From Liolophura sinensis (taxonomy: Eukaryota; Mollusca; Polyplacophora; Chitonida; Chitonidae), in contig NC_088300.1 of NCBI RefSeq assembly GCF_032854445.1, forward strand, positions 6,882,001-6,946,000: a stretch of 64,000 nt of DNA, in the 5' to 3' direction. Made by a program: the position numbers and the translations under genes. The notes beneath the pieces are model-generated. The model did not search any database. It had not been told where the DNA came from and saw only the letters and a list, made by a program, of their open reading frames with translations. Shown here piece by piece: positions 1 through 64,000 of the stretch (positions are counted from its first letter, which is position 1; every line of letters begins with the position of its first letter).

Positions 1-329
1 AAAATCGCACACGTGTCAATATGGCGGTGGCATCGGTATTTTTCCCAGAACCTTACAAGCAAAGTTATTCACAATATTACATGAACAGGTTCTTAGAAAT
101 AGTATGTATAAGATTTCCACACACAGGCTTTAATAAGTCAAAAGTTGATGCCTGGAAATTGAAACTGCTTTGAGAGAATGTGTCAAGAATAAGCACTGCA
201 TCTCTTTGGGAAACGAACCAACCTCACTTGTCATGCATAATGCTGTTTATATAAGCTTTTAAATTAGGTTTGAGCTAGTTAACAGACGTCACGAGTTCTG
301 CTTTTGCGTAAAGTATATGCCTTCTCCGG

Positions 330-3030
330 CTAGGATTGTTTGATATAGTTAAATGATTCTTGTAGCTGACACTTCCAGTGCTGTCTAACGGGGGCTATCT
401 GAGCGTTAGGTCTGTAGACGTAGTAAAACACATCAATGGACCCATCTTTGTTTAGCTTAACATTGCCATAACCATGCGAGAGTTCGTCGGCTTCCAGGAA
501 TGGTGTCTGTTTGCTGAACGTCACGGAACCGCCCTGGCTTATGCGATGGTCTGAAAAATGATCGAGAGGCTGCATTATAGCGCCCAACATTTGAACGGTT
601 GCCTACAATTCAAAACTGAAAGTACAGTCTCGGAGCATTTAGTTCGTGTATCCAATTCGATCGACATATTAAGAAATTATGTTTTCATGTCGGCGTGAAG
701 AAGATTACGTCCTACCGTGTCAGATACGGTTTTAAACTTTGTGTAGGCGTAAACGTTCTTGATTCAAATTTCTGATTCTAATGTTACATCTTCCTAACAT
801 TACTGGTTTATGGGTGTCCAGTTGTTCCAATATACGTGTAGGCCTACCTATAGATTGGATTAATCGGTCTACATGTCAGTAAAGCTTTCATTTAGCCTTT
901 TTGTGAATTTGATTCACCCATCGGACGTTGCGAAAAAGACATATTTACGCTTACATATGTGTGTCTGATACATTCAACAAAATACTTCCCGGTAGCCTTC
1001 AAACAGAAAATTTCCATAAGATATTAAATTCAGTATGTTGTTTAACTTACCCACAATTTCCCATAGACAAGAAGGTGTCCCTGGTCTCCTTCGCGGTGTC
1101 CAGGCTGTTTACATCTGCTCAATTCGCCAGCCACGTATACTCTATAACCTGCTTGCAGTGTGTCCAGAACGTCGGTAAAATTGATGAGAGGAACACCGGG
1201 ACTGGCTCCAGCAGTTGGGGTTAGACCAGACCTGTTCATTGAGATAGCAAAATATACATGTACTATCAAAAAAGTATGATATGTCTTATGTAAACCACTG
1301 ATACTACTGTATTGATTAGCTATAATCAGATAAGGGTTTATCGATAATACTGAGATGTACATGAAGGGCACAAGTTTTAGTCGTGACTTTTTCAGCCAAA
1401 TGTATCGGACTGACAAAAGGACCTGGTGGAGTAAAGAGGAGAATCGGCCCCAGAGAGGAAGAAAGTGAAAATTTCAAAATCCAAGCACAATTCTGTAAAT
1501 TTCAGTAAATACAAAAAATGTAAATATATATTTCAGTGTGACTAGCGGCCAATCACTTATCGATTTTACGACCGATAAATTGCTTCAGTGCATGTTTGGA
1601 GTTTTCTAGGTCGCATGATTTTTTTCCTGTATAACATGAAAAGAAGAGTAAAACAACTCAAAAAGTGTTTTCAGCAGCTCTCAATCACAGTCGGGGCCTC
1701 CGTGGCTCAGTCGGTTAGCGCGCTAACGCAGCGTAATGACCCAGAAGCCTCTCACCAATGCGGTCGCTGTGAGTTCAAGTCCAGCTCATGCTGGCTTCCT
1801 CTCCAGCCGTAAGTGGGAAGGTCTGCCAGCAACCTGCGGATGGTCGTGGGTTTCCCCCGGGCTCTGCCCGGTTTCCTCCCACCATAATGCTGGCCGCCGT
1901 CGTATAAGTGAAATATTCTTGAGTACGGCGTAAAACACCAATCAAATAAATAAATAAATAAATCAATCACAGTCAATTTCGCTTCTTGAGGTGGGCATTT
2001 TCAAGAAAATGCACTGGGGCCGATTCCCCACCTTACCATACCAGGTCCTTTGAATGGCTTACCCAATACGACAAACAATGGTGCCCGAGGTTACGACTTG
2101 CCCTGTACTCGGATCGACATCGCTTATTCTGAAGTTGGCCGATCCAGATGGGTCAAGGTTCATGGCTAAGACACGAGTGGCCGGGCCTGGTGAAAATTAT
2201 CAAATATGATCGTTGGTCAGTGGGCTATATATTACAAAGGTCTTAATAAACAGCTTATATATACAACCATGAGATGTTTGCTGACTTCGTATTTTAATTG
2301 TTGCACCAAACAGTCCGCGGTCCGCAGCTTAGGGTTTTACTTGAAGACAATTTCACGACGCAGGTTATATATTGATTTACTTGATTTGTGTTTTTCGCCG
2401 TACTCAAGAATATTTCACTTATAGGACGCCGGCCAGCATTATGATGGGAGGAAACCGGGCAAAACCCAGGAGAAACTCGTGATCCTCTGCAGATTTCCGA
2501 TAGACGTATGGCCAGATATTAAGCCAGCATGAGCTGGAATTGAACTCACCGCGACCGTATTGGTGAGAAGCTCCTTGGCCCCTCACGACGCAGGTGATGT
2601 AGACTAGAATTGTATATAATATATTAAATATAGTGTATATCATACAGGCCTATACTGAGACAAGTTTAGGCCTATAATTCTGAACAAATGACAACAACCT
2701 TAGACCAAAAAGCTTCACTTGCACGTGTATGGAAAATCATCAGAAGTAAAACAGACTGGCAATCATGTAATTGTTACAAGCTTACCGACCAGCTTTAGTC
2801 GAGTTCCATTCACTGTCGTTTCTCTGTTAGATGAAATCCCTACATCAGTAAGAATGAAGAAATCAAGGCGTTCCGTGAAAGAATATGGCTGGAGGTTTGG
2901 GGGGAAGTCATGGGTACAGTGGTCAATGTCCACACTGATCAGTATAGGCGCTCCACTACTCGCATATGCCACGATCTCAGAGAAGGATTTCAAGACCGTC
3001 GGCTCAGCCAGGGAAGATGTGCCCAGGGAA
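330..3030 (-). CDS. Two-module, probably secreted protein (VirK-like, tentative); last four exons
   Basis: I assemble four exons on the minus strand from GT-AG sites with matching phases: 2786-3030, 2063-2186, 1051-1231 and 330-602 (stop TAG at 330-332). They give about 273 residues in one open frame. The product has two related modules. Module 1 begins around LKSFSEIVAYASSG and module 2 around LINFTDVLDTLQAG. Each runs on through a hydrophobic strand to a cysteine (DIDHC and GELSRC), then a short motif (FILTDVGIS and LDHFSDHRIS), then a strand-rich part ending in C-x-I/L (VCRIG and WKCQL). This F-x-[ED]-hydrophobic-x-G-hydrophobic-C layout reminds me of the VirK family (PF06903), but I assign it from memory of the pattern only. 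The first exon, which should carry the start and perhaps a signal peptide, was not found; it must end in phase 2. A SINE (1693-1962) lies in the intron between 1231 and 2063 and another (2366-2582) between 2186 and 2786. The coding structure is well supported; the family name is not. Confidence 0.6.
1681..1974 (+). mobile_element. Full-length V-SINE-like tRNA-derived SINE with 12-bp TSD
   Basis: The element spans 1693-1962 and is flanked by a perfect 12-bp target-site duplication, TCAATCACAGTC, at 1681-1692 and 1963-1974. The head is tRNA-like, with an A-box-like TGGCTCAGTCGGTTAGCGCG and a B-box-like GAGTTCAAGTCC. The core around GTGGGTTTCCCCCGGG resembles the V-SINE central domain. The 3' end is CGTAAAACACCAATC followed by (AAAT)n. 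It lies in an intron of the minus-strand gene. This is the reference copy for the other SINEs in the window. Confidence 0.9.
2353..2595 (-). mobile_element. 5'-truncated copy of the same SINE, minus strand, 13-bp TSD
   Basis: This is the reverse complement of the SINE core and tail (GCCGTACTCAAGAATATTTC near 2397), flanked by TCACGACGCAGGT at 2353-2365 and 2583-2595. The tRNA head is incomplete. The copy is more diverged than the one at 1693, and lies in the next intron of the same gene. Confidence 0.85.
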
Positions 3031-5625
3031 CTACAAAGAACAAGTATATATGTGGTTATTTAAAAAAAAACTCTGGGACTTGTTTCACGAGAATGTCTAT
3101 AGCCTATTAAACTATTGAAAGTTGGTGTTCTTTTGCCAAAATCCAACGTAGAACGTTTTCTCGAAGAAAATAAAGGCAAACAGCACGTAAAGATTGACCG
3201 AGTCGATGAGGTAAGAAAACCACTTTTGCATAAGTAAAAAATCTGACGAGGTTTCCTAAAAGCGGGCTCAGAAACATGATAACTGTCACAGCTAATAATA
3301 TATATTCTTACTAGTTCCCTTTAACATGTTTACAGACTAAACATGTTTTCGGCGAGAAAGATGCGTTTAGGGATATACTAAATGACTAGACATGTTGAGG
3401 ACTACAGCTTATTAAGGATCTAAAGGTGTAAAAAAAACACGAAATATGCGTTTAGGGTTGCGTTTAGGTTCTAAACGCCATATTTGCAGTGTACTGTAAG
3501 GTTTATATATGTAGTTGGTTCTGTGGGAAAGAATATCTTCTGTTGTATATAGCTACTTTGTGTGAAAAATGGATTCTAATATGTTGTCCCCAAAAGTAAT
3601 CATAAACCGTTCCCTATACAAGTCCAAACTTGTCAAACGGGATCATTTTACCACGGGAACTCCAGTTTCCTTCATCTATAAAACTGACATGGCACAAGTG
3701 AAAAATACTGGAATACGCATTGCGTATAAATGAAGAAATTAATGAATTCAACGTATAGCATGGCTTCATGTCACAGAACCTGACATTTCTCCACTCAGTC
3801 AAAAAGTTTACCATTTCTTATTTTATCAAATTTATACACCATTTACAAATAAACTAAGATGACTAAGCATTGAGCTCCGATTCAAGAGTCAGTTCGTCTT
3901 TGGTCTTCAGGGTTTGTTATGCGTTCACTTAACATACTACAGGATGCAAATGATCTTTTATCGAATGCTACCCGATTCAGTTTGACCTTTTATCGTATGC
4001 TAGTCGGTTCAGTTTGACATTTTAACATGTGCTACCCGATTCAGTTTGACCTTTTATCATACATGCTACTGACTCACTTTGATCTTTAATCTTATGTTAC
4101 GATTTAACGTTTAATCATATGCTAGTCGATTGAATTTGACCTTTTATCATATGTTATCCGATTCGGTTTGACCTTTTATCGAAGACTACTCGATCCTTCT
4201 TCACCGTTTGTCGCACATGTATCATATTCTTCCCGATTCAGTCTGACCTATTATCGTACGTTACCCGATTCAGTCTGACCTTTTAACGCATGGTATACCA
4301 GATTCAGTTTACCCTTAATCGGTGACACTTCGTCAGTTTTTCAGACAGAATAACTCAACATGTTGTCAGATCACAGGGAATAAAGCCGACAAAACTTTGA
4401 GAAACTTTTCCACGCGTGGTAGGCAGACTTTACTTTTCGACAAGTTATAGCCGATTTAAGACGTTTTGAGTGAGTGCAAGTTCTTAGGATTTAACATAGT
4501 AATGAACAATTTGTCAGCCAAATGACGGAGTTCTTAGAGCGCATATATGTGTATTGTGCCTCCTTGATGCAGGACGTATTCCAGGGCTCTTTTATCTAGT
4601 GCTGCTTCATTGACACGACTTACCGAAGGCAAGTAAGTCGCCCCACCCGAGCCATTATACTGATGGATCAACCAGTCGTTGCACTATCCCCTTAATGCTG
4701 AACGCCAAGCGAGGAAGTTACAACTTCCTCTGTTAAGGCCTTAGGTGTGACCCGACCCTAGACGGACGCTCAAGGCGTTTTGAAGGAGGATATGCCCAAA
4801 GGAGTCACAAGTCCTATTTATAAATTAACTAGGACTATGTATGTATGTATATTTCGAATTTCGTCACTAAATCCTCAACGAATTGGAGAAACAAAGAAAC
4901 CAGTATTGCAATCAGTCCAGTCAGGTAGGACTGGAGCTGTTGCAAACATGTTAATACGAGGCACTTGTAAGTACAGGTGAGAAATGTGATGATAATAAAA
5001 TATGTGAGTATTTATAAAATGCAATTCCAATTATCTATGGATGTAAAATTAAACCAATAATCTAGATGCAATCGCCTGAGCACGCCACTCCCATTGGTCA
5101 TCAACGCCTGGAGAAGAAATTACTGTTTAAGAATTTGTTTAAGCTGTTATATTTTGGGAAAGTATGCTAACACGTGCGACTGCAAGAGGTACCTTACCTG
5201 GTCGGTGTAATCTTCTCTACAATAAATCATTCATTAGACATACCTTAATAAAATAGCAAAGGAAATCCTAGCCAACGCAAACAAGGACATCTTCAAATTA
5301 TTCAGTGCTGTCTTTCCTGTCGGTGAACAGATTAACTCTGCATATAATCTTTAACGTTAACACTGTTTTTGCTCAGTGTCACAGGCCGAATCCCGCCCTC
5401 TGCCAGTATAAAGCAAACATATCAACGTAATGGACACTTTGATATCGTTTATCACACCGCATAGGTAGGTCACAACACGAGGTTTCTATTTCCAGGTTAG
5501 AAAGTACAGCATGACTTGCAGTGTCCAGTGATTAAGCCTGTTTACCTGATAATGCCTTACACGGTAGATAAAGATGTGACGAATAATACTGCTACTCGTG
5601 TCCCGTACTACAGGTGCAGTATTCT
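3031..5625. other. Intergenic or upstream region without a recognisable gene
   Basis: Upstream side of the VirK-like gene. Apart from the degenerate repeat at about 3945-4320 I find only short ORFs with no recognisable family. The missing first exon of the gene may lie here, but I could not place it. Confidence 0.5.
3945..4320. repeat. Degenerate ~32-bp tandem repeat
   Basis: About ten diverged copies of a unit with the core CCGATTCAGTTTGACCTTTT followed by ATC-ATGCTA. The copies differ enough to suggest an old array. Confidence 0.65.
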
Positions 5626-7190
5626 GACACCATACATGTTTCCCCAGGTCACAGTATCTACCGCTACCAACACCATACATGTTCCTCCACGTCACAGTAT
5701 CTATCACTACCAACACCATACATGTTCCCCCAGGTCACAGTATCTATCACTACCAACACCATACATGTTCCCCCAGCTCACAGTATCTACCACTACCAAC
5801 ACCAAACATGTTCCCCCAGCTCACAGTATATACCGCTACCAACACCATACATGTTCCCCCAGTTCACAGTGTATACCGTTACCAACACCCTACATGTCCC
5901 CCCAGGCCACAGTATCTACCCTAATAACACCAAACAAGTTCCCCCAGGTCACAGTATCTACCGTTACTAACACCCTACATGTTCCCCCAGGTCACAGTAT
6001 CTACTGCTACCAAAACCATACATATTCCCCCAGTTCACAGTATCTACTGCTAGCAACACCACACAAGATCCCCCAGGTCACAGTATCCATCGCTATCAAC
6101 ACCACACGTTCCCCCAGGCCATAGTATCTACCACTACCAACACCATACATGTTCCCCCAGGTCACAGTATCTACCGTTACTAACACCCTACATGTTCCCC
6201 CAGGTCACAGTATCTACTGCTACCAAAACCATACATATTCCCCCAGTTCACAGTATCTACTGCTAGCAACACCTCACAAGATCCCCCAGGTCACAGTATC
6301 CATCGCTATCAACACCACACGTTCCCCCAGGCCATAGTATCTACCGCTACCAACACCATACATGTTCCCCCAGGTCACAGTATCTATCACTACAAACACC
6401 CTACATGTTCCCCCAGGTCTCACTATCTACCCTACCAACACCATATATGTTCCCTCAGGTCACAGTATCTACCCCTACCAACACCATACATGCTCCCCCA
6501 GGTCACAGCGTCTATCACTACCAACACCATACATGCTCCCCCAGGTCACAGCGTCTATCACTACCAACACCATACATGTTCCCCCAGGTCACAGTATCTA
6601 CCGCTAGCAACACCATACATGTTCCCCTAGGTCACAGTATCTACCGCTACCAACACCATACATGTTCCCCCAGGTCACAGTATCTACCCCTACCAACACC
6701 ATACATGATCCCTCAGGTCACAGTATCTATCACTACCAACGCCATACATGTTCCCGCAGGTCACAGTATCTATCGCTACCAACACCATACATGTTCCCCC
6801 AGGTCACAGTATCTACCGCTACCAACACTGTACATGTTCCCCCAGCTCACAGCCTCTACGGCTACCAACACCATACATGTTCCCGCAGGTCACAGTATCT
6901 ACCGCTACCAATACCATACATGTTCCCCCACGTCACAGTATCTACCGCTACCAACACTGTACATGTTCCCCCAGCTCACAGCCTCTATGGCTACCAACAC
7001 CATTCATGTTCCCCCAGGTCACAGTATCTATCGCTACCAACACCATACATGTTCCCGCAGGTCACAGTATCTACCGCTACCAACACCATACATGTTCCCC
7101 CAGGTCACAGTATCTACCGCTACCAACACCGTACATGTTCCCCCAGCTCACAGCATCTACAGCTACCAACACCATACATACACCATACAG
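5626..7190. repeat. 43-bp minisatellite, about 36 copies
   Basis: The unit begins CAACACCATACATGTTCCCC and continues CAGGTCACAGTATCTACCGCTAC, 43 bp in all. Because 43 is not a multiple of 3, three units (129 bp) complete a frame cycle, which yields long overlapping ORFs of up to 287 codons in several frames. These are artefacts of the array. A block of about 213 bp (five units) starting near 5961 is repeated almost exactly near 6174, showing segmental duplication within the array. Confidence 0.93.
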
Positions 7191-7289
7191 CCAGTCACAG
7201 AATACCAACACCTTCATATCGTCTTCATACTATTAAATACCAGGTTTCACCTGTCCACAGAATACTGATACTGTACTTTACAAATGCAA

Positions 7290-7483
7290 TTGCTGTGAAT
7301 TCAAGACCAGTTGATTCTGGTTTATTTTTCGGTTGTACATGGGAAGGTCTGCAGCAACCTGCCAATGGTGGTGGGTTTCCCCCGGGCTTTGCCCAGTTTC
7401 CTCCCACCATAATGCTGGCCGCCGTCGTATCAGTGAAATATTCCTGATTGCCACGTAAAACACCAGTCAGATAAATAAACATG
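7290..7483 (+). mobile_element. Partial SINE copy
   Basis: It starts within the B-box-like region (GTGAATTCAAG) and runs through the core GTGGGTTTCCCCCGGG to the tail CGTAAAACACCAGTCAGATA. It abuts the end of the 43-bp array. No clear target-site duplication was seen. Confidence 0.8.
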
Positions 7484-7674
7484 TCAAAAATGAATTTATT
7501 AGAACGACTATCCAATCACAGCATAGTCTTTTTTTTTCATGGTCGAAGAACAATATATATTGTCAATGATCAGACAAAAAATGTTTATTCATGCAGCTCA
7601 TCAAGTCACGTCTCTAAAGTGTTTTCAAGGTCATCGACAGAGGAAGGGCCCAAATGAAGATTGTCAAGCTCAGT

Positions 7675-7926
7675 TCACCATGAGGGTTACAGGTGTGTTC
7701 ACCATGAGGGTTACAGGTGTGTTCACCACGAAGGTTAATGGTGTGTTCACCATGAGGGTTACAGGCGTGTTCACCATAAGGGTTACTGGTGTGTTCACCA
7801 TGAAGGCTACAGGTGTGTTCACCATGAGGGTTACAGGTGTGTTCACCATAAGGGTTACTGGTGTGTTCACCATGAGGGTTACAGGTGTGTTCACCATGAG
7901 GGTTACTGGTGTGTTCACCATGATGG
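7675..7926. repeat. 24-bp minisatellite, about 10.5 copies
   Basis: The unit is TTCACCATGAGGGTTACAGG plus TGTG. Because 24 is a multiple of 3, ORFs stay open across the array on both strands (an eight-residue repeat such as FTMRVTGV). I read these as artefacts. Confidence 0.9.
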
Positions 7927-9409
7927 CCAATGGTTTCTATGCCTTTTCGTCTCAATGAAGTCACCAGACGTGCCTGCGGAATCTCCCCCCAGATCCTGGT
8001 TAGTTCCCTACCTGATGGGGTTTACCTGATGGGGATTTGAACCAGCAATCTCTGTGTTTGGAGTCCACACTTCTACCACTAGGCTAATGGGGAATTCCCT
8101 CTGGTGAACACTTCATGTGCATATGTTCCACAAAATCACATTTTACGGGCACAAACTTCCACTTCCACTCTGTCAACAAATTATAACGTCAGATGTAACA
8201 ACTTTTGTAATGTCACATTTCATCCATACCTAGCTTAGTGTTAATTAGCATATCTGCAAATTGTATATACCATTTTCAATGAAAGCTGATGGCAACCTAG
8301 GTCTTTGGCTACAAACTCCAGTAAACTGTGTAGTTTTGTATTCTCTGATTTTCTCCCTCTATTATTAAGGTAGACCAAAGTTAATGTAAACTAAATGCCA
8401 CAGCAGATGCAGCTTATTCCTTGTTTATCTGCAAATACTGGAGACATGTCAGCAAAGATGTAGAGGCACTAACTATGATGAACACCTTTATACCTGTGAG
8501 GAAACTAAACCCAAAATGTACATGAAGTCAAGCTAGCTGAAGTCAGTTCTGAGGTTTCTCAGTATAGTAAAACCTAGGAACAGAGCGAACAAGTAGATCT
8601 AGAAGTGAGAGTCAGTGGAAACCAGGCAGAAAAACTGAGAGACGATGTGAATTAATCATTTAATTAACCAGCTGACTGTTTTTCACTCAACTCGATAATG
8701 TTTCACTTCATATTTGACAGTAATTAGGTTAATGGGTGGGGAAAACTGAGATGAGCAGCTCTAAAATCTTCAAATGCCTGACAAAGTTTGTGACTTCAAG
8801 CTGCAGCCCAACCAGTATGAGGTGAAAAAGAACATGGTACTTCATTACCGGTAGTCACTGTCTATTTATCTTGTTCAAAATCCCATTACACTGCTCAACC
8901 AGTGAGTGCTCAGCACAATTATCAGGGCATCATAAAACCTGAACACCAAAATACATAAATTTTTGCGGCAAAGAGAGTTGTATTTGGTACGTTTACTATA
9001 GACATCTAAAATCTTCAATCAACACAATCTTTTGGATGTAGATTCATAACAACTCAACACATGACATGGGCATCCAGCATAACTGAAACAAAAATACATC
9101 TCCAAGTAAACATTTACAATGAAACATTAATTTGAATAGCATAACTTATATGTAAATGTAACAAACACAATCAAATACATGTATAGGCTGCAATCCAGAA
9201 ATATAATACTTCAGTGATCTTGCATACTTATGTGTCATCCAATTACACATTCACCTATTAATGCTCTTATGTATTAATTATTATGGCACAATTAATTTGC
9301 AATTAAGCACAGTTCATTAAGAATCAGCACTGTTGGACATCACTGTAATGTTTCTTCTGATACTATTGGAACTCTTGACCCTAACTGTCTGCAAAACTTC
9401 AGAAAGCTG
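7927..9409. other. Downstream flank and probable 3' UTR of SUPV3L1
   Basis: AT-rich, with no convincing ORF. A possible minus-strand poly(A) signal ATTAAA lies at 8659-8664, about 750 bp past the helicase stop codon. A tRNA-like relic lies near 8025-8098. Confidence 0.45.
8025..8098 (-). other. tRNA-like relic (tRNA pseudogene or SINE head)
   Basis: On the minus strand, TTAGCCTAGTGGTAGAAG resembles an A box and CTGGTTCAAATCCCC resembles a B box, with a possible TCC anticodon loop between them. The T-stem and acceptor stem do not pair properly, so a working tRNA gene is unlikely. Confidence 0.35.
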
Positions 9410-11821
9410 TCACTTGTCATCCGAGCCTGGGGTATTCCCAGTGGGCGGAGTCTCACTAAGCCACTCCTCCTGCAATTTTGCCAGCATTTCAGGAGTCAGC
9501 AAGCCTTGCTTAATCAGCTGATCTGTTAATCGCCCATGGCCTAGGTTGACTTTTCCATTTGCCTTTCCTTGAGCAGTCTCAGACTTTGCCCGCACAAAGT
9601 TTGCTGAAAGTCTTGAGTCAAACGCTGAATCTGCTCTTTCATGTCTGATTTTCTGGGACTTCCTCTCACCAAAATCATCACTCATGTAATTTTTCTGTGC
9701 CATTGCAGATTTGTGAGACCTGCTCTTCATCTCAAACTCATCCTCGTCAGTGGGTGGGGCACTTGAGGTGGGCGTCTCTGTTGCCTTAATGAGTCTAGTG
9801 ATGTTGAATACACCCATCTGTATTATTGAGTCCAGCTCTATCTGCATGTCACGCACCAAACTCACATCTGGAAACATGTCTTGAAAACGATAGCTAAGCC
9901 ACAGGTAGAGGTCAAGGACATCAAAGACACCCTCCAGGTGAACCAGGTCCAGTATAGTTTCAGGTGGTGAGAAGGGCCAAGCAATCTGACGACACAGCCA
10001 ATCTAGTGTGATTGGCTCACTGCGGCTGTACTGACGAGCAAACTTCAGAAACATAGTGCAAACAAATGGCTGTTTCTTGGGAATAGGAGCACAACAGAAT
10101 ACATACCTGGCTCTTAATGCTAAAGGAACATGCTCAATCATATCTGCAAGAAATTTGAAATCATCTACATTACACATGAAGTATTTATCACTGTCCAGTT
10201 GAGACAGTGTGACAAATATGTCAATAAGGTTAGAGAGGGTAGCATTGGGCAGGTGATATGCAAACAGTTCTATTTGCTCTGCCGTTGGATGAAGACCTGC
10301 CTGCTCTATTGTCTCTATCTCTTTCCGACAAATATCCTTTAATAAAGCAAGGTCATCTTTCCTGAATGTGGTTACCTCCCCTTCTTCATGCTCTGTCCCA
10401 AACCTTCCTGCTCTACCTGCAATCTGTAGAGCCTGCGATGTACTGATAACATCCATTTCTTTTTCCCCCTTTTCATTAAGCCTTGGTTTTATCAGTGAGT
10501 AAAATATAATGCGCTTTATAGACAAATTCAGTCCCATACCAATGGCATCTGTTGCCACCATTATTTTACATGAATTTTCCGCATCATTGAACTTTTGTGC
10601 TTGTGCCATTTTTGTACCAGGTGGAAGGCCTCCATAAATAACAGCACATTCCTGGCCTCTTTTCTCAAGTTGCCTGGAAACAGTATAGATATCGTTCTTG
10701 CTAAAACAAACGATACAATCACCACGTGTCACATTATCAAATGACCCAACAGCTTTGTCCAGAAATTTCAGTTTTGTGAGCCGTTTATACTTTCTTATTT
10801 CTACTTCATCGCCTGTCACCATCATCAAATCTTTAACAAGCTGGATGCTTGATGCTTCACCACACACATGGATTTCCTGAGCACAAACTCCAAGTAACGC
10901 TCTTGTCCATGCCCAGCCTCTCTGCGTATCCTTTATCATTTGTATTTCATCAATCACAGCCACCTCATATGGGTTAGTAACACTGGTCATCTCTACAGTA
11001 CAGGCAACATGAGCCGAGGGGTTTCCCTCTGGGTCAGCATATCGTCTTTCCTCTCCAGTTACTAGGTCACACATTGTTCCAGCTGTATTACTCTTCTGAA
11101 ACACTTCCACAGCCAGCATTTTAAGCGGGCCACAGTACACACCTGACTTAGCACTGAACAGTCTCTGAAGGGCATGATACGTCTTCCCACTATTTGTAGG
11201 TCCTGCATGAAAGATGATTTTTCGTTGTATTGCTCTGGCCTCAGGGTACCAGTTTGCAGGAAGTCTCAAGTCACTTATTTTTTTTAAGTCTTCCATACAC
11301 TCTAAATGCGGAAAAATCTCTTTTGCATGTCGCAAGAAATAAGGAAAAATATCATCAGTATGCCCTGCCTCTTGTAAGATATCACTGAGGACAACATGAA
11401 GATCAACAGGCAAATTTTCCGACTCAACACAAAACCGCCTGAAGCTGATATAAGCTTGATGAAACAGTTTGTTGTCCAGACCACTTTCGGCTGACAGCCG
11501 CTTGATCTCCGGCCTTCTGTAAAACTGATTTAACAATTTCAGTAAGTCTTCTTTTTTGAGAGAGCCGGTTAACTCTGCCCCAACATTTATGTCATCTGGG
11601 TTGTTGGGAGGTTTGACGTACACTGGCTGTACCAAGGAGCTGATATCTTTGCCCTTTCCATCCGACTTGTTGCGTCGGGCAGAAGTAATAACGCCAAACA
11701 ATGTTTCATTAGGCGTTGTTGTTGTTCTCCAACACGTTGTCGGGGTAGGGAACATTTGTCTGCCTCTGAATCCCGATCGACAGGATGGCAGCACGAATGA
11801 TCTCAACAGCCTGTGGCCCAT
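9410..11821 (-). CDS. SUPV3L1: ATP-dependent RNA/DNA helicase SUPV3L1, mitochondrial (intronless)
   Basis: A single uninterrupted ORF of 803 codons that aligns along its length with vertebrate SUPV3L1 (human about 786 aa). This Ski2-like DExH helicase unwinds RNA in the mitochondrial matrix and forms the mitochondrial degradosome with PNPase. I chose the ATG at 11821 because the frame upstream of it starts only at a TTG. The N-terminus is rich in Arg and Ser/Thr and poor in acidic residues, as expected of a mitochondrial targeting peptide. Visible motifs: Walker A GPTNSGKT (about residues 207-214), DEIQ box (about 291-294), [20 protein letters not shown] (about 423-432) and [10 protein letters not shown] (about 466-475). 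The C-terminal part keeps the [16 protein letters not shown] and LYLWLSYRF blocks and ends with the family-like [19 protein letters not shown]. The gene stands head to head with INTS7. The lack of introns is odd next to a 20-exon neighbour. Confidence 0.97.
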
Positions 11822-12168
11822 CTTGATGTTGCAGCTATTCACCAAAGGAAAACCTCACTAAACACCATGCAACCACTGAAATTCTACACACACATTCTCT
11901 AGAAGGAGTCATACATGGGCGCTGCCATTTTGAAGCTCAAAGGTGTGCACAAATTAAGAAAATGCGAAAATGCCATTTGGTTAATTCAAATCAGTATGCT
12001 ATTTCTCATTTCTTTTCTTCTTCAGATGAATATATATTGTCTTTTTAACTTTGAAAATAGGCTGATAAAGTGGCATATTGTTTTTCAAAAGCTTTCACTT
12101 CCCTGAAATAGTTTGTTTCTCGTTTATTTTTGTATTCGTGAATTTAAATGTTTCCAGCTTCAGTAAAG
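11822..12168. promoter_or_regulatory. Divergent SUPV3L1/INTS7 promoter interval with paired YY1/TISU-like elements
   Basis: Only 347 bp separate the two start codons, so a shared bidirectional promoter is likely. The 17-bp sequence AAAATGGCAGCGCCCAT (minus strand, about 11915-11931) and AAGATGGCGGCGCCCAT (plus strand, 12167-12183) match at 15 of 17 positions and point away from each other. Both fit the YY1 core (AANATGGCNGC). The plus copy covers the INTS7 start codon and matches 11 of 12 positions of the TISU consensus SAASATGGCGGC. No TATA box at a convincing position. Confidence 0.6.
11899..11928 (-). other. Nine-codon uORF upstream of SUPV3L1
   Basis: On the minus strand an ATG at 11928 opens MAAPMYDSF and stops at TAG (11899-11901), 77 nt before the helicase ATG. 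Its start lies in an AAAATGGCAGCGCCCAT element nearly identical to the INTS7 start region. Whether it is transcribed is unknown. Confidence 0.45.
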
Positions 12169-15100
12169 ATGGCGGCGCCCATAGTTAGCACGATGAACAT
12201 GAGAGGGATTCAAGGAATCGCTGACAGTTACCACAACGTTTCCGACCCAGACGCTAATTCAGCTTTAATGGAATTAGAGAAAGGTGACACCTAAAAAATT
12301 TAGTCAAACTGTATGACCGTTTGAAAGGATAAATTCAGTTCTACCTCTTTGCCCATTGATACTACTGACATAATCTGATTCTAGACCCGCAGTCCTGAGA
12401 ATTTGGTGTCTCTGCTCTAGTAGACTAACGTTTTCACAATGAACATAGCGTGACGCCCAGCCTCGGTTTAGTCTAGATTCACGATGAAAATTTCACTAAA
12501 CAGCTCGAACCCTACCGGTATCTTACTTTTAGTAGGCCCTATCCACTGATTCCCTGAAATGGCTCATATGTAAAAATGTCAAAGTCAGCATCGGCAAACC
12601 ATTTTTCAACAGTAATCCAGGCTGTTGTAAAGACTAGGGTTATATTTACATGTAACTTTCTATGTTACTACTTACGTCAATTCCTTCATGATTCGCAGAA
12701 TGAGGTTGGCCTAATATGGAGGAGACTCTTTGCAGATGTAGTTCATGTGACAAAAGCATGTGACACACGCACATACGCATTCAACCCCTACCATGTTCAT
12801 CTGCCTTACAGGCGTCTAAAAATCACGTTCTAGCACATCAGCTCGAGTGGTGTAGCGGTATAAGCAACTGGCTACGGACCTGACATGCTGTCTGATGGAA
12901 GTTTGTATCCAGAGCATTTCACAACAATTTAAGAAACTAGAATGATAAATGTCTTATTTACACTGTTTTCCTTTTCATGCAAATTGAACATCTCCCCATT
13001 CAGTCTTAATCATTGAATGAGTAAAAGCGTGTGACCATGGGGAAAAAAATGACAACAGAATGCATGTGGAAATCAACATGTAAATATAGCCTGAGTCCTT
13101 ACAACTCCCTGTAATCCACAGCATGTTTTGAATTCAGACTTCCGCCAAGTCCTGGCAAGGTACCTGCTGGCTGTTTCAAAAATAAACTGATGACAACAAA
13201 ATCTATCGTTTATGGTACCAGGTACCTTTGTATTTGAAGACAATAAATACAGTAAAAACAAATTCACTATGAAAATTTATAACCTTGCTGGAACTTGACG
13301 GAAGTTGGAATTCAAAACAAGACAGGTGTTGGTTTGACATGTTCAATTCAAAATTTTAAACACCTGGATTACTGTTAAAAGATGATTTACCGATGCTGGC
13401 TGTGACATAACTACTTTTGGATCGCCTTAGGAAATCCGTGCATACCAGATGTAAGGTAGGGTTCGAGCTGTTATTTTTAATGAGATTGTCCACATGGCTG
13501 TCCACATAGCATTACCATACACTGTGGCCAACTAGCTGAGGTACCAACAAAGGCATTAATTCAGTGTTAAATGTACGACCACCATATGTAATATTTCTGA
13601 CATCCCTACAAAGGCGTCAGCCTAGTAGCATTTAGAACTGCCATATTTTCTAATGTGTCACAGAAGAAATATATTTTTCCGCAATTCCTTTAAATAAAGG
13701 CCACACATGCAGCCACAATTGTCATTGATAGTTGCACATGAATTTACGCACAATTTTTTTTTATCCAACACTGAACTACAATTCTTCTGCACAGAGAAAG
13801 TATCCTATAACACATTTGATCTTGAATCACATTATAACTTTATGGCTGTGCTGCTCAAATGAGAGTCTCTTATTTGCACTACAACAAGCATTCAACAAGT
13901 AAAATGACATACTGAATACCTGCTGCAATATTATCTAAATGACTCTAGGTTATCTTGTCCATCTCTTATTAATATTCACACTGGAGCTAGATTAGAAATT
14001 TTTTTCAGTCAGATACTGTTTTAATACTGACAGGTCAGAAAGTGGGTAACTGCCAAAATATGAATTTGCCAAATGGCCACAACTTCATCAATGGTAAATG
14101 AACTAATGTGTGTACTGTAGTCGCAAACGTCACCTGGCTCACAGCTGGAAGTCGATCTCAACACCTTTTAATTTAGCTCCAGGTCAAGCATAAACATAAG
14201 GGAAGCCCACTCCCAAACCATATTTTTCCCACATCATCGGTCTCACTGTGACTCACTACGAGCGAAATGTGGATTGAAGTGGGGAACAGGCTTTCCTGAT
14301 GTGTCTGTTTGATGTAGAGTGTAACTGTAGTGATGCCAGGGCTAAATTGAAAGTAGTGGAGATCAACTTCCAGCTTTGGAACAAATGACATTTGCAACGA
14401 TGGTACACAGTTTAGTTCAGTAAACGCTAACAATTTGGAAAATTGTTGTTAGGTGACAAAAGCACCTCAGACTTTGTACTCAAGTTGATATGGAGTATTG
14501 TGTCATGTGATGTTTCATCTTCAAACAGAAAAGAACATGCACATGTAATAGCTAACCATCAAATGATGGTTGGTTCTACCAGACGAATTATGTCTTCTGC
14601 AAAACCCAGTGCTACTTTATATTCATTTTATAAAGTTATGAAGCGGAGATAATGATAGTCAAATCTAATTAAAACATAGCCGTTATCACCGTAGAACCTC
14701 ATCATTAATGTGCAATATATCCACCATGCTCTAGTTGCATTAATTTTAACACTTTTAATATCAACATTTTCAAAACAGATAGTTAATAAAACATGTAAAA
14801 GTTAATTACCAAAGAAATAGCAAAAAATGAAAATAAACTGAGGATTGCTAAGTGTTTTTCAGACTGTGTTTGTATGTATTTACAGGCTTACGATCGTCTA
14901 ATGTTGGGGAGCAATGTGAAGCTGTCGTCAGATTCCCAACTCTTTTTGAGAAGTATCCATTTCCTATTCTCATTAACTCAGCAGTTCTCAAACTTGCTGA
15001 TGTCTTCAGAGCTGATTTCAGGTAAGCTTCGGTTTTAATATCCAGTAAATTACCATTAATTAAAAAAAAAGACAAAAAACAAAACAAAGATAATTGACGA

Positions 15101-18100
15101 AAAGGAATGTGTGGATGTTGAAATTTTACAGATCTAATTTGCTATCACTCTCATTGTCTGGGGGGCCTTAGTTGCAGTAAACGGGCGATGAAGCTCGTGT
15201 GGCAGTTTGCACAGTCTAACCTTCATTGAAGACCACATGTAATCCACCAGTATGGTGAGCATATCTGTTTAGCAGTTGTGGGAAGGTATGTCAGTAAACT
15301 GTATCAGTATGTCAGGTTCCAGTGCCATAATATATAGAGCCAGTTAGTTCTGGAAAGTGTTTGGGCTCACAAACTAGTCGGCGTCCAATCTAATCATGCT
15401 GTAAAACTAACAAATAAATTCAACAAAATATGATGGTTTACCAGTGAAGTTTTCATGCCAGTTTCTTTCATTCACAGACTTAAAATATCTCAGTAAGCAT
15501 CAATTACAGTTGCATTATAAACAAATTTCTTTACGCATGATCACAATATCACTTTTAAAGTTTGGGATCAGAAGTCCTCTTGAGTATGAGGTGAAGCAAC
15601 AATGAAATAAAAAGCATAATCAGATATTTTTGTTTTTTGCTCTTCAGTAATAATTTTATCCGACTGTGTATTCTGAAAGTGGTGCAGCAAACTGAGAAGC
15701 ACCATGACAAAGTCCTCAATGTTGAAGATTTCCTGAGGCGTATCTTTGCAGTTATACACAGCAATGACCCTGTTGCCAGGGCAATCACTCTACGGTAAGC
15801 CGTCAAAAATATGACCTGTACACACATTAGCTTACAGCTCAATAACTGAGTATTTTCTATTTTCAATTCAAGTATGAAAAGGCTTTATTTTATGTTTTAT
15901 AGTAATATGGGTGCTTGAAATATAGATGTAAGATTCAAAATTTATAAGTTCAAAAAATTTATCCTCTGAATAATTTTGCAATTTTTATAAAAAAAAAACT
16001 ATCAAATATTTTATGAATACTAGTTTCATCCAGTTATATATGTACCTTTCCGTGGGATCTATTGAGCACATACTCCAAAATTAAAGCTGTAAAATTTCTT
16101 GTTTCTCCAGGACCTTGGGAAGTATTGCCAACATGATCCGAGAGAAGAAAATTATCCATCACAGTATTGTTGTTGCCTTAGATTCTCATGACAATGTGGA
16201 AGTCGAGGCGGCCATATTTGCCGCTGAACGTTTTGCAGACAAATCAAAGTATGTACAGTGTGACTGGAATTATTTGCTGACTTCCAAGCTCAACATTTTT
16301 TGACAAAGAATAAATTGGTCTGGCAACTCAGGAAACTCAGGAAAAGAATTCTTAGTGAGAAATTAAGTATGCATTCCATTTGTAATCAAAACCAGATATA
16401 CAAGTGTACAACATAAAATACCAATCAGATAAAAAAATGAAATAAGAAAGAATCAGATCCCATGATGATGCCAAACATCTGTTTCACAGCCCTTGGTATT
16501 CGTACATAGTTTGTATGTAATGAGATTTATGTTTGTGTGTTAACTCCGACCTGTTGATGTGTTGAATATTTATACATATATACTGCTTTCAGAACATTTG
16601 CAGCAAATAACTGCGAAAAGCTGTCCAGATGATTGAAAGTATAACCACCCCTGCTGACAGGAAACTAAAACTCATACCCATAATGCAACACATGTATCAT
16701 GATGCGAGTACGGCATCAAAGGTGAATATTTCTTTTACTTAAAAGACATGGCTGAAATACTGCTGAAATCTGGCATTAAAACCCCAATCATTCTTTTACT
16801 TTAAAACTGCATCAGAGATGATTCATTCCATTTATGTCGTATCAAACACCAATAACACTATTTGGTTACAGAAGCCATTTTGAAATTACAGATAAATATT
16901 CTTTTTTCTGTTTTCCCTTATATTAAAGTAAATTTAATTATAAAAAATTATAAAATTTAATTATTTTGAATATTAAATTAAGATTTATGGTTTGAACATT
17001 TTAAGCCACAGTTTGGACTTACTATAATTGTTTGAAATTATACTTACCTCTTGTTTATCATGTCATTAGCAGTATTCTTTTCTGTATTCAGGCTCGTGAA
17101 GTGTGTAAATCATTACTACCAAAGTACCCCACAAAGCAGTTTGTTACGGTTATTCTGCACACAATGTCACAGCTGACAGCACGCTCCTTGATGGACATTC
17201 CACAACAGGTTACCTTCCTTTGTTTTCTTTATGTCTACGCTGCACTTACTCCATACCCTGAAGTAACAGAGATTTCAGAATCTCTATTGAACTGTGCTTT
17301 GGGTGGGCATTACTGTAAATAAAGTCGGAATTGACTGAATATTCAGCATCACACTCATGTGGATGACTCACTACTCAGCATCACACTCATGCGGATGACT
17401 CACTACTCATCGTCACACTCACATGGATGACTCACTACTCAGCATCACACTCATGTGGATGACTCACTACTCAGCATCACACTCGTGTGGGTGACTGACT
17501 ATTCAGCATCACACTCATGTGGATGACTGACTATTGAGCATCGCACTCTTGTGGATGACTGAATATTGAGCATCACACTCATGTGGATGACTGAATATTC
17601 AGCATCACACTCACATGGATGACTCACTACTCAGCGTCACACTCATGTGGATGACTGAATATTCAGCATCACACTCACATGGATGACTCACTACTCAGCG
17701 TCACACTCATGTGGATGACTGAATATTCAGCATCACACTCACATGGATGACTCACTACTCAGCGTCACACTCATGTGGATGGCTCACTACTCAGCGTCAC
17801 ACTCATGTGGATGACTGAATATTCAGCATCACACTCACATGGATGACTCACTACTCAGCGTCACACTCATGTGGATGACTCACTGCTCCGCATCGCATTC
17901 ATGTGGATAACTGAATATTCAGCACTCATGTGGATAAAATTGGAATTGGTATTCAAAGTAAGTCTCCATGTAAGTTGCTAGCCATCATCTATGTTCCCAT
18001 TTTAACTGGAAAACATGTGAAAAAATTTCTGATGGTCTGGAAGCATACTTGTCCTACTTGTATACTTGTTTAACCAAGAGAGAGTTTAAAGCTTACAGTT

Positions 18101-21100
18101 TAAGAGCAACTTCAGGTCTTATTTTCAGTGATAAAAGATAAGACTTTCATGACCTTTTCAGCGTACATTTCTGACCCATAGGTGGAGCTGTTAACAAGTT
18201 ACCTTGAGAGCGACCCTAGACGACAGGTCAAGATGATAGCATTGTCTGATCTGTGCATGTTGGCACGTATCGCTCCTCATTTGTGGAAGGTGGACACAGT
18301 AGAGGTAAGGATAGCTGCGGTGACAGGGAAATGGGGTACCTGCTTCTGTGTAATGGAGACTTGTCAAGCCGGATTGTCCATTATCTCTGTGTAATACATG
18401 AGTTCAACATTACCAGTTTGTCCATTATATCTGTGTAATAAATGAGTTCTAGATTACCAGTTTGTCCATTATCTCTGTGTAATACATGAGTTCTACGTTA
18501 CCAGTTTGTCCATTATCTCTGTGTAATACATGAGTTCTACATTACCAGTTTGTCCATTATCTCTGTGTAATACATGAGTTCAACATTACCAGTTTGTCCA
18601 TTATCTCTGTGTAATACATGAGTGCTACATTACCAGTTTGTCCATTATCTCTGTAATACATGAGTGCTACATTACTAGTTTGTCCATTATCTCTGTGTAA
18701 TACATGAGTGCTACATTACCAGTTAATCCATTATCTCTGTGTAATGCATGAGTTCAACATTACAAGTTTGTCCATTATCTCTGTGTAATACATGAGTTCT
18801 ACATTAGCAGTTTGTCCATTATCTCTGTGTAATACATGAGTTCAACATGACCAGTTTGCCCACAAAATGAGCAGGACAGGAGAGCTGGGACCCAAAAAAG
18901 ATTATGCAAGGAAAGTTCCATAATGGCGATTTGCTTTTTATGGCTAAAACACTCTCGGGGTATTGAGCGCTTTGTGTTTACAGGTGTTGTGTAGGTTTGT
19001 CCCAAAGGTGATCTTCCCTGGTCTGGTGTGGGGGGTCCTCAGGGTACTGACCACATTGTCTTTGTTTTCAGGTTTTGTGTAGGTTTGCCATGAAGGTGAC
19101 CTTCCCTGGACTGGAGTGGGGGGGTCCTCACGGTAGTGACCACATTGTCTTTGTTTACAGGTGTTGTGTAGGTTTGCCATGAAGGTGACCTTCCCTGGAC
19201 TGGCGTGGGGGGTCCTCAGGGTAGTGACCACATTGTCTTTGTTTACAGGTGTTGTGTAGGTTTGCCATGAAAGTGACCTTCCCTGGACTGGCGTGGGGGG
19301 GTCCTCAGGGTACTGACCACATTGTCTTTGTTTACAGGTGTTGTGTAGGTTTGCCATGAAGGTGACCTTCCCTGGTCTGGTGTGGAGGGGCCCTCAGGGT
19401 AGTGATCACATTGTCTTTGTTTACAGGTGTTGTGTAGGTTTGCCATGAAGGTGACCTTCCCTGGTCTGGTGTGGGGGGTCCTCAGGGTAGTGACCACATT
19501 GTCTTTGTTTACAGGTGTTGTGTAGGTTTGCCATGAAGGGGACCTTCCCTGGTCTGGCGTGGGGGTCCTCAGGGTACTGACCACATCGTCTTCGTTTACA
19601 GGTGTTATGTAGGTTTGCCATGAAGGTGACATTCCCTGGTCTGGTGTGGGGGATCCTCAGGGTTCTGACCACCCTGTCTTCATCCCTGGCTGTCAATCTA
19701 TTCTCCTTGTCTCCAGGTGAGTTGTTCAAAGTATCAGCAAGTAAGGTTTGAGTTTAATCCAGGTAATATATCTATATAACAAAAAAAAAAAGTTGATATG
19801 GCACTTTGGCTCATGTTTGTGATTATAAGTGTAAATAAAAAGTAAATTAAAATTAAACTATTTGGTGTGCAATTTTAAATGTTGTTTATACTCACAATTC
19901 ACAGTCAGTAGCAAAATTGATTTCATTTTATTGAAGATACTACCATATAGATCAAACTCTTTGATATTTTACTCCTGTAACACAAAGAACATCTGTCAAA
20001 TACAAACAAATCATCTTAGCTCAATAGGCAATGTTCTGACACTAAAACAACTGCTGCGTTTGACTTTTCCTTTAGCATCACGTAGGACAACTTTGTGCAT
20101 ATGAAATTACATGTACATGAACTCACATGATATCTGTAGGCCTTTGACAATGAAACTGAACACCTGCGATATTTGTGTGTTGTGTTGTGTATGTACATCT
20201 GTATGTATGTCCATATAACATTAGGTCTCATTAATACAGAAGAAACAGTGTGTGTATTCCAAGGACGTATTAGGAATTGTAGTGACTGGGACCTTGGTTG
20301 TGTTTTGATACATGTATCTCTGTAATTACAGGTTCCCTGGGGTTGGAAGTCTGCCAGCGTTACTGTTACCATGCCGACACGTCTTTAGCTGTGAAAGCTG
20401 TAGAGCTACTCACTGACCTTGCTCTGGCTGGATACAACAGTAAGAGAAAATGGAAATGAATACTTGTAGCAGTGTTCACAGTCACAACATGACAGCCATC
20501 ATCAGCAAGATGAAAGTCTTAGCTGTGTGTGTTATTCTGGTCATCAGATGTATATAGAAGTTTAGGCTCTGTGTGTTATTGTGTTAATGAGATGTATGTC
20601 TTTGTTACCTGTGTGTGTTGTTGTGGTAATCAGATGTACGTGAAAGTGTTAGATATGTGTGTTATTGTGGTAATTAGATGTAGGTGAAAGCCTTGGCTGT
20701 GTGTGTTATTGTGGTAATCAGATGTACATGAAAGTGTTAGATATGTGTGTTATTGTGGTAATCAGATGTAGGTGAAAGCCTTGGCTGTGTGTGTTATTGT
20801 GGTAATCAGATGTACATGAAAGTGTTAGATATGTGTGTTATTGTGGTAATCAGATGTAGGTGAAAGTCTAGGCTGTGTGTGTTATTGTGGTAATCAGATG
20901 TAGGTGAAAGTCTAGGCTGTGTGTGTTATTGTGGTAATCAGATGTAGGTGAAAGTCTAGGCTGTGTGTGTTATTGTGGTAATCAGATGTAGGTGAAAGTC
21001 TAGGCTGTGTGTGTTATTGTGGTAATAAGATGTACATGAAAGTGTTAGATATGTGTGTTATTGTGGTAACCAGATGTAGGTGAAAGTCTAGGCTGTGTGT

Positions 21101-24100
21101 GTTATTGTGGTAATCAGATGTAGGTGAAAGCCTTGGCTGTGCGTGTTATTGTGGTAATCAGATGTACATGAAAGTGTTAGATATGTGTGTTATTGTGGTA
21201 ATCAGATGTAGGTGAAAGTCTAGGCTGTGTGTGTTATTGTGGTAATCAGATGTACATGAAAGTGTTAGATATGTGTGTTATTGTGGTAATCAGATGTAGG
21301 TGAAAGTCTAGGCTGTGTGTGTTATTGTAGTAATTAGATGTACATGAAAGTGTTAGATATGTGTGTTATTGTGATAATCATATGACTATGTTACAGAAGG
21401 AGGTGCAGGCCTGGTGGAGCAGACGGTGTCAGCCATACAGACTCTACTACGACTCTCCACACTACAGCCTGCATTCAGCAAGGATTACACCAATGTCAAG
21501 GTAACCATCTTGTCCATCATCTTCATGTATGCACATTCCAGTCAAAAGCTGTAGTCTTAGTCAGAACCTCAATGACATTCAGTAAAGGAGATAAAAACTT
21601 AATAATTCACAGAAACTTCACATTTGCCCAGAAAATTCGCCAACAAAAGGGCATTCTAAGAGGCAAATAAAGTGTTAGTTTTGGTCCTAACTTTATTATA
21701 CATTTTTTCAGTACAATATCTTCCTGACTTCAAGTTAAACCTTAGAATTAATTTTGTTTAGATCTTTGAAGAATCTGGAAAAATGAATAACTTTATGGTC
21801 ATGGATCTAATTTTAACTCCGTTACAGTTAGCATGCTCATGTAAGTGGAGAAAGAGGAAGTCAGATTTATATTTATACTTATATATTTACATGTGCCTGG
21901 ATCTATTATTTGACAGCTTGTGTTGAAGTGCGCAGTAAGGATTTGTTGCCACATTCCATCAGCCTGTTCTGTGTGTGTAGAGACCTTGGCAGATCTCCTC
22001 CTCAGTGTCTCAGGTCAGTGTGTAAGGAGAATGTAAAGACTTGTAGCCACATTCAATCAGCCTGTGCAGTTTGTGTAGAGACCATGGCAGATCTTCTCCT
22101 CAGTGTCTCAGGTCAGTGTGTAAGGAGAATGTAAAGACTTGTAGCCACATTCCATCAGCCTGTTCTGTGTGTGTAGCGACCATGGCAGATCTCCTCCTCA
22201 GTGTCTCAGGTCAGTGTGTAAGGAGAATGTAAAGACTTGTAGCCACATTCCATCAGCCTGTTCTGTGTGTGTAGAGACCATGGCAGATCTCCTCCTCAGT
22301 GTCTCATGTCAGTGTGTAAGGAGAACTTGTGTGAGTTAGGGAAGGGATTCTGTCCTGCCTGAGTGATTGGAGGTCATCTGTCCGAAATTGGGCAAGCAGT
22401 TTAAGTGTAGAGTTTAGTAGGTGAGTTACAGTGAGTAAGCATGTGTCACATTCACAAAACTTTGTAAGTCAGTTTTTCAAAACTTTTCTCTGAAGTAACA
22501 TCATATTACCCTAATTCTGCTAATTTTTGAGACCATATTAGAAGTGTTGAAAGTAGAATATTACATTTCTTAAACCAGCCTTTTGGAAAAGTAAAAGTGT
22601 GAGTATGTTGTTCATGAGATGGTCTAACCATGTGAGAAAAAAGAAACTCAATATTCCTGCTAAAGTTACATATGTACTGGTTAAAATCAGCAGATCAGGC
22701 ATCCCAAACCTAATAAGAAATAAGGGAGCTATGTAAAGCTTAACAATCAGTAGAGCAACTCAGTAAAACAAGAAAATAATGCATCAAAACCTTTCTGCTG
22801 TCAGTCAGGCTACAAGCTGTATTAATTAATGTGTTATTTATGAAATGAATAGTTACATTTCAGTCTTTATAGCACAAAATGATGTGTGTATGTATACACA
22901 CATGTTCAAATGTAGTGTACATGGTAAGAAGTGTTTTGTGTGTACATCTACGTGTACATACACGTTGGTACACCTATGGTCTGAGGTACTATTCTGGCTC
23001 TGATCATGCAGGAGCTGGTTTGTTGAAACCACCATGCCCTTAAAGCCACATGCTTGATGCCAGCTTTGGCTGTTTGGGCTGTGGCTAGATTGTCAGGTAT
23101 CTTCCAAAGGTTGGTGGTTTTTCCTGAGATAAACCTGACCACCATTGTATGAGGGGAAAATTCTTACGGTGAACACCAATCAAATAAATAAATAAATATA
23201 CGTAAATAAGTGCGCATTACTGCTTATACTTGATTCCGTGCATTGATGTTCCTGTAATGTCCGTTCCATATCTGTGTGTGTTTCCTACAGGTCACCTCTC
23301 AGAGCTTCTGTCTGAAGGCTTGGCGGCTATAGGCGACCAAGACGGAGACTCATTACTGAGGGTAGTCCCTGTCCTTACTGACTGCTTAAGGAATGCCCTG
23401 CTGGTAAACGACGCTGAAACGAGCAAAAATCTGGTATGACTAGCGCTTAAGTAGCTTGTGAATTGAGTAAATTAATTGGTGCAACATGTACATAGACTAA
23501 CTGAAAACATGCAGCAGTACTAACCCAAATGCTTGGCTTTGGAATTAATCATATAATAAAATTTTTTTATTGTTCATGAAATGGTAAAACACATACACTA
23601 AAGCTAATAAGGATACTTGTCCATGGATTATGAAGTACATGTAATCTGGCAATGCAGGCACAGGGAAAAAACAACCATAACCCTTTAACTGTGTGGCTCA
23701 TTGTAAAAGCACTCCTAAAATCACCAAGCATATATAAGTATGTGTATACAGATATATATATATATCGGTTTAGGAGACATTTTGGTATTCACAAGAAGTA
23801 ATGTGTTAAGTATGGATTGTGTGGAGAGAAACTAGGCTGAAGGTGAGTTATACTGACCACAGTGTTATCCTGTCTAGAGATTGCTTCAGTTCACCCACAT
23901 TAAGTATGAATGAATGAATGAATGAAACCTTTATTTAAAGAGTGTAGCTCTGTCAAATTTAACAGTTTGCTCTTCCCAGAGGCCCTCTACAACAATACAT
24001 GTCAGCGCCCTAATGTAAAACTGTTTTTATAGTGGTTAGAGTTACGTTTATCAATGTGAAGGTTGTTAACATTTGATAGAAGAAACTTATTGTTCACTGT

Positions 24101-27100
24101 ATGAAGTTTCAGTGATGTTGGGTCAACACCTGTGGGGATGATATGAAAGTGATGCAGCCAGATAACTACTCAAAGGTCATTCAGATGACCAAGATATAAT
24201 CTTGTTCCATCTGGGAGTCCTAGTATGATGTCTGTATTGTCATATAGTTACCCAGCCGGTCAGTTCAACCAGAGCAGTCGGCTACCTTCATAACATCTCT
24301 GTGGTTATAACTACAGATAATGAATTTCACAAAACAGCATTTGCGTATAACTCAATAACGAGGCCATTCCTGCCGTAACACTCGACACGAGTCACAAACT
24401 TGACACAAATGAAAGGTAAAATCTCAAGTGTGCTTAATCTGTGCAAAATTGTAAGACGAGCTCTCAAGATCAGGCACAAGCCAATCACGACCCACTTGAA
24501 TGCGGATAACAGGTCAAACCACCCCTCTAACCCAGTGTCCAAGCTCCATACGCCGCAACTAAACATAAATAGCTTCATCTTTACCGGAATGAAAACAACT
24601 ACAAATGAAAACCTGCTAACTTGAGACCTATCAATAACTAAAACCATCACACCAGCAGTTTTTTAATGCGTTCACTTTTAATTAAATGACAAAAATAAAT
24701 AAAAACCAAAACAAAAGAAAAAGTAAAATATACAACTGTCACATTTGTAGTACAGTATAAAAGGGAGATAACTCAGTAACATATTGTCTAACAGATGAAG
24801 TTCACTTAGGATAAGCTTACTGCTCGACATGTTCAACAACTATTATAAATTAACACGAACATGACAATGGCAATATATTAATCTTTGTTACATTGTTTTC
24901 TCTGTACCTTAATTGTTGTCACAGATTTGTCTCTGTACACTGATCTTTGTTACAGGTTTGCTTGTGCACATTAATCTTCCAAGCCTCCTCGAGTCATTCC
25001 ATTCCCACTGACCTTCGTCACCTTTTGCTCAACACTACAAAATCTACTAATGGCTGGGAAAGTTACAAAATAGGCAGGCAAGCCATGAGATATGGGCAGT
25101 ATTGGATTGCCAAAGAAGTCTTCAAATCTTTAAAAAAACAGGTGAAAATGGGCTCAGCTTACGTTTGGAAGTTTTCGTCTTTTTTTTTTTATGAAACCTT
25201 GATAAGAGTACATGTATTTTGCACAGCATAACCAAATATTGTAATTTTTCTTTTCATTTAATGAATACAATATTTGCTGACACATAAAAATTCAATATAT
25301 TCTCACTGGAGCTTTTGTAGTACATTGTTTGCCATTCCTCCTGATCAGGTGTCCACAGAACACCTTTACTTCTGGCTGAATGGACTAGAACACCTCTGTG
25401 CAGGAGAAGAGAGCCTTAGTGCAATGGAGAATGACGCCGGTAACATGATAGAGAAAATCACCCACGCTGTGGAGAATTACCACAGAGGTGTCACCTCTCT
25501 GAAGGTACAGTATTTTACCCTCAAATCAAAAACAAAAAGTAACTCTGATGAAATTCATTTTGATAATATCAATATTTCATGTTTAGTAAAAAAGTCATTA
25601 TACAATAATGTGTTGTGGATCATGTTGATTACCAACTCTTTGTCAGATTGTGTTAACTTGAGGATCCAAGTGGTTTCAGTTTATTTGTTAATATGCAGAA
25701 TACATGTAGTTATAGAAGACTAAAACCACAGAGAAAATCCTATAGTATGAAGCAATTCTCTTATTCTTTATACAAAATATCAAATGTACACTGCTCCAGA
25801 GAAGACAAGTCTATCTTTTACCATGCAGCTGTCGAGTATCTGCCTTTTTTGTCACAGGTCAGTGTTCAGTCCTGAACAGGGTGAAAGGTGAAATTTTGAA
25901 AACTGTGGGTTTTGTACATTCTCTTTTAAATAATGGTACCAGTATATTATGACTCAGTTTGGACCATATTATGACTCAGTTTGGACCATATTATGTCTGG
26001 GCTTATGCACCATCTTTGACATACTAAAATGGTTTAGTATGTTATGTCATGGATACATGGTACATGGAATATGGAAGTATTCACCAAAGTTTGCATATTT
26101 TCTTATCCTTCATTTTTCAGGCTGCTGCGACTCCGAGCTTCCCGCTGCTTTTTCAGAGTGGCTATGCCCACACGCGTGCTCAGATGCTTCAGGTGTTTAC
26201 ACAAGTTCTGCAGACATGTAATACCTTCCGCAGCTGTCCTCCCCCTGCTATAGCAACGGCTCTGGCAATCACTAATGGTCAGGAGGTCAGCCGCTGTGGT
26301 CAGCTCATTAGTCAGGTGAGAGGTAAAGGGGTGAAGGTCATACCTCAACTTAACTCATCACTGGCCAGTGTGGTCTGATCAGGTGATAGGTCAGGGGTTG
26401 AAGGTCATACCTCCAGTTAGCAGGCCACTGGTCATTTTGGTTGTATCAGTCAGGCAAGAGGTCAGGAAGTGAAGGTTACACCTCAAATCAACCGGTTACG
26501 GACCATTTTGGTTAGATCCTCTGTCAGGGGGTAAAGGTCATATCATAAGTTAGCAGGTCAAGGTCACTGGCTGAAGTATAGAACAAGGTCCTAGGTCATC
26601 CTCAATGAGTATGCAGTCATGTGTGGCAAAACAATTTGTTGCTGAACAAGTATGACATACAGGATAGTACTTTTGGTATTAAAAAGGCCTTTGGAACTGT
26701 GTCATTGACATATTTTTATGTTGAAACCAGTATTGGTAAGAATTGAAAAGATTAGCCAAGCCATTTGATTAAGGTTTTGTGTCTAAAGCCAAAGATTTCC
26801 CAACAGGATTTTCTTCACTGGAATGATCATAGACATGGTTTGTGTTGTTGCAGTTACACAAATGTGCATGTGAGTTTGGAGCGCTGAGCCAGAAGTTTGC
26901 TGTTCTTTATCACCAGTCATTTGATGCTGACCTGATCTCCCTCTACAACGTCAAGCTGTATCCTGTACATGTCCACATTAAGAGCAACAGCGTTGTATTA
27001 CTGAAACCATCTGATTGAAGAGGGCCCTCATGGCCAAGGGGGTTAGCACACCAGCCCGGCACAATGACCCAGGACCCTCCCACCAGTGGTATCACTGTGA

Positions 27101-30100
27101 GTTCAAGTCCAGCTCATTTTGGTTTCCTCTCAGAAAAGGCCTGCCAGCAACTTGCAATTGGTTGTTGGTTTCACCCAGGTTCCCTGCAACCATAATGCTG
27201 ACCGCTGTTGTATAAGTGAAATATTCTTGAGTAGGACGGAAAACACCAATCAAATAAATAAATGAGATCGTTTTATTAATATTCAAAGCAAACTCTGCTT
27301 AACATCAAAAAAGTACAGATTAATGAACTGATTTTCTTAAATCTGTCAAAACTTTATTTTGTTTGCCCAGCATTTAACAAAACCGGGCATGTTTTACATG
27401 TCATTAATTCTTTTAAATATGCATAAAGAAAGGAGACATAGAAAGCAGTAAATGCATCTAACCCTTGACCTTTGACCCAGATTACAAGAAACTTGTGATG
27501 TTCTTAACATGGCTATATTGTCTGTGCTACAAAATTCTCTGACAAGGTAAGCAAGAGCTCTGCCCTGTTTCTTCGCTCCATAATGCTTGTCGCCGTTTAA
27601 TACAGCATAAAACTCCAAATAAATAAATTAATCAAACAAGCTGTCCAGATAACATAACATCCCGAAACATACACTATGTCTGTGGTCAGAAATCGAACAA
27701 AACTCACATTAGATGGCATTAATTTGGGTGGAAATATAGAAAAAAAAGTTTTTTGGATTGTTTTTATTCTGTTTTTTCCATTGGTCAAGTCACTGATTTG
27801 CTCTTGGTTATGCAAGCTCCGAGATATACACATAACTACATGTAGGCTGATATTCGTGACATATGTTGATAAACTTGAGCAATTTGATCAACCAAATTGC
27901 AATTTCTGCAATTGATTTTTGTCAAATGAGTGAAAAATTCTTGAACCTTACATAAAATGCCAGTCAGTTAAGTAAATATGTACCGTTTGTTGATTTATGT
28001 GTTTATTGAATTTATCGTGGATTGGTGTATTGCAGACAGAGTATGTTCCTGATGGGCTTGGATGGTGCTAAGCGGAGAGCCTACAGTGGTTACACAGACG
28101 TACTCCGACAGATTCCCACAGCTGTTTCTGCCATTCTCACTGATGATTCTAATGGACCTCTCACTTATATTGTTAGAGTCTTTATTTTTTTGGTCGTTTT
28201 GTGACTGATTTGGTAGACAGTTGTCAACTACAAAAGCAACTGTATGTATGTAGCTGTATTAAGGAACTAGAAGTGAGCACAATGTAAGGATTCCTACACA
28301 GTGCTGTTGCAGTCCTATCACAGACGTGAAAACCTGAATAACCAGTGCGCTCCTTATAAGTGGTAGTTAGCTACTGTAGCTTCTCATTTATTTGTACCAC
28401 TCGGTAATTGGACATAGCTGTGGTAAGTGAACTGAGCCATGGTAATTGGACTGAGCCATGGTAAGTGGACTGAGCCCTGGTAAGTGGACATAGCTATGGT
28501 AAGTGAACTGAGCCATGGTAATTGGACATAGCTATGGTAAGTGTACTGAGCCATGAAAATTGGACTGAGCCATGGTAAGTGGACTGAGCCATGGTAAGTG
28601 GACTGAGCCATGGTAAGTGGACTGAGCCATGGTAAGTGGACATAGCTATGGTAAGTGAACTGAGCCATGGTAATTGGACATAGCTATGGTAAGTGAACTG
28701 AGCCATGGTAATTGGACTGAGCCATGGTAAGTGGACTGAGCCATGGTAAGTGGACTGAGCCATGGTAAGTGGACTGGGCCATGGTAAGTGGATTAGAAAT
28801 CATTCCAGATATAAACCTCAGAAGTGAAAACATGAGGGGTTTCTTCACAACAAACTTGCTTTCTTGACATTATGATGCAGTGTTTATTCATTTACTGATA
28901 TGTGCATTATGTTTGTTCGGGTTTTTTTCAAGATGTACAACTTCTAATCTTATACATTTCTTTGCTCAGCACATCGAGACTCTGACGGAAGCCATTTACA
29001 ACCTGATCTCAGCATCTCTTGGATTCCCAAGATATTTCTTCCAGAGCCTACAGTCCACAAGCATTAAGGTAATCCTTTTACATTCATATGTTAAAGTAAA
29101 TGGCTGTGTTTAATACAGCATGGCAAAATCAGAATACCTAGAGAGATTTTGGATATGTTTGTAGTTCAGATTTTTTTTCATTTTTAAGTAATTATTTTTG
29201 ATAGCCAAGGAAAACTAACTGACTTTTTCCGAACAGACTGATGCCTTGATAAACAGATTTACTTCTGGATGCTATTGTTAGCATATGAATATTATAATAT
29301 CATGAAATTGCTTGCTATAAAGTGGTGATATTTTTCATACAGTTGGCAATATCTCCCCAACCTCGATCTCTGTCGGAGCCGGTGATGCTGTCACATGATA
29401 CTCACCTGACCCTGAAGGTGGAAGGAATCATCCAGCATGGCAAACGGCCGGGGCTGTACCGTAGCGTCCACGCTGTCAGGGTCAGTGTGACCTCTAACCT
29501 TCAGGCTCGCAGTCAGATGACACAGGAGAGCAAGGTGAGTGTAGACATTCAGTGTACAGGGAGAAAGCTGTAAAACAAATGTTTCGTTCTTAAATCATCC
29601 AGTTTGACTCGAGGTGAAGTGTAACCTTAAAATAACAATCAAAACATATGGTCTAAGGCTGCATCAAAGAACTGTTGTATTAGTGAACAAGACATGTGGA
29701 ACCCACATTGTAATTTTCCACTTTACATTGGCCAGTAATGGGAAAGAGAGTACACCTCACAAGCATGCGACCCAATACATGATCCACCATGACCACCTAT
29801 TCTCAGTCTGCCCAATGATCCTTTAATTGGAGAGGTTAAACCCTTTTACCTTGCTCATTTCAATGCACATTTCACCTTCCCATAATGTTTAGTCTAGCTA
29901 GTGTTAGGAGCAACTACTAGATATGTATTTAGGGAGATGGCCCAGAGCCCTGTATCACCAAAACTGAAATTGGTCAGATACTGGCAAATACAAAATGGTG
30001 GTGTCACTCTTTGTGGAGTGTCCTGTCTGGTGTATAGGACTTCTGACTGATATTGTGGTGTCAGAATGGCTGAATGGGTGTCATGTCTATTGTCAGGGAG

Positions 30101-31941
30101 CTCTGGCTGAATTGGTGTCACGTCTGGTAGCGGACAAAAGCCCCGGTGGACAGTATTAAGAGTATACACTGAAAGACAAACGTTGATAACTTATTTGAGA
30201 AAAATTTAAACTTTCTACCTGAAGTGATGTTTCAGGAGAGGTAGACCCTACTTGTTCAAACAGCATGTTTGTTGACGAAATCATTTTTTTACTTGACTCG
30301 AAATTGGGAAGAGATGTTTTCTCTCAAGGGAATGCTTTGACATTCGTTCCAGTTTCTGAAATCAAAAGAAATCTACAAATATGGCAAACAATTGCTGTTG
30401 AAGCTCCTGTTGGACTTTCTTTCATATGTGAACACAGATTGTGTGAATATGTCGATTGTTTCTATCCAAGGAATATATTTTACATGATACAGACTATGGT
30501 TTATTGTAAATACTTGCAGCAGGGATTGTTTTATCCTCAGGAAACAAAAGAAATTAAACGGGCCTTTTTTTATTGCTTCTATTACTGCTAAATATCAGCC
30601 TAACTAGATAAGTTTAGCGATATAGGCCTATATATCCATGGGTATACATAAAATCATGAAATAAAAAAATAAGAACCAAAACGAAAGTAGAAACCATTTT
30701 TTTTCTGTTTGTGGCAACAATTTCTGTGTTTTCAAATGGATAGTTTACTGTTGGTTTTCAAAAATTGCACCCTATGTCAGTTTTTTAGCTTTTGCAATTT
30801 GCGATTTTATGATTCCGAATAATTTGTATTAGATCATACATGTACACATCCATGTTGTACTTATAAACAGAAATTACACAGAAACTTGCAAATATAAATT
30901 TTGATTTGTTATTCTTTTTTCGTATTCGAAAATAATGTTTTTCTTGTAAAGTAAAAAAAAATTTTGATTCAAATTTCAAATAATCTCTATTTGCAAATAC
31001 ATTTGTTACAGTGAACATGTAAAACAGCATACGGTGCCTGTAAACCGACTCAAAAAGCATACGCCATTGCATGCGCGAGCTGACACTGTGAATCTTAGTA
31101 AGCTATAACCTGTCAGCCGTGCTGAAAAACTTCAACCAATCAAATTGAGTATACTGGTAGACGCTTCGGAGAATGAACTTATGTTTGCTTGACGAAAAGT
31201 ATTCGATAATAGTATTAGTTTGACCATATCGTTTTGGAAACGTATGTGTACAGAGTTTATTAGAAAGAAAGCTGTTGAACCCGAGTGCCCGACAGAGATA
31301 CGTTTTGATGGCAATTTTTTATATGGCAAACGCAGTCACACTATGTATTTCTCGTCAACAAATATTTAACATCATGTTTTTTAGACTGTCGGACATGTTT
31401 CATTAGTTAAATAAGACGACGAGGCTTTTGTCCGCGGGGTTTTTGTACACCCGGGTTTTTGCCCACCGGGGATTTTGCCCTGGATTAGGTAGTTGGACTG
31501 GCTTGCCAAAAGCAAACAAGTCTGATTTGGCTGAAGTAATGTTGAAATTTACACTAAATTGTAAGTACATAACAAACAAATGTTGCAGTTCCAAATCATA
31601 AATGTCAATATCTTTATAACATAGCTGTTAGTTCATGTTTAAACTTTGTAGAATATCTCGTGGACTTTGTATTTCAGCCTCAGGACATTGTCAGTAACGA
31701 TCTCGTGAAGACTGTCGAGCCTCACAACGACTACTTCAGTGCTAACTTCCTGCTGACTTTCCCCGTGACCGGTATTCATGGTGTCACCATCAGGGCGTCC
31801 ATCTTGGATTCTGAGGACATTGTGTGGAACACGAGTGCTCAGAGCTCATTCCTAGTAAAGTCCGAGGACCAGGCCTTTCAAAAACAACAGCAGATTTTAA
31901 TCAGAGCTATGCATAGGGCTTCCTCAGCAGCACATCATTAA
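12169..31941 (+). CDS. INTS7: Integrator complex subunit 7, 20 coding exons
   Basis: INTS7 is a helical-repeat scaffold subunit of the nuclear Integrator complex, which cleaves snRNA 3' ends and terminates promoter-proximal transcription. Exons, all with GT-AG introns and matching phase: 12169-12283, 14886-15021, 15648-15794, 16111-16248, 16593-16721, 17092-17208, 18182-18304, 19602-19716, 20332-20439, 21397-21500, 21917-22013, 23291-23433, 24956-25141, 25349-25504, 26121-26315, 26854-26957, 28036-28171, 28970-29068, 29343-29534, 31678-31941. They total 2804 nt, one short of 935 codons, which matches an apparent 1-nt deletion in exon 5 (near 16627). The restored length, about 934 aa, is close to the human 962. 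Conserved blocks: DANSALMELEKG (exon 1), FEKYPFPILINSAVLKLADV (2), IHSNDPVARAITLR (3), SHDNVEVEAA (4), SCPPPAIATALAITNG (15), FPRYFFQSLQSTSIK (18), VEPHNDYFSANFLL (20). Exon 8 is the least conserved. Its introns are full of tandem arrays. The ATG sits in a TISU-like context. Confidence 0.95.
12499..13472. mobile_element. Fold-back element with nested inverted repeats, in INTS7 intron 1
   Basis: The outer arms are AACAGCTCGAACCCTACC at 12499-12516 and its exact reverse complement at 13455-13472. A second pair is 12584-12621 versus 13363-13400, about 85-90% identical inverted. A third is 12624-12655 versus 13077-13108. The right half also contains a smaller inverted pair (around 13120-13150 and 13294-13320). 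It encodes no protein. It could be a non-autonomous DNA transposon or two opposed copies of a tRNA-derived repeat, since the arm ends in a B-box-like GGGTTCGAG. Confidence 0.6.
17334..17936. repeat. 32-bp minisatellite in INTS7 intron 6, about 18 copies
   Basis: The unit is CAGCATCACACTCATGTGGA followed by TGACTCACTACT. Some neighbouring units alternate between TGACTCACTACT and TGACTGAATATT, giving a 64-bp higher-order period. Confidence 0.9.
18373..18860. repeat. 44-bp minisatellite in INTS7 intron 7, about 11 copies
   Basis: The unit begins ATTACCAGTTTGTCCATTAT and continues CTCTGTGTAATACATGAGTTCTAC. It starts about 70 bp after the donor of exon 7 and does not contain it. Confidence 0.9.
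18984..19601 (+). repeat. 88-bp array copying the exon 8 acceptor and exon start, seven copies
   Basis: Copies start at 18984, 19072, 19161, 19249, 19338, 19427 and 19515, and the true exon 8 follows at 19602. Each copy opens like exon 8 (codons V-L-C-R-F-A-M-K, then T-F-P-G-L) and ends in a pyrimidine-rich CTTTGTTTACAG acceptor. The spacing is 87-89 bp. Reading from one 88-bp copy into the next puts a TAG in frame. I take exon 8 to be the last unit because only it continues into a sequence aligning with INTS7 (SLAVNLFSLSP) and a GTGAGT donor. Confidence 0.88.
20518..21385. repeat. 42-44-bp minisatellite in INTS7 intron 9, about 20 copies
   Basis: Two unit types share TGTGTGTTATTGTGGTAATC. 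One continues AGATGTAGGTGAAAGTCTAGGC, the other AGATGTACATGAAAGTGTTAGATA. They alternate irregularly up to about 10 bp before the exon 10 acceptor. Confidence 0.9.
22014..22330 (+). repeat. 98-bp array copying the exon 11 end and donor, three copies
   Basis: Copies start at 22014, 22112 and 22210. Each reproduces most of exon 11 (C-S-H-I-P-S-A-C and M-A-D-L-L-L-S-V-S) and its CTCAGGTCAGT donor; in the last copy the donor is degraded to CTCATGTCAGT. Extending exon 11 past its own donor reaches a TAA within 24 nt, so use of a copied donor would truncate the protein. Confidence 0.85.
23030..23200 (+). mobile_element. Strongly diverged SINE 3' part in INTS7 intron 11
   Basis: The tail GAACACCAATCAAATAAATA and a decayed core are visible. 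The 5' part cannot be traced. Confidence 0.55.
23905..24030. repeat. (TGAA)n-headed dispersed repeat fragment
   Basis: A run of TGAATGAATGAATGAATGAA is followed by ACCTTTATTTAAAGAGTGTA. A similar pattern, (ATTC)n then TTTTATTTAAACTGCGCC, occurs near 36084-36135, so both may be 3' ends of one non-LTR element family. This is a pattern impression only. Confidence 0.3.
24882..24975 (+). repeat. Short ~31-bp repeat across the exon 13 acceptor, three units
   Basis: Three decayed units of the form TTGTTACAGGTTTGCTTGTG plus CACATTAATC span 24882-24975. The third contains the real acceptor (exon starts at 24956). The second contains a further CACAG acceptor-like site ending at 24924. Confidence 0.5.
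26305..26580 (+). repeat. Decayed ~75-bp repeat starting at the exon 15 donor, three to four units
   Basis: The first unit includes the real donor (GTCAGGTGAGAGGTAAAGGG). Later units carry ATCAGGTGATAGGTCAGGGG and GTCAGGCAAGAGGTCAGGAA, each followed by a GAAGGTCATACCTC-like block. Only the second keeps a GT at the donor position. Confidence 0.55.
27015..27266 (+). mobile_element. Nearly full-length SINE in INTS7 intron 16
   Basis: It runs from a head TGGCCAAGGGGGTTAGCACA and GTGAGTTCAAGTCCAGCTCA to the tail AAAACACCAATCAAATAAAT. It is about 10-15% diverged from the copy at 1693 and is inserted about 60 bp after the exon 16 donor. Confidence 0.85.
27545..27640 (+). mobile_element. Decayed SINE fragment
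   Basis: It retains CTCCATAATGCTTGTCGCCG and GCATAAAACTCCAAATAAAT, matching the SINE core end and tail. Confidence 0.5.
28415..28795. repeat. 19-bp array of splice-donor-like units in INTS7 intron 17, about 20 copies
   Basis: The unit is GGTAAGTGGACTGAGCCAT. I count 15 units that keep GGTAAGT, which matches the +1 to +6 donor consensus; the others carry GGTAATT or GAAAATT. A GGACATAGCTAT variant occurs in four units. Confidence 0.92.
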
Positions 31942-32364
31942 ACAAGAAACCTGATGTGAAAATTGCTAGCTTTGTCAGCTTGTGAAGATCAGCTTAGCCA
32001 TTTTGCGTTATTTTTGAATCTGAAATCAGTGAATTATATTAGCAAGGAACTGAAATTCTTCATGAATGTGTATAATTGTCTAATATTTTCTTTGTCATTT
32101 AGCTTATGCTGCTTTTTGTTAAGTCTTATAAAAAGTATTATAAAAATATAATACTGTGCATAAGTTTATGAAAGTTTCATCTTTTTTTTCCATAACAGAC
32201 AGTGCTCAACAATACTCAGTATTGCCACAGTTTGGGTATATAGTCAGCCATGTGAAACGAGCGATGTTATCTTCAGTAATATTTGGTAAATAATATTTTG
32301 TTCAATAACCACGCATGAACCTGACCTCTGTCAGGTTCTCGAGGAAGGTGTTAAACATCGATCG

Positions 32365-32370
32365 AATAAA
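32365..32370 (+). terminator. Candidate poly(A) signal of INTS7
   Basis: AATAAA, 424 bp after the stop codon, is the first canonical signal I see. AT-rich stretches closer to the stop could hold a variant. Confidence 0.4.
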
Positions 32371-32670
32371 TCTCTTGTGCTTGAGATTGGAGAAAATGCT
32401 TGTCATATTCAACATAATATCCGGTTAGTATAAAAGAATCTTTATGTTGAATTAATAGAATATGTGTGTTATATTCAACAGACCAATCTACTGCAATAGC
32501 AGAATACATTCTGGCACCACTCAGACAACAGACTTTCCGTTTAAATTAACAGATTAATTGTTTGAGTGAACTAAATCGCCAATTTCGATTTTAGGCCAAT
32601 GCTGTAAAATCGAATGTAATACAACATATATAAAGTTGTAACAAATAATATTGTGAGAACCCATTTACAA

Positions 32671-32999
32671 TCAAGCAACAAGCTTGTTCTCCACTATCTT
32701 ATTAGAGATAACTTTGATGGGAAGAATAGCTCTGTGTACTATGAGTGTTACACCAACACTCATATAAACTCTCCATGTCCCCGACCGTGCAGGGACGAGG
32801 AGACTGATCTCCTGAGAACACGGTAGCCTGAGGCGATATTCCACTTGACCTTTAGGACACTTTATGGCCTGTTGTCTCCTCTGTAATTGCTGCGGAAAAC
32901 AAGTGGACTTATATCGACTGCCCAGATGTACATTGTGACTGTATAGACTGGACCAGCCGTCTTTGATTATCTCTTTGTGACACATCGGTAGTGAACCTA
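32671..32999 (-). CDS. Unrecognised ORF, possible terminal exon of a small Cys-containing protein
   Basis: An open frame of about 110 codons follows an acceptor-like TTGCGTAG at 32998-33005. It contains spaced cysteines (PMCHKE, KSTCFPQQ, AIKCPKG, RLPCSQE). An exon ending in phase 1 would have to precede it. It matches no family I know. Chance ORF is a real possibility. Confidence 0.25.
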
Positions 33000-34332
33000 C
33001 GCAAATCAAGCCTTTGTCAAAGTATTAATCACATAAAAAAGAAATGTGCACACTTTAAAATGCAATTCATTAGTAACTGGATTTCAAAGTTATCAAATTC
33101 CACGCTCAAACCAACTATATGTATGACGGGTGTCATGCATGTTTGGGAAATTCATCCGGGTTTCTATGTAGGCTCCGGTACCCCTCTGAAGTTCACATCT
33201 ATGACCGCTTCCATTGTTGTATGAATGACAATCTCCAGTTCCTTTTTTTTACCGCTTACGCTTGATGCAAGCTGTAAATGTTCAACAGCTCGAGATTACT
33301 AAAATAAATTAACTGAAGTATATTCTCCACAGACTTTGTACAACCATTTGTAAAGTATATTAAGACAAGACTTCTGATGCCATATAGTTCTTTCATGGAC
33401 AACTCTGGTTATTTTCGACAATCATCGACTCCATCCTGGTAATTTTTGTCCATATAACACTTAACAAACCTCCTGACTTACAGTCGCAGTTCGGATTCGA
33501 TCCCGCGACCCCACTGGCCAAAGGCCAGTCAGCTGTGACGAGAGTAAGGTTTTACTCGAATGATCTTTTATTCTTGCTACAACAAATTGAAGCACACATG
33601 ATTGACTATACTGGTAAATTTAAAGATAATACATATATACAGCCCATTGTGTAATGCGCTAATATCATTATATTATATACCAGTATAGTTAATCTGAGGG
33701 CTTCCAAATATAATTGCATTGAGAACTATTTCTGCTAATCACACCTGGTTATGTCCTTGTTTACAATAACAGGCTTCATTTTATTACTGACAATTGCATT
33801 TTTATGTCCGGCAAACTGCGCAATTTTCATTCCATATTTACATACCTGTTGCCTAAAGCTCATATATTTGTTAATTAATTCGTTTTGTGAGTGGGCATTG
33901 GCGTATACAGCATCTGTTTACCTGTGGTGCTTATGTCGCTATTCGAGAGAAGAATAGATGTTCTTCCCACAGTTGACATTGTAATATATGAAAAAGTAAA
34001 GCTCCGGCTGGAAGTCTGGCCATTAGACATAAAACAACAGTGTTTACCATGCTGAGGTAAGAATCAGTCGCGGAATAAATGAAAACTGTTTTACGGTCAG
34101 TACCGTACTCAGTCTTATACCAAAGATAGGCTGCTAATGTAATCATTCTATTGACCGGGAATAATGACATTTTCATAATTTCATGCTTTTGTTCATTGTA
34201 ATCTTAGTGTAATATCAGATTAGCTTCATGTCATAGGGTTACGTATACAATGCCATATGACCAGATTTCACAAAAGTGCAATTTGTGATGAAAATATGCA
34301 TTCTCATCATTATACATAAAACTTCTCACCTT

Positions 34333-34461
34333 ACAATCTGCACCTTTCTTGGTTAAAAAAACATCTTTAAACTCGACAACCACAATCACAGCAACAACTA
34401 CTGCGACATTCATAAACCCTGCAACAATGTTGGCGTTGTCGAATCCTAAGATTCTCATTGC
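34333..34461 (-). CDS. Possible signal-peptide or TM exon
   Basis: A minus-strand ATG near 34461 gives MRILGFDNANIVAGF followed by the hydrophobic stretch MNVAVVVAVIVVVEF, then LTKKGADCK and a GTGAGA donor. Its phase (0) does not fit directly to the ORF at 32671-32999, so an intermediate exon would be needed if they belonged together. Confidence 0.22.
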
Positions 34462-35769
34462 TGGCAGCTTATTAGCGACGACACATGATAATAAGTGCAT
34501 AACCAAGCGACCAGAGATGAAATAGTATTTATACAGCCGCTGAAACGTGGTATATATATATAGTGTACTCACGGCTTTGAGCTTCGAAAGGGCTTATTTA
34601 TTTCTTTGATAGTTGTTTAACTAGGATCTCAAAAAATGTTCAATTATATAGGATGGCCCGTCAGTTTGTACGTGTACAGAAGACCGGAGTACGGGCGTAA
34701 ACATTTGGCATGTTACTGACGCACTTCATCACACCATATAATTTGGTGGAAGAAAAGTGGTCTCCAATACAAACCGCCAATGTAAAACGCCGATAAAGCG
34801 CGAATACACACTGCCAATATAAAGCGCGATACGAATCCGGACTGCCCTGGCGATGGAAAGGAAAGCATTGTTATCACTCGACCATGTAACCCCCTCCCCC
34901 CCGCCCCGTCCACTCCACCCCCAGAGTGATTGAGCATTAACATAGATATTTTGGGTTATGGAGCAGAAATGCTACAAATGGATCATTCTTCTGCAAGCCG
35001 TCGGGAATTCATAGAAGCAAACTGGAGTGACTTCAGAGCTGACAGCCCTATCTGTCAGAGTGTCCACCTCCGTCATACCGCTGCCATGTCTCAGACCGAT
35101 GCGAGGGGAGCGTCACATGATTGCAAAGAGAACTTCATGTACTCATCCAACGGGAGATACAACCTGCTGATCAAAATGTACTTGTCATATACACAGGGGC
35201 ATGATTCTAAATTGCGATACCGGTACTATTGCTATATTTGTTGGGGGTGGGCGGGATGGCAGCCGTCTGCTACAACAGAGCTTCAGTGCGTTATCTGGCA
35301 CAGAGCCGGTCTCTCGAGTGTCTGGTGCGCCTGTTTGGTTGTCTGTTGCGACGAGGAAAGCTGCCTCAAACCGCCAAATGTAAATTGACCACAATGTGTA
35401 GAAAGAATGGGGAGAATTCGGAATGTTTAGCCAGACACTTAAGTGATCTGCATGTTATCATCTAGAGCAAATTTGCAGACTATATTAAATGTAGACCAGA
35501 CTCGACGTATCAGCTAGATGGAATAGCCTACATTCTGACGTTCAAGAAAATTCGATCAAAACCATATCCTAAACAACACTTCCTTTTGTCATATCAATGA
35601 ATTATTCTTCTACATTGATTTTCTATATATTGCAGTCGCACGGTACCGTATAGTGAAATGCTGTAGCGTATACAAGATTCGCTGCTATGCTAGGTAGGAT
35701 CATCAGTCTGGTAAGCTGAAGACAAAGTGTGGACGTGTCCAACAATGGGGACCCGTCTTGATTTGGCGT

Positions 35770-35945
35770 CAGGGCCCGGGGCCACGATTCTGACTTCGAA
35801 CAAACCTCTGTCTTAACTTTAAATTTTCACTCTTAAAGGATTTCTATGGGGACTAGGTCACGAAGGAATATCTGTCTTAAGTCTAAGAATTAAGTCCAAA
35901 ATCCTGAGACATGTCAGGAGCAGTCTTAAGTCAGAATGAATAGAA
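35770..35945. mobile_element. Short MITE-like element
   Basis: The inverted ends ATTCTGACTT (near 35781) and AAGTCAGAAT (near 35929) enclose about 140 bp without coding capacity. Decayed sub-repeats of CTTAAGTCT type lie inside. No target-site duplication is clear. Confidence 0.35.
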
Positions 35946-36461
35946 ACAAACACGGCAGAAATCATACGTTTACTGAGAAGAATTAGAGGAGGAAGAGAGG
36001 AGTGACGAATTTTGTGAATATTCTGGTCCTCAACAACGACAGCGTCTCATAGCATATGGCTTTAACCCATGATCATTCTAGCATTCATTCATTCATTCAT
36101 TCATAAGATATGGTTTTATTTAAACTGCGCCAGAGATAAATAGCTAGACCAATTGGCGGAGCGGAAAATTGTCCTCATGATGCGACAAGGACAGGTATAG
36201 ACCCAATTCGCTTCGTACATCCGGGTTGGGTTTTGGAAATGCCCAATGGACATGACGGTCTCGTCTAACTCATCGGCATGTTATAACAGCTTTGAAAAAC
36301 ACACGTGGAGAATTCTGCTTTGCGGAGACAGTTGCTGAAAAAGAATAAGCAAATCAGCCTTTTAAAGCATAGCACAAACTCAACTTCTGACATTCTTTAC
36401 TTCCCAAGTTTCGTGTATACATGCAATTCCAGCCGTGACAGTAGATTCACGTGCCGTATAA

Positions 36462-36851
36462 AATACCCCGTTCACACGACCAAAATTTAAACCGGATCAA
36501 ATCTGAACTGGTTTAAATCGAAGCCAGCTGTAAAAATGCGTACGTTCACACGACCATATGACCAAGCCGGTTTTAAGCCAGTTCAGGGATTTGCACGTTC
36601 ATACGCTCACATTTAAATCGGTTTAGTAATTACGACATCATCCTGACCTCCACGTACCCGGGTTATTTAATCCAGTTGCCGTTCACACGGCACAGATACA
36701 CCCGCTCAAACCCTGAAACTGACTTAAAGCCACGTCACTAAATGGGGCAAATAAACCGGATTGAATGCCCCCACTTTGCGTTCACACGAGGGACGTCAAA
36801 CTGGCGGAAAGCCACTTTCATCAGCTTCCTTGCTCGTGTGAACGGGGTATT
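36462..36851. mobile_element. 390-bp MITE with 18-bp terminal inverted repeats
   Basis: The left end AATACCCCGTTCACACGA (36462-36479) is the exact reverse complement of the right end TCGTGTGAACGGGGTATT (36834-36851). GTTCACACG-like motifs recur inside (36543, 36595, 36670, 36780). There is no transposase, so it is non-autonomous. The superfamily cannot be decided without its target-site duplication. Confidence 0.85.
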
Positions 36852-37034
36852 AGTGATATTGACACCGACTGTGCAGAATTTGTGCTAGATTATTGTTACT
36901 AGAAGGTGCATAGTAAGAGTTAAAAGGTGTAAAAGTTACGGTCTAAAATGTTTCCAAACGCCTTTCTGCATATGCCCTCCACTCCACGGTTCCCGCGGTA
37001 TCCGTTTTGAAAAAGTGCCGTGTGTGTTTGCTGG

Positions 37035-37395
37035 ACTCAGACCCAGTTAAATATATGGTATTTGCGTGCGGCACTCCCGCCCAACGGACGACATTGTCAA
37101 GTTTCACTCCAGCCGAACATATGACATTTGCGTGCTGCACTCCAATCACAGTTGTATTTACATACCGCACTCCTGCCAAGTGAACGGTTTATGCGTGCTG
37201 CACTCCAACCCAGTGAACGATATCTGCGTACTGCATTCCGACCCAATGAACTGTATTTGCGCAGTGCATCCTATGCAGCCACAATGCATGATTCTTGTAA
37301 GCTATAGGGGGCCTACTCCGTACCAATATATGGTATTTGCGTGTAGCACTTCAGCCTAATGGACTGTATTTGTGTGTTGCACTCCCGACCTTCAC
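37035..37395. repeat. Degenerate ~36-bp tandem repeat
   Basis: Units resemble TTTGCGTGCTGCACTCCAAC followed by CCAGTGAACGATA, with about nine strongly diverged copies. Confidence 0.6.
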
Positions 37396-38032
37396 AAAAG
37401 ATTTCTCACATATATGCATTTGTCACATTCTACTTGACACCCGTTAAATGCGCGTATGATTCACACGAATGCATATGTTTTATGACTGCATATTTCCATC
37501 AGATCTAGACTCCACATCTATTGCTTACATGCGGTTGAATGCATTTGTCACTTTACCCAGGGATTCTCACCAAATGCATCACATGTCCTTGAGTGTCAAT
37601 TCTGCATGGCATTTAGTGCACAATGCACGTCACAAGCTGTTCGAATGATATTCCAAAACATACACCTCAAAATGCCATCATTTTCAGTTTATTTTCCTGC
37701 CAATCAAGGCGGCCTTATATAACACTCGCGAGAATATAGGCGAAGAGAGCGTGTCCATAAGTCACTGTGGATGACATATAAAATCTAAATGAACCGAATA
37801 TGTCACAATTCATTGCCAAGAATACACATGTCTGTTGTAAGTCAGATTATGTTGCCATTATCCGAAAAGTGATTGTAATATGTACACACGCGGAGACACA
37901 CATAAATATACACATAAACATGACAACAGTAAATTAACGTTTCCAATCACAGAAATGTCACGTAGGAATGTGCTTTGAACCCATACATGTATATATGTAA
38001 ATTGTCACCCGACGAAAATTTTCATGAACTGT

Positions 38033-38034
<2 letters not shown>

Positions 38035-38075
<41 letters not shown>
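38035..38075. repeat. Poly(A) run of 41 A
   Basis: An uninterrupted A tract on the plus strand. No upstream retroposed gene was recognised, and its length may be inaccurate in an assembly. Confidence 0.9.
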
Positions 38076-38078
<3 letters not shown>

Positions 38079-38120
38079 AAGAGAATGCCTGAGATTGTAG
38101 GAGACGTGGTGGGCAGTGTT

Positions 38121-38126
38121 TTTATT
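38121..38126 (-). terminator. Candidate poly(A) signal of the CD225 gene
   Basis: AATAAA on the minus strand (TTTATT on plus), 14 nt after the stop codon. If used, the 3' UTR would be very short. Confidence 0.35.
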
Positions 38127-38139
38127 GGTCCTAAGGAAA

Positions 38140-41100
38140 TCAGCTGTTAAAGATCTTGGGGTATATAGTATACGGGAACACGAAGATGTGTAGCAGAATG
38201 AAGTGAAGGACGAAGAAAAGCGTCATACAAATGGCGGCTATGGAGAGCTTGTAAGCCAGGCCACCTTTCCTCCTAGCCGCCTTAATGTCACCGTTCTCGT
38301 AGTCGATCTGACAGAGGAGTGAAAACACAATGGCTGGTATACCTGGAATCAGAAAAAAATGAGAGATAAGCTTTAGTAGGGAGACATTATGGGATGTCTT
38401 AGAGTGATTAACTGAGATTTAATAGACATGAGAGCTATAAAAGCTGTAAGTGTTACTTCATCACGGCAACAGACTGACCTTTGACCGAGTCTTACATTAC
38501 GTTTCAACCGCTTAAGTTGGTGATTTAATGATGAAGAAATGAAACTTTACATTTCCCACCAGCTTTCATTTCTAAGAGTTCAACATGTTCAAGGGTCATT
38601 CGGGGCCAATCGCCCACTGACCTTTTCTTAAGTGACCTTTCCACCACATAATCCTGTCTTAAGTTGGTGATTCTTGCTATTTAGACCATGCTCAACATTT
38701 TACATCTGGTTTCAGTGTTGTAGTTTTGTGTAAAATAAATCCCTCATTAGCAATAATTAATCTATGTTTTAAGTGGCCTTTCCATTACAATGTTTTCATT
38801 ATAATGAAGCCTTGGTGTCAGCCTTATAGGCACCAGGTCAAATAAAACTGAATTTGGGGGTAATTAGAGAGAGCTCCCACTGACCCACCTACCACTAGCT
38901 GGATGTAAGACAAAGGTTTCTGTAGTCAGAAGGACTACTTCTACCTCACGAAACCCTCAGAGCTTTTATAGATCTCGTGTAAATTAAATCTCAGCTTGCT
39001 CGAACTTAAACTCGAAGAATAACTTTAACACCTGGGATTGACTTATCCACTGACTGAATGGTATTTAATGCCATGCATACTCAAGAATATTTCAGCTATG
39101 ATTGAATGAGTAGGGCTTATAGCGCCACTTTCATAATAACGCAGCCATATTGTAGCGAAGTATTTCAGTGATGAAATGGCGGTCAATTCCCTACACGGGT
39201 GGAAGAAACTGCATTACCCGGACTAAATTATCGATTTATGCATGCCCTATTTTCCTCGGTGTGTATATGTGTGGCGGGGAAGGGGGACGGGGCTCTGTGG
39301 CCTAGTGGTCAACGTGCTAGCGCAGCATAGTCACTCAGGAGACTCTCACCAACGCGACCACTGAGTTCATGCCAGATCATGCTGACTTCCTGTCCAGTCG
39401 TACGTCGGGAGGTCTAAGTACTGCCCGGTTTTATAACACAGTGAATAAAAGGAAAAAATCTGCTAGGATGTACTGTAGATGACTTTATTAGTTACATGTT
39501 CACGTAACAAATTTGCGCGAACGATTGGTCTGTTTTCGCGTCGTGGCGAAACCGACCGATGTGTTATTCAAGGCTTAAAACCCGCAAACGATTTTTTGGT
39601 TACGTCAACCACCAAAAGTTCATGGCCAACATATTTCTGGCGGCCGTCGCATAAGTAAAATATTTTTGAGTACAGCGTAAAACTCCAGTGAAATAAAATA
39701 AATTAATCAATGTCTACATCATAATGATGGAAGCAGCGCCAACTAACTTTGTGTGAGGGAAATTAAACGGCTCTAAACGTGCTGTTAACTAGGCACTGTA
39801 TGCAGAACCAAGATAGCGTAAAACCTAGAACCCAGATTACAGGATGACCCACGAAGAAAATGTGTAAAGGTTTGCTTTGCCATGGTGAACTTCCACGTTC
39901 TGGATTCGTCTTATAGGAAGACAACAACAGTTCCCTGGCTGCGCGCCAACACCAAGATTTTGCCCAGATCTTTAGGGCATTGCGACACCTCTAAGAAAGC
40001 CCGAATCAGATCTGGGGGTGTTGATTTATCGATATATGTTCTTCAATGCATTATTCATCGCTTTTGGAATTATTGTATATCAATTCAAGACTAGCTGTGG
40101 CGAGCCTATCAGTAATACTGTATCTTTTGACATGTCAGCGGACTCCGAAGCTTCATGGCGGGGACTTAGATTAATCTCTCTCCTTGCATGAGGTCACTTC
40201 AAAGACTTTCAATAGTCTGTGCCTATCTGTAATTACTACTTGAAGCAATGGTATCAACCAAGGACTGTATGCTCCCATCGATCCACACTGCAGCTTAGAC
40301 TCGTATTAAGTCCCAGTTAGCAAGGGAGAGGATTAGTTTTTGGTAAAGATTTGGGACAGTTTCCTTAGTGGTGCAGTAAAGTTTACCTGTACATTGTATA
40401 TTGATGACTTCTCCCCCACATTTCTCCGCCGCTAGCACCCTCCAAAAACAAGATTAGATGCCATGAATTGCTTTTCACGTAAAGCCTGCTCTTTGAGCAT
40501 GAACACACTTATGGTGATAGCGTGATGGGAATTTTCCTCTCACTGGAGAGGCTTTGTCTGTATTCTCCAATCTTACAGTAATATTTTAATATATACAGCA
40601 TTCTTTTGACATGAACAATATCTGTATATGGACAATAGATCAGTTGTAATCAGCTTTCCTGGCATTTAACAAAAGCTGATATAAGGGTCGTTTTGAATTA
40701 TTTTCACTTGTTTGAACAGAAGAATTTGTACCTTGGAGGTTAATAATTATCCTTAATTTTCGCACACCACTTGACCAACATTTAACAAAAAATACAAGTG
40801 GTTTCTTGGGGATGATTGCTTTCTTTAACGCTTTGTCGTACTTCTACAGCTGTAGAAAACTTTTACATAACGCCACGGCTTGGCAAGTGTTCAGAGTTAA
40901 ACTAGCTTTATTGGCTATGGTCTGACCTCAGCTAACAGTCAGCGGAGGTATTTGGCCTCCCTAATTTGAGAACCTAAGGTTATTCCCTAAAAGTTCCACT
41001 TCTCCTAAACTGTTGCATTGGGTTGGCTGTCTGCGATGGGTTTTACTTTTTTTCCTCTCTCAATCTTGTTGATTTCCCTACGCTTGGCAGAATTCGCACA

Positions 41101-42342
41101 TCAAGCCGAGATTATTGGTTTTCCCTTACACTTAGCGGTTTTCACCCTCCCACCTGTGTGGTGTGACATACACACAAAACATCAGCGTGATTAGGCTGTA
41201 CGCTATACAGTCCGTCCCTCTGCCAGCCAGAATCTACACTCCCTGACAGGATCACCAGTGCACATATTACTTTACAGTCCAGTGTTAGCGGCTATTTCTG
41301 GTATGGTGCATTGTTCGATATTGACAGCCAGTAAAAATGGAACCCCGCTTATCTGTAGAGCCAGGATCAATTCGAGCTGCCTTCATTGTTACTTTCACAC
41401 AGCTGAAAACATGAAGGATTTCAATCGCTTCAGCGCAATTCACTCTCTACATGATGGCTAAAGACTTCGCCTCCACTCTAATCGAAGAAACATCCGGTGC
41501 ATTGGAGCTATATATTGGTACTTGATATCGGTGCTTTTCGCAATATTGTACGTATGTAACAACGACTTACTCATTACTGACTGAAGTATCCACCGTATAT
41601 AAAAGTCTTGCATTATTTCGTAAAACACTGGGTTATGATCCCGCCGCAGCTCACAGCGCGCATAACATCCAAAGAGACAATCTCATGTATACAGTATACA
41701 GGGTAAATTTAGCCGAACAACACGGCAAGCATATCATCAGCGATTAAGACAGTCTATCTTAATCACAGCTAATAACATACTTTGTTCTGTAAAATATCAT
41801 GCTGACTGAATCGTGTTGCTTGTAAACCAAATAATCAGTTCATAACTTTTCAGCCTCAGAGAAGAAGGCAATGGCGGGATTTCTCTGTTTTCCTGGGAAG
41901 TACGGAATTGTGATTCAGAAATACGCAATTTTTAAAATGTACAGAGTTGTCCCTGATTTGTAACAGTTGATGATTTGGCCACTTTGACTAGTACTTTAAA
42001 AGTACGCCAATATTGCACGCCCGTAAAAGTTTCCTGCTCGCAAATATGATAAACACAAACATGGTGTCCGGTATAAATCAGGTGTCCGTGCAATCGAGAC
42101 CACGGTTTACTCAAATTTAACTAATAAATGCCGACAATTTGTAGCAGTGTTGAATTGGGAAATATTCCACTTGCAACCATCGACTTACCAAAATGAAGGT
42201 TAATTATAAGTGCGAGTATTGCTAGTTTTCTGTGTGCATATGGTGTCAAGGTTGCGACCTTGACCTCCTCGGCCTCATCGTCTTGCACGGGCGTCTTCGA
42301 GATCATGTGATTCTCCTGACCCAACGGGTACATGGTTGTCAT
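38140..42342 (-). CDS. CD225/dispanin family membrane protein (IFITM/PRRT-like), two coding exons
   Basis: Coding exons are 42189-42342 (start ATG at 42342 in context ACCACCATGA) and 38140-38342 (stop at 38140-38142), joined in phase across a 3.85-kb intron to give 118 residues. The exon junction falls inside the family hallmark: HFG at the end of exon 1 joins IPAIVFSLL to restore GIPAIVFS. After it come NGD and the basic loop AARRKGG typical of CD225 proteins. Hydrophobic segments lie at about residues 37-60 and 80-105, the latter with a long C-terminal hydrophobic tail. The N-terminal 35 residues are polar and acidic (PVQDDEAEEV). CD225 proteins sit in plasma or endosomal membranes and act in membrane fusion, trafficking or antiviral defence; which applies here is unknown. 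An acceptor TGTTACAG at 42377-42384 implies an untranslated upstream exon that I could not place. Confidence 0.85.
39290..39705 (+). mobile_element. SINE interrupted by about 170 bp, in the CD225 intron
   Basis: The head (CTCTGTGGCCTAGTGGTCAA) to core (CTGCCCGGTTT) spans about 39290-39432. The rest of the core and tail (GGCGGCCGTCGCATAAGTAA) resumes at about 39607. The insert (about 39433-39606) shows no family that I recognise. Confidence 0.7.
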
Positions 42343-42376
42343 GGTGGTACGGAGGCACTGAGGACTTGAAATATGC

Positions 42377-45300
42377 CTGTAACACAAGGAATAATATTCA
42401 TTATTTATTACAAACGAAATAATCGACTTGCAATTTCGTTCTTATAAAAGAAACGTAGACTTATCTAACATTATTCCATTAACAGATGTGGCCCAAATAC
42501 AATTCAGGCTCATGCATTTTCAAATATTTCGCAGAAGGTATATATATATTTCGTCAGTACATGTTACACAGATGAACTGTACATGACAGTGCACTGACAG
42601 TGTTAAGCAGGCTTAAGGTATAGCTTTGTGCTAGTCAAATATGCAATCTTCATATCTCCACTGCATGTCGGAATAGATGATGTACAGAATGCTTTCTTTG
42701 AATTACTTAACGTCGGCATTCCAAAGAATACAAAAAAATAACACTAATGCAAGTTCACAAAATATACTACGGTAGTGTTTAAAGCATACATGAAAGGTAC
42801 TATAAAACGTAGAGTATAGCTTTAAGGAGCATGAAGGAAGAAACTGCCAATAAACAACAGAAATAAAAATTAAAACAGGTTTTTTGTAGGCATAATTCAC
42901 ATTTATTAATAACACCTCTACTTTCTACATTCTTTTCGTCAATGATGGGAAATATTCGGAAATGACGCAATCGATGAACACACTGGGAACGCGAAACCAG
43001 CTTATATATCCCGAATTTGCTCTCCTCTCCCCCCCCCCTCCCAAGCCCTCCTCGCTTTCCCCAACCATCAATGTTGTTTTGACAGCACTGGCCGATGGGG
43101 CCTTATGAAAACTCCAATTTAAAGCGATTTTCATGCCACAAGAAGAAATCTGATAAACTTTTTGTAGTTTTGAATGCTAGAACATATCATATACTACGTA
43201 TTAAGAAATAAGAATCAAGCTTTCCATATATCCTATACACAAAACCAGTAATAAAGTAACAATTATGGATAATACTACATAGCCCAAAGATAATAGTCCA
43301 ACATTTTCCTGGCTTAACGATCTGCTTTGTGCTTTTATCAGCGTCAATACAGGACAAACTGCGCCCTCTACATTAATGAATTAACTATGTACAACCAGAC
43401 TAGTAACGTGCATGATACATTCATAAAACATTTAAGAGAATACGTCATAACGAGATGGAGCCAACAAAAATCTGTATTAAGTAAAGTAGCGTAAATAAAG
43501 CAACGAAAAAACATAATAATTCCAAACATGTTTTTCTGATGGCCAGATAAAAAGCCACTGGAACTACCTCAGCAAAATCTCTATGGATCTGATGATAGCT
43601 CCAAACCCACAGGCAGAAGAAGCACTTACTAAAATATTAACGCAGTCACCCGTTTCCACCGTGTCGATACCCGGTCAAATTTATGCACCCTAAGGTTGCA
43701 TAAATATCTACACTCGCAATCACCACTGACGTGCAGCCGCTGTACCAGCGTCAGCTAATCTAACGACGTACAGAATGTGTCGTCCGATGCAGTGTGATGT
43801 TCGCTATATGCATGACGTCACAATGCCTGTTAGGCTTTTCATGGGCGAGTGATTCGTTAATCGACTTCGGTGCCAGGTCACTGAGAGGTGCTGACGTTTG
43901 ATATGACGTCATAAAGATGACTCCGCTAACGGGGCTGAAATATTAATTTCTGAGGAGGAATTGCACACCTATAAAACCTCTTTTGACGAGTTCAACATGT
44001 GGGGCTTAATTTCAGTACAGATAAATCTATCTGTAGGAATCTCACTATTTATAGCTCTGGGAAAAGCATTATGCTTCTTATGATGCTTATATTCGAGAGT
44101 CATGGCTCTTAGGCCTATATATAGTTCATAACATATAATGATATCAGTAGATTATACACATCCAAGGAATATTTGCTTACCATGCAAACATCTTCTGTCA
44201 GCAGGTAAACTTGACGATGTCATTCCAGCACGTCGATTGGATCAGTCTTATAGAGAACACATACTATACTTGGCTAAATGTTATAGCGATGCCAGTCTGT
44301 TTGATCAGACAACAGGATTTGGACAGCCTTAATATTATCATTGGTTCAGTAAACATTATCTCTTCAGGAAAAGGCGGATTTTCCAATAACCACTGCATAG
44401 CCAATAATCAAAACCACGCCATGCCTTCAGGCCTTGTGTAGGCAGACCGATCATCAATTTCAGACTAATATAAAGAAAAAAAATGTTGAAATCTGTTGGC
44501 GTCGATTATCAAATTTTCATTCATGGGCCCGTGAAGCATCACTTAACTCACTTAAGGTTTCAGTGTGAACTCATTTAACGATATGGATGTATGTGCCAAC
44601 TGTTTTCAGCCGGATCCACGACTCTTGTGTAAACCACATCACGTGGTCCTCCATAACTATGACAGCAGCAAAACATCTGTCATCCTCGTCTATTTCCTCA
44701 CTCGATACTCCACCTATCCGTTGTCACGGCTTTACCGCTGTCGTTCTACACGATTTCTCTGCTATAAATTATAGCGTGGATCTTTACGACTTCTATCGAA
44801 CGAGTTAAATATTTCACTGGCTCACATTGCCAGGAGTAGATTTGCCCATAACCACGATCTAATTGAATGACAAATACACGTGCCATGTGAAGCAAATGAA
44901 CGCTATCTGTGCTCTGTCTTAGCTTGGCTCGTGTCCAATGTCACTTTGTATAGCATATGTCGTTTTAACTTAGACGATAGACATGTCCACTGATACGTTG
45001 TTGTTGTAGATCTCAGAAAAATTATCAAAGCAATGGACATATCCACAAAGAAGTGAAAAACAGAGTTTAAATAGGTCTATAAAACATTTAACCCGTGTGT
45101 CACACAAAAGGGGGGTTTTTCAGCCTTTGATATCCATCTGTGATGCCATCAGAACGCCACATCTTTGTGATAAGCCCTTACTATAAATGCCCTTGTAATC
45201 TGTCACGTGTAGCAATTACATGGATGCAGTGGTAGCCATTACAGGCGATCGCGTAATCAAATTGCCTTGATGCGGAACATTGAGTTTATGGATATTCTTT

Positions 45301-46767
45301 TTGTGCATGTTTTTCAACAATGTCGGTTTTAGAAGAACGAATAGTAAATTGAGTTAAACTCTATGACGTCAATCCATCTGCTTGCATTTCAGCTCATTTT
45401 CGCCTTCCTATTAACAAAAATCATCCTTGTCTAAAGACTATTGTTCCCTGCAACGCAATCATATGATTATCAAATTATCAAATTATCAAGAGCCTATAAG
45501 CGGAATCAGTTTACGGAGCGGAAGAGCATGAAGTATTGGCTGGTGACGAGAAAACGAAAATTTAAAGAATCCCAAACAAAAAAACATCACTGGACACGAC
45601 AAAGTCCAAAATTTCTCTTACACTAGATAAAAAAAAACATCACATGCAATAAGTTGTACTATGGAAAAGAAGTCTGTTTCATTTACACAGCGATTGTGAG
45701 CTGTAGTTTATTCAGTACAATTTATGGAACAAACTACTTGTTGCTACATCAGTCTATACCTGATGTGAACAGAATCCTACATATCTTGCCGTATAATAAC
45801 ATCTATCTTTAATGATGACAATTTCACAGCAGTGGTATAAACAATTCGGACATAAATCCACAGGGGTGCATACCTCTATTGGCTGTACAATACTGACATT
45901 TGACGTCACGGTCAGTAATATCTCAGACAATAGGCATTTTTACGTCAGTTGTATAGACGAGGTTTATATGGCACCGATCGGTTAAATGTCGCAGTGGCCA
46001 AACCTAGTACCACGTGGAGTGTCAGCAACTGGTCATATTGTGTGACCTGTGAACAACCTCCATGGAGGACAGCGGGCAAATGTGTCTGTTGTAACACAGG
46101 TACAGCGAGCAGTTGCCTATACCAGGCACGACATTCAACCTCTTCACCAAATAATTAATTTCATTACCGGGAGTAGTTTTTGCATTATATCTTCGTCAGG
46201 CCTTAATTAATTGTCAGGGAGCCGGACACCAGTCCTAATACCCAGTGAGAGTTGTGGATATAAGGTTACGGATCCTCATCGTCTATGGACCCCGCAGACT
46301 TTCTCAGTGTCCGGCTGTCCATGTCTGTACACAACTGTGAAATTGAATCATCTCATAACCGGATTCCCAATGCAGACAGTTGCACGCAGCCAAATCCCCA
46401 CAGATTGACCGTATTGAATTGACATTTGCCAACCTTGAGCATGGCAAAAACAATATATTTAACGAGGTAACGAAATATCGGACCGCAATCACTCTATTGG
46501 GCAAAGGTATGTAGTGTACACCGATTGCATCGTTTCCTGTACTACCTACTAAACTGACGTGATCCATTCTGCTGTGATATTAAATCAACTGTGTATGCAA
46601 GTAAGCAACGAGAACATAACTTTATCACCTTGTGTTAGGCGGTTGGGTTCATATTTATGGGCTGTATGAACCACTGGCAGTCGCATAGCTACGCATATCG
46701 ATACCGGAAATCAATGTCTTATAAACTTTCTGCAGAGGCAGCTGGATTGAATACTCACAGTCTCTGG
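42377..46767. other. Region upstream of the CD225 gene, no gene recognised
   Basis: It should contain the untranslated first exon and promoter of the CD225 gene. I see CRE-like sites near 43.8-43.9 kb and again at 45364-45371 and 45901-45908, a C-rich tract at 43026-43040, and short ORFs without family resemblance. Confidence 0.5.
43813..43911. promoter_or_regulatory. Pair of palindromic CRE/ATF sites, candidate promoter of the CD225 gene
   Basis: Perfect TGACGTCA occurs at 43813-43820 and 43904-43911, with a half-site TGACG at 43892. The pair lies about 1.5 kb upstream of the first visible CD225 exon. TGACGTCA is the CREB/ATF consensus; function here is inferred only from position. Confidence 0.35.
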
Positions 46768-47460
46768 ATAGGGTTGGGCAAATCAGGGACTACGGATAGA
46801 ACAATTACGAATCTGAACGATTGTTGGGCAAATCAGAGAATAAGGATAGAACAATCACGAATCTGAACGATTGTTGGGCAAATCAGAGACGGTGGATTGA
46901 ACAATCACGAACCCGTAAGATAGATCGGTAAATCAGAGACAGTGAAAAGAAAAATCACGAATCCGGACGACATAATTGGGCAAACCAGACACGGTGGGTC
47001 GAAATCTTACGAATTTGTCGATGGTAGAGCATATTAAGAGACACTGAATCGAAGTCTCACGAATCCGAATTCATTGCCTGGGGGGGGGGGGGGGGGGGCT
47101 CCGTGGCTCAGTTGGTCAACGCGCTAGCGCAGCGTAATGACCCAGGAGTCTCTCACCAATGCGGTCGCTGTGAGTTCAAGTCCAGCTCATGCTGGCTTTC
47201 TCTCTCGGCCGTATGTGGGAAGGTCTGTCAGCTACCTGCGGATGGCCGTGGGTTTTCCCCCGGGTTCTGCCCGGTTTCCACCCACCATAATGCTGGCCGC
47301 CGTCGTATAAGTGAAATATTCGTGAGTACGGCGTAAAACACCAATCAAAAAAAAAAAAAAAAAATCATTGCCTGGGGATATGATAGACGGTGGATCGAGA
47401 ACTTACATATCCGGGCGATACAGTGGGTCAGATCAGAGATGGTGGATCAAACCACCATAT
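46768..47460. repeat. ~52-bp tandem repeat split by a SINE
   Basis: Units resemble GTTGGGCAAATCAGAGAC plus GGTGGATTGAACAATCACGA and ATCTGAACGATT, with about nine copies that decay towards the right. The SINE at 47084-47364 is inserted in the array. Confidence 0.75.
47071..47377 (+). mobile_element. Full-length SINE with 13-bp TSD and poly(G) at the 5' junction
   Basis: TCATTGCCTGGGG flanks the element at 47071-47083 and 47365-47377. The SINE body is very close to the copy at 1693, with a tail of about 17 A in place of (AAAT)n. The 5' junction is an extended G run (about 18 G), which may have grown by slippage from the GGGG of the duplication. Confidence 0.88.
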
Positions 47461-48375
47461 TTTTATATATAGTGGTACAGCTGTTCTTCACACAACACAG
47501 TTGTCACTAGGTATGAATGAACACAGCTAATCCTATTCTGCATTGAGTTGGAATATCTCCCTGAATCAACTGTGTACAAGCCGTCTAAATTTACTTCTGT
47601 ACACGGGCCTTTTTATCCTCCTAGCTCTCATCTATATTTAATATGCTGTTGTTTAGGCGTGGCTTAATTATATTTCCAATACGACAATATCAATATTCTA
47701 AAGCACGACGCAAACAGGTTCAAGTCTTGACAAAAACGGTTAGAACGATGTAGACTGAAGGTGAAAACGGGAATGTTTGGCATTTGTAGCAAGATACCAC
47801 AAATATACGTAATGCTGTTGTGCTCATCTCAACTCTTCCACAATTATATGAATTACGCCAAGGCTTTCCAAAAAATGTATTTTTCGCTTGCCATGTAGGT
47901 TTTACTTGTTGCTGGATGAAATTTTCCACTGCTAATCTGTGATAAATTGCAACCTCACAGATCTTGTCAGTAATGTTTTGCAGCAGGTGTTCGGTATGCT
48001 GGGATCATCACGTGATATAGGTCGTCAGAGTATGGACGGTTTTAGGAGAACTTTTCGACGATATTTGCAGTAGTTTAGAAGATGAATGGACAACACATGG
48101 TAATATTATATCCCTGTTTTATGCACCGTGTGTCAGGTTAGTATTCTAAGACGAATGGGCCCAACATTCCTTGTTAATTTCCCATCACAGCAAAGCTACC
48201 ATCCACACTATGCAGATTGCTCCAATACCAATGTAGTGTTCACATATACATAACAGCTCTCACTTCCAAAACGTCTCATAGCTATTCAGTGCATTACAAC
48301 AATAATACACCAGATTTTACCAGAAACCTATCGTGCATTTTTCAATAATAGGCCTATCTACCCAATAATCCAACG

Positions 48376-48470
48376 CCTTCTAGCTCCAACACCCCCCTCC
48401 CCTGCACCCCCCCCCCCCCCAACGCCTTCTAGCTTCAACACACACCCTTCCTATCCGCCCCCCCCCCTCA
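48376..48470. repeat. C-rich low-complexity pair
   Basis: AACGCCTTCTAGCT blocks (around 48370 and 48421) are each followed by C-rich tracts including runs of 9-16 C. Confidence 0.7.
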
Positions 48471-50599
48471 CACACACATAAACTCTCCCCACCCAGTCAT
48501 ACCATTTCCAGCCGTACAAATAACTTTAGCATTTACGTGCAGGTGCGCAAACACTGTCAATGTATAGAACACCGAATAATGATATTTAAATGTCTATTGT
48601 CTGCCTGCACAGACCTTTGCTAGAATCTTAAAAAATGATCAAATCATTAGTCCATAAAGAACTGGCTCCAAGGAGTTCATTATTGTACACAGGATTGTGT
48701 ATGCTATAACAGTGTGATGTTTTTTGTATGCAGTATACAATGCACTGGGACCTAATGTATGTGGTTGTGCTGTGACGGTTAGTAATAACGGTAATGTGGG
48801 TATTGATATAACCGTTAATGATCCCTGCAAATGCACTGATAAGTTTTGAGTAGCAATAAAATTGAGGATATATAGTATTCTACACTACAATATCCAAGAC
48901 AAAAGTACAACAACATCAGAGGGTGAAATGTGAAACCTGGTGAACGCCATGCAATGGTTCTTTGATCAAACCCTCGTCCGGGGCCTGAGTGGCAGAACCA
49001 GTTTGGCGTGAATGTAATCATATGTGCGTGTCACACTGTTTCCAATCCATTTACCCCTAATGAGGACCTAATCAATACACCAATGCATTTACACACCTAC
49101 AGGAGATTTACTTATATGCATTCACTGTATACAGCCTCCTCTCGCAGGGGCTTTCCAATAGTAACAAAGCATGCATTCCACAAGCTGTGAATGAGTCTGT
49201 AGGCTTAATATGGTCGACACAATCCAACACAACACAACATTCTTAACAACACAACAAATGGGAATCTTAAGAACATGTAGAATTGCAGTAGATGGTCATG
49301 GTTAAACCACAAGTGTCGGCTTTACCCATATATTAATAATTATCTAATAAAATCGGAACAAAGCTGATCTTGGCATTTTGTAGAAGAGGGATGGGATACG
49401 AGACATTCGGTTTCGCGGCCCATCAGCTATCTGCCATCAAAATACGTGTACTGTTTTGATCGATGGCCTGAATTGGCTTCTGCGTGGATTTTAAGGCTTC
49501 CGCCAGCAAATATAAATGCCCACTATAACAGCTACTGAAGCGCCGTACACAGAGAGCGTTCTGGAGAGCAGAATGTGCAGTAACTATAAGCTCAGTGTAA
49601 CTGAAAAGACCGGGTTTATCTTTCGCGCACACACATATGTAAGCCCAGAGTCAAATCAAGTATTCGACGACATCACGAAAAGGCCTTCGCATTTCGCCGC
49701 TAATGCATATGTCATATTTTCAATGTCTGGCTAAATGCTCCCGCTACATAGATGGCATCAACATATAATAACCCTACTTTGGTTCGTATGGCAGTGAACA
49801 GAAGTCGTACAGTATACGTCCTCTGTTCACTACTCAAAGGCCATTTACCGCGTCAACAGCCCTTTGATCTCACCGCGACGTGAAACCAATGGCGCTTCTA
49901 ATTGATGGGCGTTTTAATTACCACTAGCTGAAGAGTCTGGCCTGGTATATAGATTATACAGAAATCGACTGAGTCAACAAAAATAACACAGGCTTCACAT
50001 AGTAAACAAGTGCCAGCATTAACATTCGTTAACGCGTTCAACTTGCTTGTTGCAGGGAATGTATTTTGGTCCGTAGCACCTTCCATTTCCAGATTCCAAA
50101 AATCTCTGAAATCTGTTCTTACTTGGTTTTACAAGCTAAGCCATCATTCGCGGTTTGCATGCACGCGCCTCCCTCTTCAACACAAAGCACATATTGTCAA
50201 CAAAACGGAGACGAAACTAGTGCATCATAATAGAACATTTGTCAGTTTTGCATGACTAAATTTACAATTTATAAATACAGGCCTGTAAATATTTATTTTC
50301 TAAATTGAGGCTATATGCACCGTGGAACATACCTGAATTAGGGTCGGCCTAGTCCAAGCTCTTGTCTTTTACCGACCTTCGTCACTTAGTTATAATGTAG
50401 TAGCGGAGATGATGCTGTGAAATAAAACTGTCATTCCGGATGATTGTATTCCAGTGAAAACAGCCTCTGTTTCTATGTGGCGTTTGAATGAGGCAGACGA
50501 CAGCTCTAGAGAACGACGTGCTTATTGACACTTTTTGGGCCAAACCCAAGTGACGGCATCCCAAATCGTCCACTATTTTGATGCTACAGGAAACAACTG

Positions 50600-50830
50600 C
50601 GAGAGTTTCGCTTCGGTCGTCTGCATTTTCACAACTACAAGCAGCCGCAGAGCACAGCCCTGGTTACGGTGAAAGTGGCCATACGAAAGTTGCCATGGTA
50701 ACGAGCTGGCGCGGCGTCACGCAAATCTAGTCTCGTGGATCGATGGGTTAATTTATTAGGAGATAATGTCGACATGGCGGCCGGGCCGACGTGCCTCGAG
50801 TATTCTCTAACTTGTAGCGGGAACTGCGCC
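50600..50830 (+). promoter_or_regulatory. CpG-rich promoter-like block with RFX X-box and ATGGCGGC start-like element
   Basis: GTTGCCATGGTAAC at 50689-50702 is a perfect palindromic-type X-box for RFX factors. About 70 bp on, CGACATGGCGGCCGGGC (ATG at 50774) resembles a YY1/TISU start and opens MAAGPTCLEYSLTCSGN, ending at a stop after 22 codons. The block is richer in CG than its surroundings. No downstream gene was confirmed. Confidence 0.4.
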
Positions 50831-52222
50831 AGGGAACTCTAACTACGAACGTGGATACCTATCACCTTCATCCTATCGATTTATGAGGCTCCAATTTTAG
50901 TTTTTGCCTTCACCCAATCTCTCCTGGATGACTCTGAAAACCCGAAATCGGCCGACGGACGGCACGTCCGGTTACCTCAAGTTCCTCCCGCTGCAAGGTT
51001 ATAGCGGTTTGTCCATACTCCTGTTTTGGGAAACTCCAAACGGTGCATGTCTAAGAATCACAAAAGCCATGCGAACTATCGATTCATGTTTTAGTACATA
51101 CATTTTAACAGCATTACAGACACATGTAGTTATATATACACATATATTGGTGTGAGACTGAACAGAAAAATCATTAATGCTTCACGTAATCCCTGTGATG
51201 TCTGGGAATTATACAGAACTCGTTGTATAGCCTTTAATTTTGGTTGGGCTTTATAGGCCTATATAGTCTACTCTGCTTAAGCAGAACTCCTTAATATGGA
51301 CAGGAGTTGCATGATATGGTGGATATTTGAACATTTTCAACCAAAGCGGAACTGCGCATGCACAGCATATTTTTAATTAACAACAACCGGTACATAGATG
51401 ATTTGGATGCTGAGTAAATTTACGTGCCTAGAACATTCCTTTCTTCTTTAAATGAGCGTCCTAATTACTTAATATGTTATATGCATTTTTTGGTAGTTTG
51501 GTGTTTGATGTTGTTTGGAAGTTGGTCTTATGATTGGTTTAGGAATTAGATAAAAGGCCTAGGTTCATAACCACGTCCCGTCATAATGGTGATGTCCATA
51601 AATGGATGGACACGTGGATTTTCTTCTGAGAACTGCAAAACAAGCTCATACAACATAGTGATTTTAACTCCCAGTTATATATTGCGAGGTGTAGGGTTAA
51701 ATCTAGGTAAATGTTGATGTGTAGGCTAATGCGTCCGTAATGGAAGTCACCCACTGTTGTTCTCATCTGTAGCTCAGTCATATGATTTAGTGAACATGCA
51801 CTGGCACTCATCAGGATGATGACCATTCTTTACTCATGCTTCACTGCAGACGTGTTTAATCATATCTACATATAGTACAGTCCTTTATGCGTCAGTGTAG
51901 ACGTATATAACAATATTTACAAGTGGTAGGCCCCTAACGGTAAGGTTTCATTACCACCTTTGAGTTTCCATTACGGTAGCTTTGATATTAACTCAGATAC
52001 TGTTTTATAGTGTTTATGTCACTTGCTGCTTGGTAGAGTACATCGAATTAGGAATTTTAGGAGATTGCATTGTTTTAACAGTGTTTGGTAAATGTAACAG
52101 GTAAGACCAGTCAATGAGGACTGTGTGCGTATGGATTTTGGCTTTTGTAATGCTTTGACTGACGGCCTGAAACTATGACTGATAAACTTGCGGTTGTCAT
52201 CACTGGACCGGATGTAGACTAC

Positions 52223-52347
52223 AAATTAGTACAAATTATTAGGTAGATATTAGGTTTTCTCCCACCATAATGCTGGCCGCCGTCGTATAAATGAAATATT
52301 CTTGAGTACGGCGTAAAACACCAATCAAATAAATAAATTAGTACAAA
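52223..52347 (+). mobile_element. 5'-truncated SINE with 13-bp TSD
   Basis: AAATTAGTACAAA occurs at 52223-52235 and 52335-52347. In between lies the 3' end of the SINE (ATAATGCTGGCCGCCGTCGT to the tail). Confidence 0.85.
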
Positions 52348-53334
52348 CGGATTGGCCTTATGTGTAATAAGGATAAACGCCCAATTCCACGCTTGATTCC
52401 ACCTGGGATACAACAGTTAAAATATTTGTATGTTGTTTTTTTTTTCAGATAGGCCTATACATGGGGGAGAAATTTTTTCAGGTGAGGCGAATTTCTGTTC
52501 TTGAAAATCCATGAGGAGAACATCAACCAAACTACAGTCCACGATGCACTATAGCTTTAATCGGAAACCAGGAGTTGCAAACTTGGAGAGATATTTAATG
52601 CGCAAACTATCCTCTCAAGTTTTTTAAACTCCTTGAGGCGGAGTATTTCCTTTTTTTTTTTAAAGTGAATATAAAACAGAGGTTTTGAGGAAAAAGGGAG
52701 GGGGCTAACCATATCGTTGAAACGGGAAGCTTGCAAGAATATTTGGTGTTGATCCAGACCATTTATATAGGATCCAGAATACCGTCCACTGTGGTTAATA
52801 AATGTTCTATGAAAAAATATCCCTTTTTCACAGTGTAAATAACTAATGGACAGCCGCAGTCTGAGCCGTACGATTGACATTTCATTAGGTACCTTGTCCC
52901 TTGTAATTGACTATAGACTGCCAGTCCCGGGGGTAATGTAGGGTTTCCATTCTTCATTGATTTCCAATAAGATCCATACTAATCAATATTAGTTACATGA
53001 TGGTGCACAGGCCTGGCACCTGATAAGCCGCAGCTGAATATAAGCTCAGGAAACCCAATTGGTGTGGCTACTCTTGTGTTAAACTGTCCACTCCAATCTG
53101 CATTAGCGCCAGGCAGATATGTTATATTAACCCTTAATTTCGATCCACACTTCCAGATAGAGGATATGAAAGGCAGAGGTCTCCAATATAAGAAATAAAC
53201 GTTATTGTTGTCTCCATTTATTCATATGAAGTTAAGACAAAACTTGTTACACAACATTACTCTCTTCCAAATACTGACATTCGTTTTCCCACCGAAAGAT
53301 GATTCTGTGGAAAATCTGAAGTGTGCAGTGTTCT

Positions 53335-53438
53335 TGGGCCTGGATGCATCTCACGGCGCATGTTCTATGCTTTATATGCATGACTTGTGCCTGGATGCAT
53401 CTGACGGCGCGTGTTCTATGCTTTATACGCATGATTGA
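53335..53438. repeat. 52-bp tandem duplication
   Basis: Two copies of GCCTGGATGCATCTSACGGC continuing GCRTGTTCTATGCTTTATAYGCATGA, about 92% identical. Confidence 0.85.
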
Positions 53439-55535
53439 TCAGGCATGGAAAACGGCAAAGTTTGTAGGAATAAATAAAGAAAAATCTTATTTATGTCGTT
53501 CAATAATTGACTGCATGGCTCATTCACTTAAAGCGTCACTCTCGTTACAGCAGATTGCACGGCTATTGATCAAGACTTGGGCTTTGAACTCCAATAAGCT
53601 AAATAAATAAATGTATGAATTCATCGAATCTATATCTGTTTTATATAAAACAGGCTAATAACTACTTTCAAATTATACTAGTGTTTAGATGTCAGATGAA
53701 TTCGTTCTTATTTGATTAACTCTCAGAGCAGGTTAATGCAGAAGAGAAGCTCATTGGGAACCTTGTTGACCTGTCACGGAGCTGTAACCTGTATATACTG
53801 CACCTTCACAACGGACAATTCCCATACAGAAACAAGTAAATAATGAAGATCAAAGCATTCGGGGATATTGTTAGAAAAACAATGTATCGGGACTGATGAT
53901 GCTGGTTTTACACTGTATGGTAACCGTGAGTAGTAACATGATGCTTTCAGACTGATGTCGATCTGGTGTGCGAGAAATACATGTACAAACATGTTTACGA
54001 TTCTCCCGTGATACGCCCACGATCCTGTATCTATTATACTAGGCAATTATTGTTGTAAAGCTCTAAAGCAGAAGATCTTCCCCCAAAATTATCACCCACA
54101 AATACATTCTTCCGGAACCCGTCTCGACTTTCCACAAGCATATCTGAAGATGTTTGACATTAATTAATTTCGAAATTTTGTTGTCAGTGATGTGGGCGTT
54201 AATATTTTAACCAGTAGCACTCGATCGCTAAAACGTCCATGAATTATTACTCACCCGGTGCATGCGCATTCATTGTGCATTAACACGCGTGAGTGAACGT
54301 GCCCTTGGGAATTCGACCAACCCAACAGGCTGATCGTGATCCTATAGTAGCAAACATCTTTAAATATTCATGAAATGGAGTACGTTTGTACGATGCAAAC
54401 CTGCTGCTTCGTCCATCAGGGTTGAGGTTCTTTAGACATATAGGTATGCTGTTGGATGAACATACGATCTCCTACCAACGTCTTCATTGAAACAGTTCAG
54501 CGCATCTCAGGGGCCGCTTTTGCTCATACCCATTCCCCCAAAACAAACAGAATGTGTTGTCCAGTGGCTATCTAAATAACTTATTTGCCACAAACAGAGC
54601 TCAATGTTAGAAGCAAACCAAAGACCTACCTGGGTATGCATAATAATGCGAAAGGCTGACTGAATTTTTTGAAAATGCTATCTTTAGCTATCCTTGCTCA
54701 CTTATGTGTTTTTTGGTCTACTTTCTCAGTTTTAATAGATATCCTTCTATCTTTCTTTGTTATTTAACAGAAAGACTGTCATTATGAACTGATGCGATGT
54801 TGAATCTTTCTATGCTGAGAATTCCGCTTGGGCATCGTGCAGTGTGAAAAAAAAAAAACGCGTGTATTAACTAATTTCAAGGGCATATTGTCCCGCATAT
54901 GCCTTGACAAAAAATGCAAATATGCAAACAGCGATGAGCGTTTTATCGTCAGGGTATTTGGTCCAACAATAGAAGCCAACTCATAACGAAAAACATGGAG
55001 CGTATATCAGCAGAGTACGAAGCAGAAAGACTTTCGAAGCCACCAAACGATAACATATATACATTTGTCATAAGGTGAAAATCATGATTTTTCCCAAAAG
55101 TTCCACGACTAATGGGCCAATGGAGCAATATAATTAAATTACACACCCATCCATTTTGGCCCATGGGAAGTTTTACTAATACCTGATGTTGCCAATCATC
55201 GACAACAGCACATAGCAAGGATTCAATTCTGAATGGAGGGATCTTTGTACACATTAGCGAATCTGTTAATCCCCACATCGATTTGTTTTGTGGCCCACCA
55301 AATCTGTCGGCCCAAGAGGCATTGTACGTCTTCCAAGCATTTACAGCTAATGAAGTAGATGGTATGAACGAGAGGGTTATTGGTGTGGATGCTGTGAGCT
55401 AACGAATGGCTCAGTGTAAAATCCGGAAGCACTCAGTTTGCGAAGAAGGAAGACGCATGAATACAGAATTACCATTGCTTTCGCATTACTTCTCTAGTTC
55501 CTCCGCTGTCGAATGGTCGATGGCGTTATTCCCAG

Positions 55536-55705
55536 GGATATCGAAGCCTTTTATAACCAAACAGGCGGGTTTGAATCCTACTCACACAAGCACGCAGACT
55601 CCAGTGTATATGCGTCGAACAACAGTTATTGGCTTCAGCAATATGGCGTCGCTAAAGCAGCAAAATTATTAAATATAAAAATTTCAGATTTCACACTCAC
55701 CTCAG
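55536..55705 (+). CDS. Candidate internal exon of unknown gene
   Basis: A 170-nt open segment between an acceptor-like GTTATTCCCAG and the donor CTCAGGTAAAC. It reads IEAFYNQTGGFESYSHKHAD, then SSVYASNNSYWLQQYGVAKA and AKLLNIKISDFTLTS. The composition (many Tyr, Asn, Ser; a helix-turn-helix-like VAKAAKLLNI) looks more protein-like than the neighbouring ORFs. No partner exon was found on either side and I do not recognise the family. Confidence 0.25.
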
Positions 55706-55889
55706 GTAAACATGATAGATAAGACTAGGCTCGCCATACACGGCAGTTCATTTTGTACATAAGCCATATAAGGCGCAACAATAAAGTCGTCATGACTCCA
55801 TGTTGTAACAAACATTCATTCTTGCATGGAGCCAGAAATGGAATATATTCATGCAGTTTGCACAGTAAACATTTTTTTATACATTGTTA

Positions 55890-57425
55890 CATTCTGCTGG
55901 TGGACTAAGCACCCTGGAGGCCTTGTCACATTCTGCTGTTGGATTAAGCATCCTGGAAGTCTGGTCACATTCTGCTGGTGGACTAAGCATCCTGGAGGCC
56001 TGGTCACATTCTGCTGGTGGACTGAGCATCCTGGAGGCCTGGTCACATTCTGCTGGTGGACTGAGCATCCTGGAGGCCTGGTCACATTCTGCTGGTGGAC
56101 TGAGCATCCTGGAGGCCTGGTCACATTCTGCTGTTAGACTGAGCATCCTGGAGGCCTGGTCACATTCTGCGGGTGGACTGAGCATCCTGGAGGCCTGGTC
56201 ACATTCTTCTGGTGGACTGAGCACCGTGGAGGCCTGGTCACATTCTGCTGGTGGACTGAGCATCCTGGAGGCCTGGTCACATCCTGCTGGTGGACTGAGC
56301 ATCCTGGAGGCTTCGTCACATTCTGCTGTTGGACTGAAATCCTGGAGGCCTGGCCACATTCTGCTGGTGGACTGAGCATCCTGGAGGCCTCGTCACATTC
56401 TTCTGGTGGACTGAGCATCCTGGAGGCCTGGTCACATTCTGCGGGTGGACTGAGCATCCTGGAGGCCTGGTCATATTCTGCTGTTAGACTGAGCATCCTG
56501 GAGGCCTGGTCACATTTTGCTGGTGGACTGAGCATCCTCGAAACCTGGTCACATTCTGCTAGTGGACTGAGCATCCTGGAGGCCTGGTCACATTCTGCTG
56601 GTGGACTGAGCATCCTGGAGACCTGGTCACATTCTTCTGGTGGACTGAGCATCCTGGAGGCCTGGTCACATTCTGCTGGTGGATTAAGCATCCTGGAGGC
56701 CTTGTCACATTCTGCTGTTAGACTAAGCATCCTGGACGCCTGGTCACATTCTGCTGTTAGACTAAGCATCCCCGAGGCCTGGTCACATTCCGCTCGTGGA
56801 TTAAGCACCCTGGAGGCCTGGTCACATTCTGCTGGTGGACTGAGCATTCTGGAGGCCTGGTCATATTCTGCTGGTGGACTGAGCATCCTGGAGGCCTGGC
56901 CACATTCTGCTGGTGGACTGAGCATCCTGGAGGCCTGGTCACATTCTGCTGTTGGACTGAGCATTCTGGAGGCCTGGTCACATTCTGCTGGTGGACTGAG
57001 CATCCTGGAGGCCTGGTCACATTCTGCTGGTGCACTGAGCACCCTGGAGGCCTGGTCACATTCTTCTGGTGGACTGAGCATCCTGGAGGCCTGGTCACAT
57101 TCTTCTGGTGGACTGAGCATCCTGGAGGCCTGGTCACATTCTGCTGGTGGACTGAGCATCCTGGAGGCCTGGTCACATTCTGCTGGTGGACTGAGCATCC
57201 TGGAGGCCTGGTCACATTCTTCTGGTGGACTGAGCACCGTGGAGGCCTGGTCACATTCTGCTGGTGAACTGAGCATCCTGGAGGCCTGGTCACATTCTTC
57301 TGTTGGACTGAGCATCCTGGAGGCCTGGTCACATTCTGTTGGTGGACTGAGCATCCTGGAGGCCTGGTCACATTCTGCGGGTGAACTGAACACATTCTTC
57401 TGGTGGACTGAGCATCCTGGAGGCT
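55890..57425. repeat. 39-bp minisatellite, about 39 copies, with an inverted partial copy downstream
   Basis: The unit is GGTGGACTGAGCATCCTGGA plus GGCCTGGTCACATTCTGCT. Since 39 is a multiple of 3 and the unit lacks stops in several frames, ORFs of up to 419 codons appear on both strands (for example a 13-residue repeat ASRMLSPPAECDQ on the minus strand). I treat them as by-products of the array: no start context, splice partner or domain. An exact 21-bp inverted piece of the unit lies at 57486-57506. Confidence 0.93.
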
Positions 57426-57506
57426 GGTCCCACTCTGTTGCATGCTGAACTAAACTTCCACGGTTACAGCAACATATTTTCGCGTGACCAGGCCTCCAGG
57501 ATGCTC

Positions 57507-60029
57507 TTTTGGCCCTTATCTCGCCAAAATATTAGAAAGGCTGCAAACTGGATAAAAATGATCCGAAACCCTTGTGTTTAGAAATAACGGCCTATCCACA
57601 CGCAATATGTTCAGCGCAATGTGAAACTGAGAACGATTTTGTTTCACGTTTTGATTCATTCTACCATTAATTCCATCAGTTTGAACCTGTTAAGCAAAAT
57701 TAAACCATTTACAGTGCCATTTTCATGACTTGCTAATTGGGTATCTTTGAACGCGTTTTTATTGCACAGTAAATTAACCTATATATGCATGTACGTTATA
57801 GTATTTAGTATCCCATTTAGTATCCCATTATTACGGCACTGGCCCACAGTGCTGATGAAATGTACAATTCTCAGTTATGTCGCAGTTATAGGTTAAATTT
57901 GTACACAAAACCACAACATTAGTTATTTATCTTAAGCTCATATAAATTTGAAAACTCAGTTCATATGCGTGATGTCACTATCACTATCATATTACTGAGC
58001 TTGTGCCAACTTTCTTCTTTGGTGCTGAAATACATCTACATCACAAACACAGTTTATGATGGCATTAAATTTTAAATTGTTCTGCATCACGTGTGCGTAT
58101 AACCACATGCCTGAATTAATACATGCAGTACGGTATTTCGTGTCTGAGTAAAAGGCGCCATGCATCTTGTGTGGCCCAAATCTTACAGGCCGTCGGTTGG
58201 CCACATGGATATCATTACCCCTATGACCGAAAGAATGAACAAATTCATTTACTTTTACTTAACAGGAAAACAGCAACATTTTGTTGATCCTATATGGCCT
58301 GAAAACACAAAAGCTACCAAAAGTAGATAACTAGCACACTGTAAACGACGACAAAGAGACAGTTTAGATCACAAGAATCTTAGTTAGAATGGGAGCGGAA
58401 TGCAAACAAAAAGCTGACATGACTTGCCGTGTTAGATGGCGCATAACGACCGCTATAAGCCCCGTTCTCACGGCACGACTGTCCAGTCGACCCGTAGAAT
58501 TCAACTTATCGACTTGCATCGTCTGAATTGTTGTTAATTTTCAAAGAATTCGACGAGTTGAATGGACAAATCGCCCCTTATGAACACATCTTTAGATTAT
58601 TGCTGTTTCCTAAGTGACGTCATTAGCTGACAAGTTTGAACATTTCCGAGTGGACTTTGTGGTCACTCATTAACTTTTATAGCCATAAGTATTCATTCAT
58701 TCGTCTTATGCACAGTTAACACACAAAATTCCTCAGCATTAAAATCAAGAATGCTCTGAGGATAACCTCTGACATTTGAAATCAATATGGACATCGATTG
58801 ATTGCAGGTGTACTCAGCGTGTTTCTCCAGCAGTCTTTAGTAGTCAATAATTAATCCACACAATTAACATTCCACTGACACTTGAAACGTCTAAAAAAGT
58901 CAAAAAAAAAACCAAACAAACAAATACTTGGGTAGAACTGTGAATATTTCAGGAAATGAATATTTCACGAAGTCTTGTGCAGATTAATTGTTCCCAGCTC
59001 AAATCTGTATGAAAACACCACTAGAAAGTATGTTTTTAGTGACATAAGAAGCCGAACTATAGAAGGCAAGTTTTTAAGCCGCAATGGGCGCTTACAGGTA
59101 GTTCAGCTTGTGATGAACGGATAACACAGCAGAAGCATTGCTGTTTCCCACCGGGAGTTTCTCCAAGATGTCGAGTGTTAGGCATGATGATCTCCACGAT
59201 ATTTAATTAACCACGACTTTGATAACCATTCTCCTACATTTTAAGCTTTTACGAAGAGGAAGTCCTGGTCGGCAAACTTCTATTTGCAGACTCCCATGTG
59301 TATACTTGGGTTTATACACAGCATACTGTTCAGCCTATATGGCATTTATATACCCTTTCGGCAAACGATGAGGTTAATACTATAAGCTAAAACCCAATAT
59401 TCGATAACCCATTATTATTCAAATAGTTTGGAACTAAATAGAGTATCTACAAAGATGTCAAAGCCAAAGCGACCTGTTTATTTAGCCCCAATCATTAAGC
59501 GGCAGAGCTTGCCTTCTCCGCAAATACCCCAACCGTTCAATATTTAATGTCAGTCATTGCATGTAATGTGCTCAAGGCTATACTGCGAATTTATACTTGC
59601 TGGGAATCTTTTTTGAGCGTCGATGTGTAAAGTAAACATTGTCCATCACGAAAATAACGCGAATAATTGGTTTTGTGTTCTGTAACTCCACGTCGACCGA
59701 ACAAATTCACACAGTATAAATGACACGATAGAGTTAGTAAGCTGCCGTCCTAACGACAGAGGTTCTGTATGTCATGAGTGTTATTGGCAGCACGATTTAA
59801 GAGTGTCTTGACTTTTAATACAAAATTTCACAACTGATCCCAGGGATTAAAACCGCAGTCAGGGTTGTCTTTCGTCCGTCAATATACCACAGGAACGCCA
59901 ACATTCACCAGAGAAATCTACGGTATATATAACTGGCTAGTTACGGGTCACCAAAATGTAGGCCAGTTGCGCTCTCACCCAAAGTTTTTAAAGTTTTAAT
60001 GATTTTCTACAAAATGGCAATGTTGCCCT
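57507..60029. other. AT-rich intergenic stretch
   Basis: I find no gene, array or transposon in it. Confidence 0.55.
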
Positions 60030-60530
60030 TACAGTGTGTACAGAAAACATCCACAAACCATCATTCCGGTGGACGATGGCAGATTATACAGAAAACACCA
60101 CCAATCCGTCCGTCATTCCGGTGAACGATGGCAGTGTGTACAGAAAACATCACCAATCCGTCCGTGATTCCGGTGGACAATGGCAGTGTGTACAGAAAAC
60201 ATCCCCAAACCGTCATTCCGGTAGACGATAACAGTGTGTTCAGAAAACATCACCAAATCGTCATTCCTCTGGACGATGGCACTGTGTACAGAAAACATCA
60301 CCCAACTGTTCATCATTACGGTGGACGATGGCAGTGTGTACAGGAAACATCTCCAAACCGTCCGTCATTCCAGCGGGCGATGGCAGTATATACACAAAAC
60401 ATCTCCAAACCGTCATTCCGGCGGGCGATGGAAGTGTGTATAGAAAACATCACCAAACCGTCAGTCCGCTGGGCGATGGCAGTGTGTGTGCAGAAAACAT
60501 CACCAAACGCTGGACGATGGTTGGTGGGGG
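60030..60530. repeat. ~48-bp minisatellite, about 10 copies
   Basis: The unit is GTGTGTACAGAAAACATCAC plus CAAACCGTCATTCCGGTGGA and CGATGGCA. Some copies are 4 bp longer (CCGTCCGTCATTCC). ORFs across it are artefacts. Confidence 0.88.
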
Positions 60531-60878
60531 CAAAAAATACAATCCCCTGTCCTTTCTTCTACATTAGTCAGAAGACAATTACATTTCCAGGTGAAGGCTG
60601 ATCCTACCGTCCTCGGTGTTCACATTGTTTTAAATCAAAAGGGACAATTACCCCTCGATCTTAATCATAATTCACTAGAAGGCACTGTGCTAGCGTTAAA
60701 TAATCTGCATGTAGCACAGTCTGTAAAAGATACATATCCACCCTCACTGGATTTTAGGGAAACCACAGCCTCTCGAGATGTTACATCTCACTTGGACGTG
60801 TATCTGTATTAAAACCACAACGGTTTCCCATCATACCAACTTCATGATAAAATTCTGACATTGTAAAATATCCTCACT

Positions 60879-60983
60879 TGGATACCAATATTTATTTATT
60901 CGATTGGTGTTCTACGCCGTACTAAAGAATATTTCCCTTATACGACGGCAGCCAGCATTATGGTGGGAGATGGATACCAATAT
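60879..60983 (-). mobile_element. 5'-truncated SINE, minus strand, 13-bp TSD
   Basis: TGGATACCAATAT at 60879-60891 and 60971-60983 flanks a short tail-end fragment that reads, on the plus strand, ATTCGATTGGTGTTCTACGC to GCCAGCATTATGGTGGGAGA. Confidence 0.85.
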
Positions 60984-61439
60984 ACCAAAGGGCCCTGCAT
61001 ATGGCGCTTACGCATGACGTGTACGTACGGCGTGTACATATGGCGCGTACGTATGGCGTCGCATTTGTTCGATCCCGTGTATTGTGTGACAATTTCAATT
61101 AACGGCTCAAGTTCTTACTGCAAACATCAGTGTGTCAAGGATATTCTATCAAACTTCTTTACAAAGTTACTTCAGTTTTACAATAAGTACAGTTCTGTTG
61201 TAAGTCAATATGGACTGAGTTACTGTAATGCGTGGCACTTTGCTGCCTATGCTTTCCCCAATGCCTCCGGTAGACGGGGCGGCTGTTTCCAGATGAAGAG
61301 ATGAATTGATGGGTCCATCCCATACATTTTTAAAGTACAGCACATACACGTTTATAGTTAGTTGACATCCAAGTTTATTTATTTGTTTTAATGTTGCTCA
61401 ACGCCAGGCTCCAAAACTTTCCCACTTGTGATGTCATTG

Positions 61440-62385
61440 TAGGCCTATCCATACTGACGCAAAGCGGATATCTTCGTACGCGTGTAGGCCTAGCCGTACT
61501 GACACCGAGCGGATATCTCTGTACATGCGAATGCCTATCTATACAGACACCGGGTGGATATCTTTGTTCATGTGTAGACTTAACCGTACTGACACCAGGT
61601 AGATATCTTTGTACATGTGAAGGCCTAGCCATACTGACACCGGGTGGATATCTTTGTACATGCGAAGGCCTAACCATACTGACACCGGGCGGATACCTTT
61701 GTACATGTGATGGCTTAGCTATACTGACACAAATTGGATATCTTTGTACATACATAGAGCGGATATCTTTGTACACATGTAGGCCTAGCCGTACTGACAC
61801 AAAGCGTATATCTTTGTACATGTGAAGGCTTAGCTATACTGACACAAAGTGGATATCTTTGTACGTGTAGACCTTGCCGTACTGACACCGAGCGGATATC
61901 TTTGTACACATGAATGCTTAGCTATACTGACACCGAGCGGATATCTTTGTATATGCGAATACCTAGCTATACAGATACCGGGTGGATATCTTTGTGCATG
62001 TGTAGACTTAGCCGTGCTGACACCAAGCGGATATCTTTGTACATGTGATGGCCTAGCAATACTGACACCGGGTGGATATCTTTGTACATGCGAAGGCCTA
62101 ACCATACTGATTGATTGATTGGTGTTTTACGCCGTACTCAAGAATATTTCACTCATACGACGGCGGTCAGCATTATGGTGGGTGGAAACCGGGCAGAGCC
62201 CGGGGGAAACCCACGACCATCCGCAGGTTGCTGACAGACCTTCTCACGTACGGCCGCCAGCATGAGCTGGACTTGAACTCACAGCGACCTAACCATACTG
62301 ACAACGGGCGGATATCTTTGTACATGTGAAGGCCTAGCTATACTGACACAAAGCGAATATCTTTGTACATATTTAGCATGCTTCA
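61440..62385. repeat. 45-bp minisatellite, about 17 copies, split by a SINE
   Basis: The unit is GGATATCTTTGTACATGTGA plus AGGCCTAGCCATACTGACAC and CGGGT. The 45-bp length keeps ORFs open on both strands. The SINE at 62111-62287 interrupts it. Confidence 0.92.
62097..62301 (-). mobile_element. 5'-truncated SINE inserted in the 45-bp array, 14-bp TSD
   Basis: CCTAACCATACTGA at 62097-62110 and 62288-62301 flanks a minus-strand copy that ends at the B-box-like region (TTGAACTCACAGCGA on plus). The duplicated target is itself part of the minisatellite unit. Confidence 0.88.
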
Positions 62386-64000
62386 GATATGGACGGACTC
62401 AAAGCCCTACTAAGATATCACAGGATACGTACGCTTTTAAATAGAGTAGGCAATGATTTCTTGGCGTATCAGAAATTGTGCACTGGTTGCATTTCCCTTG
62501 CAAACGTTAACAGACGTTTATGATTTGATTGCAACATATCAGTGTGTAAAGCTTGTTGTGTTACAGGACAATTGCGAAAGACAATTTTGATGGCGAGTAT
62601 GACTGATTTTACAGACAGCTGAAGATAGGCGACTGGCTAAAACAAACAGACTATAGTTCTACTCAAAACGTAACTTTCAGCTAGTTAAGCTATGGAATAA
62701 GCCACGAAATTTCCTTCTGCCATGTCCGGAAATGTATTGGTGTCGAGTGACTAAAGACATCATTTCCATTTATAGTACATATACTGGAGGGTATAAAAAT
62801 TCCCATAGAATTTTTCACGAACTGAAAATGTTAAAATTAACGGATTAATATTTTGACTGCATGGATTTACTCAGTCAGAGAGGGACACGCATTCACCAGA
62901 ACATCGCAACAACCAGTACTCACCTTGGAGACAACACAAATCAAAGGAGTGGCCAGGGCATCATAACGCAGATGATGAAGCTGACGGAAAGTTTCAAGAC
63001 AAACTGAATGCATACGGTGACGGGAACATCAGACTGGAAGATGCACATGACGGCTAATTGGTGTGCCCATTACGATGATACGGTTAATGGCTGTATCGAC
63101 AACGATAGCTGTGGCTGATTACGGTGAAGCTTATGCGATCCTGTATATGTTTTACATAGTGTGGACAGTATGGGTGTAAGGAATAGCTGATACGGGGATC
63201 AACGCCCACACGTTGTCATTATTGTGTCATCCACGAGAATGGACGCGTACGTACACAAACCGGTGGATAGGTAGTCCTGTATACAACACCCGCTGGCTTA
63301 ACTTTATGTATCATTTCAGAGAATACACCAACAGCTTTAGGGGACATGCATCCCGTAAATGCATTCTTGTATATAAATATGCGTGTATTCAGGGCTACTT
63401 GGGAAGACCATGCGTGCTCACTGATGGTCTATAGATAGTATAGCTCCAGCAGTTCCGTAGAGCAAGAAGATTGAGCAGAATAGAGCAGGAATATAGGTAA
63501 ATCGAATTTCACGAGTGGGTTTCTGTGTGGTAACAGAGCTCCCCGGCCGTGCATATCGATCCACGCTTCCATTCTCCCTGCTATAAACCCACAGCTAAAG
63601 TTATTTCCGGTTACACTTTTCCAAGCCAATGTATCTTATTCGGGTTGCCTATACGTCTACTATATCATAAACCCCGGGGGAGGGGGCTTGTTGATTAAGT
63701 CAAAATGTGATCAATGGAGACCTGGGAAAACCAGACGCAACCGTAATCGATAGACACTGAACACTTGAGCTATATAACTGTTCAAATGTCAAGAGGTCCG
63801 AATATTTTTAATTCATTTTGCCGCAGGTTAAATAGATTGATCGCCACATTGTGAATGTGGGTGCCGTCGACAGGCTGATGATCGTTGTACACAATCGACT
63901 ACTGACAACATATGGCAAACATTATTCTGTCACAGATATCGTCATATTAACAATATCAGATATTGATGAAATGTGCTATTATTAGGAATGTCAGCGGATT
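62386..64000. other. Window end, no gene recognised
   Basis: Only short ORFs without motifs. No repeat array or transposon is visible. Confidence 0.5.

Follow-up and report, generated by a model that had tools for sequence, protein, structure and literature searches.

Results

Within the window, the 64 kb stretch of DNA that was analysed, lie a homologue of INTS7 on the forward strand and, divergent from it, the gene for the mitochondrial helicase SUPV3L1 (9410-11845, minus strand), a single open frame of 811 aa with Suv3 and helicase domains in Pfam. Nine other open reading frames (of 63) were compared with Pfam, giving one sub-threshold hit each in two and nothing in seven. The identity of the INTS7 gene, which the original prediction had proposed from the sequence, was borne out by joining and translating exons 6 to most of 15: the resulting 420 aa align in two stretches with PDB chains of Integrator complex subunit 7 (E 7.8e-68), and exon 8 lies inside the first, ungapped over its first 30 residues. 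Exon limits outside the PDB-matched part were read from the sequence by hand, and the donors assigned to exons 15 and 17 are uncertain. Translation and the PDB alignment place exon 7 at 18182-18304 (+ strand), ending in phase 0 with the donor GAG|GTAAGGAT (U1 duplex -10.1 kcal/mol). After an intron 7 of about 1.3 kb, exon 8 (19602-19716, + strand, 115 nt) runs from phase 0 to phase 1 and ends with the donor CAG|GTGAGTTG, which at -12.2 kcal/mol ranks second strongest among 19 modelled INTS7 donors by U1 pairing. Exon 5 (16593-16721) shows an apparent one-base frame break inside the exon, which is either an assembly error or a real lesion.

Directly upstream of exon 8, at 18984-19601, stand seven tandem units of 87-89 bp, and tandem repeat analysis (TRF) reports the array as 8.0 copies of an 89-bp unit with 92% matches (18975-19680). 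Each unit joins a copy of exon 8 positions 1 to about 79 to some 9 nt from the end of the intron, this intronic part being TGTTTACAG in all but unit 1, which ends with TGTTTTCAG instead. Self-BLAST aligns exon 8 positions 1-79 or 1-80 with all seven units at 85-91% identity, and the acceptor ends CAG|GT at each of the eight tandem positions. The array is thus real and placed as predicted, with every one of the eight acceptors where it had been located. The units, all on the + strand, are unit 1 (18984-19071, 88 bp), which follows the native intron end and its acceptor at 18983; unit 2 (19072-19160, 89 bp), which starts GTTTTG rather than GTGTTG; units 3 (19161-19248, 88 bp), 4 (19249-19337, 89 bp) and 5 (19338-19426, 89 bp); unit 6 (19427-19514, 88 bp), whose exonic part is identical to the unit consensus; and unit 7 (19515-19601, 87 bp), which contains the acceptor of exon 8 and, before it, a TACTGAC resembling a branch point. 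A VLCRFAMK-type coding start had been predicted for every copy; it is present in units 2-7 and exon 8, but unit 1 reads VLCRFVPK. Pairwise identity among the inner units 2-6 is 92-98%, while unit 1 is 87-92% and unit 7 is 88-93% identical to the other units. Over 89 nt, a span that includes the non-repeated 3' end, the exon 8 copy shares 78-83% identity with the units, compared with the 85-91% found over the shared 79-80 nt. Further upstream in intron 7, TRF also finds a 44-bp minisatellite of 11.2 copies (18374-18862, + strand).

The differences in unit length are all located in a single G-run of the alignment. Because exon 5 shows an apparent frame break, small base errors in the assembly are possible, and these matter here because the unit lengths differ only in this run. 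As assembled, the array totals 618 bp and is a multiple of three, as the original prediction had pointed out; when each G-run was taken as assembled, one base shorter or one base longer, however, only 729 of 2187 combinations were divisible by three. This divisibility matters little, because no upstream acceptor gives an open read-through. A transcript spliced to an upstream acceptor and read on to the donor of exon 8 meets a premature stop in all seven cases, and none of 3279 combinations of varied G-runs (as assembled, one shorter, one longer) is open. The stop had been predicted to be an in-frame TAG, which holds for acceptors 1, 3 and 6; for acceptors 2, 4, 5 and 7 it is TGA. Under the usual rule for nonsense-mediated decay, a stop 50-55 nt upstream suffices. 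The stops lie 139-637 nt upstream of the exon 8 donor as assembled (96-675 nt across the G-run combinations), and the assembled distances are therefore far enough for decay by this rule.

The pattern of substitutions bears on which copy is coding. Compared with the consensus of units 1-7, exon 8 carries five synonymous and two non-synonymous differences, or five and one when position 64, which varies within the array, is set aside. By contrast, a hand tally of the distinct changes of the units' own, also without position 64, gives three synonymous and 12 non-synonymous, where about 28% synonymous would be expected without constraint. The two sets of counts differ (Fisher p 0.014), on a hand tally of few changes. 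Since exon 8 differs mainly synonymously and the units mainly non-synonymously, the last copy looks like the translated one, and these small numbers fit a picture in which constraint acts on a single coding copy and the seven upstream units drift freely like non-coding DNA.

A second boundary array, overlooked in the original prediction, lies at exon 11 and is the mirror image of the first, in that the donor side is repeated. TRF and self-BLAST place four copies of 98 bp, each comprising the 3' end of exon 11 and its donor, at 21935-22325 (+ strand). Exon 11 itself (21917-22013, + strand, 97 nt; translation, PDB alignment and self-BLAST) contributes its last 79 nt as the exonic part. The donors at 22013, 22111 and 22209 read CAG|GTCAGT and form a U1 duplex of -9.9 kcal/mol, compared with -3.3 kcal/mol for the fourth, CAT|GTCAGT, at 22307. 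Use of any of the three distal donors would bring in a premature stop 117 nt into the exon. When the 20 modelled INTS7 exons and the SUPV3L1 open reading frame were searched against the window by self-BLAST, exons 8 and 11 were the only ones with extra copies, in each case of about 79 exonic nt.

We scored acceptors with a position-weight matrix trained on the 18 other INTS7 acceptors. Scores range from 7.1 to 7.8 for the seven decoys, compared with 4.6 for the true exon 8 acceptor; the training acceptors, each left out in turn, span -5.8 to 6.2, and 99% of 747 background AGs score 6.1 or less. Because the decoys outscore the true site, a choice of the nearest acceptor must beat stronger upstream sites, and the higher decoy scores are evidence against a trivial choice of the last acceptor. 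About 21 nt before acceptors 2-5, 7 and 8, the copied exon provides TACTGAC or TAGTGAC, with TAGTGAT before acceptor 6. Judged against the branch-point consensus, TACTGAC and TAGTGAC make a plausible candidate branch point. On the donor side, CAG|GTGTTG begins six of the seven upstream units and forms a U1 duplex of -7.4 kcal/mol, stronger than 10 of the 19 modelled INTS7 donors, and 2.3% of 875 background GTs reach -7; the start of unit 2, CAG|GTTTTG, is weaker at -5.9. Joining to exon 7 would regenerate the donor GAG|GTGTTG, which pairs at only -6.0 kcal/mol (unit 2: -4.5), as opposed to -12.2 for the donor of exon 8.

Discussion

Tandem duplications that span an exon-intron boundary have been described in amphioxus as mirages, which are minisatellite-like and are known from Adh3 and the globins BflGb6 and BflGb9 (PMC3087553). 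According to that account, mirages occur at the 5' or the 3' boundary and retain AG/GT in many copies, and their inner copies are homogenised while the cluster boundaries are not, as is also seen in BflGb6 (PMC3087553). We compared the INTS7 arrays (18975-19680 and 21935-22325) with three structural features of mirages and found all of them. Like mirages, they are boundary-spanning tandem duplications; they keep AG/GT in many copies, with CAG|GT at eight of eight sites at exon 8 and at three of four at exon 11; and at exon 8 homogenisation is stronger among the inner copies than at the edges. They thus fit an already described class. INTS7 differs in combining an acceptor-side and a donor-side array in one gene, though lancelet PGBD5 likewise carries two sets of splice-site repeats, in a report that cites troponin C as well (PMC3902484). 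The copy number of the BflGb6 mirage differed between two haplotypes, and RT-PCR of Adh3 and the globins suggests that regular splicing is undisturbed by mirages (PMC3087553); regular splicing and length instability are reported for amphioxus, whereas the likeness drawn here for INTS7 is one of DNA structure. In the portions of the literature on minisatellites or tandem repeats at exon-intron boundaries that we consulted, the term mirage is applied to amphioxus only, which does not imply that such arrays are absent elsewhere. A literature search for a duplicated splice acceptor returned no match.

We therefore regard the exon 8 array, with good confidence, as a boundary-spanning minisatellite of the mirage kind that is tolerated rather than selected as a poison device, and the repeats are probably tolerated by splicing rather than acting as a regulatory switch. 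In the history that this structure suggests, a segment reaching from about 9 bp before the end of intron 7 to 79 bp into exon 8 would have been duplicated in tandem, and the duplicate would then have expanded and been homogenised to seven extra copies. However far an array on the acceptor side expanded, its last copy would always remain a complete exon next to an unaltered donor. Exon definition would then pair the strong donor at 19716 with the nearest acceptor at 19601 and yield normal mRNA, while the upstream copies would act as decoys inside the intron. If splicing now and then chose an upstream acceptor, the mRNA would contain a premature stop and presumably be degraded. The same reasoning would apply to exon 11 in mirror image, with the single acceptor pairing with the nearest of three good donors. 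Since the copy encoding the right protein adjoins the nearest partner splice site in both arrays, the shortest exon would win and the duplication would be tolerated; at exon 8, tolerance would rest on the last acceptor adjoining the exon's strong donor. The array would then be mainly neutral baggage that taxes splicing and is able to lengthen or shorten.

The original prediction had instead seen in the exon 8 array a poison-exon device; if selected as such, it would tune INTS7 through nonsense-mediated decay by regulated use of the upstream acceptors. The coding logic of the prediction holds, as premature stops follow from all seven upstream acceptors in all 3279 G-run combinations and the true acceptor is outscored by the decoys, but duplicated units whose length is not divisible by three readily yield stops and nothing shows selection as a device. 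The second boundary array and the many intronic minisatellites of the window point to a mutational habit, and the units show no visible coding constraint; we consider a selected device very unlikely. A less improbable but still unlikely reading treats the array as a series of dual-specific (AG|GT) sites that work like the rungs of a ladder. With GT as the first two letters of exon 8, each unit runs from GT to AG, and a transcript spliced to an upstream acceptor might be repaired by removing the remaining units as introns of about 88 nt, or splicing might step recursively from acceptor to acceptor, so that the array would heal itself. The sites allow this, as CAG|GT stands at all eight acceptors, six of the seven upstream unit starts pair with U1 better than 10 of 19 modelled donors, and three of the four boundaries at exon 11 are likewise AG|GT, scoring well as donors and fairly as acceptors. 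In the human UBC gene, a tandem array of dual-specific sites removes whole units (PMC10809524). The INTS7 exon 8 array resembles it in having AG|GT at every unit junction, at eight of eight, so that a unit could be intron or exon; the UBC units, however, are described as 228 nt long, coding and in frame (PMC10809524), whereas those of INTS7 are 87-89 nt and cause stops, all seven unit-retaining forms failing to keep the frame and only the last copy looking coding. The units also resemble Drosophila ratchet points (PMC8605326) in their juxtaposed acceptor and donor (AG|GT), but differ in regenerating a weak donor and in lying within an intron of only about 1.3 kb. A ratchet point would call for a regenerated donor that equals or exceeds the donor of the exon in strength, and the duplex energies at exon 8 run the other way. 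Although some weak regenerated donors are used in Drosophila nonetheless, weakening one in vivo shifted splicing to the stronger exon donor (PMC8605326). The start of unit 2 is weaker still, and introns of 88 nt may be short for this animal. With GT and AG at the unit ends, unit-by-unit removal is possible but looks weak, and the weak regenerated donor speaks against efficient recursive stepping. Extended to both arrays, the proposal would give INTS7 two self-healing ladders, one of seven GT...AG units ahead of exon 8 and one behind exon 11 with two intact units (the third ends in AT rather than AG), where a wrong choice of site would be put right by splicing out, as tiny introns, the units still left; this, too, we hold to be improbable. 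Were it true, boundary minisatellites would be tolerated, and able to grow, only at AG|GT exon junctions, which would give a testable rule for the sites at which new introns originate.

Some of the copies might instead be nascent exons, spliced in as 24-nt (VLCRFAMK) or 60-nt in-frame mini-exons in an early stage of intron or exon gain. The internal donor AAG|GTGACC, at -6.6, equals the modelled exon 1 donor AAG|GTGACACC (-6.6) in U1 pairing, and in units 3 and 6 a second such donor, AGG|GTAGTG (-7.3), stands at a distance of 60 nt from the acceptor. A microexon donor had been predicted in each copy; AAG|GT is indeed found in five of the seven upstream units, but it is AAA|GT in unit 4, and the GT is missing from unit 7, so that the 24-nt form is weakened or lost in two of seven. 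These donors are moderate, the longer form is 61 nt and out of frame in units 2, 4 and 5, and no coding constraint is seen in the units. A potato gene has gained an intron from a duplicated intron end and exon start, with a donor recruited from the exon (PMC4974935). INTS7 resembles this case of intron gain by the Rogers model, in the RdRp gene, in that the duplicated intron end and exon start bring ready splice signals; the potato event is, however, described as a single duplication (PMC4974935), whereas INTS7 carries a multi-copy array in which any new intron would be a potential one. In human duplicated genes, new introns have been linked to tandem repeats (PMC2812944). We judge nascent exons to be highly improbable, and give still less credence to an assembly artefact, by false repeat expansion or merged haplotypes. 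The apparent frame break in exon 5 hints at possible small base errors, the lengths of the G-runs vary in single-base steps, and the published BflGb6 mirage appears to be aberrantly assembled in the draft genome (PMC3087553). The unit differences, however, include substitutions and go beyond homopolymer length, and because of these substitutions the units look like separate copies; the copy number alone is uncertain and may be off.

If the arrays are tolerated minisatellites of the mirage kind, they are natural experiments in splice-site choice, in which eight near-identical acceptors, or three to four donors, compete within one gene and the cell has to settle on one of them. The presence of an acceptor-side and a donor-side array in a single housekeeping gene would make the exon-definition rule that the shortest exon wins directly testable, and the tandem-duplication route to new introns as well. 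If the host is not a lancelet, the phenomenon would be broader than the cephalochordate mirages that we consulted.

Other features of the window

Minisatellite density is high across the whole window, with 38 TRF rows, some of them overlapping, and at least eight arrays inside INTS7. We examined AGGT in 20 arrays merged by hand from these rows, with about eight short rows omitted; in five of the 20, half or more of the copies contain AGGT, compared with about 2.8 such arrays expected, which is not a convincing excess. A 43-bp array of 36 copies at 5627-7179 contains AGGT 23 times on the + strand (CCCCCAGGTCACAG in its consensus). The donor modelled for exon 17 is poor, and downstream of that exon a 19-bp array (28403-28792) holds 15 exact copies of the strong donor-like GGTAAGTG. 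The window gave no Rfam match at gathering score and no tRNA gene in a tRNA scan. SINE-like copies with a CCAATCAAATAAATAAAT tail, which may be of lophotrochozoan type, lie at about 23020-23210 and 27010-27275. Finally, a 39-bp array of 38 copies at 55889-57389 has long open frames on both strands.
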